Below, piece by piece: positions 1 through 64,000 of a stretch of DNA of 64,000 nt. The position numbers were made by a program, and so were the translations under genes. The stretch's first letter is position 1. Every line of letters begins with the position of its first letter. Where the stretch lies: the NCBI RefSeq assembly GCF_021246445.1, contig NZ_JAJQXW010000001.1, positions 186,001 through 250,000 on the forward strand, written 5' to 3'. Source of the DNA: Rhabdothermincola salaria (lineage in GTDB: Bacteria > Actinomycetota > Acidimicrobiia > Acidimicrobiales > Acidimicrobilacustridaceae). Below the pieces are notes generated by a model. It saw only the letters and a program-made list of their open reading frames with translations. It did not search any database and was not told the origin of the DNA.

Positions 1-542
1 GGCGCCCGGTCGAGGAGGTAGGTGCTCACCTCGTGGCACGTGTCGAGCACCTCGCAGAGCTGCTCCTGGCCGAGGTAGATGCGGTCGAGGGCGACCTCGA
101 CCCGGGCGACGATCGTGAGGCTGCGTTCGGCGGCGTCGGTCACGCTGGCGAAGGAGTCGATGGCAGAGACCTCGAGGGGCAGGTCGGGTCCGCCGAGGCC
201 GGCGAGGTCGGTGGCCAGCACCAACAGGTCCGGACCTTGGGGGAGGGGCGGGAGCACCCACGTGAAGACGAGCGGGAAGTGGAAGCCCTCGATGGGTTCG
301 CTGGTCTCGGGGAGCTCGAGCATGCGGTCCTCGAACGCCAACATCACCCGTGGATCGACCTCGAGCGAGAGATGCAGGTCGAGGGGGCCACCGCAGGCCT
401 CCTCCGGGTGCAGGTCGACCTCCCACGCCTGACGCAGCGAGTAGGTCTCGACGAAGTGGCGTTCGTCGTGCACGTGGAAGGCGTGGTCCACGGCGTGGTC
501 CTTGAGGTCGGCCACGAAGCCGGGGACGTCGATGATGGCCAA
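1..542 (-). CDS. Conserved hypothetical protein, 3' end cut by the window
   Basis: Open on the minus strand from a TTG at 542 through the window edge (about 180 residues seen, no stop). An AGAGGAG-type ribosome site lies about 10 bases upstream of the TTG. The protein starts MAIIDVPGFVADLKDHAVDH, is acidic, rich in Asp, His and Leu, and has no signal peptide or obvious membrane segment. It contains two proline-rich stretches near residues 95-125. No domain was recognised. It runs divergently from the phosphatase gene at 633. The whole segment is also open on the plus strand, but that reading is low-complexity antisense. Function unknown; the start is moderately certain. Confidence 0.6.
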   Translation of the reverse strand, partial: MAIIDVPGFVADLKDHAVDHAFHVHDERHFVETYSLRQAWEVDLHPEEACGGPLDLHLSLEVDPRVMLAFEDRMLELPETSEPIEGFHFPLVFTWVLPPLPQGPDLLVLATDLAGLGGPDLPLEVSAIDSFASVTDAAERSLTIVARVEVALDRIYLGQEQLCEVLDTCHEVSTYLLDRA

Positions 543-619
543 GGCGCTGTTGGCTCCTCTGCTGGGTCGCGGGAGGGAGGGGAGGGGATCCAGCCTGCCA
601 CGGGCCCCTGCTCCACGGC

Positions 620-625
620 TACCGT
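620..625 (+). promoter_or_regulatory. Leaderless -10 element (TACCGT) for the phosphatase at 633
   Basis: TACCGT ends 7 bases before the GTG at 633, and no ribosome site precedes that codon. The spacing matches the other leaderless starts in this window. Confidence 0.5.
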
Positions 626-632
626 CGCCTGC

Positions 633-1379
633 GTGGACGACCAGTCGCTGCTCGAGGTCCTCGACGAGACCGCCGAGGCCATCCGCCTGGCCCTGGGCGA
701 TCTCGACGACTGGGGCCTGGCCGGCACCAGGGCGGGCCAGTACCACTCGGACCTCGCCGCCGACGCCGCCGCCCTCGAGGTGCTCGAGCAGGCCGGGGTC
801 GGCGTGCTGTCCGAGGAGTCCGGTCGGCACCGCCCCGATGCCTCGCTCACCGTCGTGCTCGACCCCCTCGACGGCTCCACCAACGCCAGTCGGGGCATCC
901 CCTGGTACGCCACCAGCCTCTGCGCCGTCGACGCCGACGGGCCCCGTGCCGCTCTCGTGGTCAACCTGGCCACGGGTGACCGCTTCCAGGCCCGCCGGGG
1001 TGGCGGTGCCACCCGCAACGGGGTGCCCATCGTGCCGAGCGGGGCCGAGGACCTGTCCCGCTCGGTGGTGCTGCTGTCGGGTTTCCCCGGCCGGTGGCTC
1101 GGGTGGAAGCAGTTCCGAGCGCTCGGCGCCTGTGCCCTCGACCTGTGCGCGGTGGCCATGGGCACCGCGGATGGCTACATCGACTGCAGCCACAACGCGC
1201 ACGGCTCGTGGGACTACCTCGGGGGCATGCTGGTCTGCCAGGAAGCCGGCGCCGTCGTGGTCGACGCGGACGGGCGCGATCTCGTCAGCCTGGACCACGC
1301 CGCCCGCCTCACGCCCCTGGCCGCGGCGAGCCCGGCGCTGTTGGATCAACTGGTCACGGCCCGGCGCTCCGTAGGCTGA
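633..1379 (+). CDS. Inositol monophosphatase family protein
   Basis: 248 residues from GTG 633. It carries the metal-binding motifs of the IMPase/FBPase superfamily: GVLSEESG near residue 62, DPLDGSTN near residue 77 and a C-terminal GSWDYLGG near residue 192. The family hydrolyses sugar or inositol monophosphates (myo-inositol-1-P, fructose-1,6-bisP, 3'-phosphoadenosine 5'-phosphate) with Mg2+. The exact substrate cannot be read from the sequence. A much longer open frame starts at 33, but its first 200 residues are antisense to the gene at 1-542. I chose GTG 633 because the homologous region begins there and a TACCGT element lies 7 bases upstream. A second, more canonical member is at 59906-60748. 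Confidence 0.85.
   Translation: MDDQSLLEVLDETAEAIRLALGDLDDWGLAGTRAGQYHSDLAADAAALEVLEQAGVGVLSEESGRHRPDASLTVVLDPLDGSTNASRGIPWYATSLCAVDADGPRAALVVNLATGDRFQARRGGGATRNGVPIVPSGAEDLSRSVVLLSGFPGRWLGWKQFRALGACALDLCAVAMGTADGYIDCSHNAHGSWDYLGGMLVCQEAGAVVVDADGRDLVSLDHAARLTPLAAASPALLDQLVTARRSVG
1372..1377 (+). promoter_or_regulatory. Leaderless -10 element (TAGGCT) for the Nudix gene
   Basis: TAGGCT lies across the last codons of the upstream gene and ends 6 bases before GTG 1384. No ribosome site is visible, so the Nudix gene probably has its own leaderless transcript. Confidence 0.6.
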
Positions 1380-1383
1380 CGGC

Positions 1384-1917
1384 GTGTCCCCCACCCGCGC
1401 CCGACTCGAACGCCGGGTCCTCGGCGGCTATCGGCACCTGCCGGCGATCGTCCGCCGCTGGCTGGTACGGCGGGTGGCGCCCTCGTACACGGTGGGCGGG
1501 TTGTGCGTCATCGAGCGCGCCGACGGGCACGTGCTGCTCGTGCGCCACGCCTATCGGCCCCGCTGGGGGCTTCCCGGGGGTTTCCTGAAGCGGGGGGAGC
1601 ATCCCCTCGACGGTGCTCGGCGCGAGGTGCGCGAGGAGGTCGGCCTCGACGTGGATCTCGTCGGCGAACCCGCGGTCGTGGTCGCCCCCGAGTGGCGACG
1701 CGTGGACGTGGTGTTCCGTGCCCGTCCGGCCCCGGGTGCCGACCCCGATGCGGTTCGAGCCCACTCCTCGGAGATCGACGAGGCCCGATGGTTCGCCCGC
1801 GATGAGCTGCCCGAGCTCCAGGAAGAGGCCGCCGAGGCCCTGGTCGCCCTGGCTCGGGTGGCCAACCTGGGCCTGGCCGCGCCCCGTCCCGCCGACGAGC
1901 GCGGCGAGCGTCCGTGA
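1384..1917 (+). CDS. Nudix hydrolase
   Basis: 177 residues. The Nudix box GX5EX7REUXEEXGU is intact at about residues 61-83 (GGFLKRGEHPLDGARREVRE, then EVGL), so a Mg2+-dependent pyrophosphohydrolase of a nucleoside-diphosphate-X compound is expected. The substrate is unknown. An N-terminal basic segment (residues 5-32) precedes the fold. The GTG at 1384 is supported by a TAGGCT element 6 bases upstream. The gene follows the phosphatase by 4 bases but may be transcribed separately. It converges on the tRNA-Val gene, with a short hairpin over its stop codon. Confidence 0.88.
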   Translation: MSPTRARLERRVLGGYRHLPAIVRRWLVRRVAPSYTVGGLCVIERADGHVLLVRHAYRPRWGLPGGFLKRGEHPLDGARREVREEVGLDVDLVGEPAVVVAPEWRRVDVVFRARPAPGADPDAVRAHSSEIDEARWFARDELPELQEEAAEALVALARVANLGLAAPRPADERGERP

Positions 1918-1925
1918 CGCTCGCC
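1903..1925 (+). terminator. Hairpin over the end of the Nudix gene
   Basis: GGCGAGCG and CGCTCGCC form an 8-bp perfect stem around a 7-base loop that holds the stop codon. There is no U-tract. It sits between convergent genes. Confidence 0.45.
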
Positions 1926-1946
1926 GGGAGACGGGTTCGCCTCGAG

Positions 1947-2020
1947 TGGTCCGAGCCCGACTCGAACGGGCGACCTTTGCCTTGTAAGGGCACTGCTCTG
2001 ACCAACTGAGCTACCGGACC
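1947..2020 (-). tRNA. tRNA-Val (anticodon UAC)
   Basis: The reverse complement starts GGTCCGGTAGCTCAGTTGG and folds as a full cloverleaf: 7-bp acceptor stem (one G-U), D arm GCTC/GAGC, anticodon loop CTTACAA (UAC, Val), a 5-base variable loop and a T arm GCCCG-TTCGAGT-CGGGC. The first pair of the anticodon stem (27-43) is G-A. The discriminator base is A and the CCA is not encoded. Confidence 0.93.
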
Positions 2021-2069
2021 GGGGAATCCAGTCTCGCACCTCGGGCGCTCCCGAACGCCACGGCCCTCA

Positions 2070-2705
2070 TCACCACAGTCCGAACTGGCGGTCCCCCGCG
2101 TCGCCGAGACCGGGCACGATGTAGGCCCTCTCGTCCAGGCAGTCGTCGACAGCGGCGGTGATCACCCGGATGGCCAGGCCGGTCTCCTCGAGCAGGGCGA
2201 GGCCCTCGGGTGCCGCGACCACGCACACGGCCACCACCGGTTCGGCGGCACCCCGGGCGAGCAGCATCCGACACGTGTAGGCGAGCGTCCCGCCGGTGGC
2301 CAGCATCGGATCGAGCACGATCACGCGCCGCTGGTCGAGTCGATCGGGGAGCTTGGCCAGGTAGGGGTGGGGCTCGAAGGTGGTCTCGTCGCGAGCGAGG
2401 CCCACGAAACCCACGTCGGCGTCGGGCACGAGATCGAGCGCGGGGCCCAGCAGCCCGGTCCCGGCGCGCAGGACCGGCACGAACACGGGCGCCGCGGCCA
2501 GGCGGACGCTCGGGGCGACGCCCAGGGGCGTGACGACTTCGGCGGGCTCCGTGGGCAGGTCGCGGGTGGCCTCGTGCAACAGGATGACGCCGAGCTGGTG
2601 GAGGGCCTGGCGGAAGGCGGCGTTCGACGTCTCGCCCGAGCGCAGCGTGGCCAGGTGAACCCCGGCCAGGGGGTGATCGATCACGGTGACGTCCACGGGG
2701 GACAT
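2070..2705 (-). CDS. upp: Uracil phosphoribosyltransferase
   Basis: 211 residues, the usual length for the family. It makes UMP from uracil and PRPP (pyrimidine salvage, cytoplasm). The PRPP loop VIVLDPMLATGGT is intact near residues 120-132, the flexible-loop region LRAGTGL is near 76-82 and the uracil-binding C-terminus has YIVPGLGDAGDRQFG. The start is ATG 2705 (MSPVDVTVIDHPL); a longer open frame upstream is not conserved. The gene is divergent from the small gene at 2776 and lies just downstream of tRNA-Val on the same strand. Confidence 0.95.
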   Translation of the reverse strand: MSPVDVTVIDHPLAGVHLATLRSGETSNAAFRQALHQLGVILLHEATRDLPTEPAEVVTPLGVAPSVRLAAAPVFVPVLRAGTGLLGPALDLVPDADVGFVGLARDETTFEPHPYLAKLPDRLDQRRVIVLDPMLATGGTLAYTCRMLLARGAAEPVVAVCVVAAPEGLALLEETGLAIRVITAAVDDCLDERAYIVPGLGDAGDRQFGLW

Positions 2706-2775
2706 CGTGGCATCTGCCTGCCCAGCGACCGTGCGTGCCAACCTGCACCCAACGCTGGACGATCTGGAGGCAGTG

Positions 2776-3015
2776 ATGGCGCACGACGATGGCGACGAGC
2801 AGCTGATCGAGCGGGCGGTGCTCAACGACAGCGCGGAGGGGCAGGTCCTGGCGACCCGGCTGATCGAGCTCTTCGGGGCCTTCATGTCCGAAGAGGTGCG
2901 CCCCGTGCTGCGCCGGATCTCCGAGGAGGGCGGCGAACCCCAGCTGACGGTGAACGCGCTCGCCGAGCTGTTGCGTCAGATCGCGGATGCGACCGAGAAG
3001 CCTGTCGAGCGCTGA
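2776..3015 (+). CDS. Small hypothetical protein, 79 residues
   Basis: Starts at ATG 2776 with GGAGG five bases upstream. The product is acidic and predicted to be largely helical (MAHDDGDEQLIERAVLNDSA at the start), with no Cys and no membrane segment. It is divergent from upp, with 70 bases between the starts, and ends 10 bases from the convergent oxidoreductase gene. No family recognised; it may be a small adaptor or regulator. The clear ribosome site and the codon pattern make it a probable real gene. Confidence 0.65.
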   Translation: MAHDDGDEQLIERAVLNDSAEGQVLATRLIELFGAFMSEEVRPVLRRISEEGGEPQLTVNALAELLRQIADATEKPVER

Positions 3016-3025
3016 TCGGGGCGGT

Positions 3026-4051
3026 TCACGAGGCCGTCCACAGCTGCCACGGGGTCTGGTCTCGCGGCCCGGCGAAGGGCAGCGCGACCGTGGCGCCGCC
3101 CTGGTTGGCCGACTGGTGGGCGGCCATCACGATGTCGAGCACCTGTCGTCCGAAGCGGGCTCCGAACACCGACGGACCGCCCCGCAGCGCCTCGGAGAGG
3201 ACGCCGAGCTGGGCGACGTAGCCCAGCCCCTCGAGGCGCGGATCGGCCCCTTCTGCGGTGGCCGCGGTGGGAACCGGGTCGCCGTTGTGCTCCAGCAGCA
3301 GGCCGGGCTGCAGCTCGGCGCGCACGACCCCCGTGTCGGCGGCCGCCTGCAGGTCCCAGACGGTCGTCGGGTGTCGCCAGCTGGCCTCCACGGTGATGGG
3401 CAGCGAGGACGCCAGGTGCACCTCCACCACCGCGTGGTCGTCGACGTCGATGCCCTCGCCGCGTTCGAGGCGGGCGTTCACGGCCACGGCGGGGTCCTCG
3501 CCGGCGATCAGGAGGGCGACGGCGAGCGGATGGACGCCCAGGTCGAAGAGCACGCCCCCGCCCCAGGACGGATCGAGGAAGCCGCCCCAGTCGGGCCGGG
3601 GCTGCAGGGCCCGGACGCTCAGGTGGTGGAGGGGGCCGAGGGTGCGAGCCAGCGCCGCGGCCTGCTGCACGACGGGGGCGAACACCAGGTTCTCGGCGTA
3701 GACGAAGGGTCGCCCGGTGCGCTCGGCCACCTCGACGACCCGATCGGCGTCGGCGAGGGTCGTGGCCAAGGGCTTCTCGACCAGCACACCCGCCCCCGCC
3801 TCCATGGCGGCGATGGCATCGTCGACGTGACAGGAGGGCGGCGTGGCCACGACCACGGCGTCGGCGCCTGCGGGCAAGTCCTGGTAGCGGCACGCTCGGG
3901 CGCCGACCTGGTCGGCCCGCTCTCGGGCCCGTTCCTCGGAACGGGAGGCCACGGCGACGATGTCGAAGCCGGCCAGCGAGGCGGACATGGCGTGGACCAC
4001 GCTGATCATCCCCGCGCCGGCCAAGGCGAGGGTGGGGCGACGGCGAGCCAT
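3026..4051 (-). CDS. Gfo/Idh/MocA family NAD(P)-dependent oxidoreductase
   Basis: 341 residues. An N-terminal Rossmann fold begins LALAGAGMISVVHA, and the family signature EKPLATT is near residue 93. The C-terminal alpha/beta domain has the HPLA segment near 172 that supplies the catalytic His region. Members oxidise or reduce sugars, inositols and related polyols; the substrate here is not deducible. The start at ATG 4051 is preceded on the minus strand by TAGGGT and a 6-base gap with no Shine-Dalgarno, so the transcript is probably leaderless. It is divergent from the penicillin-binding protein gene. Confidence 0.88.
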   Translation of the reverse strand: MARRRPTLALAGAGMISVVHAMSASLAGFDIVAVASRSEERARERADQVGARACRYQDLPAGADAVVVATPPSCHVDDAIAAMEAGAGVLVEKPLATTLADADRVVEVAERTGRPFVYAENLVFAPVVQQAAALARTLGPLHHLSVRALQPRPDWGGFLDPSWGGGVLFDLGVHPLAVALLIAGEDPAVAVNARLERGEGIDVDDHAVVEVHLASSLPITVEASWRHPTTVWDLQAAADTGVVRAELQPGLLLEHNGDPVPTAATAEGADPRLEGLGYVAQLGVLSEALRGGPSVFGARFGRQVLDIVMAAHQSANQGGATVALPFAGPRDQTPWQLWTAS

Positions 4052-4057
4052 GGCCTC

Positions 4058-4063
4058 ACCCTA
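4058..4063 (-). promoter_or_regulatory. Leaderless -10 element (TAGGGT) for the oxidoreductase
   Basis: On the minus strand TAGGGT is followed by GAGGCC and then ATG 4051. It is back-to-back with the TAGGCT element for the divergent gene at 4128. Confidence 0.6.
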
Positions 4064-4114
4064 CGGTCCCACCCGGCACACCCCAGGCGACGACTGGTCC
4101 CGCGGACCCCCGGG

Positions 4115-4120
4115 TAGGCT
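4115..4120 (+). promoter_or_regulatory. Leaderless -10 element (TAGGCT) for the penicillin-binding protein
   Basis: TAGGCT ends 7 bases before GTG 4128. No purine-rich ribosome site lies between them. Confidence 0.6.
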
Positions 4121-4127
4121 CGGATCG

Positions 4128-6389
4128 GTGAAGAAGCTGATCGTCTTCGTCGTCACCGTCTTCGCGGCGGGTGGGCTCCTGGCGGGAGCCGTGGTGGCCG
4201 TCGGGCCCCAGCTGGCGATGGTGGCGTCGGCGGGATCGGGTGAGCCCGAGCCGATCGATCTGAACGCCTTCGGCGACTACGCCGTGCGCAGCCAGGTCTT
4301 CGCCATGGACGGCACCCCCATCGCCACCCTGCACGGCGAGGAGAACCGGTCACCGGTTCCGCTCGATCGGGTGCCCGAGCCGGTGCTCGAGTCCATCCTG
4401 GCGGTCGAGGACGCCGAGTTCTTCGAGCACAACGGCATCAACGTGCGCTCCATCGCCCGAGCCCTGGTGGAGAACGTCTCGGCCGGCGGGGTCGCCCAGG
4501 GTGGGTCCACGATCACCCAGCAGCTGGTGAAGAACGCGCTGCTCAGCGACGAGCGCACCTTCGAGCGCAAGATCGAAGAGGCCGTCCTCGCCCTGCGCCT
4601 CGAGGAGCAGATGTCGAAGGACGAGATCCTCGAGACCTACCTCAACACCGTGTACTTCGGGTCGGGCGCCTACGGCGTGCAGGCGGCGGCCGAGACCTAC
4701 TGGGGCAAGAACGTCGAGGACCTGGGCTGGGCCGAAGGGGCCATGCTGGCCGCGCTGATCTCCAACCCGTCGGCGTACGACCCGACGGTGGCGCCCGAGC
4801 GGGCCCGGCAGCAACGTCAGATCGCGCTCGAGCGGCTCGTCTCGCTCGACGTGATCACCCGCGACGAGGCCACCCTGCTGGGGCTGGTGCCCCTGCCCAC
4901 CGCCCGGTGCACCGGCGGGGTGGGCGAGCGCCCCGAGTGGTGCGGTGAGGTCGACACACCACCGGCCGACAACTACTTCGTCGAGTACGTGAAGAACCAG
5001 CTCCTCGACGATCCGAAGTTCTCCGGGGCACTGGGGGACACCGACGAAGAGCGCTTCGCCGCCGTGTTCGGTGGTGGCCTGCGGGTGCACACCACCGTCG
5101 ACATCGTGGCCCAGTTCGCCGCCCAGGTGGCCCACGCCGAGGAGACCCCGCCGAACGACGTCGGTGTCACCTCGGCCTTCGTGGCCCTCGAGCCGGCCAC
5201 CGGTGCGGTGCGGGCCCTGGTGGGGGGCCCTCCCTTCGGTGAAGAGATCGGCGAGAACAAGTACGACATCGCCACCACCACCCCGGGCCGCCAGACCGGC
5301 TCCACCTTCAAGACCTTCGTCCTGCTCGAAGCCCTCGAGCAGGGCGCCCTGCCCTTCGACACGGTCAGAGGCACGGTGTCGATGGTCGATCCGGGCACCT
5401 TCGAGGACTACGAGGTCGAGGGCCGGGGCGGCACGCTGAACTCCATCACCTCGGCCTCCTCCAACGGCGCCTTCGTCCGGCTCAACCAGGTGCTCGGTCC
5501 CCAGAACGTGGTCAACCTGGCCACCCGGATGGGCCTCGACAACCTTCCGTCCAACGCCGCCGGCATCCCCTCGCTCCCCCTCGGCGTCTCCGACCAGACC
5601 CCGTTGCAGATGGCCAGCGCCTACAGCGCCATCCCCAACGGCGGCGTCCAGAACCCGCCGTACTTCATCGAGCGCATCGAGGACAGGTCCGGCAACGTGC
5701 TGTGGGAGCACGAGGGCGTGAGCCGTCGCGTCCTCAGCCCCCGCACCGCCTGCCTGGCCAGCGAGATCCTGGCCGCCAACGTCACCGGGGGCACGGGTCG
5801 CAACGCGGCGCTGCCCGGTCAGCCCGCGGCCGGCAAGACCGGCACCACCACGGGCCCGAGCGACGTGTGGTTCATCGGCTTCACCCCGTACCTCTCCACC
5901 GCGGTGTGGGTGGGGCACCCCGAGCAGGGCGCGGCCCGGGTCGACGGGGAGGGCGAACCCATCTCGGGCTCGACCTACCTGTCGCAGCTCCCCGGCCGGC
6001 AGGCCTGGGGTAGCACCTTCCCGGCCGCCATCTGGCAGCGCTTCAACGAGCTCTACCACAACGACAAGGAGGAGCGCGGCTTCCCGGGCTGCGAGCCTCC
6101 GAGCCGCAGCGGCCGTCCGCTGCAGGGCAAGAACGACCCGTACGGCTCGCTCAACGGCGGGTACGACCCCACCGGCGTCGGGGTCGTCGCCGGCCCGCTG
6201 AAGGGGTACGACGGGCCAGTCCGACCGCCCTCACCTCCCCGCCGAGCCGAGTCGCAGGAGGCCCCCGACGGCGGTGGCGACGACCCGCCCGCCGAGGACG
6301 GCGGCGCCCCGGCGCCACCCGCGCCCGCCCCGCCGCCTGCGCCGCAGACCCCTGTCCCCACGCCGCCGCCGGCACCGGCCCCCGGGTGA
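4128..6389 (+). CDS. Class A penicillin-binding protein (transglycosylase/transpeptidase)
   Basis: 753 residues. It polymerises lipid II and cross-links peptidoglycan at the outer face of the membrane. The order is: a membrane anchor at residues 4-24, a GT51 glycosyltransferase domain with EDAEFFEH near 95 and QGGSTITQQLVKN near 124, then a transpeptidase domain with STFK near 392 (acyl-serine), SSN near 443 and KTGT near 570. The tail from about residue 690 is Pro/Ala/Gly-rich and probably disordered. GTG 4128 was chosen because it gives the expected short cytoplasmic N-terminus (MKKLIVFVV) and has a TAGGCT element 7 bases upstream; the longer frame from 3960 overlaps the divergent gene. Confidence 0.94.
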   Translation: MKKLIVFVVTVFAAGGLLAGAVVAVGPQLAMVASAGSGEPEPIDLNAFGDYAVRSQVFAMDGTPIATLHGEENRSPVPLDRVPEPVLESILAVEDAEFFEHNGINVRSIARALVENVSAGGVAQGGSTITQQLVKNALLSDERTFERKIEEAVLALRLEEQMSKDEILETYLNTVYFGSGAYGVQAAAETYWGKNVEDLGWAEGAMLAALISNPSAYDPTVAPERARQQRQIALERLVSLDVITRDEATLLGLVPLPTARCTGGVGERPEWCGEVDTPPADNYFVEYVKNQLLDDPKFSGALGDTDEERFAAVFGGGLRVHTTVDIVAQFAAQVAHAEETPPNDVGVTSAFVALEPATGAVRALVGGPPFGEEIGENKYDIATTTPGRQTGSTFKTFVLLEALEQGALPFDTVRGTVSMVDPGTFEDYEVEGRGGTLNSITSASSNGAFVRLNQVLGPQNVVNLATRMGLDNLPSNAAGIPSLPLGVSDQTPLQMASAYSAIPNGGVQNPPYFIERIEDRSGNVLWEHEGVSRRVLSPRTACLASEILAANVTGGTGRNAALPGQPAAGKTGTTTGPSDVWFIGFTPYLSTAVWVGHPEQGAARVDGEGEPISGSTYLSQLPGRQAWGSTFPAAIWQRFNELYHNDKEERGFPGCEPPSRSGRPLQGKNDPYGSLNGGYDPTGVGVVAGPLKGYDGPVRPPSPPRRAESQEAPDGGGDDPPAEDGGAPAPPAPAPPPAPQTPVPTPPPAPAPG

Positions 6390-6458
6390 GCGCCTCGCGG
6401 GCCATGGATGGCGCGCCGGGAGTCGCCTCGGCCGGGCGCTCTGGGTGAAGCTGTCGCC

Positions 6459-7172
6459 ATGACCTCTCTGACCGCGCTGCTCGACCTGCAGGGCTGCGAC
6501 ACCGGCATCGATCAGCTCCGCCATCGCCAGCGGACCCTGCCGGAGCGAGCCACGCTCGAACACCTGGGCATCGAGCGCCGCTCCGTGATCGAGGGCGTCG
6601 TCGACACGCGGGCCCAGCGCGACGAGCTCGGCCGGGAGCAGAAGCGGCTCGAGGACGAGGTCGCCGGTGTCGAGGACAAGGTCGCCACGGTCGACCGTCA
6701 GCTCTACGGCGGCGGGGTCACCTCCCCCAAGGAAGCACAGGCCCTCCAGGCCGAGATGGAGTCGCTCAAGCGGCGTCAGGGCGAGCTCGAGGACCAGGTG
6801 CTCGAGCTCATGGAGGCCATCGAGCCGCTCGACGAGGAGCTGGCGCGCAACGATGTCGCCGTGGCCGCTCTCGATGTCGACATCGCCGCCGCCGAGGCCG
6901 CGCTGGCCGAGGCCGAGGCCTCGATCAGCGCCGAACTGGACGACGCCGTCACCCGGCGAGCCGAGCTGACCTCCGGTGTGCCCGCCGACCTCCTCACCAC
7001 CTACGAGGAGCTGCGGCCCCAGTTCGACGGCGTTGCGGTGGCTCGCCTGCAAGGGCCCACCTGCCAGGGCTGCCACCTCTCCCTCTCGGCCACGGAGGTC
7101 GATCGGCTCCGCCACGAGCCGCCCGATGCCATCGTGCGCTGCCCGGAGTGCCAGCGGATCCTGGTGCGATGA
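6459..7172 (+). CDS. Coiled-coil protein with C-terminal C4 zinc ribbon
   Basis: 237 residues. A long coiled coil (about residues 20-165, heptads rich in Glu, Leu and Arg) is followed by a zinc ribbon with CQGC near 205 and CPEC near 228. This is the architecture of the widespread CdsZ/zf-RING_7 family, thought to be a nucleic-acid or ribosome-linked helper of uncertain role. The ATG at 6459 follows GAAGCT-GTCGCC with no ribosome site, so it may be leaderless. It overlaps the next gene by four bases (ATGA), so the two are translationally coupled. Confidence 0.82.
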   Translation: MTSLTALLDLQGCDTGIDQLRHRQRTLPERATLEHLGIERRSVIEGVVDTRAQRDELGREQKRLEDEVAGVEDKVATVDRQLYGGGVTSPKEAQALQAEMESLKRRQGELEDQVLELMEAIEPLDEELARNDVAVAALDVDIAAAEAALAEAEASISAELDDAVTRRAELTSGVPADLLTTYEELRPQFDGVAVARLQGPTCQGCHLSLSATEVDRLRHEPPDAIVRCPECQRILVR

Positions 7173-7666
7173 TCCTCTGGTTCGCCGGGGTCAGCTTCGT
7201 CTTCGTCTGGTGGGTCTTCAAGAGCCCGGCGCTCGACTACCGCCTCGTCATGCTCGGATCCGTCCTGCCCGTCGGCGAGGTGGTGCTCGGCGGCCCCCGA
7301 CTCCTGCACACCTTGCTCGCCGCGGTGGCGTTGCTGGCCATCGTCATGTTGGCCACCCAGAAGCGGCGCCTCGTCCGGCGTCGGTGGATCGGGCTGCCGA
7401 TCGGTCTGTTGATGCACATCGCCCTCGACGGCATCTGGGCCCGGGCCGAGGTCTTCTGGTGGCCCTTCCTCGGTACCTCGTTCGGCGACGGAGGCCTGCC
7501 CGAGCTCGACCGTCCGGTGGCCGTCATCGTCCTGCTCGAGCTCGTGGGCGTGGCCTGCCTGGCGTGGGCGTGGCGCTCCTTCGGCTTCGACCAGCGCGCC
7601 ACCCGGGACCTCTTCTGGCGCACCGGGCACCTCGACCGGGTGGTCGAGCGACCCCCGACGTGCTGA
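7169..7666 (+). CDS. Integral membrane protein, four predicted helices
   Basis: 165 residues from ATG 7169, whose TGA overlap with the upstream stop shows coupling. Hydrophobic segments lie near residues 2-20, 33-58, 70-86 and 112-135. A motif HIALDGIW near residue 84 and the RLV-GSVLP segment near 25 recall membrane-bound metal-dependent hydrolases of the YdjM/DUF457 type, but the full ligand set is not clear, so the assignment is tentative. It is followed by a histidine phosphatase gene. Confidence 0.7.
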   Translation: MILWFAGVSFVFVWWVFKSPALDYRLVMLGSVLPVGEVVLGGPRLLHTLLAAVALLAIVMLATQKRRLVRRRWIGLPIGLLMHIALDGIWARAEVFWWPFLGTSFGDGGLPELDRPVAVIVLLELVGVACLAWAWRSFGFDQRATRDLFWRTGHLDRVVERPPTC

Positions 7667-7700
7667 GGCAGAGGCGTCGCCGCCACCGGAGAGGACCTCG

Positions 7701-8282
7701 ATGATCGTCGTCGTGCGCCACGGCCGCACCGCCCACAACGCATCGGGCCGCCTGCTCGGCCGCCTCGATCCGCCGCTCGACGCCACCGGCGAGCGCCAGG
7801 CCGCCGCGCTGGCCGAGGCCGTGGGGCCGGTGGACCGGGTGGTGTCCAGCCCCCTGCTGCGCACCCGTCAGACGGCAGAGGCGTTCGGTCTGCCGGTCGA
7901 GGTCGACGAGCGCTGGATCGAGCTCGACTACGGGTCGCTCGACGGCACCCCCCTCGCCGAGGTCCCCTCCGAGCTGTGGCAGCGCTGGCGCCGAGACGCG
8001 GAGTTCGCCCCGCCGGGAGGGGAGAGCCTCGCCGCACTCGGGGTGCGGGTGCGGGCCGCGCTCGACGACCTCGCCGAGGCCAGCGGTCCCGGGACGGGGA
8101 CCACCGTGGTCGTCACCCACGTGTCGCCGGTGAAGGCCGCCGTCACCTGGGCCCTCGGAACGGACGACCTCACGACCTGGAAGCTGTGGGTGGCGCCGGC
8201 CTCGATCACCCGCCTCCAGGTCACCGACCGGGGGGCCGTGCTGCACACCTTCAACGAGATCGCCCATCTCGCCCGCCACTGA
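7701..8282 (+). CDS. Histidine phosphatase family protein (phosphoglycerate-mutase-like)
   Basis: 193 residues. The catalytic RHGRT is at residues 7-11 and the second catalytic His lies in VVVTHVSPV near residue 138. The phosphate-pocket Arg is in SSPLLRTRQTAE near 50. Members dephosphorylate small phosphorylated metabolites or act as mutases; the substrate is not deducible. A GAGGA ribosome site lies just upstream of ATG 7701. It is 34 bases after the membrane protein and probably shares its transcript. Confidence 0.87.
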   Translation: MIVVVRHGRTAHNASGRLLGRLDPPLDATGERQAAALAEAVGPVDRVVSSPLLRTRQTAEAFGLPVEVDERWIELDYGSLDGTPLAEVPSELWQRWRRDAEFAPPGGESLAALGVRVRAALDDLAEASGPGTGTTVVVTHVSPVKAAVTWALGTDDLTTWKLWVAPASITRLQVTDRGAVLHTFNEIAHLARH

Positions 8283-8345
8283 CGAGGCCGTCAGCGGTAC
8301 GGTGGGCACCTGAACGCCGTCGAGCAGATGCGCGAGGGGGAAGGC

Positions 8346-9578
8346 ATGACGACCACCGACAAGGCTCCCGTTGCCGATTGGGCCACCGACTTCGACCACA
8401 CCCACCCGGAGTACGCCGCCCACGCCCCCGAGATCTGGGACGACCTGCGCGAGCGCTGTCCGGTGGCGCACTCCGATCGCTTCGGCGGCATCTGGCTGCC
8501 CACCCGCCACGCCGACGTGGAGGCCGTCGCCCGCGACACCGACCACTACAGCTCCGAGGGGGTGATCGCCAGCCCCTTCAAGCCCGAAGGCATCGCGCCG
8601 AGGGGCTACGCGCCGCCCATCACCTCCGATCCACCGTTCCACGCCGAGGCGCGCCGGTTACTGCTGCCCGCCTTCGCACCCAAGGCCATCGCCCGCTGGG
8701 AGGGGGCCACCCGCGAGGCCTGCCGTGAGCTCGTCGACGACGTACTGGCCGGCGACGCCCGAGTGGTCGACGCGGCGGCGGACTACGCCCAGCACATCCC
8801 CGTGCGGGTGATCGCCGAGATGCTCGGCGTCCCCCGCGAGGACGGCGACCGCTTCCGGGTGTTCATCCACCGCATCATGGAGACCCCGGGCGAAGGGCTC
8901 GAGGGTCTCAGCTACGAGGACACGCTCGACTACTACCTCAACCAGATCATCGAGTCGCGCCGCGCCGCGCCGCCGCAGGACGACCTCATCGGCTACCTGC
9001 TCGAGGCCGAGATGGAGGGCCAGCGCCTCGACAACGAGCACATCCGGGGCACCATCGCCCTGCTCATCATCGCCGGCATCGACACCACCTGGTCGGCCAT
9101 CGGCGCCAGCCTCTGGCACCTGGCCCAGCACCCCGAGCACCGTGCTCGCCTCCGGGCCGAGCCCGAGCTCGTCCCCTTCGCAGTCGAGGAGCTCCTGCGG
9201 TTCTACGCCCCGGTCACCATGGCCCGCATCGCCGCCTCGGAGGTCGACCTGGGCGACGAGCACGTGCGCGCCCGCGACTGGGTCCTGTTGCCCTTTCCGG
9301 CTGCCAACCGCGACCCCGAGGTGTTCGAGGACGCCGACCGGTTCGTGATCGATCGTCAGCGCAACCGCCACGTGGCCTTCGGGGTCGGCATCCACCGCTG
9401 CCTCGGGTCCAACCTGGCCCGCATGGAGCTGACCGTGGCCCTCGAGGAGTGGCTGGCCCGCATCCCCGAGTTCGAGCTCGCCGATCCCGACCCGACCGCG
9501 GTCACCTGGTCCACCGGTCAGGTGCGTGGGCCCCGCCAGCTCCCGATCCGGATCCTCGACCACGGAGACCCCGTCTGA
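8346..9578 (+). CDS. Cytochrome P450
   Basis: 410 residues, soluble bacterial size. Diagnostic motifs are the I-helix AGIDTTW near residue 243, the K-helix EELLR near 283 and the heme loop FGVGIHRCLG near 345-354 with the thiolate Cys. It inserts oxygen from O2 using two electrons from a ferredoxin, very likely the product of the next gene, which starts inside its stop codon. ATG 8346 follows a strong GAGGGGGAAGG site; a TACGGT element at 8295-8300 is a possible promoter. The substrate is unknown. No redox-partner reductase gene is nearby. Confidence 0.94.
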   Translation: MTTTDKAPVADWATDFDHTHPEYAAHAPEIWDDLRERCPVAHSDRFGGIWLPTRHADVEAVARDTDHYSSEGVIASPFKPEGIAPRGYAPPITSDPPFHAEARRLLLPAFAPKAIARWEGATREACRELVDDVLAGDARVVDAAADYAQHIPVRVIAEMLGVPREDGDRFRVFIHRIMETPGEGLEGLSYEDTLDYYLNQIIESRRAAPPQDDLIGYLLEAEMEGQRLDNEHIRGTIALLIIAGIDTTWSAIGASLWHLAQHPEHRARLRAEPELVPFAVEELLRFYAPVTMARIAASEVDLGDEHVRARDWVLLPFPAANRDPEVFEDADRFVIDRQRNRHVAFGVGIHRCLGSNLARMELTVALEEWLARIPEFELADPDPTAVTWSTGQVRGPRQLPIRILDHGDPV

Positions 9579-9772
9579 TGCGCATCGTCTACGACCGCGA
9601 CGCCTGCCAGGGCCACGGCCGCTGCTACTCGTTGGCCCCGGCGCTGTTCGACTCCGACGACGAGGGCTACGCGGTCGTGCTCGTCGACGGGGACGTGCCG
9701 GTCGAGCACGAGCAGGCGGCGCGCCTGGCGGCCGACAACTGCCCCGAGTTCGCCATCGGCATCGTGGAGTAG
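9578..9772 (+). CDS. Ferredoxin of the P450-partner type (probable [3Fe-4S])
   Basis: 64 residues. Cysteines at 10, 16 and 54 with His at 13 give C-x2-H-x2-C...C-P, the arrangement of small [3Fe-4S] or His-variant ferredoxins that serve P450s. Its ATG shares one base with the TGA of the P450 gene, so expression is coupled and the two probably form one electron-transfer unit. A GC-rich hairpin follows the stop. Confidence 0.9.
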   Translation: MRIVYDRDACQGHGRCYSLAPALFDSDDEGYAVVLVDGDVPVEHEQAARLAADNCPEFAIGIVE

Positions 9773-9791
9773 CGGCCGCGTCGCCGGCCGC
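9772..9791 (+). terminator. Hairpin between convergent ferredoxin and rhaB genes
   Basis: GCGGCCG and CGGCCGC form a 7-bp stem with a 6-base loop immediately at the end of the ferredoxin gene. There is no U-tract. Confidence 0.4.
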
Positions 9792-9836
9792 CCACCCTCT
9801 CGAGCACGACGCCGCCCCGGGCGGGCTCCACCGAGG

Positions 9837-11198
9837 TCAGGCCGGCGCGGCAAGGGCGGCCCGGGCGGCGGCCTGGTCATCGAAGTAGCCGATCGCCCGC
9901 CCTTGGGCGAGGGCGTTGCCGAGGGTGGTCGCTTCGGCCGGGCCAGCCCGGACGGGGAGGCCGGTCCGCTCGGCGAGCTGGTCGAGGAGCACCTGGGCCC
10001 GGGTGGCGCCACCGATCACGAGGAGCTCGTCGATCGGGTCGAGGTCGTCGAGGACGGACACGGAGGCTGCCACTGCCTCGGCGAGGCTTTCCACGATGCA
10101 CCACACGATGGTGCGAGGATCGGCATCGGCGGGCAGCCCCGACCGTCGCCGGACCTCGGCGGGCATGTCGGACGGTGCCACGAACGCGGGATCGTGGACG
10201 TCCACGAGTGGCAGTGAGCCCGGTCGCGGCGGCAAATCGGTGAGCAGCTGAGCCACCGAGCTCACATCCCAGCGCCGTCGGCACTCCTCGAGCAGCCACA
10301 TGCCGGGGAGGTTGCCGAGGAGGCGGACCCCGCCCATGGCACCCGGCTCGTTGGAGAGGTTCCGCTCGAAGCACGCATCGTCGGTGCGCACCTGAGCCTG
10401 CTCTCGCCCCACCAGGAAGAGGGTTCCGGCCGAGAGGAAGGCGGCTGCGGGGGAGGGATCCGGGGCCATGGCCAACACCGCGCAGGCCGTGTCGTGGCCC
10501 GAGACGAGGTGCACCGGCACGCCCTCGTGGAACCCGACGCGCTCGCCGAAGGGATGGATCTCGGGGAACCAGCCCGGGTCGGCGTCGATCGCGGTGAGCA
10601 GCTCATCGCTCCAGGTTCCCGTGCGGTGGTCGACGAGGGCGGTGGTTCCGGCGGTGGTGCGTTCGGCGACCACGACGCCGCAGAGCTCGTGGAGGAGCAG
10701 CTCCGGGAGCATCAGGACGTGACGGGCCTGGGCCAGCTCACGCCGGTCGTGGGCCGCGAGCTGGAAGATCGTGTTGCCGGCCATGAGCTGGATGCCCGTG
10801 GTGTCGTAGAGCCGGCGCCGCCCGATGCGCTCCGCCACTTGTTCCCAACCGGTGAGTCGGTCGTCCCGGTACGAGTGGGGAGGGGCGACCAGGGCGCCCC
10901 GGCGGTCCAACAGGCCGTAGTCGAGACCCCACCCATCGACGCCGATCGAGGTGATGGGGCCGTGCTCCCTGGCCCGGGCCAGCCCGAGACGGACCTCCTC
11001 CACGAGCCGCGACCAGTCCCACCGCAGGGAGCCGTCCGAGTGGCGGATCGGCGCATGGGTGTGTCGGTGCACGAGGATGGCGTCGAGAGGTCGTCGGCTC
11101 AGGTCCACCACCGAGACACGGACGGAGGAAGCCCCGAGGTCGACGGCCGCGACCAGCAACGTCTCCAAGCTGCGGTGCGCAGCCCGGGGTCGGGTCAC
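9837..11198 (-). CDS. rhaB: Rhamnulokinase
   Basis: 453 residues, FGGY kinase fold. AVDLGASSVR near residue 18 is the first phosphate loop, GVDGWGLDYGLLD near 87 is typical of rhamnulokinases, and SAGTLFLVG and GGATRAQ form the ATP site. It phosphorylates L-rhamnulose to L-rhamnulose-1-phosphate. The GTG start overlaps the stop of rhaI (GTGA), so the two form a coupled operon in pathway order. The name rests on the family motifs and on the adjacent isomerase. Confidence 0.9.
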   Translation of the reverse strand: MTRPRAAHRSLETLLVAAVDLGASSVRVSVVDLSRRPLDAILVHRHTHAPIRHSDGSLRWDWSRLVEEVRLGLARAREHGPITSIGVDGWGLDYGLLDRRGALVAPPHSYRDDRLTGWEQVAERIGRRRLYDTTGIQLMAGNTIFQLAAHDRRELAQARHVLMLPELLLHELCGVVVAERTTAGTTALVDHRTGTWSDELLTAIDADPGWFPEIHPFGERVGFHEGVPVHLVSGHDTACAVLAMAPDPSPAAAFLSAGTLFLVGREQAQVRTDDACFERNLSNEPGAMGGVRLLGNLPGMWLLEECRRRWDVSSVAQLLTDLPPRPGSLPLVDVHDPAFVAPSDMPAEVRRRSGLPADADPRTIVWCIVESLAEAVAASVSVLDDLDPIDELLVIGGATRAQVLLDQLAERTGLPVRAGPAEATTLGNALAQGRAIGYFDDQAAARAALAAPA

Positions 11199-12487
11199 AG
11201 CCCGGTCGCCACCCGGTTGAAGCCTCGCTCCTGGGCCACCGCTCGCCGGTAGCCCAGTCGGCGGAAGGTCCGGATCGGGTCCATGGCCGCCCCGCCGAGC
11301 CGTCTGGCCTCGGCGACGAGCGGGCGGACATCCGTGCGGTAGGCCCGCTGCAGGATCTCCGCGGCGGCGACAGGGTCGTCGGCGTCCTGGGCCTCGGTGA
11401 GCGCACCACGGTCGACCAGGAGGGCCTGGGCCAGGCTCACCTGGATCTGGTCGGTCGCCTGGATGAGGTCCTCGATCGGGTCCTTCACGTTGTGGCTCTC
11501 GTCGATCATGTACGCCAGATCGGGCAGCGACCCTCCTCCGTGGAGGAGGAGCTCGAGCATGATCAGGAAGAGCTGGTACGGCTGGATCGACCCGACGGTG
11601 AGGTCGTCATCGCCGTACTTGGAGTCGTTGAAGTGGAACCCTCCGAGCCGGCCGGTCATCGCGAGGCGGCTCACCACCTGTTCCACGTTGCAGTTGGGCA
11701 GGTGGTGGCCCAGGTCCACCAGGCATCGGGCTCGGGAGCCGGCCGCTTGGGCCAGCAGGAGCGACGAGCCCCAGTCGGCGTTCACCGAGGAGTAGAAGGC
11801 CGGCTCGAACGGCTTGTGCTCGGTGTACAGGGTCCACTCCTCTGGGAGGGCGTCGTGGACCTGTCGCAGGCACGTCGCCACCCGGTCGAACTGGGTGCGG
11901 AAGTCCGCCTGGCCCGGATGGTTCGTCCCGTCACCCAGCCACACGGTCAGCCCGGTCGAGCCGAGCGCGTCGCCGAGGGCGATCACCTCGAGGTTGTGCT
12001 CGACGGCAGCGGCCCGCACCGACTCCGACGAGGCCGACATCGACCCGTACTTGTAGGTGATCGCGCCTTCCCGGGTGGTGGACGGATTGTCCTGGAAGGT
12101 GTTGGAGTTCATGGCATCGAAGCGCAGTCCGAGGCTGGCTGCGTGCTCGCGCAGGGCCACGGGTTCGGCGGGGCGGTCCCACGGGACGTGCAGGCTGATG
12201 CTGGCGTTGGCGCCGGTCAGGGCATGCAGCGCGGCCACGTCGTCGACCTTCTCCTCCACGGTGCGTGGCTCACCTGGGATCGGGAAGCGTCCGAACCGGG
12301 TGCTCCCCGTGCCCAGTGCCCAGGAAGGTGCCGCGACCGAGAAGCCCCTGAGGGCGGCGACCACGTCGTGGGCCGAGGCCCCCGAGCGGGCGACGACCTC
12401 GCTGGCGTGGTCGAGGTCGGCGTCGTGGTGGTCTCTCAGCCCCGCCTCAGCCTCGGCGATGCTCGCAGTCTCGATCCGGATGGCCAT
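11195..12487 (-). CDS. rhaI: L-rhamnose isomerase
   Basis: 430 residues, matching the Pseudomonas stutzeri-type (RhaI) rather than the E. coli RhaA type. It interconverts L-rhamnose and L-rhamnulose with a divalent metal in a TIM barrel. Characteristic stretches are NSNTFQDNP near 128, EHKPFEPAFY near 224, VDLGHHLPN near 255 and FHFNDSKYGDDDL near 284, which carry the metal and acid-base residues. ATG 12487 follows an AAAGG site. It is the first gene of the minus-strand rhaI-rhaB operon and is divergent from the aldolase/rhamnosidase operon. Confidence 0.93.
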   Translation of the reverse strand: MAIRIETASIAEAEAGLRDHHDADLDHASEVVARSGASAHDVVAALRGFSVAAPSWALGTGSTRFGRFPIPGEPRTVEEKVDDVAALHALTGANASISLHVPWDRPAEPVALREHAASLGLRFDAMNSNTFQDNPSTTREGAITYKYGSMSASSESVRAAAVEHNLEVIALGDALGSTGLTVWLGDGTNHPGQADFRTQFDRVATCLRQVHDALPEEWTLYTEHKPFEPAFYSSVNADWGSSLLLAQAAGSRARCLVDLGHHLPNCNVEQVVSRLAMTGRLGGFHFNDSKYGDDDLTVGSIQPYQLFLIMLELLLHGGGSLPDLAYMIDESHNVKDPIEDLIQATDQIQVSLAQALLVDRGALTEAQDADDPVAAAEILQRAYRTDVRPLVAEARRLGGAAMDPIRTFRRLGYRRAVAQERGFNRVATGL

Positions 12488-12625
12488 GGCGACGGACCTT
12501 TCGTGGGTGGTCGTGGACCGACCGACGGTCTCTCCGTGTCGCCGGCGGTCGACCCGATCGCCGGCGGCGTGCGTGACGCCACCCTATCCACCCAGCCGTC
12601 TTCGCGCCCGAGGATCGGTGAGTGA

Positions 12626-12639
12626 TCAGACGTGTCTGA
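12626..12639. promoter_or_regulatory. Inverted repeat TCAGAC-GT-GTCTGA, candidate operator
   Basis: A perfect 6+2+6 inverted repeat in the 279-base control region between rhaI and the plus-strand operon. The likely ligand is the DeoR-type regulator encoded at 15526, by position only. Confidence 0.5.
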
Positions 12640-12724
12640 ACATCCGCATCCGAAGTCCAAGGGGTGTAAAAGTAAGGATTTCCGGCTTGCATGATGCCTC
12701 GTCACCGTACAGGATCTGAGGTAT

Positions 12725-12736
12725 CGAACAAGTTCG
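12725..12736. promoter_or_regulatory. Inverted repeat CGAAC-AA-GTTCG, candidate operator
   Basis: A perfect 5+2+5 inverted repeat 31 bases upstream of the start at 12767, where it could cover a promoter or an early transcript. Its sequence differs from the repeat at 12626. Confidence 0.4.
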
Positions 12737-12766
12737 CACACACTCTCACCATGGGAGCCCGGGCGG

Positions 12767-13408
12767 TTGAGCAACGGTGCCGAGAGCTCCTCTCGCCAGG
12801 TCCTCCTCGTCCGCCACGGAGAGACCGAGGACAACGTCCGGGGTCGCTTCCTCGGACGGGGAGACCCCCCGCTCAACGGGCGCGGGCGGTGCCAGGCGCG
12901 TCAGCTGGCGCCGGTGCTGGCCTCCTTCGCGCCCGAGGTGCTCGTGACCAGCCCGGCTCGCCGCGCCGCCGAGACCCTCGTCGAGGCCGCCGGTGGGCAC
13001 CACCCGGTGCTGGACGACGCCTTCCGGGAGGTCGACTTCGGTCGGTGGGAGGGCCGTACCCGCGACGAGGTCGCCGCGCTGGATCCCTCTGACCACGAAC
13101 GCTTCGCCAGCGGGGCGGTCTCCGGGTTCCCCGGGGGCGACCGGGTCGCCGACATCGCCGATCGAGCGGGCGGCGCCCTCGACCGGTACCCGGGCGACCG
13201 CCTGGTGATCGTCACCCACGCCACCACGATCAGGATCCTGGTCGCGTCGCTGCTGGGCATCCCGGTGGAGCACTACCGCCTCCGGCTGGCGCGGCCGGGC
13301 AACGGTTCCTGGTCCCGGCTGGAGCACGCCGCTGGCGGATGGCGCCTCGTCGCCTACGGCGTGGTGCCCGGCACCGGCCGGGACGCAGGAGAGGGGGGTG
13401 AGCCATGA
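12767..13408 (+). CDS. Histidine phosphatase in the rhamnose operon
   Basis: 213 residues. LVRHGETEDN at 14-23 holds the catalytic His, TSPARRAAET near 59 the pocket Arg, and IVTHATTIR near 147 the second His. It resembles alpha-ribazole/sugar phosphatases of the phosphoglycerate-mutase superfamily. TTG 12767 is the best-placed start; upstream sequence is regulatory. Its stop overlaps the ATG of the FGGY kinase. Being first gene of a sugar operon suggests a role on a sugar phosphate, for example relief of phosphorylated-intermediate stress, but this is inferred from position. Confidence 0.8.
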   Translation: MSNGAESSSRQVLLVRHGETEDNVRGRFLGRGDPPLNGRGRCQARQLAPVLASFAPEVLVTSPARRAAETLVEAAGGHHPVLDDAFREVDFGRWEGRTRDEVAALDPSDHERFASGAVSGFPGGDRVADIADRAGGALDRYPGDRLVIVTHATTIRILVASLLGIPVEHYRLRLARPGNGSWSRLEHAAGGWRLVAYGVVPGTGRDAGEGGEP

Positions 13409-14784
13409 CGAGCGCCGAGCCCCTCTACCTCGGTATCGACGTCGGGACCCAAGGCGTGCGCACCGTGGCGGTCGACGTGGCCGGACGGGTGTTGGCGCGA
13501 GGCCACCACCCGCTTGAGCCGGTCCCCGGCGCCGGTCCCCAGGAACAGGATCCGGAGACGTGGTGGCACGCGGTGGTGCAGGCCCTCGAGGCACTCGGTG
13601 GTGCCCGCCGCCGCGTCCGTGCCCTGGCCGTCGCCTGCACCTCGGGCACCGTGTGCGTCCTCGATGGCGACGGAGCCCCGGTCCGACCCGCCCTCCTGTA
13701 CTCGGACCCCAGAGCCGTTCCCACCCCGGGCGCCGACGCCAGTTGGGCGGTGTCGAAGCTGGCCTGGTTGGCGGCGGAGACTCCAGCGGTGCTCGAGGTC
13801 GCACGGGAGATCACCAGCCCGGGCGGGTACCTCGCCGGCCGGTTCCTCGGTCGATCGGCGCCGATCGACCAGACACAGGCCCTGAAGTTCGGGTTCGAGC
13901 CCGAGTCGTGGACGTGGGGTCTGATGCCCGTCGCCGCCGACCTCCTGCCCGACGTGGTCCCGACGGGCAGCTCACTCGGTTCGATCGATCCTGCCGTCGC
14001 CACGGCCACCGGTCTCGATCCCGACGTCGAGATCGTGGTCGGTCTCACCGATGGCGTGGCCGGGCAGTTGGCCTGCGGCGCCGGGCCCGGTCGCTGGGTG
14101 ACCGTGATCGGTTCGACGATGGTCTGGAAGACGGTGGCCGAGCACCCGGTGACGGCGATGGACCACGGTGTCTACAGCCATCGGGGACCGGGGTCCTGGT
14201 GGCTCCCGGGTGCCGCGGCCAACGCCGGCGCCCGGATCCTGTCGACGTGGGCCACCCCGGAGCAGCTCGACGACCTGGCGGCGAGCGTCAGGATCACGCC
14301 GTCCACCCCGGCTGCCTATCCGAGCGTCGTCGTCGGCGAGCGGTTCCCGTTCGCCGATCCGTGCTTCGAGCCCTTCGGGGTCGAGGCCGCCACCCCGGAC
14401 GACCGCTACGCGGCCGAGGTGCTCGGCGCCGCGTTCGTGGAGCGCTGGGGCTGCGAGCAACTGGTCGCCGACGGCTGTGCGCCGCCCTCGGCGATCGCCG
14501 CCGCCGGTGGGGCCGTCCGCTCCGAGGTGTGGACGCAACTGCGAGCAGACGTCCTCCAGCTGCCGCTCGACCTGCCGGTCGAGCCGAGCTCTGCCTTCGG
14601 TGCGGCGATCGTCGCGGCGGGTTCGGCCCATGGAGGAGTGGTCGGTGCGGTCGGCGAGATGGTCCGCCACCGCGCCCGCGTCGATCCCGATCCCAGGTGG
14701 GCCGACGCCTGGACGGTGGCGTACGAGCGATTCAGAGAACGATGCCACGAACGTCGAAGGAGCCTGCGTGAACGTCCGCGATGA
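13405..14784 (+). CDS. FGGY-family carbohydrate kinase (second kinase of the rhamnose locus)
   Basis: 459 residues. GIDVGTQGVRTVAVD near residue 10 and the adenine-site GGAVRSEVW near 370 define the FGGY kinase fold. It is distinct from rhaB in sequence and lacks the rhamnulokinase signature, so its sugar is not assigned; xylulose-, ribulose- or fuculose-like substrates are possible. It starts in the stop of the phosphatase (ATGA) and overlaps the aldolase start by 17 bases, so it is tightly co-translated with both. Confidence 0.85.
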   Translation: MTSAEPLYLGIDVGTQGVRTVAVDVAGRVLARGHHPLEPVPGAGPQEQDPETWWHAVVQALEALGGARRRVRALAVACTSGTVCVLDGDGAPVRPALLYSDPRAVPTPGADASWAVSKLAWLAAETPAVLEVAREITSPGGYLAGRFLGRSAPIDQTQALKFGFEPESWTWGLMPVAADLLPDVVPTGSSLGSIDPAVATATGLDPDVEIVVGLTDGVAGQLACGAGPGRWVTVIGSTMVWKTVAEHPVTAMDHGVYSHRGPGSWWLPGAAANAGARILSTWATPEQLDDLAASVRITPSTPAAYPSVVVGERFPFADPCFEPFGVEAATPDDRYAAEVLGAAFVERWGCEQLVADGCAPPSAIAAAGGAVRSEVWTQLRADVLQLPLDLPVEPSSAFGAAIVAAGSAHGGVVGAVGEMVRHRARVDPDPRWADAWTVAYERFRERCHERRRSLRERPR

Positions 14785-15529
14785 GTTGGTCGAGATGTGT
14801 CGTCGCCTGGGCGAGGTGCCCCGCGACCTGGCCGTCCTGGCCGAGGGGAACGCCTCGGCACGGCTGGGTGCGGACGACTTCCTCGTCACCACGAGCGGCT
14901 CGCACCTGGCCACGCTGGCACCGACCGAACTCGTGACCGTCGACCTGGCCGGGGCACTGCAGGCCGCGAGGGCGCCCGGGACGCTGGCGACCCGCGAGGT
15001 CCTCGCCCGGGCCGTCGTGACCGATGCGGGCACCCACGGTGGTGCGCCGTCGATCGAAGCGGCGCTGCACGCGGTGGTCCTGGACCGGACCGGGGCGGGG
15101 TTCGTGGGCCACACCCACCCCACCACGATCGTGGGGCTGGCCTCCAGCACCGCGTTCGACGTGGCCTTCGAGGGCTCGGTCTTCCCTGACGAGGTGGTGG
15201 TGTGCGGGCCGGCCTACCTGGTCGTGCCCTACGCCTCCCCGGGCCCGGAGCTGGCCGGGAGGTTGGCGGCGTCGTTGGACGAGTACCGGGCCGCGTGGGA
15301 CGAGTGGCCGCGGGCGGTGGTGCTGGGCAACCACGGGCTGTTGGCGATCGGTGAGTCCACCGCAGAGGTGCTGGCCATCACCACGATGGCCGAGAAGGCG
15401 GCCCGCGTCCGTGCGGTCGCCCTCGCCGCCGGGGGGCTCAGAGCGCTGCCGCGGGACGAGGTCGAGGCGCTGCTCGGACGGACCGACGAGCAGCGCCGCC
15501 GTCGTCGACTGGTCGAGGGCGGCCGATGA
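14768..15529 (+). CDS. Class II aldolase/adducin family protein, likely rhamnulose-1-phosphate aldolase
   Basis: 253 residues. Zinc ligands typical of the fuculose/rhamnulose-phosphate aldolases are visible: IEAALH near 97 (acid residue), GHTHPTT near 115 (HxH) and LGNHG near 185. The expected reaction is cleavage of L-rhamnulose-1-phosphate to DHAP and L-lactaldehyde, which would complete the RhaI-RhaB route; the fuculose enzyme is the alternative. GTG 14768 has AAGGAG just upstream. No lactaldehyde dehydrogenase is present in the window. Confidence 0.85.
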   Translation: MNVRDELVEMCRRLGEVPRDLAVLAEGNASARLGADDFLVTTSGSHLATLAPTELVTVDLAGALQAARAPGTLATREVLARAVVTDAGTHGGAPSIEAALHAVVLDRTGAGFVGHTHPTTIVGLASSTAFDVAFEGSVFPDEVVVCGPAYLVVPYASPGPELAGRLAASLDEYRAAWDEWPRAVVLGNHGLLAIGESTAEVLAITTMAEKAARVRAVALAAGGLRALPRDEVEALLGRTDEQRRRRRLVEGGR

Positions 15530-16299
15530 ACCCGCCGCGCCGGGCCCAGGCCGGTGGCCAGGCTCGGGAGTCCCGCCTCGCGTGGCTCCGCGCCCGACTC
15601 GACGCCGACGGATCGGTCTCCGTCGCCGACGCCAGCGCCAGCCTCGGTGCCAGCGCCATGACCATCCGGCGCGACCTCGGGACGCTCGAGGCGCTCGGGG
15701 AGGTGCGGCGGACCCGAGGCGGCGCCCAGGCGGTGGGTGGGGCGCTCTTCAAGAATCGATCACCTCGCAACACCCGCGCCAAGATCACCATCGCCGAGAA
15801 GCTGCTCGCCATGGTGCCCACGGTGGGGGCCATCGCCATCGACTCGTCGTCGACGATGGCCTACCTGGCCAACCTCCTGCCGGCCGCTCGCGACCTGTTG
15901 GTGGTGACCAACGGCCTGGAGGCCTTCGAGTCGCTCCAGGATCGTCCGGGTGTCCGTGCGGTGCTCACCGGCGGCGAGCGTGACCCCCGCACGGGGAGCC
16001 TCATCGGCTCGGCCGCCGCCGCCGTCGGTCGCTCCTATCGCTACGACGTGGCCTTCGTCTCCTCCGCGGCCGTCGATCCGGTGCACGGGGCGTGCGAGGT
16101 GACCCTCGAGGAGGCGGCGATGGTCCAGGCCTTCGCCGGGCAGGCGCGCCGGGTCGTGCTCGGCGCGGACGTGTCCAAACTCGAAGCATCGGCGGCGGTC
16201 ATCAGCCTGCGGTGGGGCGACATCGACACCGTCGTGACGGAACTGGGCCCCGACAGCGCTCGGGTGGCCCCGCTACGCGCCGTCACGGAGGTCCGATGA
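15526..16299 (+). CDS. DeoR/GlpR-family transcriptional regulator
   Basis: 257 residues. A winged helix-turn-helix at about 17-70 contains VSVADASASLGASAMTIRRD and the RTRGGA wing. The effector domain (80-250) has the DeoRC phosphosugar-binding pattern with IDSSSTM near 105, VTNG near 127 and LTGGERD near 146. Such regulators are normally repressors released by a phosphorylated sugar. It starts in the aldolase stop codon (ATGA) and is the obvious regulator of both rhamnose operons. Confidence 0.9.
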   Translation: MNPPRRAQAGGQARESRLAWLRARLDADGSVSVADASASLGASAMTIRRDLGTLEALGEVRRTRGGAQAVGGALFKNRSPRNTRAKITIAEKLLAMVPTVGAIAIDSSSTMAYLANLLPAARDLLVVTNGLEAFESLQDRPGVRAVLTGGERDPRTGSLIGSAAAAVGRSYRYDVAFVSSAAVDPVHGACEVTLEEAAMVQAFAGQARRVVLGADVSKLEASAAVISLRWGDIDTVVTELGPDSARVAPLRAVTEVR

Positions 16300-16379
16300 G
16301 CACGTCGCCGAGCGCTCGGCGCCGCGACCCCGCCATCCGCCGCGCCCTCTGCCGTCCGTCCCTCGAGGAGAGCTCCTGA
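16296..16379 (+). CDS. 27-residue mini-ORF bridging regulator and rhamnosidase genes
   Basis: The ATG overlaps the stop of the regulator gene, and the TGA overlaps the ATG of the rhamnosidase, so both junctions are ATGA. The product would be a basic 27-residue peptide (MSTSPSARRRDPAIRRALCR...). It may have no function beyond keeping ribosomes moving to the next gene. No homology can be claimed; the double overlap is the only support. Confidence 0.35.
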   Translation: MSTSPSARRRDPAIRRALCRPSLEESS

Positions 16380-18775
16380 TGCAGCCACGACACCCTGAAC
16401 CGTTCGCCGGACGCTGGCGGGCCAAGTGGATATGGGACGGCGCCCCGGCGCTGACGATGGAGACCGCGACGCGACCCGCCCTGGCCGACCCCACCGACAA
16501 GGTCGTGCTGTTCCGACGCGTCGTCGAGGTCGCCGCCGTCCCCGAATCCGTGCCCTGCCGGATCTGGGTCGACGGGCGCTACGTCCTGCGGGTGAACGGT
16601 AAGGAGGTGGCGCGAGGGCCGGTGCGGTCCGACCCCCGCCAAGCCCGCTACGACACCGTCGACCTGGCCCCCGAGCTGCGCGTCGGCGACAACGTGATCG
16701 GCATCACCGGCCGTCACTTCGGCCAGGCCACCTCCTGGTGGATGCCCGTACCACCGAGCTACTCCCTCGGGGCGGGCTCGCTGCTCTTCGAAGCCCTCCT
16801 CGGCGACGAGTGGATCGTCAGCGATCGCACGTGGCGTTGCCGGCGGGGCGAGGCGTGGACCCCCGTCCCGGTCCCCGGCGACGTCGCCTGCCTGCCGCTC
16901 GAGTCGTTCGACGCCCGGGAGCACCCCCACGGGTGGGAGTCGCCGTCCTTCGACGACTCCGACTGGTCCAAGGCCTGGGAGATCACGCCGATGCACACGG
17001 GCGCACACGGCGACCCGTCACCTCCGAGCGAGCCGTTCGGGATGCTGCGGCCGCCGGTGCGGCGATCCTTCCCGGTCGGCCGGCGAAACCCGGCCGAACT
17101 GGTGGGCCGACGGGCCCTCGCCGGTGAGACCGAGGTGCTCGACCCCGTCCGTCAGGTCCTCGACGACGAAGCGCGGGTCCGGGCGGGCGGCAGCGGCGAC
17201 CACGGTGACCTGCTCTCGTTCGACCTCGGGCACATCGCCGCCGGCACCGTGCACCTGGTGGTCACCGGCGCGGCCGAGGGGACGATCGTCGACGTCGCCG
17301 CCGCTGAGCACCTCGACGATGACGGGCTGTTGGTCCCGTTGGGGCAGCACGCGGGGTTCCGCTACGTCACGGCAGGCCGTTCCGAAGAGGTGTTCGACAC
17401 CCTCGACATCATCGGCACCCGGTACCTGCACGTGTCGGTCCGCCCCCCGAGCGGCGAGCCGGTGCCCGCCATCGGGCTCTCCGTGGACGACCTCCACCGG
17501 CCCCGCCCCGAGGGGGCGTCCTTCGAGTGCTCCGATGCGCTGCTCAACCGCATCTACGAGGTCGGGCTCCGTACCGTCGATCTCTGCGCGCTCGACGCCT
17601 ACGTGGACTGCCCCACCCGCGAACAGCGGGCGTGGACCGGCGACTCGGTGGTGCACCAGATGGTGGACCTCGTCGCCAACCCGGACTGGTCGATGGCGGC
17701 GTGGCATCCGCAGCTGGCATCGATGTCGCGCTCCGACGGCATGCTCGCCATGGCCGTGGCGTCGGACTTCGCGGCCGACGACCGCATGTTCGTGCCCGAC
17801 TGGTCCCTTCACTGGGTGCGATCCGTGCTCAACCTCCACCGCTACCTCGGCGACACCGAGCTCGTCGCCGACCTGTTGCCCGTCGCGGAGCGCACGCTCC
17901 GGTGGTTCGAGGGCTACCTCGACGACTCGGGCCTCCTGTCCGACGTGACCGGCTGGGTGCTGATCGACTGGGCCAGTGTGTACTCGTCGGGCTGCTCGTC
18001 CACGGTCAACGCGCTGTGGGCGCGGGCGCTCGAGGACTTCGCCGAGATGGCGCGTGCCCTCGGCAACGAGGCGTCGGCCCGATGGGCCATGTCCCGATGG
18101 GCCGGGGTGCGTGACGGGTTCGAGGTGTTCTGGGACGAGGCGAGGGGCGTGTACATCGACCACGTGGTCGACGGCGTGCCCCAGCGACCCGCCGCGCAGC
18201 ACGGGGGCGCGGCGGCGCTGGCGGCCGGCCTGGTGCCGGCGGAGCGGGTGGCGCGCGTGGTCGAGCGCCTCGTCGACCGTGAGCACCTGTTGCGCCACTC
18301 CTGGGTGATGGACCCGGTGACCCCGACCGGTGGGTCCACCGGCTACGTGCACCTGATGATGGGCTACCCGCCCCCGGAGTGGGATGCCGAGACGATGATG
18401 GTCGAGGCCGAGCCGTTCTTCCGCTACGTGGTGCACGAGGGACTCGCCCGAGCGGGACGTGCCGACCTCATCGCCGATCTCTGCCGTGACTGGAAGGTGT
18501 TCCTCGACGTCGGGGAGACGACCTGGCCCGAGTGCTGGACCGGGGGGACGCGGTGCCACGGCTGGTCGTCGACGCCCACATGGGACCTCGTCACCCACAC
18601 CCTGGGGGTGACGCCCGCCGAGCCCGGCTACGCGTCCGTTCGGGTGGCCCCCCGTCTGGGCGACCTCGCCTGGGCTCGTGGGGTCGTGCCGACACCGCAC
18701 GGGCCGATCACCGTCGAGGCCCACGCCGACGGGTCCGTCCACGTCGACAGCCCGGTGCCCGTCGTGCGGGCCTGA
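16379..18775 (+). CDS. Alpha-L-rhamnosidase, glycoside hydrolase family 78, cytoplasmic
   Basis: 798 residues. It releases terminal L-rhamnose from glycosides. Beta-sandwich domains fill residues 1-360. The (alpha/alpha)6 catalytic domain follows, with the family signature DCPTREQRAWTGDS near 410-423, including the general-acid Glu region, and a second cluster WTGGTRCHGWSSTPTW near 720. A C-terminal beta domain ends the chain. There is no signal peptide, so the enzyme acts on imported rhamnosides. GAGGAG precedes ATG 16379, which lies in the stop of the mini-ORF. Last gene of the plus-strand rhamnose operon. Confidence 0.93.
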   Translation: MQPRHPEPFAGRWRAKWIWDGAPALTMETATRPALADPTDKVVLFRRVVEVAAVPESVPCRIWVDGRYVLRVNGKEVARGPVRSDPRQARYDTVDLAPELRVGDNVIGITGRHFGQATSWWMPVPPSYSLGAGSLLFEALLGDEWIVSDRTWRCRRGEAWTPVPVPGDVACLPLESFDAREHPHGWESPSFDDSDWSKAWEITPMHTGAHGDPSPPSEPFGMLRPPVRRSFPVGRRNPAELVGRRALAGETEVLDPVRQVLDDEARVRAGGSGDHGDLLSFDLGHIAAGTVHLVVTGAAEGTIVDVAAAEHLDDDGLLVPLGQHAGFRYVTAGRSEEVFDTLDIIGTRYLHVSVRPPSGEPVPAIGLSVDDLHRPRPEGASFECSDALLNRIYEVGLRTVDLCALDAYVDCPTREQRAWTGDSVVHQMVDLVANPDWSMAAWHPQLASMSRSDGMLAMAVASDFAADDRMFVPDWSLHWVRSVLNLHRYLGDTELVADLLPVAERTLRWFEGYLDDSGLLSDVTGWVLIDWASVYSSGCSSTVNALWARALEDFAEMARALGNEASARWAMSRWAGVRDGFEVFWDEARGVYIDHVVDGVPQRPAAQHGGAAALAAGLVPAERVARVVERLVDREHLLRHSWVMDPVTPTGGSTGYVHLMMGYPPPEWDAETMMVEAEPFFRYVVHEGLARAGRADLIADLCRDWKVFLDVGETTWPECWTGGTRCHGWSSTPTWDLVTHTLGVTPAEPGYASVRVAPRLGDLAWARGVVPTPHGPITVEAHADGSVHVDSPVPVVRA

Positions 18776-18897
18776 GGACCCGCACGGGCCACCGGCCCAC
18801 GATCGCACAGGGAGGAGGAAGCGTCACCGCGCCGAGCGCGAGCAGACCCACCGACCGGCAGCTCCGGTCGATGGACCGTGTCACACACCGAGTTTTC

Positions 18898-18916
18898 GGC
18901 ATCGTCGAACGATGCC
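18898..18916. promoter_or_regulatory. Perfect inverted repeat GGCATCGT-CGA-ACGATGCC, candidate operator
   Basis: An 8+3+8 perfect repeat ending two bases before the ribosome site of the binding-protein gene. Its length and symmetry suit a LacI- or DeoR-type operator; in RNA it could also form a hairpin that affects translation. Confidence 0.5.
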
Positions 18917-18928
18917 TCAGGGGGACAG

Positions 18929-20374
18929 ATGACGACAGACCACCACCGACGAACAGCGACCGAGAGAGCAGGGGATCACGGTCGTGCACGGCCCAGGCGA
19001 CGGGCGGTGCTCGCGCTCGCGGTCGCGCTCGCCCTCACCGCAGGCGCGTGCGGCGGGGGGCGCGAGGACGCCGACCCCGGCGAGCCCGGGGCCACCGACA
19101 CGACCACCTCGGCTCCCGAGGCGCCGACGACGGGGTTCGGGGACCTGGCCTCGCCCTGCGGTCCCGGTGATGCGTCCGGGGCCACCGACCAGGGTGTGAC
19201 CGACACCTCGATCACCATCGGCTACGGCGACGACGCCGGCTTCAGCGGCGCCCCCGGCCTCAACCAAGAGCAGTCCGCGGCGGTCGCCGCCATGATCGAC
19301 TGGTGCAACGAGCAGGGAGGCATCAACGGTCGCGAGGTCGTGGGTCGCTACTACGACGCCAAGGTCACCGAGGTCAACAACGTCATGACCGAGGCCTGTG
19401 CCCAGGTCTTCATGCTGGTCGGGCAGGGGTTCTCGCTCGATTCCGGCCAGGAGCAGACGCGCGTCGGCTGCGGCTTGGCCTCGGTTCCCGCGTGGTCCGT
19501 CAGTCCGGCCTTCGCCAATGGGCCCCTGATGGTCCAGCCGGCCCCCAACCCGGTGGACGTGGTGAGCATCCAGAACGCTTTCGCCCTGGCCGAGCTCTTC
19601 CCCGAGAAGATCACCAAGGCGGCCGTGATGACGGCCAACTACGCCGCCACCAAGGACACGACGGACAAGGCGCAGTTGGCCTTCCCCGCCGCCGGGTGGG
19701 AGTTCCTCGACTGCGAACAGACCTACAACATCGCCGGCGAGGCCGACTGGCGGCCGTTCGTCCAGCGCCTCAAGGACTGCGGTGCGGAGATCGTGCTGTT
19801 CTCCGGTTCACCGGCACCGAACTTCCAGAACGTCCTCGACGCCGCCGCCCAGCTGGACTTCGAGCCCGTCTGGAGCATGGACGCCAACTTCTACGAAGAG
19901 TCGTTCGCGGCATGGAACCAGAACGGCTTCGCCGACAACGTCTACGTGCGGATGACCTTCACGCCCTTCGAGCAGGCGGCGAACAACCCGGCGACCCAGC
20001 AGTACCTCGACCTGCTCGAGGAGGCAGGCAGTCGGGTGAGCCTGCTCGGTGCCCAGGCCATCTCGGCGTTCTTGCTGTGGGCCACGGGTGCCCAGGCGTG
20101 CGGGTCGGAGCTCACCAGGGCCTGTGTCATCGACACGCTGCTCGAGGTCGATGACTGGACCGGTGGCGGCCTGCAGGCCACCACCGACCCTGGTGCCAAC
20201 CTGCCGTCCACGTGCGGGATGATCGTGAAGCTCGAGGGCACCACCTACGAGCAGGCCTATCCGGAGACGCTCGGCGAGTTCGACTGCGACCCTCGCTACA
20301 ACGTCACCATCACCGGACCGGTCGTCGACCAGGCCCAACTCGACGACGACCGGGTGTCACGCGCCTTCGGGTGA
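18929..20374 (+). CDS. Substrate-binding lipoprotein, branched-chain amino-acid ABC type
   Basis: 481 residues. The signal sequence has a twin-Arg-like basic stretch, a hydrophobic core and lipobox LTAGAC near residue 42, followed by a Thr/Gly/Pro-rich linker. The rest is a type I periplasmic binding fold (Peripla_BP_6): it starts DTSITIGYGDDAG near 92 and contains NEQGGINGREVV near 130. Such proteins deliver ligands to Liv-type ABC permeases, but no permease or ATPase gene follows; a strong terminator does. Position beside the rhamnosidase suggests a rhamnoside or plant-derived ligand, which is inference. ATG 18929 follows GGGGGA. Confidence 0.85.
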   Translation: MTTDHHRRTATERAGDHGRARPRRRAVLALAVALALTAGACGGGREDADPGEPGATDTTTSAPEAPTTGFGDLASPCGPGDASGATDQGVTDTSITIGYGDDAGFSGAPGLNQEQSAAVAAMIDWCNEQGGINGREVVGRYYDAKVTEVNNVMTEACAQVFMLVGQGFSLDSGQEQTRVGCGLASVPAWSVSPAFANGPLMVQPAPNPVDVVSIQNAFALAELFPEKITKAAVMTANYAATKDTTDKAQLAFPAAGWEFLDCEQTYNIAGEADWRPFVQRLKDCGAEIVLFSGSPAPNFQNVLDAAAQLDFEPVWSMDANFYEESFAAWNQNGFADNVYVRMTFTPFEQAANNPATQQYLDLLEEAGSRVSLLGAQAISAFLLWATGAQACGSELTRACVIDTLLEVDDWTGGGLQATTDPGANLPSTCGMIVKLEGTTYEQAYPETLGEFDCDPRYNVTITGPVVDQAQLDDDRVSRAFG

Positions 20375-20405
20375 CACCAACTCGCCGGACGCTCGAGCGA
20401 TCCGT

Positions 20406-20443
20406 GTGAGAGGGGCCGCGGGCTCACCCGCGGCCCCTCTCAC
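20406..20443 (+). terminator. Strong intrinsic-type terminator hairpin
   Basis: A perfect 17-bp stem starting GTGAGAGGGGCCGCGGG with loop CTCA, 31 bases after the binding-protein stop. No U-tract follows, as is usual at this GC content. It shows the operon ends here without transporter membrane components. Confidence 0.8.
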
Positions 20444-20545
20444 GGGGTCCGGACCCCGTCCCCGTGGCTCGCATCGCCGCCTCGGAGGCCGACCGTCGCC
20501 GCTGCGCTGCGGCCCCGGGTGCTGGACGCGGCCGGGTGGGGGCTC

Positions 20546-20563
20546 TAGCGTGACGGGCGTCAC
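20546..20563 (+). promoter_or_regulatory. -10 element TAGCGT overlapped by inverted repeat GTGACG-GG-CGTCAC
   Basis: TAGCGT (20546-20551) overlaps a perfect 6+2+6 inverted repeat (20550-20563). The start at 20585 with an AGGAGG site follows. The arrangement suggests a regulated promoter. Confidence 0.45.
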
Positions 20564-20584
20564 ACAAGGTGCCCAGGAGGCTCC

Positions 20585-20770
20585 ATGGAGACCACGCCCG
20601 AACGTCGTCCGCTCTGGGAGCGTTGCATGGCAGCCGTCGCCGCTGCCGATCCCGAAGGGGTCTCGCTGTGGACGCTCGCGGCCATGTCCGAGGACCTGGG
20701 TGTGACCTCGCTCCGCCCCACGGAGGTGAGTCCGCGGCGGCCGTCGAACTCGTCGCCCGGCGACGCCTGA
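20585..20770 (+). CDS. Small hypothetical protein, possibly frameshifted
   Basis: 61 residues from ATG 20585, with CAGGAGG and a promoter-like element upstream. Residues 1-45 look like a folded helical protein (METTPERRPLWERCMAAVAA). The tail (TEVSPRRPSNSSPGDA) looks like read-through of a wrong frame: the +1 frame over the same bases gives SAAAVELVARRRLTHREGHV, which continues helix-like to a stop at 20808, inside the 3' end of rnpB. Either the natural protein is short or one base change has broken it. Function unknown. Confidence 0.4.
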   Translation: METTPERRPLWERCMAAVAAADPEGVSLWTLAAMSEDLGVTSLRPTEVSPRRPSNSSPGDA

Positions 20771-20800
20771 CCCACCGAGAGGGCCACGTCGCTGGTTGGC

Positions 20801-21188
<388 letters not shown>

Positions 21189-21333
21189 GCCCTCCAGTGT
21201 GCCGCGTCTCGCCCCCGGATGGGCACGGAGACCCGGCCCGCCGGGGCCCGAACGCGCCGGAGGGGTGCGCCGGGCACCCCTCCGAGGTTCGTGCTGCGGT
21301 CTGTCGTCGCCCCGGGTCGGGACGGGCGACGGG

Positions 21334-22134
21334 TCAGTCGACGTAGGCCAACTCGGGCGCGGCCGCCCCGGTGCGCAAGAACGGCGTGGGCACCTGGGAC
21401 GTGCCGAGCACGCCGTAGAGCACCGACAGGTGGCGGGCCTCCACCCCTCCGATCGACATGATCGTCTGGCGCAGCTCGGGGGTGGTGAGCACCCCGGCCG
21501 CCTTGACGTAGGTGGCGGCGGCCAGGCTCTCGAGCGACACCGCCAGCTGGACCACCATGGTCTCGTCGGCGGCGGCCTCGAGGCCGGGCTGGACGACGTT
21601 CTCGAGGAGGAACTGGTTGGGTCCGGAGACCTCGGTGGCGCCGAGGTTGCGCAGCGTCTCGCCCAGCGCCTCGCCGTGCTCTCGGTGCTGGCCCTGGAAC
21701 AGACGAGCGGTGGCGGCGATGGCCGAGGAGGTCACCAGGTCCGAGTCGAGCGCGGCCTGGTAGGCGTCGACGGCCAGCAGCTCGATGGACTGCCCCGTCT
21801 TGAGCAGCACGATGTTCTCGGCGGGCGAGCCCGGCGCAGTGGTGGTCGTGCTCTCCGGCACGGTCGGTCCCGCACCCGTGACCGGGATCTGGTCGGTGGA
21901 GTCCGAGCCGCACGCGGCCAGGACGGCACCGGCGGCGAGGGTGGCGCCTCCGGCGAGGAAGGTGCGGCGGGCCGGGAGACCGAGGAGCTGGGCCTGATCA
22001 TCGGTGCTGGCCCCCGAGGCGGGGTCGAACACCCGGCTCAGGGCGCGGCGCCAGGCCGGGAGGACAGCGTCGTGCTCGCGCTGGGAGGCCCGGAGCTGAC
22101 GGCGGATCTCGTCGTTGGGAAGATCGGCAGGCAT
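21334..22134 (-). CDS. Ferritin-like protein with twin-arginine/lipoprotein signal
   Basis: 266 residues. A 50-residue cytoplasmic-looking N-terminus precedes ARRTFLAGGATLAAGAVLAAC, which has both a twin-Arg motif and a lipobox Cys. A Thr/Pro linker follows, then a helical ferritin-like domain (about 105-265) with QHREHGEAL near 150 and GGVEARHLSVLYG near 231 giving Glu/His pairs of a possible di-metal site. It is probably exported folded and lipid-anchored. It is the second gene after a homologous exported protein (17-base gap, GAGAGGACC site). The biochemical role is unknown; iron or oxidant handling at the cell surface is inferred. Confidence 0.75.
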   Translation of the reverse strand: MPADLPNDEIRRQLRASQREHDAVLPAWRRALSRVFDPASGASTDDQAQLLGLPARRTFLAGGATLAAGAVLAACGSDSTDQIPVTGAGPTVPESTTTTAPGSPAENIVLLKTGQSIELLAVDAYQAALDSDLVTSSAIAATARLFQGQHREHGEALGETLRNLGATEVSGPNQFLLENVVQPGLEAAADETMVVQLAVSLESLAAATYVKAAGVLTTPELRQTIMSIGGVEARHLSVLYGVLGTSQVPTPFLRTGAAAPELAYVD

Positions 22135-22151
22135 GGTTGGTCCTCTCGGGA

Positions 22152-22919
22152 TCAGCCGGCGAAGTCGGCGGGGTTGAAGGCGGCCTCGGTGGTGCCGAAG
22201 GCCGGCATCCAGTCCGACTCGGGCAGCTCGAGCATCTGGCCGAGCACGACCGCGTGCTGGGACTCGATGGGGAGGATCGTGGCCGCCGGCCCCGCGGCGA
22301 GCCAGGACTGCAGGGACCCGAGGGCCAGCAGGTAGGTCGCGGCCGCGCCTTCCTCCACGCCGTACATGACCTGCAGGAGCGCGTCCTGGTCGCCGGCCCC
22401 CTCGATCTGGGGGACGACTGCGTCGACGACGGCCCCGTTGGGGTCGGCGACCACGTCGGCGGACGGCAGCAGCGAACCGAGGGCGGTGGCGTGCTCGCGA
22501 TGGTGTCGGGCGAACGTGCGGCAGGTCTCGACGGCCATGGGGTCGAGCAGGTTGGTGTCGACGGCGAGGCCGTAGGCCGCCACGGCGGCCAGCTCGATGC
22601 CCTGGGCGAAGGAGACCAGCTCGATGTCGGCGGCCGGGAGGTCGGCGCCGTCCTCCTCGCCGTCGCTGCTGCTGCCGGCACCGCTGCCGCTGTCCTCGGC
22701 GGCGGAGGCGGCCTGGGCGAGGGCCAGCCCGGAGATGCCGACGGCGCCGAAGGCCACGGCGCCGGCGCCGAGGTTGCGGACGAAGCGACGGCGGGAGGCG
22801 ACCAGGTCGGGGTCGCTGTCGTCCAGGTGGACCGCGGCCAGATCGTCGCCGATCGTGCGCATCGCGTCGCGGTGCTGGTCGTCAACCTCGTCCACCAGGC
22901 GGCGGATCCTCATCGACAT
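22152..22919 (-). CDS. Ferritin-like protein with twin-arginine signal
   Basis: 255 residues. The signal SRRRFVRNLGAGAVAFGAVG is near residues 43-62, ends in an ALAQA-like cleavage site and is followed by an acidic Ser/Gly linker. The helical domain (about 95-250) contains FARHHREHATAL near 145 and IESQHAVVLGQML near 220, the same Glu/His pattern as the downstream gene. The two are distant paralogues and one operon. ATG 22919 has an AGAGGA site; MRIRRLV two codons later is an alternative. Role unknown beyond the fold. Confidence 0.75.
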   Translation of the reverse strand: MSMRIRRLVDEVDDQHRDAMRTIGDDLAAVHLDDSDPDLVASRRRFVRNLGAGAVAFGAVGISGLALAQAASAAEDSGSGAGSSSDGEEDGADLPAADIELVSFAQGIELAAVAAYGLAVDTNLLDPMAVETCRTFARHHREHATALGSLLPSADVVADPNGAVVDAVVPQIEGAGDQDALLQVMYGVEEGAAATYLLALGSLQSWLAAGPAATILPIESQHAVVLGQMLELPESDWMPAFGTTEAAFNPADFAG

Positions 22920-23174
22920 GGTGTGTCCTCTTCGTACGGTGGGTGCAGTCGGTGCAGGTGGTGGGCGTCGAGAGCGCTGGCCCCGTGGCCCGTCCCGGGG
23001 CCGAGGCTCCGGATGTTGCGGTCGGTGGCGGCCGGAGGGGACGCCGGATACCGAGCAGCTTTGCGCAAAGCAGGTCGGCTGATCACATCGGCCCGGCGCG
23101 CCGCAGGTGCTGCCGTGGGCGAGTCTCGCACTGCCTCGTGGCTCCCGGGCGGACCGGCGGCGATGTCGCCGGCC

Positions 23175-24617
23175 TCAGAAGTCCAGGCCCGAGAGCTCCG
23201 GGTACCACTCACGGGCCCGGGCGACGGCGCGCTGCCAGCGGTCGCGGTCGGGCTCGGACGCCGGGTCCACGACGACCCGGGGGCTCCAGGTGGCGGCCAC
23301 GTCGTCCCACCCGCCCCAGGTGCCGATCGCCAGCCCGGCGAGGTAGGCCGCCCCCAGGGTGGTGGCCTCGGTGACGGGGGAGACCTCGACACGGCGGCCG
23401 GTGGCGTCGGCGAGGGCCTGGACGAAGGTGGGGTTGTCGCTCATCCCGCCGTCGACGCGCAAGGCGTCGATGTCCTGGCCGGCGTCGGCGGCGGCCGCCT
23501 CCACCAGGTCGGCCCCCCGGTGGGCCACCCCCTCCAGCACGGCGCGCACCACGTGGGCCCGGCCCGTGCCCCGGGTGACCCCCAGCAGCGTGCCCCGCGC
23601 CCCGTAGTCCCAGTGGGGCGTGCCCAACCCGAGCAGGGCCGGCACGTAGACCACGCCCTCGGTGTCGGTGCAGCCCTGAGCCACGTCGTGGGACTCGGCG
23701 ACGGTGGGGATGAGCCCCATGTCGTCGCGCAGCCACTCGACGTTGGTGCCGGCCGACAACATGATCGCCTCGAGGCCCCACACGAGCTCGTCGCCCCGGC
23801 GCCACGTGACGATGGGGAAGGTGCCGCCTTCGGAGCGGGCGGCGGCGACGGGACGCTCGGGGCCGGTCACCAGATCGAGCATGCCGCCGGTGCCGAAGGT
23901 GATCTTGGCCGGTCCGGGTGCCACGCACCCCTGCCCGATCAACGACGCCTGCTGGTCGCCGGCCAGCCCACAGATCGGTGGGGCGCCCGGGAGGGCCGAC
24001 GCCTCGGCGATGGGCCCCGAGGAGTCGACGAGGCGCGGCAGCGTGCCCGCCGGGATCCGGAGGCGGTCGAGCACGGCCGCGTCCCAGCCGGTGGCCGGCC
24101 CGTCGAGGAGGCCGGTGACGGCGGCATTGGTCAGGTCGGTGACGTGGGTCGTGCCGCCGGTCAGGTGCCAGGTGATCCAGGCGTCGACCGTGCCCGCGCA
24201 CAGGTCCCGGGTCCGGTCGGGGTCGGCGGCGTCCAGCAGGTGGGCGATCTTGGTGGCGGACTGGTTGGGGGCCAGGCGCAGGCCGTCGGCCTGCAGCGTC
24301 AGGCAGTCGCCCACGGTGCGCAGGTCCTGCCAGCCCAGCGCGGGAGCCACCGGCTCACCGGTGGCCCGGTCCCACACGACCACAGAGGCCCGCTGGTTGG
24401 CGATGCCGACGGCCTCCACCGGCCCGCCCTCGGCCAGCACCCGCCGGGCCACGTCGAGGGCGGCGTCGGCCATGGCCGCGGCGTCGAACTCGACGAGGCC
24501 GGGTGCCGGACTGTCGGGCAGCACCTCAATGCGCGCCTCGACCGCGACGGTCGCGTCGGGTCGCACCACCGCGGCGCGCACACCCGACGTCCCCACGTCG
24601 ATCACCAGGATGCTCAT
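23175..24617 (-). CDS. glpK: Glycerol kinase (FGGY family)
   Basis: 480 residues. IDVGTSGVRAAVV near 5, WQDLRT near 93, GDQQASLIGQGC near 228 and TFGTGGML near 248 match glycerol kinase landmarks, and LRVDGGMSDN near 395 closes the ATP site. It makes glycerol-3-phosphate from glycerol and ATP. Some positions are divergent from classical GlpK, so another polyol kinase is possible, but the operon with glpD supports glycerol. ATG 24617 has a GAGGGGGAACC site. Last gene of the operon. Confidence 0.85.
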   Translation of the reverse strand: MSILVIDVGTSGVRAAVVRPDATVAVEARIEVLPDSPAPGLVEFDAAAMADAALDVARRVLAEGGPVEAVGIANQRASVVVWDRATGEPVAPALGWQDLRTVGDCLTLQADGLRLAPNQSATKIAHLLDAADPDRTRDLCAGTVDAWITWHLTGGTTHVTDLTNAAVTGLLDGPATGWDAAVLDRLRIPAGTLPRLVDSSGPIAEASALPGAPPICGLAGDQQASLIGQGCVAPGPAKITFGTGGMLDLVTGPERPVAAARSEGGTFPIVTWRRGDELVWGLEAIMLSAGTNVEWLRDDMGLIPTVAESHDVAQGCTDTEGVVYVPALLGLGTPHWDYGARGTLLGVTRGTGRAHVVRAVLEGVAHRGADLVEAAAADAGQDIDALRVDGGMSDNPTFVQALADATGRRVEVSPVTEATTLGAAYLAGLAIGTWGGWDDVAATWSPRVVVDPASEPDRDRWQRAVARAREWYPELSGLDF

Positions 24618-24631
24618 CTGGTTCCCCCTCG

Positions 24632-25006
24632 TCAGTCGTTGCGGGCGTTGGTGTTGGCCGCTCTCCACAGGGCCACGTAGGCGCCGATGGACCCGAGCGA
24701 GGCGAAGGCCAACACCCAGAAGGCCAGCGCGATCGGGTTCGGCAGGGTGCGGGTCCACACGGTGTAGACGAGCTGGGCGCCGAGGAAGGTGATGGCGCCG
24801 GCGATGGCTCCGTGCATGAAGGCGCGGTCGGGGAGCGAGCGGGCGGCGGCGAAGCCGGCGAGCGCCCCGCTGAACAGCACGATGCCGAACATGGCGGAGG
24901 CGACGAGGCCGGGCCCGACGGCTTGCCTGACGACGGCGGCCGGGAGGGCGAAGAAGAGCCCGTTGAGGATGCCGGCGAGCAGCACGCGGCGATCGAGCAC
25001 GCTCAT
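24632..25006 (-). CDS. Small integral membrane protein of the glycerol operon
   Basis: 124 residues with four hydrophobic segments, near 8-28, 34-52, 60-80 and 93-113, and short polar loops. No family recognised. Its ATG (25006) overlaps the stop of the flavoprotein gene (ATGA) and it ends 14 bases before glpK. It is not an aquaglyceroporin (no NPA motifs, too short), so a role in uptake can only be guessed from position. Confidence 0.75.
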   Translation of the reverse strand: MSVLDRRVLLAGILNGLFFALPAAVVRQAVGPGLVASAMFGIVLFSGALAGFAAARSLPDRAFMHGAIAGAITFLGAQLVYTVWTRTLPNPIALAFWVLAFASLGSIGAYVALWRAANTNARND

Positions 25007-26565
25007 GGTGTCTCCGTGCCGATGCTCGAGGGCGGGAAGTGGGCCGGGCCGAACGGCGAGGGGATCCCCAGCTTGCCGGGGTTCAGGATGCCGTGGGGGT
25101 CGAGGGCGTGCTTGACGGCGGCCAGCACCTCCAGCCCGCCGCTCCCGAGCGCCCGCGACACGAACCGGGCCCGGTTGACACCGACGCCGTGGTGGTGGCT
25201 GAGCGACCCGCCGCGGTCGAGCACCGCGGTGGTGCCGGCGTCCCAGCAGCGCTCGTAGAACGTCAGCTTCTCGGTGGCGGAGGGATCGTCTGACGGTTTG
25301 CCGGCGAAGGTGAAGTAGAGGCACGCCCCGTCGGCGTAGCTGTGCGACATGTGGGCCGAGGCGGCCAGCACCCCGGGGACGGCGGCGATGGCGTCGCGGG
25401 CGGCCTCGTAGATGTCCGGCAGGGCGCCCCAGCGTCCGGTGACCTCCATGGTGTCGACCACGTAGCCCCGAGAGATCAGCGCCTCGAGAGCGCTGACGTC
25501 GTTGCGGTGGGCGTGCCAGCGCTCGACGAGGTCGTCGTCGAGGCGGTCGGCGGTATGGCACTCCTGGGCGGTGACGGCCATGGCGGCCTCCACGAGGAGG
25601 GGGTCGCCCTCGTCGAGGACCAACAGCACGGTCGTGTCGCCCGTCGACCAGCTGCGATCGGCCTCGACGGCGTCGTAGAGGCGCAGAGCGGCCGGCGTCG
25701 CCCCCCGACGCAGGATGCGGCGGCAGGCCTCGAGCCCGTCGGCGAACGACGCGAACCCGTAGGCAGCGCGCTGCTCGGTGTCCGGGGCGGGGTGGACGCG
25801 CAGCCGGGCCCCCGTGATCACCCCGAGCGTGCCCTCGGACCCGACGAAGAGCTGGTTCAGGTCCGGTCCCACCGCCTGGCGGGCGTGGCCGCCGGTGGTC
25901 AGCGTGCGGCCGTCGGCGAGCACCACGTCGAGGCCGAGCACCATGTCCTCGACCTTGCCGTAGCGGTTCGAGAGCTGTCCGGCCCCACGGCACGCCAGCC
26001 AGCCGCCCACCGTCGACAGCGAGATCGATTGTGGCCAGTGCCCGACCGTCAGGGCGTGGTCGCGACGCAGGTCGGCTTCGAGGCGGTCGCCGAAGGTGCC
26101 GGCCGCGACGTCGAGGACCAGTGACGTCTCGTCGACGGCTCGGATCCCGGCCAGGCCGCAGAGGTCGAGCACCACCCCGCCGTGGAGGGGGATCGAGCCG
26201 CCGACCACACCGCTGCGGCCCGCCGCCGGGGTGACCGGTACCGACGCCTCGTGGCAGAGGCGCAGCACGGCCGCCACCTGCGCCGGGCTGGTGGGCCGGG
26301 CCACCGCGGCCGCCAGGCCGCCGACCTGGTTCTCGAGGGCCCAGGTCATGGCGAGAGGCCACCAGTCGCGGCTGGCCTCCGTGCGCTCGGCCGTATCGAC
26401 GGTGACGTCGGCGCACACGCTCCTCAGGCGGGCCAGCAGCGCGTCGTCGACGGCCACGTGGGCGGCCTCGACCCGTGCCGTGGTCGCCGCGGGATCTCCG
26501 GCCAGGGCGATGGGCGCCGTGGGTCGACCCGGACCGACGGGTTCGGTGGTGGGTTCGGTGGCCAC
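25003..26565 (-). CDS. FAD-binding oxidoreductase of the alkyl-DHAP synthase/GlcD type
   Basis: 520 residues. The FAD_binding_4 (PCMH) domain covers about 85-260 with TPAAGRSGVVGGSIP near 112 and GSEGTLGVITGARL near 243. The C-terminal oxidase domain has HMSHSYADGACLY near 413 and the HHHGVG motif near 461 seen in alkylglycerone-phosphate synthases. That enzyme swaps the acyl chain of acyl-DHAP for an alkyl chain in ether-lipid synthesis. Related bacterial proteins oxidise 2-hydroxy acids, so the reaction is open. It lies two bases from glpD and overlaps the next gene by 4 bases, all in the glycerol operon. Confidence 0.82.
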   Translation of the reverse strand: MATEPTTEPVGPGRPTAPIALAGDPAATTARVEAAHVAVDDALLARLRSVCADVTVDTAERTEASRDWWPLAMTWALENQVGGLAAAVARPTSPAQVAAVLRLCHEASVPVTPAAGRSGVVGGSIPLHGGVVLDLCGLAGIRAVDETSLVLDVAAGTFGDRLEADLRRDHALTVGHWPQSISLSTVGGWLACRGAGQLSNRYGKVEDMVLGLDVVLADGRTLTTGGHARQAVGPDLNQLFVGSEGTLGVITGARLRVHPAPDTEQRAAYGFASFADGLEACRRILRRGATPAALRLYDAVEADRSWSTGDTTVLLVLDEGDPLLVEAAMAVTAQECHTADRLDDDLVERWHAHRNDVSALEALISRGYVVDTMEVTGRWGALPDIYEAARDAIAAVPGVLAASAHMSHSYADGACLYFTFAGKPSDDPSATEKLTFYERCWDAGTTAVLDRGGSLSHHHGVGVNRARFVSRALGSGGLEVLAAVKHALDPHGILNPGKLGIPSPFGPAHFPPSSIGTETP

Positions 26566-26566
26566 C

Positions 26567-28258
26567 TCAGGCTCCCACGGCGGCGTCGAGAGCCACCTCG
26601 GGCAGGTCCGGGGCTCGGCGCTCGTCGGCCACTGCGGCCCGATACCGCTCGACCTGCCGAGCGGTCTCGGCCGCGTCCCACCCCAGCTCCGGTGCGATCA
26701 GGGCCGCGACGTCGGCGGCTGCGGCCGCCGAGTCGTCGCGAGCCAGGAGGCGGGCCCGGGTGCGGCGGCTGAGCACGTCGTCGAGGGTGCGGGCCATCTC
26801 GTAGCGCACCGCGTAGACGGCCTCGGCCCGCAGATAGGGGAGACCGTCGACGAGCGGGCGGGCCAGGTCCGGGTCGCGTTCGGCGATGGCCAGCACGGTG
26901 CGGGCCTCCCCGCCGTGGCGGTCGGCCAGGTGGACCACGATCTCGGCGCCGAGCGGCGAGACCCCGTCGGCGTCCTCGACCAGCTCCTCGTAGCCCGCCG
27001 CGCCGTGGAGGCGCAGGCGGCGGGTGCGGCTGTGGCGCTGGGCCCGTTCGAGGACCCGGGCCTCGAGCACGTGCTCGAGGACCTCGTCCACCGTGTCCGC
27101 AGCCATCTCCCGGTAGGTGGTGAGCTTGCCGCCGGTGATGGTGACGACGCCGCTGGGGGATCGCTGCACCTTGTGGCGCCGGGACAGGTCGGCGGTGCGC
27201 CCCGGTGAGGCCGAGGCCACCAGAGGTCGCAAACCGGCCCACGTGGCGACCACGTCGTCGACCGTGAGCGCGGCGGTGGTGGAGCCGTTGACGGCGTCGA
27301 GGAGGTACTGCACGTCCTGCGGGGTGCACTGGGGGTCGTCGAGGGGGCCGTCGTAGTCGGTGTCGGTCGTGCCGACGAACGAGAAGTCCCCCCAGGGGAC
27401 GACGAAGACCGACCGCTTGTCGGCGGGTACGGGGATGACTGCGGCGATGTCGTTGCGCAGCCGGTGCCACGGAACGGTGATGTGGATGCCCTTGGCCGGT
27501 CGGATCGTGGCGTCGGCGGTCGGGTCGTCGAGGGCCCGGATGTCGTCGGCCCACACGCCGGTGGCGTTGATCACCGAGTCGGTGCGCACGGTGAGGGTCT
27601 GGCCGTCGGCCTCCACCTCGACGGCCACCACCCGATCCTGGTCGTCCTTGGTCAGCCCGCTGACCTCGACGCGGTTGGCGACGACCGCGCCGAACTCGAG
27701 GGCGGCGGTCCGGGCCACGGCGAGCGACAGCCGGGCATCGTCGGCCCGAGCGTCGTAGTAGAGGTAGGACGGTAGGAGGCGCTCCTCGGGCAGGACGGGG
27801 AAGTGGGCTCGTGCCTCGCGGGGTGAGATCCGCTTGTGGAGCTTGCCGATGCGGACGCCCCCGGTGAGGTCGTACATCCACATGGCCGACCCCATGGCCC
27901 GGGCCAGCTTCTTGTTCACCACCCCCCGCGAACCGAAGATGGGGATCAGGAACGGGAGGGTCTTGACCAGGTGGGGAGCGTTGTGGCGCAGCCGCTGGCG
28001 TTCGAGCAGGGCCTCGTAGACGAGGCGGATGTCGCCCTGTTGCAGGTAGCGCAGCCCCCCGTGCACCAGCTTGGACGACTTCGACGACGTGCCCGAGGCG
28101 AAGTCGTCGCGCTCCACCAGAGCCGTGCGCAGGCCACGTGAGGCGGCGTCGAGCGCGCAGCCGACTCCGGTGATGCCACCCCCGACGACCACCACGTCGA
28201 AGCGGGTGTCGGCGAGGCGACGGAGAGCATCGGATCGGTCGAACGCGCCGGGGAGCAT
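26567..28258 (-). CDS. glpD: Aerobic glycerol-3-phosphate dehydrogenase
   Basis: 563 residues. The dinucleotide-binding VVVVGGGITGVGCALDAASR near 22-41, SSKLVHGGLRYLQQ near 61-74 and GGKLTTYREMA near 374-384 are hallmarks of GlpD. It oxidises sn-glycerol-3-phosphate to DHAP at the membrane and passes electrons to quinone. It is the first gene of the operon glpD-flavoprotein-membrane protein-glpK. ATG 28258 is preceded by TAAGCT and a 6-base gap, so it is likely leaderless. It is divergent from the Fur-family gene across 132 bases. Confidence 0.95.
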   Translation of the reverse strand: MLPGAFDRSDALRRLADTRFDVVVVGGGITGVGCALDAASRGLRTALVERDDFASGTSSKSSKLVHGGLRYLQQGDIRLVYEALLERQRLRHNAPHLVKTLPFLIPIFGSRGVVNKKLARAMGSAMWMYDLTGGVRIGKLHKRISPREARAHFPVLPEERLLPSYLYYDARADDARLSLAVARTAALEFGAVVANRVEVSGLTKDDQDRVVAVEVEADGQTLTVRTDSVINATGVWADDIRALDDPTADATIRPAKGIHITVPWHRLRNDIAAVIPVPADKRSVFVVPWGDFSFVGTTDTDYDGPLDDPQCTPQDVQYLLDAVNGSTTAALTVDDVVATWAGLRPLVASASPGRTADLSRRHKVQRSPSGVVTITGGKLTTYREMAADTVDEVLEHVLEARVLERAQRHSRTRRLRLHGAAGYEELVEDADGVSPLGAEIVVHLADRHGGEARTVLAIAERDPDLARPLVDGLPYLRAEAVYAVRYEMARTLDDVLSRRTRARLLARDDSAAAAADVAALIAPELGWDAAETARQVERYRAAVADERRAPDLPEVALDAAVGA

Positions 28259-28264
28259 GCAGGG

Positions 28265-28270
28265 AGCTTA
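28265..28270 (-). promoter_or_regulatory. Leaderless -10 element (TAAGCT) for glpD
   Basis: On the minus strand TAAGCT is followed by CCCTGC and ATG 28258. No ribosome site is present. Confidence 0.55.
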
Positions 28271-28353
28271 CGAACCTTCGCCGCCGGGACCACGAGCGGC
28301 GCCGGCGGGGAGGTCGCCGTCGGCGCTCGCGGTCGAGCCAGCGCTTTCTAGAT

Positions 28354-28381
28354 AACAATCGTTGACGACAAGTGCTACGGT
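28354..28381 (+). promoter_or_regulatory. Promoter of the Fur-family gene with candidate operator
   Basis: TACGGT (28376-28381) lies 9 bases before ATG 28391. The unusually AT-rich tract just upstream holds the imperfect palindrome AACAATCGTT (28354-28363) over the -35 position, where autoregulation by a Fur-family protein would act. The operator role is inferred. Confidence 0.4.
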
Positions 28382-28390
28382 AGGTGGCAC

Positions 28391-28903
28391 ATGAAGACGC
28401 CTGACCAGCTGACCGACCTTTTCCGGGCCCATGGCCTGCGGGTCACGCCCCAGCGTCAGAGCGTCTTTCGGGCCCTGCACGGCAACCACGGGCACCCCAC
28501 GGCCGAGGCCGTGCACGCCCTGGTCGTGCAGGAGATGCCCACCGTGTCGTTGCGCACCGTGTACGCCACGCTCCACGACCTGGCGGCGATGGGCGAGATC
28601 GGAGAGCTCGAGCTGGGCACCGGCTCGGCCCGCTTCGACCCCAACACCAGCCTTCACCACCATCTGGTCTGCGACCGTTGTGGGAAGGTGCACGATGTGG
28701 AGGCGACCTTCGCCTCTGTCCGATTGCCGGACGACCTCGAGGGTGGCTTCGAGGTCTCGGGCACCGAGATCGTCTTCCGCGGAAGGTGCGGCCCGTGCCG
28801 CGCCGCGAAGGACGTGCAGCACCCCGGGCCGAGCCCGGACCCCGCCGCCCGGCTCTCGCCGGCCGGCTCCCAAACCCCATCAGGAGACGCACCACATGGC
28901 TGA
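28391..28903 (+). CDS. Fur-family metalloregulator, PerR-like
   Basis: 170 residues. The winged helix (about 10-85) contains [14 protein letters not shown] and the recognition region [16 protein letters not shown]. The dimerisation domain has [17 protein letters not shown] near 84-100 with a CxxC, and a second CGPC near 136, the structural zinc set. The pairing with rubrerythrin downstream (8-base overlap) favours peroxide sensing (PerR) over iron or zinc sensing. The C-terminal 30 residues are Pro/Ser-rich and unconserved-looking. Confidence 0.88.
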
Positions 28904-29315
28904 CTTCAAGGGCTCCCAGACCCAGGAAAACCTCAAGGAGGCGTTCGCCGGCGAGAGCCAGGCCAACCGCCGCTACCTCTACTTCGCCCAGAAGGCCGAC
29001 GTCGAGGGCTACCCCGACGTGGCTGCCCTGTTCCGCTCCGTCGCCGAGGGCGAGACCGGTCACGCCTTCGGTCACTTTGACTTCCTCGCCCAGGTCGGCG
29101 ACCCCGTCACCGACGAGCCCGTCGGCCCCACCGCCGACAACCTCAAGTCGGCCATCGCCGGCGAGACCTACGAGTACACGGAGATGTACCCCGGCTTCGC
29201 CAAGACCGCCCGCGAGGAGGGCTTCACCGAGGTCGCCGAATGGCTCGAGACGCTCGCCCGCGCCGAGAAGAGCCACGCCGGCCGCTTCACCGAGGGCCTG
29301 TCCGCCATCTCCTGA
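28896..29315 (+). CDS. Rubrerythrin, ferritin-like domain only
   Basis: 139 residues, ATG 28896 within the end of the fur-like gene, with CAGGAGA upstream. The di-iron helices carry [18 protein letters not shown] near 18-35, [10 protein letters not shown] near 53-62, [13 protein letters not shown] near 92-104 and [10 protein letters not shown] near 121-130, i.e. the repeated Glu...ExxH ligands. It reduces hydrogen peroxide using a di-iron site. The rubredoxin domain of classical rubrerythrins is missing, so an outside electron donor is needed. Confidence 0.92.
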
Positions 29316-29340
29316 TCGGACGTCTCGGTACCGAACACCT

Positions 29341-29366
29341 GGTGGCCGCCCCTCGGGGCGGCCACC
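29341..29366 (+). terminator. Terminator after rubrerythrin
   Basis: GGTGGCCGCCC-CTCG-GGGCGGCCACC, an 11-bp perfect stem with a tetraloop, 26 bases after the rubrerythrin stop. Confidence 0.75.
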
Positions 29367-29480
29367 CGCCGTTTCGGGGGTGCCCCATGGCACTGCCGAT
29401 CCCCGGCTCCGATGCCCGTCCCGAGCCGGGCCGCCCCTACGCTGCGACCGGTGCCTGCGTGGCTGTCCCAGGAGGATCCC

Positions 29481-30071
29481 ATGTCCAAGCTCACCCTCGA
29501 CGACATCTCCGACCTGCGTGCCTACGAGCGCGAGCGCGCCGAGTTCCGGGCTCGCGTCATAGAGCTCAAGGCCAAGCGGCGCGTGCACGTCGGGCCGTTC
29601 GTCACCTTCGTCTTCGAGAACCGCGACACCATCCGCTTCCAGATCCAGGAGATGGCACGCGTCGAGAAGATCATCTCCGACACCGGCATCGAGGGCGAGC
29701 TGCGGGCCTACAACCCGCTCATCCCCGACCCCGGGCACCTGTCGGCCACCATGTTCATCGAGCTCACCACCGAGGCCGAGCTGAGGGAGTGGCTGCCCAA
29801 GCTGGTGGGGGTCGAGCGCTCCGTCGAGCTGCGCATCGGACCTGACGCCGAAGCGATCCCATGCCTGCTCGATCCCGCCCACGAGGCTCAGCTCACCCGG
29901 GACGAGATCACCGCGTCGGTGCACTACGTGGGCTGGGAGCTCGACCCGTCCCAGATCGAGGCGTTCACCGCCGGGCCGGTCGTGCTCGCCGTCACGCATC
30001 CCGAGTACCACCACGAACTGGAGCTCTCCGAGGTGACCCGGGCCGAGCTGCTCGCCGACCTGCGGGGCTGA
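29481..30071 (+). CDS. DUF3501 family protein
   Basis: 196 residues. The start [20 protein letters not shown] and the block [20 protein letters not shown] near 47-66, then [18 protein letters not shown] near 83, are the conserved core of DUF3501. The function is not established. In many genomes the family sits beside rubrerythrin-like and Fe-S oxidoreductase genes, and here it again follows rubrerythrin, although a terminator lies between. ATG 29481 has AGGAGG; a TACGCT element about 40 bases upstream may be its own promoter. Confidence 0.88.
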
Positions 30072-30161
30072 GGGGCCATTTGGACTTCGGCGTCCGGGGC
30101 GGGTGATACTCGAACGTCCTGTCGTCGACCACCGCTCCAGCGGAGGAGCCGAGCTCTCCCG

Positions 30162-30398
30162 ATGAACCCCCTCTGGCGCTCAAAGGCCGCCTGCAAGGGT
30201 CTCGAACCCGAGATCTTCTACCCCTCGTCGGAAGACGAGGACGACGCCGTACCCGCCAAAGCGGTCTGTGCGGAGTGCGTCGTGCGGGAGGCCTGTCTCG
30301 AGCATGCGTTGGCCATCAGGGAGAAGGACGGCATCTGGGGTGGCGCCACCGAACGTGAGCGCCGGCGCATCATCCGGCAGCGCCGCCGGACGGCCTGA
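30162..30398 (+). CDS. WhiB-family Fe-S transcriptional regulator
   Basis: 78 residues. Four cysteines, in AACKG near 11, CAEC near 36-39 and CLEHAL near 45, bind a [4Fe-4S] cluster. The turn [12 protein letters not shown] near 58-69 and the basic tail are the actinobacteria-only WhiB signature, involved in binding the sigma factor and DNA. GGAGGAG precedes ATG 30162 at a slightly long spacing. The subclass cannot be fixed. It is a strong marker that the window is actinobacterial. Confidence 0.95.
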
Positions 30399-30453
30399 CG
30401 CCCGCCGGTAGGGTCGCTTCGCACCCGACCGCCCCCGGATCAGGAGACCCGTC

Positions 30454-31527
30454 GTGACGACCGAACCCGCCGACCTGCTCGTAGCGCACGGTGGGTGGCC
30501 GGGCATCCTCGGCACCTTGACCGCCGGCGGCGACCTGAGCGCCGAGGCCGCGGGGGCCGCGCTCGGTGAGATCCTGGCCGGCCGGGCGACCGATGCCCAG
30601 ATCGCGGCGTTCATCGTGGCGTTGCGCATGAAGGGCGAGACCGTCGACGAGGTGGCGGGCCTGGTCGACGCCATGTTGGCCGCCGCCGCGCCGATCGAGC
30701 TGCCCCCGGGGCCGGATCCCGTCGACATCGTGGGCACGGGCGGCGGGCCCAGCCGCCGGGCGCACGCCCTCAACGTGTCCACCATGGCCAGCTTCGTGGC
30801 CGGCGGCGCAGGGGCGCGCGTCGTCAAGCACGGGAACCGCAAGGCGTCGTCCACCTCCGGCTCGGTCGACCTGCTCGAAGCCCTCGACGTGGTCGTCGAC
30901 CTCGACGGCGTGGGCGTGGCCCACTGCGTGGAGCAGGCCGGGGTGGGCTTCTGCTTCGCCCGCAGCTTCCATCCGGCCATGCGCCACGCCGGACCGGTGC
31001 GCAGCGAGCTCGGCGTGCCGACCGTGTTCAACTTCCTCGGGCCCTTGTCGCACCCGGCCGGCGTCACCCGCCAGGTGGTCGGGGTGGCCGACGGTCGGCT
31101 GGCGCCGCTCGTCGCCGGGGTCCTGCTCGAGCGAGGTGCACCCCGGGCGATGGTGGTGGCCGGGGCCGACGGCACCGACGAGCTCACCACCACCGGTCCG
31201 AGCGAGGTCCACGAGATCCGCGACGGCCAGCTGGGCACCTTCCTCGTGGAACCAGCCGACCTGGGCTTGACGGTGGTGGACGTGGCGGCCGTGGCCGGCG
31301 GCGACCCGGTCGCCAACGCCGGCATCACCCGGCGGGTGCTCGCCGGGGAGGAAGGTCCCTACCGCGACATCGTGGTGCTCAACGCCGCGGCCGCGCTGGT
31401 GGTGGCCGAGGTGGTCGACGACCTGCCCGCCGGACTCGACGCCGCTCGGGGATCGATCGATTCGGGCGCGGCCGCCGAGGTGCTCGCTCGCCTGGTCACC
31501 GCCTCGCACGAGGCCGCCCGCTCCTGA
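30454..31527 (+). CDS. trpD: Anthranilate phosphoribosyltransferase
   Basis: 357 residues. It couples anthranilate to PRPP in tryptophan synthesis. The PRPP/metal motif VDIVGTGGG is near 90-98, KHGNRKASSTSGSVDLLEAL near 128-147, and the anthranilate tunnel region FARSFHPAMRHAGPVR near 169-184. The gene stands alone, away from other trp genes. TAGGGT at 30410-30415 is a likely -10 with a short leader; TCAGGAGA precedes GTG 30454. Confidence 0.95.
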   Translation: MTTEPADLLVAHGGWPGILGTLTAGGDLSAEAAGAALGEILAGRATDAQIAAFIVALRMKGETVDEVAGLVDAMLAAAAPIELPPGPDPVDIVGTGGGPSRRAHALNVSTMASFVAGGAGARVVKHGNRKASSTSGSVDLLEALDVVVDLDGVGVAHCVEQAGVGFCFARSFHPAMRHAGPVRSELGVPTVFNFLGPLSHPAGVTRQVVGVADGRLAPLVAGVLLERGAPRAMVVAGADGTDELTTTGPSEVHEIRDGQLGTFLVEPADLGLTVVDVAAVAGGDPVANAGITRRVLAGEEGPYRDIVVLNAAAALVVAEVVDDLPAGLDAARGSIDSGAAAEVLARLVTASHEAARS

Positions 31528-31544
31528 CGGCACCTCCCGGATGG

Positions 31545-31559
31545 GCGGCCGCGGGCCGC
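31545..31559 (+). terminator. Short hairpin between convergent trpD and membrane-protein genes
   Basis: GCGGCC-GCG-GGCCGC, six base pairs, 18 bases after the trpD stop. Weak evidence, no U-tract. Confidence 0.3.
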
Positions 31560-31582
31560 TGAGAGGACCCGCGCCGGGGATG

Positions 31583-32242
31583 TCAGCCGGCGGCGGCAGG
31601 CGGCGAGGACGAGGCTTCGGGGGCCGGCGCCAGCGGCGAGACCGGTGCGTGGGCCTTGCGCTCGAGCGGGGCCAGGACCACCTCGACGTCGCCCAGGCCG
31701 GAGGCCCGTTCGATGGCGTCGAGCTCGTCGCCGGCGGCGTCGAGCAGGTCGAGTTGCTCGTTGAGGCGGGCCAGCACCTCCGGGGGCTGCTGGCTCAGCT
31801 CCCAGCCCGTGGCCACCGCTCCGGCCGGGCGGCTCAGACGCGACAGGCGGATGGACAGCTGCTCGACCTCGTCGACCTGGGACTGCAGCGTGGCCATGAG
31901 CGCTCGACGGCTGCGGCGTGGGTGACGCGACGCCACGACGAGGTGGTGGTCGATCTCCACCGCCTGGTACTCGAGCTCGCGGCGCATGTCGTCGACCGAG
32001 CCGGTGGACTGGGCGCGCCGGCTGGGGGCCAGGTGGATCTCGGTGACCGCGCCCTGCAGGCGGCGGTGCAGACGGGCGGGTTGGGTGGGTGACCACAGCC
32101 ACAGCAGCGGCGCCGGGCTCTTGACCGCCGGGCTGACGCGGTTGCGTCGCTGCAGCTTCCAGCGGGCCACCACGACGGCCAGCGTGAGCAGCACGATCCA
32201 GGTGGTGACGAAGGCGAGGAGGAAGACGGCCAGGTTGCGCAT
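31583..32242 (-). CDS. Hypothetical protein with N-terminal membrane anchor
   Basis: 219 residues. One membrane helix at about 5-27 is followed by a basic linker, then a mostly helical region (70-185) with Leu/Glu/Arg heptads suggesting a coiled coil, and an Ala/Pro/Ser-rich tail. No family recognised. It starts 8 bases after the stop of the nuclease gene and probably shares its transcript. A septum or envelope structural role is possible but is not shown. Confidence 0.65.
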   Translation of the reverse strand: MRNLAVFLLAFVTTWIVLLTLAVVVARWKLQRRNRVSPAVKSPAPLLWLWSPTQPARLHRRLQGAVTEIHLAPSRRAQSTGSVDDMRRELEYQAVEIDHHLVVASRHPRRSRRALMATLQSQVDEVEQLSIRLSRLSRPAGAVATGWELSQQPPEVLARLNEQLDLLDAAGDELDAIERASGLGDVEVVLAPLERKAHAPVSPLAPAPEASSSPPAAAG

Positions 32243-32250
32243 CGCAGGGC

Positions 32251-33942
32251 TCAGGGTACCGGCGCCACCTCACGATGACGTCGCGGGGCGGCACCCTTGG
32301 CCGGTTGGAACGTGGGCAGCGACGGGAGCGGTGAGGCCAGCTCGCCTTCGCAGAGGGACAGGGCCACGCGATCGGCGCTGCGGTCGAGCCAGGCGGCGAC
32401 GCACAGCGCCTCGTCGACCCGGTCGCGGGGCAGGGGTGCCGACGTGTCGGTGGAGGCGAGGAGGTCGAGGGGCCGCTCGAGCGGGGGTTCGGCGTCCGGA
32501 GGCCACACCCGGAGCAGGCGGCCGTGCTCGAGATCGGCACCGCTGCCGTCGGCGAGGTGCAGGCGCACGAACCCCGACCGGCGGAGGCTGTCGAGGCGGC
32601 GTTGGCGGCGTAGCGCGGCGGCCAGCGCGGCCGCCCGGTCACGAGCGTCCGCCGCTTCCTCGAAGCGCTCGGACGCGGCCAGCTCCTCGATGCGCCGGCG
32701 CAGTGGGTCGAGCAACAGATCGGGGTCGTGGCGCAGACCTCGCACCACTCGATCGACGACGGGCTGGTAGTCGACGGCCGACAGCCCGCCCGCGCACGGG
32801 CACAGGGTGACCCCGAGCTGGGCCGAGGCGCAGGCGGCCTGGCGGCTGGGGGTGCGGCCCACCCGGGCGGTGCAGCGTCGCAGGCGGCTGGCGGTGTGGA
32901 TGGCATCGACGACGAGCTGGGCGGACCGGCGCGACGTGAGGGGGCCGAGGTAGACGGCGCCGTCGTCCCTGGCCTCCTTGACGATCGAGAGTCGGGGGAA
33001 GGCCTCGTTCAAGGTGAGCTTGACGTAGACGTAGCGCCCCCACTCCCGAGCCTGCCGGTTGTAGCGGGGGCTGAAGCGCTGGATCAGCCGTACTTCGTGC
33101 ACCGCGGCCGCCAGCGTGTGGGGGTGGGCCACGTGGTCGATGCGGACGGTCTCGCGCAGCAGCGCGCCGATCTTGCGGCGCTCGTCGCCGGAGAAGTACG
33201 ACCGCACCCGGGCGCGGAGGTCGGTGGCCTTGCCCACGTAGAGCACATCGCCTCGGGCGTCGCGGAAGAGGTACACCCCAGGGGAGCGAGGGAGCCCCTC
33301 GGTGAGGCGGAGCTTGGCGGCCTGGGCGTGGCCGGCCATGGTGGGCAGGGTCAGGAGGTCGTCGAGGCCCGTCACCCCGAGGCGACCGGCCCGCTCGAGC
33401 AGCAGGTGCAGCAGGTCGCCGGTGGCGAGGGCGTCGTCGAGGGCGCGGTGCGACGGGCGATGGGGGAGTCGGAAGCGGTCGGCCAGGGTGCCGAGCTTGC
33501 AGTTGGGCACCTCCTCACGCACCAGGCGGCGGGCCAGGGCGACGGTGTCGACGCTGCGGTTGGTGAGGCGGGGTCGGTCGTCTGCCTCGAGGGCGGCCTG
33601 GAGGAACGACAGGTCGAAGCGGACGTTGTGGCCGACGATCACCGCGTCGCCGACGAACTCGAGCAGGCTCGGGAGGACGTCCTCGATGCGCGGCGCCGGC
33701 AGCACCATGGCCTCGGTGATCCCGGTGAGCACCGTGATGGTCGGTGGGATGGCCCGGCCCGGGTTGACGAGGGTCTGGAAGGTGCCGAGGCATTCACCGC
33801 CTCGGAGCTTCACGGCGCCGATCTCGGTGATGCCGCACGTCGTGGGCGAACCGCCGGTGGTCTCGAGGTCGACGACGCAGAACGTGACGTCGCGCAACGG
33901 TGTGCCGAGATCGTCGAGGGAGAGCTGTCCGGCGCGAGGCAC
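32251..33942 (-). CDS. DEDDh exonuclease fused to a UvrC-like GIY-YIG nuclease
   Basis: 563 residues from GTG 33942. The N-terminal DnaQ-like 3'-5' exonuclease (about 15-180) has DLETTG, GHNVRFDLSF and HRALDDALAT, i.e. the DEDDh residues. The GIY-YIG domain follows (about 210-290) with SPGVYLFRDARGDVLYVGKA and RARVRSYF, then a UvrC/Cho-like region. The C-terminal endonuclease and HhH domains of UvrC are absent. Actinobacteria have such fusions (Mycobacterium Rv2191 type), presumed to act in DNA repair. GTG 33975 is an alternative start; 33942 is favoured by CAGACT ending 6 bases upstream. Confidence 0.85.
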   Translation of the reverse strand: MPRAGQLSLDDLGTPLRDVTFCVVDLETTGGSPTTCGITEIGAVKLRGGECLGTFQTLVNPGRAIPPTITVLTGITEAMVLPAPRIEDVLPSLLEFVGDAVIVGHNVRFDLSFLQAALEADDRPRLTNRSVDTVALARRLVREEVPNCKLGTLADRFRLPHRPSHRALDDALATGDLLHLLLERAGRLGVTGLDDLLTLPTMAGHAQAAKLRLTEGLPRSPGVYLFRDARGDVLYVGKATDLRARVRSYFSGDERRKIGALLRETVRIDHVAHPHTLAAAVHEVRLIQRFSPRYNRQAREWGRYVYVKLTLNEAFPRLSIVKEARDDGAVYLGPLTSRRSAQLVVDAIHTASRLRRCTARVGRTPSRQAACASAQLGVTLCPCAGGLSAVDYQPVVDRVVRGLRHDPDLLLDPLRRRIEELAASERFEEAADARDRAAALAAALRRQRRLDSLRRSGFVRLHLADGSGADLEHGRLLRVWPPDAEPPLERPLDLLASTDTSAPLPRDRVDEALCVAAWLDRSADRVALSLCEGELASPLPSLPTFQPAKGAAPRRHREVAPVP

Positions 33943-34013
33943 CCCACCAGTCTGGCGAACGCCCGTTCGGCGCACAAGTGTTCGTCGGCGCCGGTGGCTC
34001 GCCAGCGGCTGGG

Positions 34014-34019
34014 TAGGCT
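34014..34019 (+). promoter_or_regulatory. Leaderless -10 element (TAGGCT) for the zinc-ribbon gene
   Basis: TAGGCT ends 6 bases before GTG 34026, with no ribosome site between. Confidence 0.6.
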
Positions 34020-34025
34020 CCGGGC

Positions 34026-34280
34026 GTGACGAGCTCGCGCTACCGCTGCACGGCCTGTGGCAACCTGACCCGCTTCGACGTCACCAGCACGCGGACGACC
34101 CGGGCCTACCACCACTACTCGGTCGGTGGAGAGCTGCGGGTCGAGCACGAGGACGTCCTGGCCGAGGCGGTCGAGGACGTGTCGTGCCGGTGGTGCGGCA
34201 CGGGGACGTCGGTGGTGGAGCTGAGCGCGGCGGAGGCCGCCGCCCGGGCCCACGACGACACCGAGGGGTCGGCCCGCTGA
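34026..34280 (+). CDS. Small zinc-ribbon protein
   Basis: 84 residues. CTAC near 8-11 and CRWC near 54-57 give a four-cysteine zinc ribbon around a beta-rich core (TRAYHHYSVGGELRVEHEDV). The acidic Ala-rich tail is probably flexible. Function unknown; a nucleic-acid-binding role is common for such ribbons. The stop codon overlaps the probable CTG start of the NYN nuclease gene, so the two may work together. Confidence 0.72.
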   Translation: MTSSRYRCTACGNLTRFDVTSTRTTRAYHHYSVGGELRVEHEDVLAEAVEDVSCRWCGTGTSVVELSAAEAAARAHDDTEGSAR

Positions 34281-35743
34281 CCCCTGCCGAGGCGGCCCTG
34301 CTGCGGCCGGTCCTCGAGACGGCGGTCGCCGTGGCCCGCGACGGCCGACGGGCCAGCCCGGCGGTGCCCCCACCGGTGAGCCTGCGGCCCTATCTCGGTT
34401 TCCGGCGCCTGACCGGCCCGGCCCTGGACGCGGCGCTGAAGGCGCTCGAGGTCGACGAGGCGTTCCGGGCCCGTGTGCGCGCCGCGTCCGACTGGTCGGC
34501 GGCGGGGGAGCGCGATGGAGGCGATGACGAGCCGGACCCGTCTGCGACGGCCGCGGTGCTCGTCCTCGAGCAGGGCGAGGGCTGGCGGGCCGAGGTACAG
34601 GCCATGGCCTCGGTGCTCGAGGCCGAGGCCGAGGAGGTCGATGCCGTGTCTCGGGCTCGGCGCCTCGACCGCGACCGGGAGCGGTTGCGCACCGAGCGCG
34701 ACGAGGCCCTCACCGCCGCCCGAGCGGCCCGAGCTCAGCTCTCCGCGGCAGGGCGCGAGCTCTCCGAGCTCCAGGACGTGGTGGCCCAGCTGCGCCGGCG
34801 CCTGGACGAGGCCTCGCGAGCGAAGGCCGAGCTGACCGACGAACGCCAACGGGCGGTGCGCGACCTCAAGGCCACCGAGACCCGGCTGACCGCTCGTCAC
34901 GAGGAGCTCCGTCTCGCCCAGGCCGACAACCGGCGCCAGGCTGCCGAGCTGGACGATGCTCGCCAGCGGCTCCGGGAGCTCGAGGAGGCCGCCGAGGCAT
35001 CCGGGGGTGACGACCCCGGTCCGTCGGGATCGTCACCCCCGGAGTCCGGACCCGACGAACGCCGAGGGGACGACCTGCACCGTGGGCGCGCCGATCGAGC
35101 GAGGGTCGTCGCCGCGCTGGCGCGGGTGACCGACGCCGCCGCCGCGCTCACCGCGGCTCTGGGCTCGGTGTCGGAGGCCGTGGCGGGGGACCCGGCCGAA
35201 CCCACCCCGGTTCCGTCTCTCCATCCGACCGGGGCTCCCATCGTCGAACCTTCCTCGTCGGCACCGGACCCCGAGCGCGGCGGCGGTGCCCGGCGAGCGC
35301 CTCGCCTCCCCGTCGGGATGTTCGACGACTCGGTCGACGCCGCCGACCACCTGGCGCGGCTGCCGGGCGCAGTGGTGCTGGTCGACGGCTACAACGTGAG
35401 CCTCGAGGGATGGCCGTCGCTGGCGTTGCACGCGCAGCGGGACCGTCTGGTCGACGCCCTCGCCGGTCTCGCCGCCCGGACGGGCTGTCAGCCGCTGGTC
35501 GTCTTCGACGGCGCCGAGGAGGGTCGTGGCCTTCCGGGCGAATCGCGGCCCCGTGGCGTGCAGGTGCGCTTCACCGTGCCCGGCGTCGAGGCCGACGACG
35601 CTCTGTTGTCCCTGGTCGGGGAGTTTCCACTCGACCGGCCCGTGACGGTGGTGTCGAGCGACCGGCGGGTCGTGGCCGGCAGCGCGCGCCGGGGCGCGGC
35701 CTCGCTCTCCGCGTCGCAGCTGCTCGACCTGCTGGCCGGCTGA
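34277..35743 (+). CDS. NYN-domain (YacP-like) putative RNase with long coiled coil
   Basis: 488 residues if read from CTG 34277. A helical N-terminus is followed by a coiled coil (about 95-245), a disordered Pro/Ser/Gly/Asp stretch, and a C-terminal NYN/PIN-like domain (about 350-485) with VVLVDGYNVSLEGW, VVFDGAEE, GVEADDALLSLV and VVSSDRRV, carrying the acidic residues of the metal site as in YacP/Rae1. It probably cuts RNA. No ATG or GTG lies near a suitable site: CTG 34277 overlaps the upstream TGA and has GAGGGG 8 bases before it. GTG 34184 and GTG 34331 are the alternatives. Confidence 0.75.
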   Translation: MTPAEAALLRPVLETAVAVARDGRRASPAVPPPVSLRPYLGFRRLTGPALDAALKALEVDEAFRARVRAASDWSAAGERDGGDDEPDPSATAAVLVLEQGEGWRAEVQAMASVLEAEAEEVDAVSRARRLDRDRERLRTERDEALTAARAARAQLSAAGRELSELQDVVAQLRRRLDEASRAKAELTDERQRAVRDLKATETRLTARHEELRLAQADNRRQAAELDDARQRLRELEEAAEASGGDDPGPSGSSPPESGPDERRGDDLHRGRADRARVVAALARVTDAAAALTAALGSVSEAVAGDPAEPTPVPSLHPTGAPIVEPSSSAPDPERGGGARRAPRLPVGMFDDSVDAADHLARLPGAVVLVDGYNVSLEGWPSLALHAQRDRLVDALAGLAARTGCQPLVVFDGAEEGRGLPGESRPRGVQVRFTVPGVEADDALLSLVGEFPLDRPVTVVSSDRRVVAGSARRGAASLSASQLLDLLAG

Positions 35744-35758
35744 TCAGCGGTCGGCGGC

Positions 35759-36376
35759 TCAGCTGGTCATGCCGCCGAGGCCGACGAGGCCCCGGGCCAG
35801 CTCGATCTCGCCCATGTGGCGCAGGCCGTGCTGGTAGAGCCAGCACTCGAGGCCGTCGAGCACGGTGATGCCCTCGGGCCCGGCCACCCGGGCGCTGTAG
35901 GTGCTGGCCACCTGCTCGGGGAAGGGTCGGGTGATCACGACCCGGCCGAACTCGGACGGATCCAGCCCGTCGAGGTAGGCCTCGGTGCGGTCGAAGACCG
36001 CCCGTTGGTAGGCCTTGAAGGCCTCGTAGTCGCCGATGCGCTGGTGCACCATCTCGTCGACGGTGCGGTGCTTGCCGTGGTCGTCGATCGCCATCTGCAC
36101 CCGGTCCTGCCATTCGGGGCCCCACAGCGGCTCGCTCCCGGTGATCAGGAAGAACCCCACCTCTTCCATGTTCGTGTAGTGGAACAGGGAGAAGGCGATG
36201 GGGAGGACCCCGGCGCGTTCGAAGTGGTTCACGTGGTCGATGTCCATGGTGGACACGGCCTGGTAGTAGAGCCCGTGCATCGCCGCCATCCGCCGCTGCA
36301 GCGAATCGAGGGTGAGGTCGGTGGTCACGGAGGCCTCCCGGTCGGCCCACCCGGCCTCGTGCATGGCGGGCGTCAC
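35759..36376 (-). CDS. DinB-superfamily-like protein
   Basis: 205 residues. Helical-bundle protein with DHVNHF near 38, FHYTNMEEVGFFL near 54 and a late HGLRHMGEIELARG near 183; the spaced His residues suggest the metal triad of the DinB/YfiT (DUF664) fold, members of which use metal for thiol-dependent transferase reactions. The assignment is tentative. The start GTG 36376 (MTPAMHEAGW) is fixed by a consensus promoter whose TACGGT ends 6 bases upstream. It is divergent from the sulfatase gene and convergent with the NYN gene. Confidence 0.7.
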   Translation of the reverse strand: MTPAMHEAGWADREASVTTDLTLDSLQRRMAAMHGLYYQAVSTMDIDHVNHFERAGVLPIAFSLFHYTNMEEVGFFLITGSEPLWGPEWQDRVQMAIDDHGKHRTVDEMVHQRIGDYEAFKAYQRAVFDRTEAYLDGLDPSEFGRVVITRPFPEQVASTYSARVAGPEGITVLDGLECWLYQHGLRHMGEIELARGLVGLGGMTS

Positions 36377-36382
36377 TCGGCT

Positions 36383-36411
36383 ACCGTAGATATTTGCACT
36401 TGTACTGTCAA
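36383..36411 (-). promoter_or_regulatory. Consensus promoter TTGACA-N17-TACGGT, leaderless
   Basis: On the minus strand TTGACA (36411-36406), 17 bases, TACGGT (36388-36383), 6 bases, GTG 36376. It is the only promoter in the window with a perfect -35 box, and the spacer is unusually AT-rich for this genome. Confidence 0.75.
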
Positions 36412-36497
36412 TACTTCCGGGCCGCCGCCACCGGCGAAGGCGCTTGCCGCCGGCAGGCCATCGGCGAGGGCGATCGGCCCGACGAGGGGAGCCGGTG

Positions 36498-38783
36498 ATG
36501 GTCCGACCACGGACGGGACCGCGTCCCGATGAGGGCTTCGACGGCGTGATCGGGAGGACGGTCGCCGACTCGACTCCCTCGTGGCCCGTGCCGGCCCACC
36601 CCGGTGCGGACGCCCCGGATGTCGTCGTGGTGCTCCTCGACGATCTCGGCTTCGCCCACCTCGGTTGCTTCGGCTCCGACCTCGAGACCCCCCGCATCGA
36701 CGCCTTGGCCGCGGGCGGCCTGCGCTTCACCGACTTCCACGTCACCCCGGTGTGCTCGCCCACCCGGGCGTCGCTGCTCACCGGACGGAACCACCACACC
36801 GTCGGCATGCGCGCCGTGTCCAACTTCAACACCGGCTTCCCCAACATGCGGGGCAAGGTCACCGACCGGGCCACGACCATGGCCGAGGTGCTCCGCGACG
36901 CCGGCTACGCCACCTTCGCGGTGGGCAAGTGGCACCTCACGCCCATGCACGAGGCGTCGGCCGCCGGGCCCTTCGACAGCTGGCCGCTGCAGCGGGGATT
37001 CGACCGCTTCTACGGCTTCCTCGACGGCGAGACCGACCAGTTCAGCCCCGATCTCGTCTGCGACAACCATCGCATCGACCCGCCCTCGACGCCGGAGGAC
37101 GGCTACCACCTGTCCGAGGACCTGGTCGACCAGGCCATCGCCATGATCCACGACACCGTGTCGATCCGCCCCGACCGGCCGTTCTTCACCTACCTGTCCT
37201 TCGGTGCCACCCACGCCCCCCACCAGGCCCCCGAGGAGTACCTCGCCCGCCAGCGCGGCCGGCACGACCACGGCTGGGACGTGGCCCGCGACCGCTGGTT
37301 CGCCCGCCAGAAGGATCTCGGCGTGATCGGTGCCGACACGCAGCTGGCGCCCCGGAACCCGGGGGTGGAGCCATGGGACTCCCTGCCCGACGACGACCGA
37401 CGGCTGGCCATCCGTCTCCAGGAGGCCTTCGCCGCCTTCCTCGAGCACACCGACACCCAGATCGGGCGACTGGTCGATGCCCTGCACCGTCTCGGTCGCC
37501 TCGACAACACCCTGCTCGTGGTCCTCTCCGACAACGGCGCCAGCCAGGAAGGGGGGCCCTTCGGCGTGCTGCACGAGATGAAGTTCTTCAACGGCGTGCT
37601 CGAGACCCCGGACCGGGCGGTACGCCACCTCGACGAGATCGGTGGTCCCCGCAGCCACGCCAACTACCCGTGGGGTTGGGCCCAGGCCGGCAACACCCCC
37701 TTCAAGTGGTACAAGCAGAACACCCACGAAGGTGGGGTCCACGTCCCGCTCGTGGTGCACTGGCCGAAGGGCGTGGCCGACCCCGGCGGTCTCCGCGACG
37801 GCTTCACCTATGTCACCGACCTGGCCCCCACCGTCTTCGACGCCGCCGGGGTGACCGCCCCCGACACCTACCGGGGCGTTCCCCAGCTGCCCATCACCGG
37901 GCGGTCGCTGGCCCCGTCGTTGTCGGGCCGGGCCACGGGCGACACCGGTCGGGTGCAGTACTTCGAGATGATGGGCCACAGGGGCCTCTACCTCGACGGG
38001 TGGAAGGCCGTCACCCGCCACCAGCCCGGCGTGCCCTTCGACGACGACGTGTGGGAGCTCTACCACCTCGACGTCGACCGCTCCGAGTGCGACGACCGCG
38101 CCGCCTCGGAGCCCCAGCGGTTGGCCGCCATGGTGGACCGGTGGTGGATCGAGGCGGCCGAGCACGGCGTCCTGCCCCTCGACGACCGCACCGTGGAGCT
38201 GTTCGGCATCACGTTCGCCGAGCACACCCCGCACCCACCCAGCCGGCGCTACACCTACCGCCCGCCCATGACCACGCTGCCGGCGCAGGTGGCCGCCGCC
38301 ATCGCCGGCCGGAGCTGGGACCTCGCGGCCACCGTCGAGCGGTCGTCACGCCAGGACGGCGTCCTGTACGCCCTCGGCAACGGCAACGCCGGGCTGTCGC
38401 TGTTCGTCGAGGGGGACCAGCTCGTCTTCGACTACAACGCCTTCGGCGAGCACACCGTGGTGGAGTCGACCGACCGCGTCCCGGTCGGCCGATCCGTCCT
38501 GGGGGTGCGGTTCCGGCGTACCGGGAGTGAGGGCGAGGTCACCCTCGTCGTCGACGGGCACGACTGCGGGACGGGCCGGGTCCCCTTCGTGATGCGCATC
38601 GTGTCGAGCGTCGGGGCCTCGGTGGGCCACGACCAGCGCCTCGCGGTGAGCGATCGCCACGACGGGCCCTTCCCCTTCGCCGGGACCCTCCACCGCGTCG
38701 ACATCGCCCTCGTCGACGTTCGCACCCCACCCGACCCGGCACAGGCCGAGGCCGAGGCCCGCACCGCCATGGGGCGCCAGTGA
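36498..38783 (+). CDS. Arylsulfatase-type sulfatase (Cys-type)
   Basis: 761 residues. VVVLLDDLGFAHLGCFG near 44 gives the metal-binding Asp pair. CSPTRASLLTGR near 84-95 is the sulfatase signature, whose Cys is converted to formylglycine by a formylglycine-generating enzyme (not in the window). GKWHL near 141, SFGATHAPH near 233 and LSDNGAS near 341 complete the alkaline-phosphatase-fold active site. It resembles large actinobacterial and Pseudomonas AtsA enzymes. No signal peptide is seen, so it is cytoplasmic. ATG 36498 has GAGGGGAG. The next gene starts in its stop codon. Confidence 0.92.
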   Translation: MVRPRTGPRPDEGFDGVIGRTVADSTPSWPVPAHPGADAPDVVVVLLDDLGFAHLGCFGSDLETPRIDALAAGGLRFTDFHVTPVCSPTRASLLTGRNHHTVGMRAVSNFNTGFPNMRGKVTDRATTMAEVLRDAGYATFAVGKWHLTPMHEASAAGPFDSWPLQRGFDRFYGFLDGETDQFSPDLVCDNHRIDPPSTPEDGYHLSEDLVDQAIAMIHDTVSIRPDRPFFTYLSFGATHAPHQAPEEYLARQRGRHDHGWDVARDRWFARQKDLGVIGADTQLAPRNPGVEPWDSLPDDDRRLAIRLQEAFAAFLEHTDTQIGRLVDALHRLGRLDNTLLVVLSDNGASQEGGPFGVLHEMKFFNGVLETPDRAVRHLDEIGGPRSHANYPWGWAQAGNTPFKWYKQNTHEGGVHVPLVVHWPKGVADPGGLRDGFTYVTDLAPTVFDAAGVTAPDTYRGVPQLPITGRSLAPSLSGRATGDTGRVQYFEMMGHRGLYLDGWKAVTRHQPGVPFDDDVWELYHLDVDRSECDDRAASEPQRLAAMVDRWWIEAAEHGVLPLDDRTVELFGITFAEHTPHPPSRRYTYRPPMTTLPAQVAAAIAGRSWDLAATVERSSRQDGVLYALGNGNAGLSLFVEGDQLVFDYNAFGEHTVVESTDRVPVGRSVLGVRFRRTGSEGEVTLVVDGHDCGTGRVPFVMRIVSSVGASVGHDQRLAVSDRHDGPFPFAGTLHRVDIALVDVRTPPDPAQAEAEARTAMGRQ

Positions 38784-40027
38784 GCGCCGGCTACCACGCC
38801 GGTCGGTGGCCGGCCGAGGACGGTGGGCCCACGCGGCCCCAGGCCTGCGCCGGCGCCTTCGCCGGCTGGTCGCCGAGCACGGCATCGGTGAGCTCACGGG
38901 AGGTGGCCGGCGCCACGATGGTCGTGTGGCGTGACCCCGACGAGCTCTACCTGCTCGGTCACACGGCAGGCGACGACGCCGTGGCCTGGGTCGAACGCCT
39001 CGACCCGTTGACCCTCGCGCCTCGCGCTCGTTCCGTCGAGCTGCTCGGGGGGCCCGCCTGGCCGGGGGGCATCGCCGCCCACGCCGACGGAGGCCTCCAC
39101 GTCGTGTTCGGTCGCCACGCGCACCGGCTGCGTCCCGACCTCTCCGTCGCGGCCTCCGCCGAGCTGCCGCGGGAGCGCGCCTACAACAGCTTCGTGGTCC
39201 TGCCGGACGGCCACCTCGTCACCAAGGACTTCGGTGGGCTGCGGCCGGGCGAGTCCGCGATCGAGCCGGCACCCCCGGCTCAGCTCTGCGTGCTCGACCC
39301 GGTCTCGCTCGAGATCGTGGCCCGGGCCGAGGTGCCCGAGCCGTCCATCGCCCGCCTCTCGGCCGACGGCGCGCTCGTCTACGTGGTGGGGGACACCTCG
39401 CTGTTCCGCCTGGCGTGGGACGGAATCGACCTGGCCCTCGACGAGGGCTTCGCCCCCCGCTACCGCACCCTTGCCGGACAGACGCACGGCTGGGACGCCG
39501 TGCTGTCGATGGGAGCGGCGTGGTTCCTCGACGACGGTGCCGGCAGCGAGCGCTACGCAGGCACCTTCCGCGGGCAGGGGGTGTCGACCTCCCCGCTGCA
39601 CCTGGTCCGCGTCGGCCTCGTGGACGGTTCGGTGTCGCTCACCGAGGTCTCCGGGCTGAGCGGCGGCCTGGTGGCCAACCCGCCTCTGATCGACCCGGTC
39701 CGTCGCCTCGCGGTGGCCTACGACAGCGGCAACGGGGTGATGGCGGCGTTCGACATCGGTGCCGACGGCGAGACCACGCCGAGGTGGCGCGTCGATCAGG
39801 ACCACGGCTCGCACCTGCTCCTCGACCCCGACCGCGGCCTGGTCCTCACCGCCGACCACGACGGGGAGCGGTGGATGGAGCAGCTCGTCGTCCGAGAGAT
39901 CGAGACCGGGGTCGAGCAGGCCCGCCTCGACTCGGGCAGCGCACTGCAATCGGTGCTGTTCCCCGCCCCGGGTGACCGGTGCGTCTACCTCTGCTCGTTC
40001 AGCACGGTGAGCCGCCTGGCGTGGTGA
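38780..40027 (+). CDS. Beta-propeller-like hypothetical protein coupled to the sulfatase
   Basis: 415 residues. Repeated beta-strand blades of about 50-60 residues, often with an Asp-Gly or Asp-Pro turn (LDPLTLAPRA, VLPDGHLVTKDFGG, LDPVSLEIV, LDPDRGLVLTADHDGE), suggest a six- or seven-bladed propeller. No enzymatic motif or signal peptide was recognised. GTG 38780 overlaps the sulfatase stop (GTGA), so the two are made together. Role unknown; a lactonase-like or substrate-binding partner of the sulfatase is possible. Confidence 0.7.
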   Translation: MSAGYHAGRWPAEDGGPTRPQACAGAFAGWSPSTASVSSREVAGATMVVWRDPDELYLLGHTAGDDAVAWVERLDPLTLAPRARSVELLGGPAWPGGIAAHADGGLHVVFGRHAHRLRPDLSVAASAELPRERAYNSFVVLPDGHLVTKDFGGLRPGESAIEPAPPAQLCVLDPVSLEIVARAEVPEPSIARLSADGALVYVVGDTSLFRLAWDGIDLALDEGFAPRYRTLAGQTHGWDAVLSMGAAWFLDDGAGSERYAGTFRGQGVSTSPLHLVRVGLVDGSVSLTEVSGLSGGLVANPPLIDPVRRLAVAYDSGNGVMAAFDIGADGETTPRWRVDQDHGSHLLLDPDRGLVLTADHDGERWMEQLVVREIETGVEQARLDSGSALQSVLFPAPGDRCVYLCSFSTVSRLAW

Positions 40028-40040
40028 GCGGCCTCGGCGG

Positions 40041-42314
40041 TCAGGCCGGCGCCAGCTCCACCGGGATGCCGTTCACCGCCGCGTTGCCGGACAGCTCGTC
40101 GACGAACGTTCCCGGCGCCAGCAGGTTGTTGTTGACGCCCGCGTGCTCGCGGGCCACCGAGAGTCGGGTGCCGGGCCGGTCGTGTCCCCATCCGTGGGGG
40201 AGGCACACCACGCCGGGCATCATCTCGTCGGAGACCTCCACCGGCACCTCGAGCTGGCCGGCCTCGCTGCTCACGAGCGCCCGGCCGCCATCGGCCAGCC
40301 CGTGGCGCGCCGCGTCGTCGGGATGCACCAGAAGGGTGCAGCGGTCCTTGCCCTTCACCAGGACGTCGACGTTGTGCATCCACGAGTTCTTCGAGCGCAG
40401 GTGGCGCCGACTGACCAACACCATCCCGTCGGGCTCGTCGGCCATGGCCCGGCGAAGCCGGGGCAGGTCACCGACGACGTACTCCGGGGCCAGTTGGATC
40501 CGCCCGGAGGGCGTGCCCACCAACTCATGGGCCTGGGGGACCATCGGCCCCAGGTCGATGCCGTCGACCTGGTCGCGGATGCGGGCGAGGGTCAAGCCGT
40601 CGGGCACCTCTCCGTAGCGGTCACCGAAGGGGCCCATGCGCACCATGAGGTCGATCATGCGCTCGGGCCCGCCCTCGCCGTAGAGGGCCAGGGTCGCCTC
40701 GGGATCGCGGCCCGTCATCTGGCACAGGACCGAGAACCAGCCGTCGTCGATGGCGGCGAGATCGAAGGTCTCCTCGGTGCCTCCGGCGCAGTACCAGCCC
40801 AACCGGCACAGGGTCTCCCACTCGGGCACCGCGCCTTCGGGCGGGGCGTAGAGGGCGTCGCTCCACTTGACGGCGGAGCCCACCGCCCAGGCCGGAATGA
40901 GCTCGTCGAAATGCGGTGTCTCGAGAGGAGACGGACCGGGGAGGATGACGTGGGCGAAGCGGGTGGTCTCGTTGAGGTAGCTGTCGACCGAGATCATGCA
41001 GTCGAGGAGGGGGAGGGCCTCCTCCAACCGGTCGGACTCGGGCACGCTGATCACCGGGTTCCCGGCGATGGTGATGAGGCCCTTGATCTGCCCCTCGCCC
41101 GGCGTGGCGATCTCCTCGGCCAGGCACGAGCAGGGGACCTGCCCCAGGACCTCGGGCGCGCCCCGCACCCTGCTCGTCCATCGACCGAACGTGGGCTCAC
41201 CGGTCGCCGCGGTGTCGGCGAACCAGGCGATCGGGGCGTTGACCGGTCGGCCCCACATCAGACCGCCCTCGGTGTCGAAGTGCCCGGTGACGATGTTGAC
41301 CACATCGACCAGCCACGACGCCAGCGTGCCGAACTCCTGGTTGCACAGGCCGATGCGTCCGTACACGGCGCCCCGCTCGGCCGCTGCGAAGCGCCGGGCC
41401 AGGTCACGGATGGTCTCTGCCGGCACCGCGCACCAGTCGGCCACCGCGTCGGGGGTGAACCCCTCGACGGCGGCCACCAGGTCGTCGACACCGTCGACCA
41501 TGTCGGCCACCGAGCCCAGGTCCAGCAGACCTTCCTCGACGATCACCTGCACCATGGCCAGCAGCAGGGCGGCATCGGTACCGGGTCGGATCGGCACCCA
41601 CTGGTCGGCTCGATCGGCGGTGCCCGTGCGGCGGGGGTCGACGACGACGACCGTGCCGCCCCGCTCCCGGATGGCGTCGAGCTCGCCGAGCACGTCGGGG
41701 CAGGCCATGAGCGAGCCGCCCGAGGCCTGGGGGTTGCCGCCCATGACGACGAGGAAGTCGGTGCGGCGGATGTCGACCGTCGGGATCTTCCACTGGTTGC
41801 CGTACATGAGGGCACAGGTGACGTTCTTGGGCCACTGGTCGATGGTGCCGGCCGAGTAGATCATCTCGAAGCCGGCCTGCCCGATGAGCATGGCCATGTA
41901 GCGGCCGAGGGTGAAGGAGTGGCCGACCGGGTTGCCCACGAAGGCGGTCATCGCAGTGGGGCCGTACGTCTGGCGGACGCCGTCGATCAGCTCGTGGCAG
42001 CGTGCGAAGGCCTCGTCCCACGTGGCTTCGCGCCAGGTCTCACCGTCTCGGATCATGGGGTGACGGAGGCGGTCGGGGTCGTCGTGGAGCCGTCCCAGCA
42101 CGGTGCCCTTGGGGCAGAGGTAGCCCTTGGACCAGACGTCGTCGGCGTTGGCCCGGATCACCTTCACGCCGTCGTCGTCGTCGAGGTGGACCTCGAGCCC
42201 GCACATGCACTCGCACAGCGGACAGGTGCGCTTGTGCACCCGGGTGCCGTCCTCGCGCAACTCGTGAATCGGTCCGATCAGCCGTCGCGTGCTGGGCGCA
42301 TCCGTGGTCGTCAT
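40041..42314 (-). CDS. Molybdopterin-dependent oxidoreductase with N-terminal [4Fe-4S] domain
   Basis: 757 residues. CPLCECMCGLEV near 31 and YLCPKG near 64 bind a [4Fe-4S] cluster. The central domains bind bis-MGD (VMGGNPQASGGS near 195, VDPRRTGTADRADQWVPIRP near 230, LPGPSPLETP near 466). The C-terminal cap contains LPHGWGHDRPG near 715. It belongs to the DMSO-reductase superfamily, but the substrate is unknown. No Fe-S or membrane subunit and no Tat signal is present, so it is a lone cytoplasmic enzyme. ATG 42314 is preceded by nine consecutive G plus GA as ribosome site. Confidence 0.9.
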   Translation of the reverse strand: MTTTDAPSTRRLIGPIHELREDGTRVHKRTCPLCECMCGLEVHLDDDDGVKVIRANADDVWSKGYLCPKGTVLGRLHDDPDRLRHPMIRDGETWREATWDEAFARCHELIDGVRQTYGPTAMTAFVGNPVGHSFTLGRYMAMLIGQAGFEMIYSAGTIDQWPKNVTCALMYGNQWKIPTVDIRRTDFLVVMGGNPQASGGSLMACPDVLGELDAIRERGGTVVVVDPRRTGTADRADQWVPIRPGTDAALLLAMVQVIVEEGLLDLGSVADMVDGVDDLVAAVEGFTPDAVADWCAVPAETIRDLARRFAAAERGAVYGRIGLCNQEFGTLASWLVDVVNIVTGHFDTEGGLMWGRPVNAPIAWFADTAATGEPTFGRWTSRVRGAPEVLGQVPCSCLAEEIATPGEGQIKGLITIAGNPVISVPESDRLEEALPLLDCMISVDSYLNETTRFAHVILPGPSPLETPHFDELIPAWAVGSAVKWSDALYAPPEGAVPEWETLCRLGWYCAGGTEETFDLAAIDDGWFSVLCQMTGRDPEATLALYGEGGPERMIDLMVRMGPFGDRYGEVPDGLTLARIRDQVDGIDLGPMVPQAHELVGTPSGRIQLAPEYVVGDLPRLRRAMADEPDGMVLVSRRHLRSKNSWMHNVDVLVKGKDRCTLLVHPDDAARHGLADGGRALVSSEAGQLEVPVEVSDEMMPGVVCLPHGWGHDRPGTRLSVAREHAGVNNNLLAPGTFVDELSGNAAVNGIPVELAPA

Positions 42315-42852
42315 GGTTGGTCCCCCCCCCGGGTGGTGTCTCGCTCCGGACCCTAATTCGCAACACCTTGCTCCGGTCGGCAAGCCTCCCTCCGCCGCCT
42401 TCGGCGAAACGCGTGGCCTGTCTGAGGCTCCGTCGCTGGCGCTCCTCCGCCTGTTGCAGGTCGGCACAGACCTGGCATCTGTCTTCGGGGCCGAGTGGGT
42501 TCCGGGGGGTGGCCCGTACCACTGGTTCTGACGCGCGCACAGGAGCGAGTGCGGCTCGGCGGCCGTCGCCGGTGATCGACGAAGGGTTCGTCGGCCGAAG
42601 CCCGAGCTCGACGAAGCTGCCGCTCTGAGCGACTGAGCACGTCAGGTTCTGGTGCGGGACAGGACCCGCCGGAGCCCCGAGGACCCGACACCGGGAGAGC
42701 GACCCGCCCACACTGCGTCCCGACGAGCTCGCGAGGAGCGCCATGGACACCGTTCTGGGGCGGGACAGGACCCGCCGGGACCCCGAGGACCCGAAACCCC
42801 GCGCGAGGAGGGCGCCATGGTCACTGTCGCAGGGGCTGGGGAGACTCTGGGC
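42315..42852. other. Non-coding stretch between molybdopterin gene and cysteine-rich gene
   Basis: 538 bases with no convincing gene on either strand; the open frames have antisense-like or simple composition. Its second part holds an imperfect tandem repeat (listed separately). Confidence 0.6.
42646..42832 (+). repeat. Imperfect tandem repeat, two copies of about 80-105 bases
   Basis: Copy 1 begins at 42646 and copy 2 at 42752. Both share GTTCTGG-GCGGGACAGGACCCGCCGG, then CCCCGAGGACCCGA, then GCGAGGAG-CGCCATGG-CAC. Copy 2 lacks about 25 bases of the middle. Each copy has a GCGGG-ACAGGA-CCCGC hairpin and ends in a ribosome-site-plus-ATG. Confidence 0.7.
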
Positions 42853-43053
42853 ATGACTCTTCCCCTCGTCATCGACTGCGGTGAGTGCGCCATGCAGCAC
42901 ACGGAGGCCTGCGCCGACTGCATGGTGACCTACGTGTGCTCCCGAGAGCCCGACGACGCCCTCGTCATCGACGTGGCCGAGGTGCGGGCCTTCAAGCTCC
43001 TGACCGAGAGCGGGCTGGTGCCCGAGCTGCGTCACCGACGACGCAGCGGCTGA
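42853..43053 (+). CDS. Small cysteine-rich protein
   Basis: 66 residues from ATG 42853. Five cysteines (CGEC near 9-12, then CADC near 20-23, then C near 28) suggest a metal site, followed by an acidic helical half (VIDVAEVRAFKLLTESGL). No characterised family is recalled. ATG 42853 follows GAGACT-CTGGGC, a leaderless-like arrangement; ATG 42817 in the same frame, 12 codons upstream, has a strong GAGGAGG site and would add MVTVAGAGETLG. The gene is upstream of queG on the same strand. Confidence 0.65.
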   Translation: MTLPLVIDCGECAMQHTEACADCMVTYVCSREPDDALVIDVAEVRAFKLLTESGLVPELRHRRRSG

Positions 43054-43105
43054 CGTCCGAGCCCCTGGCGAGGAGGTGGGGGTCGGCACCGGCCACACTG
43101 GAGCC

Positions 43106-44146
43106 ATGTCGGTCCCGACCCTCCAAGCGCTGCGTGACGTCGGCGTGGCCAACGGCCTGGTCGCAGTGGGCGTCACCGACGCGGGGCCGTTGGTCGAGGC
43201 CCGCGCAGCTATCGAGGAGCGCCGCCGCGTCGGTCTGCACGGCGGGATGCAGTTCACCTATCGGAACCCGGCGAGGTCCACCGAGCCTGCCCGGATCCTC
43301 GATGGGGCCCGCTCGCTGGTGGTGGGAGCCCACCCCTACGCCGGGGGGCCCGTCGACCACGGCGGGACGGATGGCCCGCGGTTGCGGGGTCGCGTCGCCC
43401 GCTACGCCACCGACGACCACTACGGCGCGCTGCGAGCGGCGCTGTCGGAGATGGCCGGCGTGCTCGAGCGGGCGGGCTGGCGGGCCCGGGTGGTCGCCGA
43501 CGACAACGCCCTGGTGGACCGAGCGGCGGCCCAACGGGCCGGGGTGGGGTGGTTCGGGCGCAACGCCAACATCCTCGTGCCGGGGCACGGCAGCTGGGTG
43601 GTGCTCGGAGCGGTCGTCACCGACGCCGAGCTGGGCACCAGCGAGGCGGTCCCGGACGGGTGCGGCTCGTGCCGGCGGTGCCTCGACGGTTGCCCCACCG
43701 GAGCCATCGTCGCCCCGGGCGTGGTCGATGCCCGACGTTGCCTGGCCTGGCTCGTGCAGGCCGATGGTCCGTTCCCGGAGGAGCACCGCGTCGCCCTGGG
43801 CGACCGCATCTACGGCTGCGACGACTGCCAGGAGGTCTGCCCGCCGAGCCGGCGCAGCCCTGAGGGACGGGCCGAGGTGGCCTCGTCGGGGGCCTGGGTC
43901 GACCTGCTGGAGATGCTGGAGAGCTCCGACGAGCACCTGCTGGACACCCACGGTCGCTGGTACATCCCTCGGCGCGACCCGAGGTATCTGCGGCGCAACG
44001 CCCTGGTCGCCCTCGGCAACGTGGCCGAGCCCGGGCACGCGGAGGTGGCCGCGGTCCTCGAGCGCTACGCGGCCGGCGACGACGAGCTGCTCGCGGAGCA
44101 CGCTCGTTGGGCCCGAGGACGGGTGCAGGAGAGGGCCTCGGCATGA
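43106..44146 (+). CDS. queG: Epoxyqueuosine reductase
   Basis: 346 residues. It reduces epoxyqueuosine to queuosine in tRNA using cobalamin and two [4Fe-4S] clusters. The clusters are formed by CGSCRRCLDGCPTGAI near 192-207 and CDDCQEVCP near 242-250. VGWFGRNANILVPGHGSW near 150 and the HEAT-like C-terminus (LRRNALVALGN near 301) match the family. It overlaps the next gene by 4 bases. ATG 43106 has GGAG very close; CACACT at a 6-base gap makes a leaderless start possible. Confidence 0.92.
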   Translation: MSVPTLQALRDVGVANGLVAVGVTDAGPLVEARAAIEERRRVGLHGGMQFTYRNPARSTEPARILDGARSLVVGAHPYAGGPVDHGGTDGPRLRGRVARYATDDHYGALRAALSEMAGVLERAGWRARVVADDNALVDRAAAQRAGVGWFGRNANILVPGHGSWVVLGAVVTDAELGTSEAVPDGCGSCRRCLDGCPTGAIVAPGVVDARRCLAWLVQADGPFPEEHRVALGDRIYGCDDCQEVCPPSRRSPEGRAEVASSGAWVDLLEMLESSDEHLLDTHGRWYIPRRDPRYLRRNALVALGNVAEPGHAEVAAVLERYAAGDDELLAEHARWARGRVQERASA

Positions 44147-45327
44147 GGCACCTGCTCGTCACCAACGACTTCCCACCGAAGGTGGGGGGCATCCAGTCCT
44201 ATCTGTGGGAGCTGTGGCGGCGGCTGCCCCCGGACGAGACCACGGTGCTCACGACCCCGCACCGCGGCGCCGCCCGCTTCGACGCCGAGCAGCCCATCCG
44301 GGTCGAGCGTGATCGCGCCCGGGTCCTGCTCCCCACACGCGCCCTGGTGCGCCGCATCGACCGGTTGGCCGCCGAGGTCGAGGCCGACCTGGTCCTGCTC
44401 GACCCTGCGGTTCCGCTCGGCCTCGTGGGCCCTCGCCTCGAACGGCCCTACGGGGTGGTGCTCCATGGCGCCGAGGTCACGGTGCCGGGCCGGATCCCGG
44501 GTCCGCGCTCGGCGCTGCGGCGCGTGTTGCGGGGCGCCGAGCTGGTCGTCGCCGCCGGGGGATATCCCGCCGACGAAGCGGTGCGGGCGGCCGGCGTCGA
44601 GCTCCCGACGGTCGTGGTCCCGCCGGGGGTCGACGTCGAACGGTTCTCCGTGCTCTCCCCGGACCAGCGGCGCCAGGCCCGCGTTCGTCTGGGTCTCGAT
44701 CCCGATGCACTCGTGGTCGTGGGCGTCAGCCGCTTGGTCCCGCGCAAGGGCTTCGACGTCCTCGTCGAGGCCGGTGCTGTGCTCGCCGATCGCTACCCCG
44801 ACCTGCAGGTGGTCGTCGCCGGTACCGGCCGCGACCGCCGTCGTCTCGATCGGGTCGCCGCCACCCACCACAGCCCCACCGTCATGCTGGGGCGGGTCGA
44901 CGATGCCGAGCTCCCCGCCCTGTACGGCTGCGCCGATGTGTTCGCCATGCTGTGCCGCAACCGCTGGCGAGGGCTCGAGCAGGAAGGGTTCGGGATCGTC
45001 TTCCTCGAAGCGGCGGCCACGGGCGTGGCGTCGGTGGCCGGGCGCAGCGGGGGATCGGCCGAGGCCGTCCGCGACGGCGTCACGGGTCTCGTCGTCGATC
45101 GCCCGCGCGACGTCGCCGGTGTGGCGCTCGCGCTCGATCGGCTGTTGGGCGACCCGGCCCGACGGGCGGCCATGGGCCGCGAGGCTCGGGCCCGGGCGGA
45201 AGGGGAGTTCACCTACGACCTGTTGGCCGAACGGTTGCGCGCCGCCATCGAGGCCACGGTGCGATCCAGGCCCCCACGGCCCACCGACGAGGTTCCACGC
45301 CTGGCCGACGACGAGGACGACGTATGA
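44143..45327 (+). CDS. GT4 glycosyltransferase, PimB-like mannosyltransferase
   Basis: 394 residues. The N-terminal TNDFPPKVGGIQSYLWELWR near 7-26 is typical of the phosphatidylinositol mannoside mannosyltransferase PimB'. The GT4 donor site has VVPPGVDVERF near 164, VSRLVPRKGFDVLVEA near 200 and EGFGIVFLEAAATG near 285. It probably adds mannose from GDP-mannose to a phosphatidylinositol mannoside on the inner face of the membrane. ATG 44143 lies in the queG stop, and its own stop overlaps the next gene. Confidence 0.85.
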   Translation: MRHLLVTNDFPPKVGGIQSYLWELWRRLPPDETTVLTTPHRGAARFDAEQPIRVERDRARVLLPTRALVRRIDRLAAEVEADLVLLDPAVPLGLVGPRLERPYGVVLHGAEVTVPGRIPGPRSALRRVLRGAELVVAAGGYPADEAVRAAGVELPTVVVPPGVDVERFSVLSPDQRRQARVRLGLDPDALVVVGVSRLVPRKGFDVLVEAGAVLADRYPDLQVVVAGTGRDRRRLDRVAATHHSPTVMLGRVDDAELPALYGCADVFAMLCRNRWRGLEQEGFGIVFLEAAATGVASVAGRSGGSAEAVRDGVTGLVVDRPRDVAGVALALDRLLGDPARRAAMGREARARAEGEFTYDLLAERLRAAIEATVRSRPPRPTDEVPRLADDEDDV

Positions 45328-45941
45328 ACGACGTGCCGGCACCCCCTGAGCGGCCCGGCCCCGCCGACCCCACCGCCGGGAGGGCCATCCTCCGGGCGTC
45401 GGCGGGCGGCACCGTGGTGTTCACCCTCCTGGCCGTGCTCGCCCTCTTCGTCGACGGGGTGGTCCCGGCGTTCGTGGTGGTGTCGTTGCTGCTCTTCGCC
45501 GGGGGCACCCTGGCCTTCGTCGTCGCCTTCCTCCGGGCGGTCGACCGGAGCCGCACCGAGTCCATCGGGGTCGGAGGCCTCTTCTTCGGTGCCGGTGCCG
45601 CCCCGGCGCGGGTGCAGGCGCTGCTGCTCGGATCGCTGGGTCTCGAGGTGGTCGTGGCGATCACCGCGGCGGCTCTGCGTCCCTACACCGCCGTCGCCTT
45701 CGGCACCCTCGCCCCCATGTGGGGCCTGGGCCTGGCCGGGCTCTGGGTGGCCCGTCACGGCTGGTTCCCTCCCCGCCCACCCGAGCTGACCCGGGCCGGC
45801 CGGCGCGATGCCGAGCGGGCCGCGCACCGGCGCGTCACCGGCTCCCGACCGGCGACGCCCGACCGCCCCGGCCCTTCCACCGAGCCACCGGTCGAGAGGG
45901 GCTCCGACGACGCGGGCCAGGCCCCCGGGGGCGGCGAGTAA
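45324..45941 (+). CDS. Integral membrane protein, four predicted helices
   Basis: 205 residues. Helices near 24-45, 48-70, 92-110 and 115-135 are followed by a charged, Pro-rich cytoplasmic tail. No family recognised beyond a hypothetical actinobacterial membrane protein. It begins in the stop of the mannosyltransferase gene (ATGA), which suggests an envelope-related job, but no function is shown. Confidence 0.72.
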   Translation: MNDVPAPPERPGPADPTAGRAILRASAGGTVVFTLLAVLALFVDGVVPAFVVVSLLLFAGGTLAFVVAFLRAVDRSRTESIGVGGLFFGAGAAPARVQALLLGSLGLEVVVAITAAALRPYTAVAFGTLAPMWGLGLAGLWVARHGWFPPRPPELTRAGRRDAERAAHRRVTGSRPATPDRPGPSTEPPVERGSDDAGQAPGGGE

Positions 45942-45986
45942 CGTCGCCACCGGTGACGGGCGACGGGCCCCACCGGGAGGCATCGG

Positions 45987-46457
45987 ATGGTCGAACAGGC
46001 GAAAGAGCAGATCCGCATCGAGGCGCCGGTTGCGCGCTGCTTCGAGGTGCTCACCGACTTCGCGGCGTACCCGGAGTGGGCGGGCGACCTCAAAGAGGTC
46101 GAGGTCGTCGAGCGCGATGACGACGGGCGCGCCGTCGTGGTCGAGTTCCGAGCGGCCGCCATGGGGCGCAGCACCACCTACCAGCTGAGCTACGACTACG
46201 CCGGGGCACCCGGGCGCCTGGCCTGGGGGCTCGTCACCGGCGATCTGCCCCGCGAGCTCGACGGCGCCTACCTGCTCACCCCGGCCTCCGACGACCCGGA
46301 GGCCACCGACGTCGCCTACGAGCTGGCCGTCGACCTCGTCTATCCGATCCCCGGCTTCGTCAAGCGGCGGGCCGAGGCCAAGATCATCAAGACCGCCCTG
46401 ATCGAGCTGAAGGCTCGTGTCGAGGGCGCCCCGCGGCCCGACCTCGACGACGACTGA
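45987..46457 (+). CDS. SRPBCC (polyketide cyclase/START-like) family protein
   Basis: 156 residues. The fold is indicated by the start EQIRIEAPVARCFEVLTDFA, YPEWAGDLKEVEVVERDDDG near 28-47, and the C-terminal long helix PIPGFVKRRAEAKIIKTALI near 119-138. These proteins enclose a hydrophobic ligand cavity. GGGAGG precedes ATG 45987; TAACGT at 45939-45944 is a possible promoter. The ArsA-like ATPase gene follows within 16 bases, a neighbour pair also seen in other actinobacteria. Confidence 0.85.
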   Translation: MVEQAKEQIRIEAPVARCFEVLTDFAAYPEWAGDLKEVEVVERDDDGRAVVVEFRAAAMGRSTTYQLSYDYAGAPGRLAWGLVTGDLPRELDGAYLLTPASDDPEATDVAYELAVDLVYPIPGFVKRRAEAKIIKTALIELKARVEGAPRPDLDDD

Positions 46458-46473
46458 CGCCTGGCGCGCCCTG

Positions 46474-47634
46474 GTGCGGATCCTGCTGTTCACCGGCAAG
46501 GGCGGGGTCGGCAAGACGACCGCCGCCGCGGCCACCGCTCTGCGCTGCGCCGACGAGGGCCACCGCACCCTCGTGGTGTCCACGGACCCGGCCCACAGCC
46601 TGGCTGACGCCTACGGCCTCGCGCTCGGTGACCAGCCCGCCGCCCTCACCGGTTCGCTGTGGGGGCAACAGCTCGACGCCCGGGCGCGGATGGAGGACTC
46701 CTGGTCCGAGATCCGAGACTGGTTGCTCGAGGTGTTCGCCTGGGCGGGGGTGCAGGGGATCGAGGCCGAGGAGCTCGCCGTGGTCCCCGGACTCGACGAG
46801 GTGTTCGCGCTCGCCGACCTCGCCGACCACGCCGAGAGCGGTCGCTGGGACGTCATCGTCGTCGACTGCGCGCCGACGGCCGAGACCCTTCGCCTCCTCT
46901 CGTTGCCCGATGTGGCGGCCTGGTACATGGCCCGCCTGTTCCCGGTGAGCCGTCGGTTGAACCGGATGGTCGCGCCGGTGCTCGGACGGGTCACGGCCCT
47001 GCCCGTCGCCGGCGACGAGGTCTTCGGGGCCACCAACCGGGTCTACGAGCGCCTCCAGACCGTGCGGGGGCTGCTCGGCGATCCCGACGCCGCCAGCATC
47101 CGGTTGGTGGTGAACCCGGAGCGGATGGTCATCGCCGAGGCCCGCCGCACGGCCACCTACCTGGCGCTCTTCGGCTACGGCGTGGATGCGGTCATCGCCA
47201 ACCGGCTCCTTCCCGAGGCCATCACCGATCCGTGGTTCGACCGATGGAAGGCCGCCCACGCGGAGCACCTGGCCGCCATCCACGAGGGCTTCGCCCCCGT
47301 GCCGGTGTTCACGGTGGAACTGGCCCCCGAGGAGCCGGTGGGCCTCGAGGGGCTGCGGCGCTTCGCGGCCGAGCTCTACGGTGACGGCCGGGCCGCCGAC
47401 GTCCACCATCGGGGCCATCCGATGCGGGTCGAGACGGTCGACGGCGTCCACTCCCTCGTGCTGAGCCTGCCCTTCGGCGAGCGGGGCGAGCTCGACCTCG
47501 GCCGCCGCGACGATGAGTTGATGGTGCGGGTGGGCCCCTATCGTCGAGCCGTGGTGCTGCCCGATTCCCTGCGCGTGCGCACCGTCGTGGGGGCGAGGCT
47601 GCGAGACGGAGAGCTGGTGGTGGACTTCACATGA
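46474..47634 (+). CDS. ArsA/Get3-family ATPase with C-terminal HSP20-like domain
   Basis: 386 residues from GTG 46474. The deviant Walker A KGGVGKTT is at 8-15, the A-loop STDPAHS near 36-42 and the switch VDCAPTAETLRLL near 130. After the ATPase (to about residue 300) comes a beta-rich domain beginning MRVETVDGVHSLVLSLPF near 317, matching the ArsA HSP20-like module. It has one ATPase unit and lacks the arsenite-binding cysteines of true ArsA, so a chaperone or targeting role like Get3 is more likely than arsenic export. It is coupled to the next small gene by ATGA. Confidence 0.9.
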   Translation: MRILLFTGKGGVGKTTAAAATALRCADEGHRTLVVSTDPAHSLADAYGLALGDQPAALTGSLWGQQLDARARMEDSWSEIRDWLLEVFAWAGVQGIEAEELAVVPGLDEVFALADLADHAESGRWDVIVVDCAPTAETLRLLSLPDVAAWYMARLFPVSRRLNRMVAPVLGRVTALPVAGDEVFGATNRVYERLQTVRGLLGDPDAASIRLVVNPERMVIAEARRTATYLALFGYGVDAVIANRLLPEAITDPWFDRWKAAHAEHLAAIHEGFAPVPVFTVELAPEEPVGLEGLRRFAAELYGDGRAADVHHRGHPMRVETVDGVHSLVLSLPFGERGELDLGRRDDELMVRVGPYRRAVVLPDSLRVRTVVGARLRDGELVVDFT

Positions 47635-47978
47635 GCGACACCGGATCGGCTGATCACCGGGAGGAGCCGTCGGAGACCCCGCCGGACCCCACTGCGGACG
47701 AGACGCTGGCGTCGCTGCAGGGCGCAGCCCGACAGCTCATCGCGGCAGCCCGGGGGCTGCTCGACGCCGCCGAGGTGGCTCTCGAGGACCCCGCTCTGGT
47801 GCGCGATGCCGTGGGCACCCTCGGCGGCCTGGCCCGGGACGCGGCGCGCCTGGCGTCCGACGCCGGCCGCTCGGCCGCCCGGGGGAGCTCCGGACCCGAC
47901 CGGCCCGACGACGCCGACCAGGGCGACGAGGGCGACGAGGGCGACGGGGGTGCGGTGCAGCGCATCCCGGTCGAGTGA
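47631..47978 (+). CDS. Small acidic helical protein
   Basis: 115 residues. The disordered acidic N-terminus is followed by an Ala-rich amphipathic helical region (27-82: LQGAARQLIAAARGLLDAAE) and a low-complexity tail with DEGDEGDGG repeats. No family recognised. Its ATG overlaps the stop of the ArsA-like gene, so it is probably made with it and could be a partner of that ATPase; this is inference from coupling. Confidence 0.65.
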   Translation: MSDTGSADHREEPSETPPDPTADETLASLQGAARQLIAAARGLLDAAEVALEDPALVRDAVGTLGGLARDAARLASDAGRSAARGSSGPDRPDDADQGDEGDEGDGGAVQRIPVE

Positions 47979-48026
47979 ATCAACGCTCAACCCGAGCCAT
48001 CCGGACGCCGATTGAGTGAGGACACC

Positions 48027-50117
48027 ATGCGCCTTCTCCAGCTGACCCTCGATCCCGAACGGGATGCCGTGCTCGAGCTCCACGGCGCCATGACCGTCAT
48101 CACGGGCATGAGCGACCGCGAGCGCCAGCGCCTCATCCGCATCGTGACCGCCGTGGCCAAGGGCGAGGACCCGGGAACCCCGGGCCTCGTCGAGGCCCAC
48201 GGGGTGGTCCTGGACCTCACGTCCGAGGTCCTCGCGCTGTTGGACACCGGGGCGGACGTGGATCCGCTCGTTCGCCGACGCGACCTTCCCGGCGCCGCGC
48301 CTTCGCCCGCCGAGGACGGCGCCGACGACGCGTTCGGCTCGTCGGTCGATCCGGCGGAGGTGTTGTTGTCCTCGGCCCCGAAGGGGGCACATCCCGAGCT
48401 CGACCGGCACCGGCGCCGTCTCCACGACGCCGTCCAGACCCGTGAGGTGCTCCAGGAGGCGGCGGCCCAGGCGGCCCGCGACCTCGATGCCGCCGGGCGC
48501 GACCGGCGCCGCGCCGTCGAGCACCTCGATGGGGCCCACCAACGGGCTGCCGAACCGCTCGGTCCGGAGCACCGCACCGGGCCGGCGGGGGTCGAGGTGG
48601 CCGAGCTGGAAGCGGAGATCGCCCACATCGAAGCCGGTGTCGCCGAGCTCGAGAGCCTCGACATCCGTCCCATCGCCGTCCTGCTCGATGCCATCGAGAA
48701 CCCGGGTCCGGTGGAGGAGGTGCCGTCGCCGCGTGCGCAGGCCCTGGCCGATCGCTTCGTCGCCCTGCAAGGGCAGGTCGCAGCGTTGGAGGAGGGGCTG
48801 GAGGCCGAGGGACGGGGGCCGGTGTCGGCCATGCGCCGACTCGACGAAGCCCGGGCCGAGGTCGCCGCGGCCGAGCGCATGCGGGACCGCGCCGAGGTCA
48901 CCCCCGACGACGAAGCCGAGCTGCGCCGGGCCCACGAACGGGTCCTGGAGTCCGAGCGCAAGGCGTCGGGGCTGCGGTCACGTTCCGGCCAACGCAAGCT
49001 GGCCGACGCCCTCGCCCGCCAACAGGAGATCCTCGATCGGGTCGGCTACCCGACCTGGAGCGCGTTCATCATGGGCGCCAGCCTCATGGGGGCCGACCCT
49101 GCCGGTGAGGAGCGGTTGGCCGCCGCCCAGGCCGACCTCGAGGCGGCCGAGGCCCACTGGGTCGAGATCAGTGCCGCGTTGGAGGCCGACCCCGATCACC
49201 ACGCGCTGCTCGACGAGCTCGAGCAGGTCGAGCTGGACGCGGTCGGACTGTTGCTGGAACGGGGCATCGGGGTGCCCGACGAGCGCAACGGCCTGGAAGA
49301 GACGCTGCGTGCCCTGCGCGAGCCGAAGCACGAGGTCGACCCCACCGAGCTGGTCGACGCCCTCGCCTTCCACCTCACCAGCATCGGCATGGACCTCGGG
49401 GAGATGGCCACCGACCCCGAGCACGTCCGGCGGGTCGCAGGCGCCTTCCTCGAAGAAGCGGCCGGCATCAGGGATCGGATCGATGAGCTCGGTGTCGAGC
49501 GTCGTCGCCTCGAGGCCCGGCTGGCCGACGCCCGGTCGCGGGCCGAAGCCGAGGCCTGGGCCGCGCTCGAGGCCTCCGTCGAGATGGCCGATCCCGGTGA
49601 GGCCACGCTGGCCGAGCTCGAAGAGGCGCTCGCCGAGGCCCGGCGTCGCGAGGACGACCTGGCCGAGGTGCTCGAGGCTCGTGAGGCCCTGCTCGAGACC
49701 GCGGTGGACTCCGAACGGCAGGCCCGCGAGCAGGCCCTGTCCGTGGCCCGGTCGCTGCGCAACGCGTCCCCGGCTGCCGGCGAGGGTGGGTCCGACGGGT
49801 CGTCCGACCCGGGCACCGTGCGCCCCGGCTGGTCCGAGATCGACCCCGAGGCCATCGAGTTCTATCTGCTGGCCCGCCTGGCGGCCCAGCGCCAGGTCTC
49901 CTACTCGGGCTCGGTGCCGGCGCTCGTCGACGACGCCCTGGCCGGGGTGCCGCAGGACTCGGTGCGGCGGGTGCTCGACGGGCTCGCCCGGATGTCCGCC
50001 GCCGTGCAGGTGGTGTACCTCACCGATGATCCGTCGGTGCTGGCCTGGGCCCGGGAACACCCCGACACCGCGGCCGTGGTGTCGTGGTCGTCGGCGGTGG
50101 CCGAGACACGCGCCTGA
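48027..50117 (+). CDS. SMC-like coiled-coil protein with degenerate ATPase heads
   Basis: 696 residues. The N-terminal strand pattern (LQLTLDPERDAVLELHGAMT, then VITGMSDRERQ) matches the start of SMC/RecN/AAA ATPases, but where GxxGxGKST should stand there is GMSDRERQRL, so Walker A is lost. Long coiled coils cover about 125-255, 275-330 and 470-590. The C-terminus has a Walker B-like PALVDDALAG near 635 followed by a QVVYLTDD strand, as in SMC heads. It is probably a structural or regulatory relative. ATG 48027 has GTGAGGA. Biological role unknown. Confidence 0.7.
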   Translation: MRLLQLTLDPERDAVLELHGAMTVITGMSDRERQRLIRIVTAVAKGEDPGTPGLVEAHGVVLDLTSEVLALLDTGADVDPLVRRRDLPGAAPSPAEDGADDAFGSSVDPAEVLLSSAPKGAHPELDRHRRRLHDAVQTREVLQEAAAQAARDLDAAGRDRRRAVEHLDGAHQRAAEPLGPEHRTGPAGVEVAELEAEIAHIEAGVAELESLDIRPIAVLLDAIENPGPVEEVPSPRAQALADRFVALQGQVAALEEGLEAEGRGPVSAMRRLDEARAEVAAAERMRDRAEVTPDDEAELRRAHERVLESERKASGLRSRSGQRKLADALARQQEILDRVGYPTWSAFIMGASLMGADPAGEERLAAAQADLEAAEAHWVEISAALEADPDHHALLDELEQVELDAVGLLLERGIGVPDERNGLEETLRALREPKHEVDPTELVDALAFHLTSIGMDLGEMATDPEHVRRVAGAFLEEAAGIRDRIDELGVERRRLEARLADARSRAEAEAWAALEASVEMADPGEATLAELEEALAEARRREDDLAEVLEAREALLETAVDSERQAREQALSVARSLRNASPAAGEGGSDGSSDPGTVRPGWSEIDPEAIEFYLLARLAAQRQVSYSGSVPALVDDALAGVPQDSVRRVLDGLARMSAAVQVVYLTDDPSVLAWAREHPDTAAVVSWSSAVAETRA

Positions 50118-50185
50118 CACCGTCTCGGTCGAGCGGGTCCCGGGGCCGACCTACGATCGGGGCAACACCACCCCCAGGAGGCAGC

Positions 50186-51307
50186 GTGGCCCCCATCACC
50201 GAAGCCGCAGTCAAGGATCTGGCCGCGATCCGCAGCACCGCCAGCCCGGTCGTGTCCGTGTACCTCGACGTCGACGGACGCCGGCAGATCCTGCGTCAGG
50301 ACGTCGAGCGGCAGTTCGAGCGCCTCGTCCGCGAGAGCGCCGGTCATCGCGACCAGGAGCCGGCGCCGGCCGACCTGGCTCGGGTCGAGGACTTCCTGAC
50401 CACCGACTTCGACCGCTCGGGGGTTCGTGGGCTGGCCATCTTCGTCTGCGGTGAGCTCGACCTGTGGGAGGTGCAACCCCTCCCGATGGCGGTGGCCCCT
50501 CAGCTCCACGTCAACCAGAGCCCGGCCGTGGCCCAGCTCGAGGCCGTGGTGCAGGAGCTCGAGCCGCTCGGCTTGTTGCTCGTCGACCGCCAGCGGGCCC
50601 GGATGTTCGTGTACCACCTCGGTGAGCTCGTCGACCGCACGGAGCTCTTCGAGCAGCTGCCGCGCAACGACTTCGACCGCCACGACGACGCCTCTCGCGG
50701 GGCCGACCGGTACGACCACCACGTCGACGAAGCGGCGCTGCAACACCTGCGCCACGCCGCCGAGGTGGCCTTCAGTCTGTTCCAGGACCACGGCTTCACC
50801 CATCTGGCCATCGGTGGCCCCGACGACCTGATGAACACCGTCGAGGGCCTTCTGCACCCGTACCTGCGCGAAGGCCTCTGCGGGCGGGTGGGCCTGTCGG
50901 CCGCGGCATCCGACTCAGAGGTGCTGGCCGCCGCGCTCGAGGTCGAGCACGCGGTCGAGCGCGCTCGGGAGGAGGCGCTCGTGCAACGCCTCCGCGACGC
51001 GGTGGGCGCCGACAACCGAGGCACCGCCGGCCTCGTGCCGGTCATGGCCGCGCTGGCCGAGCGACGCGTCGCCCACCTGCTGGTCTCGCAGGGCTACCAC
51101 GAGGTGGGCTGGCGCTGCCCCTCGTGCGACGGGCTCTTCGCCAAGGGCCCCACCTGCCCGGTCGACGCCGCCGAGATGTCCCACCTCGACGACGTCGTCG
51201 AGGAGGCGGTGCAGCACGCCCTCACCCACGGCGCCAAGGTCGAAGTGTGCGTGGGCAACGCCGACCTCGACGTCATGGGCCGCATCGGTGCGCTGTTGCG
51301 CTACTGA
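50186..51307 (+). CDS. baeRF-type (eRF1/Vms1-like) protein with zinc ribbon
   Basis: 373 residues. The order of domains resembles the bacterial archaeo-eukaryotic release factor (baeRF) families: an N-terminal domain (VVSVYLDVDGRR near 21), a central domain (LLLVDRQRARMFVYHLGELV near 131) and a C-terminal domain with a CPSC...C zinc ribbon near 312-326. No GGQ peptidyl-hydrolysis motif is visible. Some relatives act in ribosome rescue, but the role of this subgroup is not settled. GTG 50186 has AGGAGG, and TACGAT about 30 bases upstream is a likely promoter. Confidence 0.72.
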   Translation: MAPITEAAVKDLAAIRSTASPVVSVYLDVDGRRQILRQDVERQFERLVRESAGHRDQEPAPADLARVEDFLTTDFDRSGVRGLAIFVCGELDLWEVQPLPMAVAPQLHVNQSPAVAQLEAVVQELEPLGLLLVDRQRARMFVYHLGELVDRTELFEQLPRNDFDRHDDASRGADRYDHHVDEAALQHLRHAAEVAFSLFQDHGFTHLAIGGPDDLMNTVEGLLHPYLREGLCGRVGLSAAASDSEVLAAALEVEHAVERAREEALVQRLRDAVGADNRGTAGLVPVMAALAERRVAHLLVSQGYHEVGWRCPSCDGLFAKGPTCPVDAAEMSHLDDVVEEAVQHALTHGAKVEVCVGNADLDVMGRIGALLRY

Positions 51308-51391
51308 TCGGCGCCCGCCGCCTCTCGACGTCGTCACCACCCGCCGGCCGGGACCGGTCGGAGGGGACCCGCCGGCAGGCGGTGGGACCTG

Positions 51392-52357
51392 ATGGCCGCG
51401 GTGGTCGTGGGCCTCGACGTCGGCGGTACCAAGATCCTCGGCCGGGCGGTCAGCACCGCCGCACCGACCGCGGTGCTGGCCGAGGAGCGCGTCCAGACGC
51501 CGTTGGGTCCCGCCGCGCTGCTGGAGGCCCTCGCCGGTGTCGTCCGTGATCTGCAGGTCCGTCTGGACGAGGCGGGCCACGAGCCAGCGGTGGCCGTGGG
51601 GATGGGCGTGCCCGCGCTGGTCGATCGCGATGGGGTGATCCGCTTCGCCACCCATCTGGCCGGCGTGACCGACCTGGCCGTGGGACGGGAGCTGTCGAGC
51701 GAGCTCGCGCTGCCGGTCGTGGTGGACAACGATGCCAACTGCGCCGCTCTCGCCGAAGCACGGGTCGGTGCCGGAGCGGGGTCCGACGACGTCGCGGTGG
51801 TGACCCTCGGCACCGGCATCGGCGCCGGGTTCATCGTCGGAGGGCGCCTTCTGCGGGGAGCCAGGGGCTTCGCCGGCGAGCCCGGCCACATGCAGGTCGC
51901 CGACGACGGCCTGCCCTGCCCGTGCGGTCGCCGGGGCTGCTGGGAGCGGTACGCCTCGGGCGGCGGTCTCGCCCACCTCGCCCGCCGCGCGGTGCGCGAA
52001 GGCCGGGCGCCCGGGTTGGAGGCCTTGCCCGGTGCCCCTGAGGGGATCCGGGGCGAAGCGGTGGTGGCCCTCGCCCGACAGGGCGACCCCGACGCGTCGG
52101 CCGTGCTCGACGAGCTGGCCCGCTGGGTGGCGGTCGGTCTCGCCGACCTGGTGGACCTGCTCGACCCGGAGCTCGTGGTGGTGGGGGGCGGGCTCGTCGA
52201 CGCGGGCGACCTGCTCCTGGAACCGGTGCGGCGCCACTACGCCCCGATGGTCCTGGGCCACGGGCACCGGGAGGTCCCAGCGGTGGAGCCGGCCCGGCTG
52301 GGCTCCGGCGCCGGGGCCATCGGCGCGGCCTTGTTGGCCGGCGAACTCGTGACCTGA
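51392..52357 (+). CDS. ROK-family glucokinase
   Basis: 321 residues. LDVGGTKILGRAV near 8-20 is the ATP-binding loop. VDNDANCAALAEA near 110-122 holds the catalytic Asp, EPGHMQV near 165 and CPCGRRGCWERYASG near 177-191 the ROK zinc signature. It phosphorylates glucose, or possibly another hexose, with ATP. Similar glucokinases sit near ArsA-like and SRPBCC genes in other actinobacteria, which supports the glucokinase call (glk). Confidence 0.9.
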   Translation: MAAVVVGLDVGGTKILGRAVSTAAPTAVLAEERVQTPLGPAALLEALAGVVRDLQVRLDEAGHEPAVAVGMGVPALVDRDGVIRFATHLAGVTDLAVGRELSSELALPVVVDNDANCAALAEARVGAGAGSDDVAVVTLGTGIGAGFIVGGRLLRGARGFAGEPGHMQVADDGLPCPCGRRGCWERYASGGGLAHLARRAVREGRAPGLEALPGAPEGIRGEAVVALARQGDPDASAVLDELARWVAVGLADLVDLLDPELVVVGGGLVDAGDLLLEPVRRHYAPMVLGHGHREVPAVEPARLGSGAGAIGAALLAGELVT

Positions 52358-52386
52358 TCTGATTCGGGCGCTCCGGCCGGTGCCGG

Positions 52387-52392
52387 TACGCT
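52387..52392 (+). promoter_or_regulatory. Leaderless -10 element (TACGCT) for the aminotransferase
   Basis: TACGCT ends 6 bases before ATG 52399, with no ribosome site between. Confidence 0.6.
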
Positions 52393-52398
52393 CGCCCC

Positions 52399-53574
52399 AT
52401 GGAGTTCCGCCGGATCACGTCGCTGCCGCCGTACGTCTTCACGATCATCGATTCGCTGAAGGTCGAGGCCCGGCGCGCCGGCGAGGACGTCATCGATCTG
52501 GGGTTCGGCAACCCGGACCTGCCCTCGCCCGACATCGCCGTCGACAAGCTCACCGAAGCCGCCCACAACGCCCGCAACCACCGCTACTCGGCGAGCCGGG
52601 GCATCCCCAAGCTGCGAGAGGCGATCGCCGGCTACTACCTGCGGCGCTTCGGTGTCGAGATCGACCCCGACACCGAGGTCATCAACACCATCGGGGCCAA
52701 AGAGGGCTTCTCGCACCTCATGTGGACGCTGCTGCAGCCGGGCGACGCCGCCTTGGTGCCGTCGCCCTCGTACCCCATCCACATCTACGGTCCGCTGTTC
52801 GCCGGGGCCGACATCCGCGAAGTGCCCCTCGGCACCGACACCGACTTCTTCGACAACCTGAGTGAGGCGTGGGAGTACTCCTGGCCCAAGCCACGGGTCA
52901 TCGTGATGTCGTTCCCCCACAACCCGACCACGACCTGCGTCGACCTCGAGTTCATGCAGCGCATCGTCGACTTCGCCCGCGAGCGCGACGTGGTGATCGT
53001 GCACGACAACGCCTACGCCGACCTGGGCTTCGACGGGTACCGCCCGCCGAGCATCCTGCAGGCCGAAGGGGCCAAGGAGGTGGCCGTCGAGCTCTACTCC
53101 ATGACCAAGTCGTTCTCGATGGCGGGCTGGCGGGTCGCCTTCATGCTCGGACGGCCCGATGTCATCGCCGCCCTGGCCAAGCTCAAGAGCTACCTCGACT
53201 ACGGCACCTTCCAGCCCATCCAGATCGCGGCCACCGTGACGTTGAACGAGGCCTACGACTTCCCTCGGGAGGTCAACCAGATCTACCAGGCGCGGCGCGA
53301 CACGCTGTGCAACGGGTTGAACCGGATCGGATGGGAGCTCACGCCCCCCAAGGGCACCATGTTCACCTGGGCTCCCATCCCGGAGCCGTACCGGGAGATG
53401 GGGTCGGTCGAGTTCGCATCGTTCCTGGTGCGCGAGGCCCACGTCGCGGTGTCGCCCGGGGTGGGCTTCGGACCGGGGGGCGACGGCCACGTGCGCTTCG
53501 CCCTCATCGAGAACGAGCAGCGCACCCTGCAGGCGGTGCGCAACCTGCGCCGGGTGCTCACCAAGCTGGGCTGA
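52399..53574 (+). CDS. Class I/II PLP-dependent aminotransferase (AlaC/YfdZ-like)
   Basis: 391 residues. [11 protein letters not shown] near 34-44, [11 protein letters not shown] near 119-129, FPHNPTTTC near 174-182 and the PLP-lysine segment [13 protein letters not shown] near 234-246 are those of the glutamate-pyruvate transaminase AlaC group. It probably transfers an amino group between alanine and 2-oxoglutarate; LL-diaminopimelate aminotransferase is the near relative. TACGCT 6 bases before ATG 52399 indicates a leaderless start. A long hairpin follows the stop. Confidence 0.88.
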
Positions 53575-53582
53575 GCTCTTGG

Positions 53583-53630
53583 TTCTTGCATGGTTTCGAC
53601 GTGCTCCAGCACGTCGAAACCATGCAAGAA
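53583..53630. terminator. Perfect 23-bp palindromic hairpin between convergent genes
   Basis: The arms run from TTCTTGCATGGTTTCGACGT (arm 53583-53605) to its exact complement at 53608-53630, with a two-base CC spacer. It lies 8 bases after the aminotransferase stop and 11 bases before the TetR stop, so it can serve both strands. It is longer and less GC-rich than the other terminators here. Confidence 0.75.
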
Positions 53631-53641
53631 GGCGCGGTGGG

Positions 53642-54277
53642 TCAGGCCACCGTGCCCCGGTCGGCCTCCGGTGTTCCCACGACACGGGCGAGGGGGCCGT
53701 TCAGCCCGCCGAGGCAGAAGGCGACGGCTTCGTCGGCCACGGCGTCGATGGGCCGGTCGGCCTCGCGCAGGAAGCGGCGGGCCAGGTGCCGGGTGACGCC
53801 CAGGATGGCGTTTGCCTGCAGCTCGAGGTCGCCGTCGCGCACTGCTTCCCGGGCCACCGCCTCACGGAGGTGGCGCATCGTGTCGCTCACCGCCACCTCG
53901 GTGCCCTGGCGCAGGACGTCGGCGAAACGGGCCTCGGAGCGGGCGAATGAGCTGACCTGGTCGACCGCCCGGTTGGCGGCGTACCAGCGCACGGATGCCC
54001 TGATCCCGAGCTCGATCCGGCGCACCGGGTCCTGGACCCCCTCGATGGCGTCCTGCTGAGCCCGACGCAGGTCTCGCTGGGCTTCCTGCAGGATGGCGGT
54101 GAGCAGGGCGTCCTTGGACTCGAAGTACCAGTAGAACACCCCCTTGCCCACCCCGATGCCGTCGACGATCTCGGCCACCGAGGTCGTGTGGTAGCCCTGG
54201 GCCGCGAAGCGCTCGGTCGCGTAGCGCATCAGCTGTCGACGGCGCTCGAGGCCACGAGGGGTCAAGCGGCGCGCCAT
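53642..54277 (-). CDS. TetR-family transcriptional regulator
   Basis: 211 residues. The DNA-binding region (about 10-60) has RRRQLMRYATERFAAQGYHT and VAEIVDGIGVGKGVFYWYFE, the TetR helix-turn-helix signature. The ligand-binding part is helical and unassigned; YWYFESKDALLTAIL marks the domain border. Targets are unknown; the divergent neighbour is the ACT-domain gene. The start ATG 54277 is preceded by TACGGT and a 6-base gap (leaderless). Confidence 0.88.
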   Translation of the reverse strand: MARRLTPRGLERRRQLMRYATERFAAQGYHTTSVAEIVDGIGVGKGVFYWYFESKDALLTAILQEAQRDLRRAQQDAIEGVQDPVRRIELGIRASVRWYAANRAVDQVSSFARSEARFADVLRQGTEVAVSDTMRHLREAVAREAVRDGDLELQANAILGVTRHLARRFLREADRPIDAVADEAVAFCLGGLNGPLARVVGTPEADRGTVA

Positions 54278-54283
54278 GGCCCG

Positions 54284-54289
54284 ACCGTA
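54284..54289 (-). promoter_or_regulatory. Leaderless -10 element (TACGGT) for the TetR gene
   Basis: On the minus strand TACGGT, then CGGGCC, then ATG 54277. Confidence 0.6.
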
Positions 54290-54447
54290 TCCCAGCGGCT
54301 TCGGCGGCCACGACCGTCGTCGACCGCCGCACCGAGAGGTGGCGAGGGGTGCCGGGGGCGGCCGGGGCGTTGCGGCCGGGGCGTTGCGGCCGGCGAGCCT
54401 TCGCATGGTCGTCGCGAGCACGAAACACGGCGTTCACCACCCGCCCG

Positions 54448-54453
54448 TAGCGT
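54448..54453 (+). promoter_or_regulatory. Leaderless -10 element (TAGCGT) for the ACT-domain gene
   Basis: TAGCGT ends 7 bases before ATG 54461, with no ribosome site between. Confidence 0.6.
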
Positions 54454-54460
54454 CGTCGAC

Positions 54461-55144
54461 ATGAGCTTGACCTACATCGTCCGAGTCTGGATGCCCGATC
54501 GACCCGGTGCCCTGGGTGCTCTCACCAGTCGCATCGGGGCTGTGGGGGGTGACGTCGTGGGCATCGACATCCTCGAGCGCGGCGCCGAACGGGCCATCGA
54601 CGAGCTCGTGGTCCAGATCCCCGACGCCGGGCTCGTGGACCTCCTGATCAGCGAGATGCAAGAGGTCGACGGCGTCGACGTGGAGGACGTGCGACCGGCG
54701 GCGCAGGCCCTGCACGATCCCCGTCTCGATGCCCTGGAGACGGCGGCGGTCCTGGTCGGGGCGCCGACCCCCGAAGACGCCATCGCCGAGCTGTGCACCC
54801 ACGCGGTGCGCACCGTCGGAGCCTCCTGGGGAGCGATCGTGGACCTCGACCTCGAGGAGGTCGTCGTCGCCGAGGGCGAGCCCCCGTCGCCAGCGTGGTT
54901 GGCGGCGTTCGTGGCCGGGAGCCAGAGCTCGGCCAGGGTGGCGGGAGGACGCGCCGGCCCCGTCGACGTGGCCTGGGCGCCGTTGCCCGCCGCGTCGTTG
55001 GTACTGGTGCTGGGACGTGATGGTCAGGCCTTCAGGGCCCGGGAACGGAGGCAGGCGGCGGCGTTGGCCCGCATCGTCGACACTCGGTTTCGTGAGCTGA
55101 GGGCGATGCGCTCGAGGATCTCCCACCCGTCGGTGAGCCGCTGA
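54461..55144 (+). CDS. ACT-domain protein with C-terminal GAF-like domain
   Basis: 227 residues. The ACT fold fills residues 3-75 (VWMPDRPGALGALTSRIGAV near 9-28, then DVVGIDILERG), a small-molecule sensing module typical of amino-acid enzymes. Residues 90-220 look like a compact alpha/beta sensor (GAF-like), with no catalytic motif. It is probably a regulatory or signalling protein; the ligand is unknown. It stands alone between the TetR and PFK genes. Confidence 0.75.
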   Translation: MSLTYIVRVWMPDRPGALGALTSRIGAVGGDVVGIDILERGAERAIDELVVQIPDAGLVDLLISEMQEVDGVDVEDVRPAAQALHDPRLDALETAAVLVGAPTPEDAIAELCTHAVRTVGASWGAIVDLDLEEVVVAEGEPPSPAWLAAFVAGSQSSARVAGGRAGPVDVAWAPLPAASLVLVLGRDGQAFRARERRQAAALARIVDTRFRELRAMRSRISHPSVSR

Positions 55145-55238
55145 GAGCGGTCGCTGGTTCTCAGCCGACCGAGCACGAGAGGCGGGCGCCGCGGCGTCGG
55201 CGTCGGACTCCGGTCACCTCGTGTTCCCACTCCGGCCG

Positions 55239-55267
55239 GGGACAGTTCTCGACCGCCTGGGTAGGGT
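55239..55267 (+). promoter_or_regulatory. Promoter of the phosphofructokinase gene
   Basis: GGGACA (55239-55244), 17 bases, TAGGGT (55262-55267), then a leader of about 33 bases with a purine-rich AAGCAGGGA site before ATG 55307. Confidence 0.5.
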
Positions 55268-55306
55268 GACCGGGTCCGCTCGGCACCGACGAAAGCAGGG
55301 ATCTCG

Positions 55307-56341
55307 ATGCGCGTAGCCATGCTCACCGGCGGGGGCGACTGCCCCGGCCTGAACGCCGTGATGCGAGCCGTCGTCCGCAAGGGCGAGCGCCACTACGGCG
55401 ACGAGCTCGTCGGCTTCCTCGACGGATGGCGAGGCGTCATCGACGGCGCCGTGCGACCCCTCGACGTGGAAGCGCTGCGGGGGACGCTGCCCCGTGGGGG
55501 CACCATCCTCGGCTCCTCGCGCACCAACCCGTTCAAGATCGAGGGTGGCGTGGATGCCTGCAAGGCCAGCATGGAGGCCCTCGGCATCGATGCCCTCATC
55601 GCCATCGGCGGCGAGGACACCCTCGGGGTGGCCGAGAAGCTGCACCAGCTCGGCGTGCACGTCATCGGCGTGCCCAAGACCATCGACAACGATCTGTCGG
55701 GCACCGAGCTGACCTTCGGCTTCGACACCGCCGTGCAGATCGCCACTGAGGCGATCGACCGTCTCCACACCACCGCCGAGTCCCACCACCGGGTGATGGT
55801 GGTCGAGGTCATGGGCCGCCACGCTGGCCACATCGCCGTGTGGTCGGGCATCGCCGGTGGCGCCACCATGATCCTCATCCCCGAAGAGCCCTTCGACATC
55901 GACTCGGTGTGCGACGCCCTGCGTCGCCGCCACGAGAAGGGCAACTACGCCTCCATCGTGGTGGTGGCCGAGGGTGCCGTCCCAGAGGAGGGCACCATGG
56001 AGCTGCAGACCGGCGAGGTCGACCAGTTCGGCCACGTCCGCCTGGGTGGCATCGGCAACAGCCTCGCGGAGGCCATCGAGGACCGCACCGGCTTCGAGAC
56101 CCGCCAGACGGTGCTCGGCCACGTGCAACGCGGTGGTACCCCCACGGCGTTCGACCGCGTGCTGGCGACCCGGTTCGGGGTGGCCGCCATCGACGCCGTC
56201 CACGACGGTGCGTTCGGTCAGATGGTGGCGCTGCAGAGCGGCGACATCGTGCGGGTCCCGCTCACCGAAGCGGTGGGGACCCTCAAGACCGTCGACCCCG
56301 ACCTGTACCACGGCGTGGCCGAGGTCTTCTTCGCCGGTTGA
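55307..56341 (+). CDS. pfkA: 6-phosphofructokinase with residues of the PPi-dependent type
   Basis: 344 residues. GGGDCPGLNAVMRAVV near 8-23, GGEDTLGVA near 101-109, PKTIDNDLSGT near 123-133, EVMGRHAGH near 165-173 and LGHVQRGGTPTAFD near 270-283 define group III PFK. At the two donor-selecting positions the enzyme has Asp (GGEDT) and Lys (PKTID). In characterised enzymes these go with pyrophosphate as phosphate donor, whereas ATP enzymes have Gly at both. A PPi-dependent, reversible enzyme is therefore predicted. A shared hairpin follows. Confidence 0.93.
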   Translation: MRVAMLTGGGDCPGLNAVMRAVVRKGERHYGDELVGFLDGWRGVIDGAVRPLDVEALRGTLPRGGTILGSSRTNPFKIEGGVDACKASMEALGIDALIAIGGEDTLGVAEKLHQLGVHVIGVPKTIDNDLSGTELTFGFDTAVQIATEAIDRLHTTAESHHRVMVVEVMGRHAGHIAVWSGIAGGATMILIPEEPFDIDSVCDALRRRHEKGNYASIVVVAEGAVPEEGTMELQTGEVDQFGHVRLGGIGNSLAEAIEDRTGFETRQTVLGHVQRGGTPTAFDRVLATRFGVAAIDAVHDGAFGQMVALQSGDIVRVPLTEAVGTLKTVDPDLYHGVAEVFFAG

Positions 56342-56349
56342 CCGATGCC

Positions 56350-56390
56350 GGCCCGGCACCAGCCGGGTCGGCGGCGCCGGGTGCCGGGCC
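56350..56390. terminator. Bidirectional hairpin between pfkA and the GerMN lipoprotein gene
   Basis: GGCCCGGCACC (56350-56360) and GGTGCCGGGCC (56380-56390) form an 11-bp stem with a GC-rich 19-base loop. Confidence 0.55.
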
Positions 56391-56398
56391 TTGGTGGA

Positions 56399-57043
56399 TC
56401 AGCCGGTCTCGGATCGACGCAGAGAGGCGAGCAGAGACGGGTCGTCGATACGGCGCACCGGCGTGCCTGCCGGGGCGGTGCCGCTCTCGATGGGCACGGC
56501 CACCGGTTCACCGTCGTCGAAGAAGCGCACCGCATCGATGTCTGCGAGCTCGGTGAGCGTGAACACGATCTGGGCCACGGCGAGGCGCTGCCCGCTGCCC
56601 TCGACCGAGTCGAGCTCGCTGACATCGAGGTCGAGGACCCCGTCGGCGCCGAGGTCGGTGCGGAGCACCTCGAGCCCGGGCGGCACGGAGTTGGTGAGCG
56701 ACGGGAAGCCGAGCTCGGTCGGGCGCGCGTCGGCCAGCGCCTGGACCAGGGCCGCGGGAAGGCCCGAGGGCCCCTCGGGGACCTCGATCTCCACCGGGAT
56801 CTCCGCCAGCTGCTCGGTGGCCCCGTCGCTGCTGGCCTCGACGAGGAAGAGCCTCTCGATGCTCGTCCGCCCCGGCTCGTCGGACACGGTGGTGGTGGTC
56901 GTCTCGTTCTGAAGGGCCTCGGGCAGCGCGTTGTCCGGGATGTCGCGGGCGCTGTCGTCGGAGGCGATGCCGCAGCCCACCAGGAGCACGATCGCGGCGA
57001 GCACGGCCAGGCCCACCTTGACGAGGCGACGCAAGGGCTTCAT
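56399..57043 (-). CDS. GerMN-domain lipoprotein at the lpqB position
   Basis: 214 residues. The signal peptide ends in lipobox LLVGC near residue 20-24, followed by a Thr/Ser linker. A GerMN (sporulation/germination) beta-alpha domain spans about 60-195 (LFLVEASSDGATEQLAEIPV, LDLDVSELDSVEGSGQRLAV). It overlaps the histidine kinase stop (ATGA). In most actinobacteria this position holds lpqB, a longer lipoprotein with GerMN plus a propeller domain that modulates MtrB. Here only the GerMN part is present. Confidence 0.82.
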   Translation of the reverse strand: MKPLRRLVKVGLAVLAAIVLLVGCGIASDDSARDIPDNALPEALQNETTTTTVSDEPGRTSIERLFLVEASSDGATEQLAEIPVEIEVPEGPSGLPAALVQALADARPTELGFPSLTNSVPPGLEVLRTDLGADGVLDLDVSELDSVEGSGQRLAVAQIVFTLTELADIDAVRFFDDGEPVAVPIESGTAPAGTPVRRIDDPSLLASLRRSETG

Positions 57044-58569
57044 GCCTCTTCCTCCTCGTCCTCGTCCTCGTCCCGGGTGGGGCTCGTGGCCGGTTCGACG
57101 ACGGGGAGCTCCACCACGAAGCGGGACCCCGGCTCGCCGTCGACGCGGCGGTCCACCCACACCCGCCCGCCGTGGAGGCGAACGTGCTCGTCGACCAGCG
57201 ACAGGCCGAGCCCGACGCCGCTGTCGGTCGATCGCTTGCCGCTCTCGCCGCCGCGGGCGAAGCGATCGAAGATGGCGGTGCGGTCCTCCGGCGGTACGCC
57301 GGGGCCTCGATCCTCGACGGCGATCTGCACGCGGTGGTCGACCAGGGTGAGGGTGGTGGCGGTGGCGCCGCCCGCGTACTTGGTGGCGTTGTCGAGCAGG
57401 TTGGCGATGACCCGGCCGAACCGGCGCTTGTCGACCCGCACCACGACGTCGCTGACCTCGGGGTCGTAGCGCACAGGAACCCCGCCGCCCCCCAGGACGG
57501 ACACGGCCTGGATCACCATCTCGACCGCGACCACCTCCTCGAGGTGCAACTTGATGGCGCCCACGTCGAAGCGGGAGATCTCGAGGAGGTCCTCGACGAG
57601 CTGCTGGAGCCGATCGACGTCGGCCGACAGCAACACGAGGGCGGTACGGGCCCGATCGGGCATCTCCTCGCGAGAGTTCTCGAGCACCTCGACGGTGGCG
57701 GAGAGGGTCATGAGCGGGGAGCGCAGCTCGTGGCTGACCTCGGACGCGAAACGAGCGTCACGGTCGATGCGGTCCTCGAGCGCCTGGGCCATCTCGTTGA
57801 ACGGGGAGGCGATGAGGTCGAGATCGGGGTCGCCGCCCACGTCGAGGCGGGTGTCGAGACGTCCGCCGGCGATGGCCTCGGCGGCTCGGCCCACGTCGAG
57901 CAGGGGGGAGAAGACCCGTCGGCTGGCCCAGAAGCCGACCAGTCCACCGGCGATGGTGGTCAGCGCCGAGGCCCCCAGCAAGGAGATGGCCAACCCGTTG
58001 AGGGTCTCGCTGAGGTCCAGCAGCGACACGCCCTCGTAGTACTGCGCGTCGAGGGACGGGACGGGGACCCCGATCGCCAGGAAGGGCTCGCCGCGGTTGT
58101 CGAAGCGCATCCGGGCCGCCCGGCCGGCGTCGACGCGCTCCTGGAGCGACGCGGGGATGTCCTCGCGGCCGAACTCGAGGTTGTTGCGGGCGAACCACTC
58201 GCCCCGGTAGCGCAGTACCGGCTGGGCCCCGGCCGGGGCGGGCAGCGAGACGATCACCTGCTCGACCGCGGTGCCGTCGGCGTCGGTGCCGAGGCGGTTG
58301 CCCACCCGCTCGGCGTTGGCGAGGGCCTGGGTCACCGAGGACTCCTCGCGCTGGGTGAGCAGGTTCTCGCGGGTGAGTCCGAAGGTCACGATGGACAGCA
58401 CGGCGGACAGCACCCCGGCGCCGAGCGCGAAGGTGAGGGTGAGACGGGTGCGCAGGCCCAGGCCGTGGCCGATGGGGATGAACCGTGGTCGGCGGCGCGT
58501 CGATCGCGTGGCGGCGGTCCGCGCGTCGGTGGCGGCGTTGCGGGCCTCGGCGGGGCTGGTCGCGGTCAC
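57040..58569 (-). CDS. mtrB: Sensor histidine kinase, MtrB-like
   Basis: 509 residues from GTG 58569. Two membrane helices (about 36-60 and 190-215) flank an extracellular sensor domain. HAMP follows (about 215-270), then the dimerisation region with the phospho-His in SEVSHELRSPLMTLSATVEV near 282-301 and the ATPase boxes N (NLLDNATKYA), G1 (DRGPGVP) and G2 (GVGLGLSLV). It ends in an acidic Asp/Glu tail. It should phosphorylate the adjacent regulator and help control cell-wall and division genes. Confidence 0.9.
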   Translation of the reverse strand: MTATSPAEARNAATDARTAATRSTRRRPRFIPIGHGLGLRTRLTLTFALGAGVLSAVLSIVTFGLTRENLLTQREESSVTQALANAERVGNRLGTDADGTAVEQVIVSLPAPAGAQPVLRYRGEWFARNNLEFGREDIPASLQERVDAGRAARMRFDNRGEPFLAIGVPVPSLDAQYYEGVSLLDLSETLNGLAISLLGASALTTIAGGLVGFWASRRVFSPLLDVGRAAEAIAGGRLDTRLDVGGDPDLDLIASPFNEMAQALEDRIDRDARFASEVSHELRSPLMTLSATVEVLENSREEMPDRARTALVLLSADVDRLQQLVEDLLEISRFDVGAIKLHLEEVVAVEMVIQAVSVLGGGGVPVRYDPEVSDVVVRVDKRRFGRVIANLLDNATKYAGGATATTLTLVDHRVQIAVEDRGPGVPPEDRTAIFDRFARGGESGKRSTDSGVGLGLSLVDEHVRLHGGRVWVDRRVDGEPGSRFVVELPVVEPATSPTRDEDEDEEEEA

Positions 58570-58583
58570 AGGGCCCGAGGCGC

Positions 58584-59276
58584 TCAGGGCTGGAGCTTGT
58601 AGCCGAGACCGCGGACCGTCACCACATGGCGCGGGTTGGCCGGATCGGTCTCGACCTTCATGCGCAGCCGCCGGACGTGGACGTCGACCAGGCGACCGTC
58701 GCCGAAGTACCCGTAGCCCCAGACCCGTTCGAGGAGGACCTCTCGGCTGAACACCCGTCCTGGGCTCGACGCCAGTTCGACGAGCAGACGGAACTCGGTC
58801 TTGGTGAGGTGGACCTCGTCGCCGTCGCGCAGCACGACCCCTTCGTCGGGGACGATCTCGAGGTCGCCGAAGCGCAGGTGGGTGACGGCAGGGTCGGAGG
58901 TCCGGGCCCGGCGCAGCAGGGCCCGGATGCGAGCGGAGAGCTCCTTGGGGGCGAAGGGCTTGGTGAGGTAGTCGTCGGCGCCCGCCTCGAGCCCGGCGAC
59001 CACGTCGTGGGTGTCGGCTCGGGCCGTCACCATGACGATGGGCACGTCGCTGACGCGGCGGATGGAGCGGCACACGTCGAACCCGTCGATGCCCGGCAAC
59101 ATGATGTCGATGAGCACCACGTCACACGGGTGGCGCGTGAACGATTCGAGCGCGTCCTCGCCCGTGTCGGCCTCCTCGACGACCCAGCCCTCGTCCTCGA
59201 GGGCCATCTTCACCGCCGTTCGGATGCGCTCGTCGTCTTCCACCGTGAGGATGCGGGTGCCCATAGCCATCCCCAT
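58584..59276 (-). CDS. mtrA: OmpR-type response regulator, MtrA-like
   Basis: 230 residues. The receiver domain has VEDDERIR near 12, the phospho-acceptor in VVLIDIMLPG near 53-62 and the conserved Lys in LTKPF near 106-110. The winged-helix DNA-binding domain (about 135-228) contains LTKTEFRLLVELASSPGRVF and ends VVTVRGLGYKL. Gene order mtrA-mtrB-lipoprotein is the conserved actinobacterial arrangement. Starts at ATG 59276, 59270 or 59261 are all possible; the last gives MGTRILTVEDD. Confidence 0.92.
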   Translation of the reverse strand: MGMAMGTRILTVEDDERIRTAVKMALEDEGWVVEEADTGEDALESFTRHPCDVVLIDIMLPGIDGFDVCRSIRRVSDVPIVMVTARADTHDVVAGLEAGADDYLTKPFAPKELSARIRALLRRARTSDPAVTHLRFGDLEIVPDEGVVLRDGDEVHLTKTEFRLLVELASSPGRVFSREVLLERVWGYGYFGDGRLVDVHVRRLRMKVETDPANPRHVVTVRGLGYKLQP

Positions 59277-59459
59277 CGTGCCCGATGTGGCGGGCGTTCG
59301 CGGTCATTTCGACCGAGAAATCCCACGTCGGAGGGAATCGAGGTGGGACGACGGCGTCGGGGAGGCGGCCCGAGGGTCCCCCTCTCGGCTCGTTCGGGCC
59401 ACGAGGATGGACGCCGTGCCGACCGAACGGGAGGCACCTCCAGGAGCAGGTGATCCGCC

Positions 59460-59867
59460 ATGACGCCTCCCCCCGCCCTCGGTGTCCGTGAGACGGTGGC
59501 CGCGATCGACGACGTCGTGGTCCGTGCCGTCGACCTGGTGATCGATGCCAGTGGCGAGTTCGGAGCGTGGTTCTCCACCATGGCCGCCGGCTTGGAAGGC
59601 GATCCCGGCGCCGTGCAGCGGCTGGTGCAGGCCGGAGGGCAGCGAGACGCCCAGCTCACCGAGGGCAACGGAGCCCTGGTGCGGATGCGCCTCGACGACA
59701 CCCTGCGCGTGGTGCAGGGGATCGCCCGCAGGCACCCTCGTCGGGTCGAGGCCCACCTCCGGGTCGACGAGCGGCGGGTGGCCGCGGGCGGGGCGGTCCC
59801 GGGAGGCGTGGAGCGGGCGGCCGCCGCCCGGCAGCTCGTACGGGGATGGATGGACGTCGACGACTGA
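59460..59867 (+). CDS. Hypothetical protein, 135 residues
   Basis: Helical, Ala/Arg/Val-rich protein with no Cys (VRETVAAIDDVVVRAVDLVI near 9-28; VQGIARRHPRRVEAHLRVDE near 85-104). A CAGGAGCAGG site precedes ATG 59460 at long spacing. No family recognised. It is divergent from mtrA across 183 bases and convergent with the inositol phosphatase gene. Probably real by codon pattern, but function is unknown. Confidence 0.55.
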   Translation: MTPPPALGVRETVAAIDDVVVRAVDLVIDASGEFGAWFSTMAAGLEGDPGAVQRLVQAGGQRDAQLTEGNGALVRMRLDDTLRVVQGIARRHPRRVEAHLRVDERRVAAGGAVPGGVERAAAARQLVRGWMDVDD

Positions 59868-59905
59868 CCCCGGCGACAGGGGACCTCCCGGTGTGGGGGG
59901 CGAGC

Positions 59906-60748
59906 TCAGGCCTGGCCGGCCCCGGCACGGCGCAGCAGCGACGCGAGCGGCTCGAAGAGGCCCGGCCCGGCGGCCAGGCAGAACTCGCCGGATGGCGGGC
60001 CTCCCTCGAGGTCGCCGACGAGGGCACCCGCCTCGGCGGCCACCAGTGCCCCGGCCGCATGGTCCCAGGGCTGCAGGCCGCGCTCGTAGAAGGCGTCGAC
60101 GCGCCCACAGGCCACCGAGCACAGGTCGACGGCGGCCGCGCCCATGCGGCGGATGTCGCGGACCGCCGGGAGGACGGAGGTGAGCACCCGAGCCTGGCGC
60201 TCGCGCCGCTCGGGATCGTAGGAGAAGCCGGTGGCGACCAGGGCATGGGCCAGGTCGTGGGCGCCCGACACGGCGATCCGCTCGCCGTTGCGGAAGGCTC
60301 CGTGGTCGACGCGGGCACTGAACACGTCGCCGTGGAGCGGATCGTGGACGACACCCGCCACCACCCGGCCATCGAACCGGGCGGCGATCGACACGGCGAA
60401 CCCGGCATGGCCGTAGAGGTAGTTGGTGGTCCCGTCGAGGGGGTCGACGATCCACTCGACGCCAGAGGTGCCCGTGCGGGAGGTGCCCTCTTCGCCGCGC
60501 ATGGCGTCGTCGGGGCGGGCGCCGAGCAGGCGCCGCTCGATGAGCCGCTCGGCCTCGCGGTCCATCTCGGTGACCATGTCGGTGCTGGTGGACTTGGTGG
60601 CCACCGACGTGCGCACCCGGCCGACACCCTCGCTCAGCACGGTGGCGGCCTCGGCGGCCGCGGTGAGGGCCAGCTCGAGCAGGGCTCGGTGGTCGACGGG
60701 GGCGGCGGGCGCAGAGGTCTCGGTGACGGGCTCCTCGGGTCGGGCCAC
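59906..60748 (-). CDS. Inositol-1-monophosphatase
   Basis: 280 residues from GTG 60748. The metal motifs are intact: MRGEEGTS near 80, VDPLDGTTNYLYG near 97-109 and the C-terminal GLQPWDHAAGALVAAEAGA near 220-238. It is closer to classical SuhB/ImpA than the paralogue at 633. It dephosphorylates myo-inositol-1-phosphate, feeding phosphatidylinositol and its mannosides, in line with the mannosyltransferase at 44143. The gene follows the small membrane-protein gene by 10 bases on the same strand. Confidence 0.9.
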   Translation of the reverse strand: MARPEEPVTETSAPAAPVDHRALLELALTAAAEAATVLSEGVGRVRTSVATKSTSTDMVTEMDREAERLIERRLLGARPDDAMRGEEGTSRTGTSGVEWIVDPLDGTTNYLYGHAGFAVSIAARFDGRVVAGVVHDPLHGDVFSARVDHGAFRNGERIAVSGAHDLAHALVATGFSYDPERRERQARVLTSVLPAVRDIRRMGAAAVDLCSVACGRVDAFYERGLQPWDHAAGALVAAEAGALVGDLEGGPPSGEFCLAAGPGLFEPLASLLRRAGAGQA

Positions 60749-60758
60749 GGTCGTCGTC

Positions 60759-61133
60759 TCAGCGCACCCGCGGGGGCGGGTTGTCGGGCCCCGGCGGAGG
60801 TCGGCGGCCGCCCCGTGGGGCCGGAGTGGGAGCCGGGCCCCCGCGGGCCTGGATGGTGTGCCACTCGCCCATGGCCCGCAGGGTGAGCACCGCCACCACG
60901 GCCGTGCCGCCGGCGGCCACGACGGCGCCGACGAGCCCACCCAGACCGGTCTGCAGCCCGCAGTCGTCGCCTTCGCACTGCAGGTCGACGAAGGCGAAGC
61001 CGATGAAGCCGCCGGCGGCGCCGGCCAACACGATGGCGGCGAAGGCCAGCACCCTCGCGCCGACCGAGGGCAGGGCGGTGCGGGGCGCGCCCGGTCCGCT
61101 CGGTGTCCGGTCGGTGTCCTCGGGGGTGCTCAC
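60759..61133 (-). CDS. Small membrane protein, two predicted helices
   Basis: 124 residues if started at GTG 61133. Helices near 26-46 and 64-88 flank a loop with two Cys (DLQCEGDDCGL), which could form a disulfide outside the membrane. The C-terminus is Pro/Arg-rich. A TAGGAT element ends 8 bases before GTG 61133; GTG 61139 is two codons longer. No family recognised. It is upstream of the inositol phosphatase gene and divergent from the mannose synthase. Confidence 0.65.
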   Translation of the reverse strand: MSTPEDTDRTPSGPGAPRTALPSVGARVLAFAAIVLAGAAGGFIGFAFVDLQCEGDDCGLQTGLGGLVGAVVAAGGTAVVAVLTLRAMGEWHTIQARGGPAPTPAPRGGRRPPPGPDNPPPRVR

Positions 61134-61141
61134 GGCCACCG

Positions 61142-61147
61142 ATCCTA
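61142..61147 (-). promoter_or_regulatory. -10 element (TAGGAT) for the membrane-protein gene
   Basis: On the minus strand TAGGAT ends 8 bases before GTG 61133. It lies 47 bases from the opposing TAGCAT element. Confidence 0.45.
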
Positions 61148-61194
61148 CCGATCGGGCGTCGGGCCCCCTCCGCCGGGGCCAGCGCGGCGGGCCG

Positions 61195-61200
61195 TAGCAT
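61195..61200 (+). promoter_or_regulatory. Leaderless -10 element (TAGCAT) for the mannose synthase gene
   Basis: TAGCAT ends 7 bases before GTG 61208. The in-frame ATG at 61199 lies inside this element and so cannot be the start of that transcript. Confidence 0.6.
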
Positions 61201-61207
61201 GACGCTC

Positions 61208-61963
61208 GTGAAGCCCCTGGTCATCCTCCCGACCTTCAACGAGGCCGAGAACATCGTCGAGGTTCTCGATCGACTCCGCGATGCCGTGCCCGAAGCCGAC
61301 GTGCTGGTCGTCGACGACGCCAGTCCCGATGGCACCGCCGGCCTCGCCGAGCGATGGGGCGCCGAGCACGGTGGCGGGCTCTCGGTGCTGCGCCGGGCGG
61401 GAAAGCAGGGACTCGGCTCGGCGTATCGCGCCGGTTTCGCCGAGGGACTGGCCCAGGGCTACGACGCTCTCGTCGAGATGGACTCGGACCTCTCCCACGA
61501 TCCGGCGGCGCTGCCGTCGCTGCTCAGCGCGGTCGACGCCGGCGCCGATCTGGCCATCGGTTCGCGCTACGTGCCGGGAGGCAGCATCCCGGAGTGGCCC
61601 AAGCACCGCGAGTACCTGTCACGGGGCGGGAACCGCTACGCCTCTCTGCTGCTCGGCTTGCAGGTCCGCGACGCGACCGCCGGCTTCCGCTGCTATGCGG
61701 CGCCGATGCTGTCCCAGATCGCCCTCGACGAGATCACGGCCGACGGCTACGGCTTCCAGATCGAGATGGCCTACGCGGTCGCCGGGAGAGGCGGCCGCAT
61801 CGTGGAGGTGCCCATCAGCTTCACCGATCGCGTCCGCGGCACCTCCAAGATGTCCGGCCGCATCGTCGTGGAGGCGCTGGTGCTGGTGACCTGGTGGGCG
61901 ATCCGCGACCGGCTGCTGCGCCGTCGCCGCCACGATGCCTCACCCGCCGACCCCGCGCGCTGA
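61208..61963 (+). CDS. Polyprenol monophosphomannose synthase
   Basis: 251 residues. GT2 fold like Ppm1/DPM1: VILPTFNEAENI near 4-15, LVVDDASPDGT near 31-41, GLGSAYRAGF near 64-73, EMDSDLSHDP near 85-94 (DxD metal site) and YGFQIEMAYAVAGRG near 179-193. It transfers mannose from GDP-mannose to polyprenyl phosphate, the donor for outer-face mannosylation of lipoglycans and proteins. The acyltransferase domain of mycobacterial Ppm1 is absent. GTG 61208 gives the family-typical MKPLVILPTFNE start. Confidence 0.92.
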   Translation: MKPLVILPTFNEAENIVEVLDRLRDAVPEADVLVVDDASPDGTAGLAERWGAEHGGGLSVLRRAGKQGLGSAYRAGFAEGLAQGYDALVEMDSDLSHDPAALPSLLSAVDAGADLAIGSRYVPGGSIPEWPKHREYLSRGGNRYASLLLGLQVRDATAGFRCYAAPMLSQIALDEITADGYGFQIEMAYAVAGRGGRIVEVPISFTDRVRGTSKMSGRIVVEALVLVTWWAIRDRLLRRRRHDASPADPAR

Positions 61964-62003
61964 TGCCTGCTCGCTCAAGTCGCTCCTCCCTCGTGCCGAT
62001 TCC

Positions 62004-62744
62004 ATGAACGTGACCACTGCGACCCTCACCCTGCTCCCGCCTCAGCGGCTCGGTGTCCTCCTCTCGGAGGGGCGACACGCCCGCGGTCGTTCGCTGACCG
62101 ACGTGGCGTCGGCGTGCTCCTTCGACGAGGAGGAGCTGGACGCCCTCGAGCGCGGCGACCTGCGTCTCGCCGACGATCAGGTCCAGCCCGTCCTCGACGC
62201 CTACGGCGTCCCCGTCGAAGAGCTGATCCCCGCCCGCAGCCAGGTGGTGGTCGACCTCGACCAGGGGCAGCTCCTCGTCGCCGAGGAAGCGGCCGCCATC
62301 GACACGTCGGCCCCCACCGCCGACGAGGTCCTCTCGGCCTATCTCTCGCTCGTCTACACGCTGCGCCACGCCGATCCGGGCACGCCGCTCGTGCTGCGCC
62401 AGTACGACGTTGCCGTGCTGTCGCGTGCCCTGCGCCTCGCCGAGCCGGACGTCGAGGCCCGCCTCACCGGCCTCATGCGCCAGCCGAGCACCGACCTGAG
62501 CCTGTTCCACCGGCTGCTGCGCTCGAAGCTCGTCTTCCCCGTGGTGGGCGCCGTCGTCATCGCCACCGGGGTGGGCACCGTGCTGGTGCTGCGCGCCGGC
62601 GACGAGGCCACCCCGCCGCCGGAGCCGGCCACCCGGCCCTCTGCGGTCGAGGCACCCGTCGACCCGTCCGTGTCGCTCATCCCCGGCGCGGTGCAGGAAC
62701 GCAACCCCGACGGTTCCCCCGGAGCGGTGCAGGTCGATCCCTGA
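62004..62744 (+). CDS. Helix-turn-helix membrane protein (RodZ-like layout)
   Basis: 246 residues. An XRE-type HTH (about 16-65: LGVLLSEGRHARGRSLTDVA, then LDALERGDLRL) is followed by a linker, one membrane helix (about 177-197) and a short external Pro/Ala/Asp-rich tail. The layout recalls RodZ but the cytoplasmic and external parts differ, so the role is open. ATG 62004 is used; GTG 62010 is an alternative. No ribosome site is clear. It follows the mannose synthase by 40 bases. Confidence 0.7.
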   Translation: MNVTTATLTLLPPQRLGVLLSEGRHARGRSLTDVASACSFDEEELDALERGDLRLADDQVQPVLDAYGVPVEELIPARSQVVVDLDQGQLLVAEEAAAIDTSAPTADEVLSAYLSLVYTLRHADPGTPLVLRQYDVAVLSRALRLAEPDVEARLTGLMRQPSTDLSLFHRLLRSKLVFPVVGAVVIATGVGTVLVLRAGDEATPPPEPATRPSAVEAPVDPSVSLIPGAVQERNPDGSPGAVQVDP

Positions 62745-62819
62745 CCTGGCCGGGCCGGTCACCTCGACCGTGCCCGGCGCGGTCTCCCCGGCCTCCCCAC
62801 GCAGTGCGATGATGGCGCG

Positions 62820-63305
62820 ATGCGCGACTGGCTCGTGGGCGGTGCAGTCATGGAGGGCCCCGATGGGCTCCTGCTCGTCCAGAACCGGCGCCGCGACGGC
62901 CGCCACGACTGGAGCCCGCCCGGAGGCGTGATCGACCGCGGCGAGTCCCTCGTCGAGGGCCTCACCCGGGAGGTCCTCGAGGAGACAGGCCTGACGGTCA
63001 CCGAGTGGGCCGGTCCCCTCTACGAGATCGAGGCCGAGGCCCCCACGCTCGGGTGGCGCCTGCGGGTCGAGGCCTGGAGGGCGGTCAGCTGGCGGGGCGA
63101 CCTCGTCGTCGACGACCCCGACGGCATCGTGGTCGACGCCCGCTGGGTGAGCACCACCGACTGCGCCCTCCACCTCGCCGAGGCGTCGCCCTGGGTGGCC
63201 GACCCGGTGCAGGAGTGGCTGGCCGAACCGTGGGCCGGGCGACGCCGGTACGGGTACCGGATCGTCGGGCGCGATCCCCGGGCGTTGGAGGTCACCCGGG
63301 TGTGA
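62820..63305 (+). CDS. Nudix hydrolase
   Basis: 161 residues. The Nudix box [20 protein letters not shown], then ETGL (about 39-61) is intact. Substrate unknown; 8-oxo-dGTP-like or nucleotide-sugar compounds are possible. It overlaps the start of dinB by four bases (GTGA); pairing a nucleotide-pool hydrolase with a lesion-bypass polymerase would make sense, but this is inference. GATGAT ends 6 bases before ATG 62820, so a leaderless start is possible. Confidence 0.88.
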
Positions 63306-64000
63306 CCGTCCGCGACCGCCCGACGATCCTGCACGTCGACATGGACGCCTTCTTCGTGTCGGTGGAGCTGCTCGACCGTCCTGAGCTTCGGGGCCGTCCC
63401 GTCGTCGTGGGCGGGCAGGGCGAACGGGGTGTCGTGGCCGCCGCCTCCTACGAGGCGAGGGCCTTCGGCGTGCACTCGGCCATGCCCTCGGTCAGGGCCC
63501 GCCGCCTGTGCCCACACGCCGTGTTCCTCGCCGGACGTCACGCGCGCTACGCCGAGGTCAGCGCCGAGGTGATGACGATCTTCCGCCAGGTCACCCCGCT
63601 CGTCGAACCCCTCTCGCTCGACGAGGCGTTCCTCGACGTGGCGGGGGCCGAGCGTCGGATGGGTCCGGCCCCGACCATCGCCGCTCGCCTGCGGGCCCGG
63701 GTGCTCGACGAGGTCGGCCTCACCTGCTCGGTGGGGGTGGCCGCCACGAAGTTCGTGGCCAAGCTGGCCACCGAGGACGCCAAGCCCGGCGTGTCCGAGG
63801 CCGGCCCGGTCCTCGGCGACGGCGTGAGGGTGGTGGCTCCGGGCGACACGCTGGCGTTCCTGCACCCCCTGCCCGTCCGGGCCCTGTGGGGCGTGGGACC
63901 GGCCACCCTGAACCGGCTCGGGCGCCTGGGCATCGTCACCGTCGGGGACCTGGCGGCCACCGATCGGGGCATGCTGGTCGGGGCGCTCGGCCGGGCCCAG
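63302..64000 (+). CDS. dinB: DNA polymerase IV (Y family), 3' end beyond the window
   Basis: 233 codons seen, no stop. The palm/finger motifs are clear: [14 protein letters not shown] near 9-22 (metal Asp), [12 protein letters not shown] near 47-58, [13 protein letters not shown] near 101-113 (SLDEA with catalytic Asp-Glu) and [14 protein letters not shown] near 141-154. The thumb HhH starts at [13 protein letters not shown] near 196. It copies past damaged bases. GTG 63302 lies in the stop codon of the Nudix gene. Confidence 0.95.

Follow-up and report, generated by a model that had tools for sequence, protein, structure and literature searches.

The accepted picture of SMC and Rad50 proteins is that of machines gated by ATP, and the Walker A loop is present throughout the ABC ATPases to which they belong. 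Departures from the canonical motifs have nevertheless been described. SMCL-1 of Caenorhabditis, reported only from some species of that genus, has an SMC-type head predicted to be ATPase-inactive and regulates condensin (PMC5373644). For LmuB of the Lamassu system, putative ATP binding was reported as essential where tested (PMC10586767). Among 111 archaeal candidates, 13 were discarded because of their divergence, or because Walker A, or Walker B and the signature, were missing (PMC9389158), so proteins of this kind may have gone unnoticed in other studies. A literature search in PMC, covering titles and the beginnings of abstracts, returned no Walker A-less SMC/Rad50 family in these bacteria among the matches listed.

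Here we analyse a gene in a 64,000-nucleotide stretch of Rhabdothermincola salaria DNA (the window) that an initial annotation, made from the sequence letters, had described as an SMC-like protein without its Walker A motif. The reading frame 48012-50117 (+) is open and ends in a stop codon at 50115-50117; the ATG at 48027, which aligns with the start of the relatives, was taken as the start. The gene and the features of its product are as follows.

48027..50117, + strand: class A pseudo-ATPase gene, 696 aa, stop included in the coordinates
48027..48296, + strand: N-lobe of the predicted ABC-type head, residues 1-90 (strands and helix in the AF2 model; profile A4; hhalign to P-loop N-lobes)
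48105..48134, + strand: Walker A loop site, reading GMSDRERQRL (residues 27-36), with Arg33 in place of Lys
48351..49766, + strand: long helical arm, residues 109-580 (AF2 secondary structure)
49044..49076, + strand: mid-arm motif GYPTWSAFIMG, residues 340-350, conserved in class A proteins near the window's
49839..50102, + strand: C-lobe of the predicted head, residues 605-692 (AF2 model; hhalign to P-loop C-lobes)
49914..49940, + strand: Walker B-like strand VPALVDDAL, residues 630-638 (family C-lobe alignment)
50004..50033, + strand: strand and switch region VQVVYLTDDP, residues 660-669, followed by Trp674 (family C-lobe alignment)

Sequence motifs and predicted structure of the protein

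A pattern search found no [AG]xxxxGK[ST] anywhere in the 696-aa protein, and GMSDRERQRL stands at the Walker A site just as the initial annotation had read it. The ABC signature LSxG is likewise absent before Walker B, where the sequence WSEID is found instead. The Walker B-like VDDAL near the C-terminus, also noted at the outset, is part of VPALVDDAL and presents Asp-Asp where hhhhD and a catalytic Glu are expected. In the switch region VQVVYLTDDP, an Asp occupies what we take to be the position of the ABC H-loop His. The translation contains no Cys, and the protein therefore has no CxxC zinc hook.

Database searches with the single sequence gave little. Searched against Pfam with a limit of E 10, the window protein gave only noise, with nothing over the cut-off and PF13514 absent; no NCBIfam model exceeded its cut-off (the best, TIGR02169 at E 0.0013, covered the coil only), and a PDB sequence search returned no significant match. 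Six relatives searched against Pfam had no match over the cut-off except in L062, a frame that spans a gap, where the baeRF portion matched, and a weak SMC_N match (E 0.028) was seen in the head-only relative L047. Members of the family are probably annotated as hypothetical proteins, because no Pfam model (window protein and six relatives) or NCBIfam model (window protein) matches over its cut-off. PHROGs and PADLOC gave no significant head match either; in these searches L047 had a weak SbcC-like match (E 0.054), and the window protein weakly matched the PADLOC LmuB model over its arm (E 6.1e-6). Since single-sequence searches found no significant match to the head, its likeness to an SMC head was tested by relatives, profiles and structure.

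The AF2 model of the window protein, built on an alignment of 11 rows, had a mean pLDDT of 83.1 and a pTM of 0.34; averaged over ten-residue blocks, pLDDT was 74-91 for the N-lobe and 64-93 for the C-lobe. In this model, the N- and C-terminal ends jointly form a predicted ABC-type head, and the middle, taken for long coiled coils in the initial annotation, consists of long helices. At the Walker A site, the strand at 22-26 is followed directly by a helix at 30-44, which would leave little room for a phosphate loop. In structure comparison by VIA, the best match was the SMC head of T. maritima (1e69_A, Z 11.9, 172 residues, 5.6 A), with further matches to 5h68_A (Z 10.6, 168 residues, 3.7 A) and 8v49_B (Z 10.9, rmsd 3.5, 157 residues). 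The matches comprised SMC, Rad50, AriA and PtuA heads, although absence from the VIA list excludes no family, and arm-less ABC domains as well, such as FtsE (6z4w, Z 9.9, rmsd 4.3, 158 residues); a purely helical match, 8auc_B (Z 10.2), covered the arm only. According to the program's own warning, a Z under about 13 may reflect a common arrangement in mostly helical models. In Foldseek, both hits below 0.001 were Rad50 chains, the best being 7zr1_C (E 7.0e-7), at TM-scores of 0.15-0.17 over the whole chain with its long arm. Residues 205-450 folded alone with a pLDDT of 87.4, and the AF2 model of this part had no Foldseek match in the PDB at E 0.001 or better. No SMC-type hinge was thus recognised at the apex of the arm, a result that neither argues against a hinge nor proves a new fold. 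Thus, the SMC/RecN-type head proposed initially was recovered by AF2, VIA and the profile comparison described below, but sequence searches of Pfam, NCBIfam and the PDB gave no significant tie to it.

Distribution, motif loss and descent of the family

When 198 genomes from the window's order were searched with the protein, relatives turned up in 34. Profiles were built for the N-lobe (A4, 34 rows) and the C-lobe (A5, 35 rows), and A4 matched at E 1e-5 or better in 51 of the same 198 genomes by hand count; matches at E 2e-5 to 1e-3 were mostly SMC-sized frames, together with a few more divergent family members. In a sample of the phylum, an N-lobe match at E 1e-5 or better was present in 5 of 396 genomes, all belonging to the window's order. 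Nine of ten relatives found as database records bore actinobacterial titles (Acidimicrobiales, Acidimicrobiia, Microthrixaceae, Actinomycetota and the like). The remaining one, L117, carries the title Acidobacteria, matches over residues 204-394 and is very divergent; it is possibly a member from outside the phylum or a binning error.

By sequence, the family forms three anciently separated clades, or old paralogues, A, B and C, with up to three per genome. The window genome carries classes A and C. Among the 52 genomes with family rows, assigned by the analyst with A as the default, 9 had A+B+C, 15 A+C, 2 A+B and 2 B+C, and 24 were single or unclear. Three class A proteins of one genus (L047, L048 and L051, 190-191 aa) consist of the head, with the long arm absent.

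To follow the ATP motifs through the family, 109 frames matching one or both lobe profiles at a domain E of 0.01 were considered, 98 of which matched both. Removal of L109, L116 and L118 as repeats left 101 N-lobes and 101 C-lobes, the window's included; the N-lobe of L110 begins behind the Walker A site, so that 100 N-lobes cover it. None of these 100 keeps the Walker A loop or has GK[ST] at the site, and the missing P-loop is common to the homologues of the window protein. The one N-lobe with Lys followed by Glu there is that of L046. Similarly, 41 frames from the surroundings of relatives had no Walker A pattern in the N-lobe, and the only two pattern matches in these frames lay about 290 and 325 residues in, within the arm. 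Both lobe profiles were built from P-loop-less rows, most of them also among the rows counted, and loop-bearing members may therefore stay hidden; the C-lobe search nevertheless recovered P-loop proteins, 28 of which were used in the tree.

In place of the Walker A loop, family members make a tight turn from strand to helix that most often reads G-[LVM]-x-x-x-x-R, in which the first Gly of Walker A is kept in 85/101 N-lobes and the column of the Walker A Lys is Arg in 86/101. The strand is preceded by His-Pro, the His being present in 92 of the 101. Of the 101 C-lobes, 82 retain the Walker B Asp, and the residue after this position is Asp in 56 and Glu in 29; a Gln before the last strand (98/101) and a Trp after it (97/101) are retained as well. 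The ABC signature pattern was found in a single family C-lobe of 101, apparently a chance match, versus 25 of 28 P-loop relatives, with the remaining three reading LSLGA, LSFGA and LSVGA by eye. These losses, and the AF2 model, support the pseudo-ATPase suggested initially. The window protein is not a lone oddity but belongs to a family of three old paralogues.

The nearest P-loop relatives found were YhaN/Rad50-type ATPases, reached by the C-lobe profile at E about 1e-14 within one genome. They have intact GPNEAGKS-like loops and LSxGT signatures, and some match PF13514 (for example a G040 frame, E 5.1e-62). From 33 loci fetched (L152-L168, L283-L298), which included the two SMC-sized frames of the window genome, 28 gave a P-loop and a C-lobe row. 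C-lobe matches without a P-loop in the frame were seen in L288, at a contig end, and L293. With the C-lobe profile, no row was obtained from L291 and L292, both SMC-sized frames, even when E was allowed up to 10, which counts against a close tie to SMC. The family is thus an SMC relative at the level of the superfamily, but its nearest P-loop relatives found are of the YhaN/Rad50 type rather than chromosomal SMC, as the initial wording might have implied.

When family and P-loop relatives were aligned jointly, Gly27 shared its column with the first P-loop Gly in 28/28 rows. Profile comparison by hhalign between the two sets, each aligned separately, also places the Walker A site of the family on the ATPase P-loop; the N-lobes scored 95.2% (E 2.7e-8) and the C-lobes 99.3% (E 2.3e-20), compared to 0.1-0.6% for reversed, shuffled and crossed controls. 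As the P-loop set had been picked by C-lobe match, the 99.3% is partly a product of selection, and the N-lobe value is the independent result. In a tree computed after removal of nine P-loop columns, one branch with an SH-aLRT of 100 parted 91 family rows from 28 P-loop rows, seven of which have an odd letter make-up. Within the family, SH-aLRT was 95 for clade B (15 rows), 96 around A (39) and 91 around C (37); the tree was made by a quick method with no bootstrap, two long rows join in it, and the A and C labels are not perfectly clean. Since the P-loop is present throughout ABC ATPases, we infer that the loop was lost rather than gained in the family.

The proteins are maintained. By simple counting, dN/dS was 0.31-0.56 in 9/9 pairs of relatives drawn from classes A, B and C, the window gene lying outside these pairs and no neighbour gene serving as a yardstick. 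Close relatives are under purifying selection, with a constraint that is moderate, not tight.

Neighbouring genes at class A, B and C loci

The gene lies on the same strand as the neighbours named in the initial annotation, which Pfam bore out for SRPBCC, ArsA and baeRF, with the small protein in the place described.

45987..46457, + strand: SRPBCC-fold protein, the most constant upstream neighbour (Pfam Polyketide_cyc2, E 6.8e-13)
46417..47634, + strand: ArsA/Get3-type ATPase with a GKGGVGKT loop, start codon uncertain (Pfam E 3.2e-81)
47631..47978, + strand: small protein of 115 aa, overlapping the ArsA gene by 4 bases (no significant Pfam match, best E 0.25)
50186..51307, + strand: baeRF family 10 gene with a GTG start behind AGGAGG (Pfam E 2.1e-22)

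The ArsA neighbour also carries a C-terminal HSP20-like ArsA domain (Pfam E 1.4e-16). With a ROK gene, the SRPBCC, ArsA, 115-aa and baeRF genes make up the five neighbours scanned with Pfam.

The context of class A was compared at 24 loci against the window's neighbours (BLAST, E 1e-4). The gene order is conserved: SRPBCC was found at 22 of these loci (about 4 kb away in L052), and at the remaining two the contig ends on the side where it would lie. ArsA was found at 15/24, with two of the nine loci lacking it (L042 and L049) cut by contig ends on that side, and baeRF at 17/24. Three uncut loci (L044, L060 and L064) keep the pseudo-ATPase with neither ArsA nor baeRF. ArsA and baeRF are dispensable neighbours, at most putative parts of a common system. 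A functional coupling to ArsA, considered as a candidate, was weakened by the ArsA count, and an apparent fusion of class A to baeRF in L062 was rejected, as the frame crosses a run of N.

At the class A loci where it was found, the aminotransferase shares 74-90% identity with that of the window, compared with 24-56% over the aligned parts for the pseudo-ATPase relatives; class A evolves faster than its neighbour genes. We also took 20 further genomes, anchored on the aminotransferase and picked because no class A gene had turned up at that place. Coordinates in 17/20 placed the neighbours close together, with no room for class A, indicating that the gene is dispensable in many lineages. The gene order itself was absent in one (L318), and two had a divergent copy at the syntenic place (L315, N-lobe E 7.6e-5 and C-lobe E 3.5e-5; L323, N-lobe E 3.9e-5 only). 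In L305, L308, L311 and L316, baeRF is at its place and class A is missing.

The other classes have different surroundings. Class C adjoins divergently oriented tRNA-Thr and tRNA-Met genes in all 12 loci scanned, out of about 40 labelled class C, the window genome's own class C locus (L149) among them, and in L075 an EF-Tu gene lies behind these tRNA genes. Neighbours at the class B loci scanned were flavin reductase, beta-lactamase-fold hydrolase, FtsH-like and sugar-isomerase genes.

Proposed function, alternatives and comparison with known systems

Taken together, the data make it probable that the gene represents class A of a Rad50/YhaN-type coiled-coil family that has lost nucleotide binding and serves as an ATP-independent scaffold or regulator. 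Judging from the motifs and the model, the head would no longer bind or hydrolyse ATP, and the remaining Walker B strand would be structural; a head that does not bind ATP would have no ATP-driven engagement. The coiled-coil hairpin, with a head binding a protein or a paralogue, would then either serve as a scaffold that needs no nucleotide or regulate another complex. The most likely partner of the head would be a second head, from a paralogue or from a true ATPase, or else a non-SMC protein, and it would be engaged or released by something other than ATP. Several genomes have two or three paralogues and three relatives are head-only, and therefore the head itself is probably the working part; the head-only class A proteins suggest that it carries the essential interaction. 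A wider version, in which the ATP-dead heads of A, B and C form homo- or heteromeric nucleotide-free assemblies that tether DNA, membrane or ribosomes through constitutive or ligand-controlled head pairing, is offered tentatively and is rather doubtful. To our knowledge, it would be the first SMC/Rad50-type complex with Walker A missing from every subunit.

The family raises the question of which functions of an SMC/Rad50 head, among dimerising, partner binding and DNA binding, need no ATP, and the natural 190-aa head-only versions make this question testable with a small protein.

It is unlikely that the protein is the degenerate half of a composite ATPase, whose head pairs with an intact SMC or ABC head and adds surfaces to a shared site or blocks that site in a dominant-negative-like manner. 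Retention of the Walker B Asp in most C-lobes, the existence of head-only forms and the presence of SMC-sized, AAA_23-matching proteins in the window genome would fit such pairing, as would the precedent of SMCL-1, a head regulating condensin (PMC5373644). However, the signature that would complete the site of a partner occurs in one C-lobe of the 101, by apparent chance; PF13514 matches in the window genome are confined to two SMC-sized frames (1188 and 1170 aa); and the family scan of window neighbours found no SMC-type ATPase gene.

We give little probability to a role as a translation or ribosome hibernation factor. The baeRF gene beside most class A genes, and the tRNA genes beside class C at 12/12 loci scanned with EF-Tu in L075, would point in this direction, but no baeRF was found at 7/24 class A loci, baeRF occurs without class A in the four genomes named above, class B has other neighbours, and the L062 fusion spans a run of N.

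Residual binding with a changed chemistry, in which Arg33 takes the place of the Lys and acts together with Asp635 to bind ATP, some other nucleotide or a phosphorylated ligand, is very unlikely. The conserved Arg and Walker B Asp could form a modified nucleotide pocket, and the frequencies of this Arg, the His of the His-Pro motif and the Asp are high; moreover, Arg and Asp were associated over 96 rows (Fisher p 2.5e-4, uncorrected for the tree). On the tree, the significance of this Arg33-Asp635 coupling fell, as six independent pairs are too few to reach it, with 1.6 tree-corrected pairs for, 0.1 against and 4.3 showing no difference, a trend in the same direction. The signature is lost, and the loop is collapsed in the model, where the strand runs to 26 and the helix starts at 30.

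A chance likeness of an unrelated coiled-coil protein to an ABC head would agree with the lack of significant single-sequence head matches in Pfam and the PDB and with VIA Z values under the caution line for helical models, but is extremely improbable given the hhalign comparison with its controls and the placement by VIA of both lobes on heads and on arm-less ABC domains. Damage to the gene in the window genome can practically be dismissed, as the loss of the loop is common to the family, the frame is open and dN/dS lies below 1 in all nine pairs of relatives, which identifies an established family.

The preferred reading, a Rad50/YhaN-type family without nucleotide binding, can be set against known systems. 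Chromosomal SMC has a similar head fold, with 1e69_A at the top of the VIA list, and chromosomal SMC-sized proteins bear a weak likeness to the family N-lobe profile (about E 2e-5 to 1e-3), but the family has neither Walker A nor the signature, and the window protein has 696 aa, compared to the 1170-1188 aa of the frames in the same genome. SMCL-1 resembles the head-only class A proteins in being without coil and hinge, and keeps Walker A but loses the signature and the Walker B glutamate (PMC5373644), whereas the family loses Walker A. LmuB is a Rad50-like protein of about 650 aa in which the Walker B E is generally changed to Q (PMC10586767). In Lamassu, LmuB shares an operon with the LmuA effector and often with LmuC; no LmuA-like gene was among the five neighbours scanned with Pfam. 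Rad50/SbcC resembles the family in head fold by Foldseek and VIA, but the family has no Walker A and no signature, the window protein has no zinc hook, and no Mre11/SbcD-like gene is found among the same five neighbours (Pfam). YhaN/AAA_27-type and Rad50-like ATPases arrange the N- and C-lobes of the head around a long middle part, as the family does, and the C-lobe pattern PLxLDDxxxxxD...QVIxxT is common to the family and its YhaN/AAA_27-type P-loop relatives (among L152-L168 and L283-L298). In contrast to the family, the 28 P-loop relatives possess both a Walker A of the GPNEAGKS kind and an LSxG signature. The family descends from within the coiled-coil ABC superfamily, but as it lacks two defining ATP motifs, we do not file it as an SMC, Rad50 or YhaN ATPase.

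A motif within the helical arm

The arm of the 696-aa Walker A-less gene in the window (48027-50117, + strand) carries a short motif that class A proteins close to the window have conserved:

49044-49076, within the arm: GYPTWSAFIMG motif

A loose pattern for this motif matched 24 of 53 class A-labelled frames, a total that takes in three repeats of other frames, compared to 2/15 for class B and 0/41 for class C.

Additional family-like genes and the class C paralogue

A tandem pair of class A-like genes was observed in a single genome, G172 (L056:2884-5772), and their products could form a heteromer. An additional 885-aa frame (L293, contig C4) was present in genome G023, which also has a head-only class A gene; its C-lobe was similar to that of the Walker A-less family, and a search of this frame for a P-loop found none.

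The window genome itself carries a second Walker A-less paralogue, a class C gene (locus L149, contig C6, about 466-1728), adjoining tRNA-Thr and tRNA-Met. The class C start often lay ~450-650 bases from a contig end and followed the tRNA-Thr/tRNA-Met pair (L149, L150, L229, L232, L236, L241 and L258). The EF-Tu region observed in L075 is possibly a repeat at which assemblies break.

ArsA and baeRF neighbours

Two neighbours of the window class A gene were:

46417-47634: ArsA/Get3-type ATPase with an HSP20-like C-terminal domain, in a same-strand gene row including the SRPBCC gene
50186-51307: baeRF family 10 gene

An apparent class A-baeRF fusion in a relative (L062:4917-7289) was discounted as evidence for fusion because the frame crosses a run of N. 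Compared with the NCBIfam ribosome hibernation factor model, the window baeRF gene scored 73 bits (E 2.2e-20) against a cut-off of 480.
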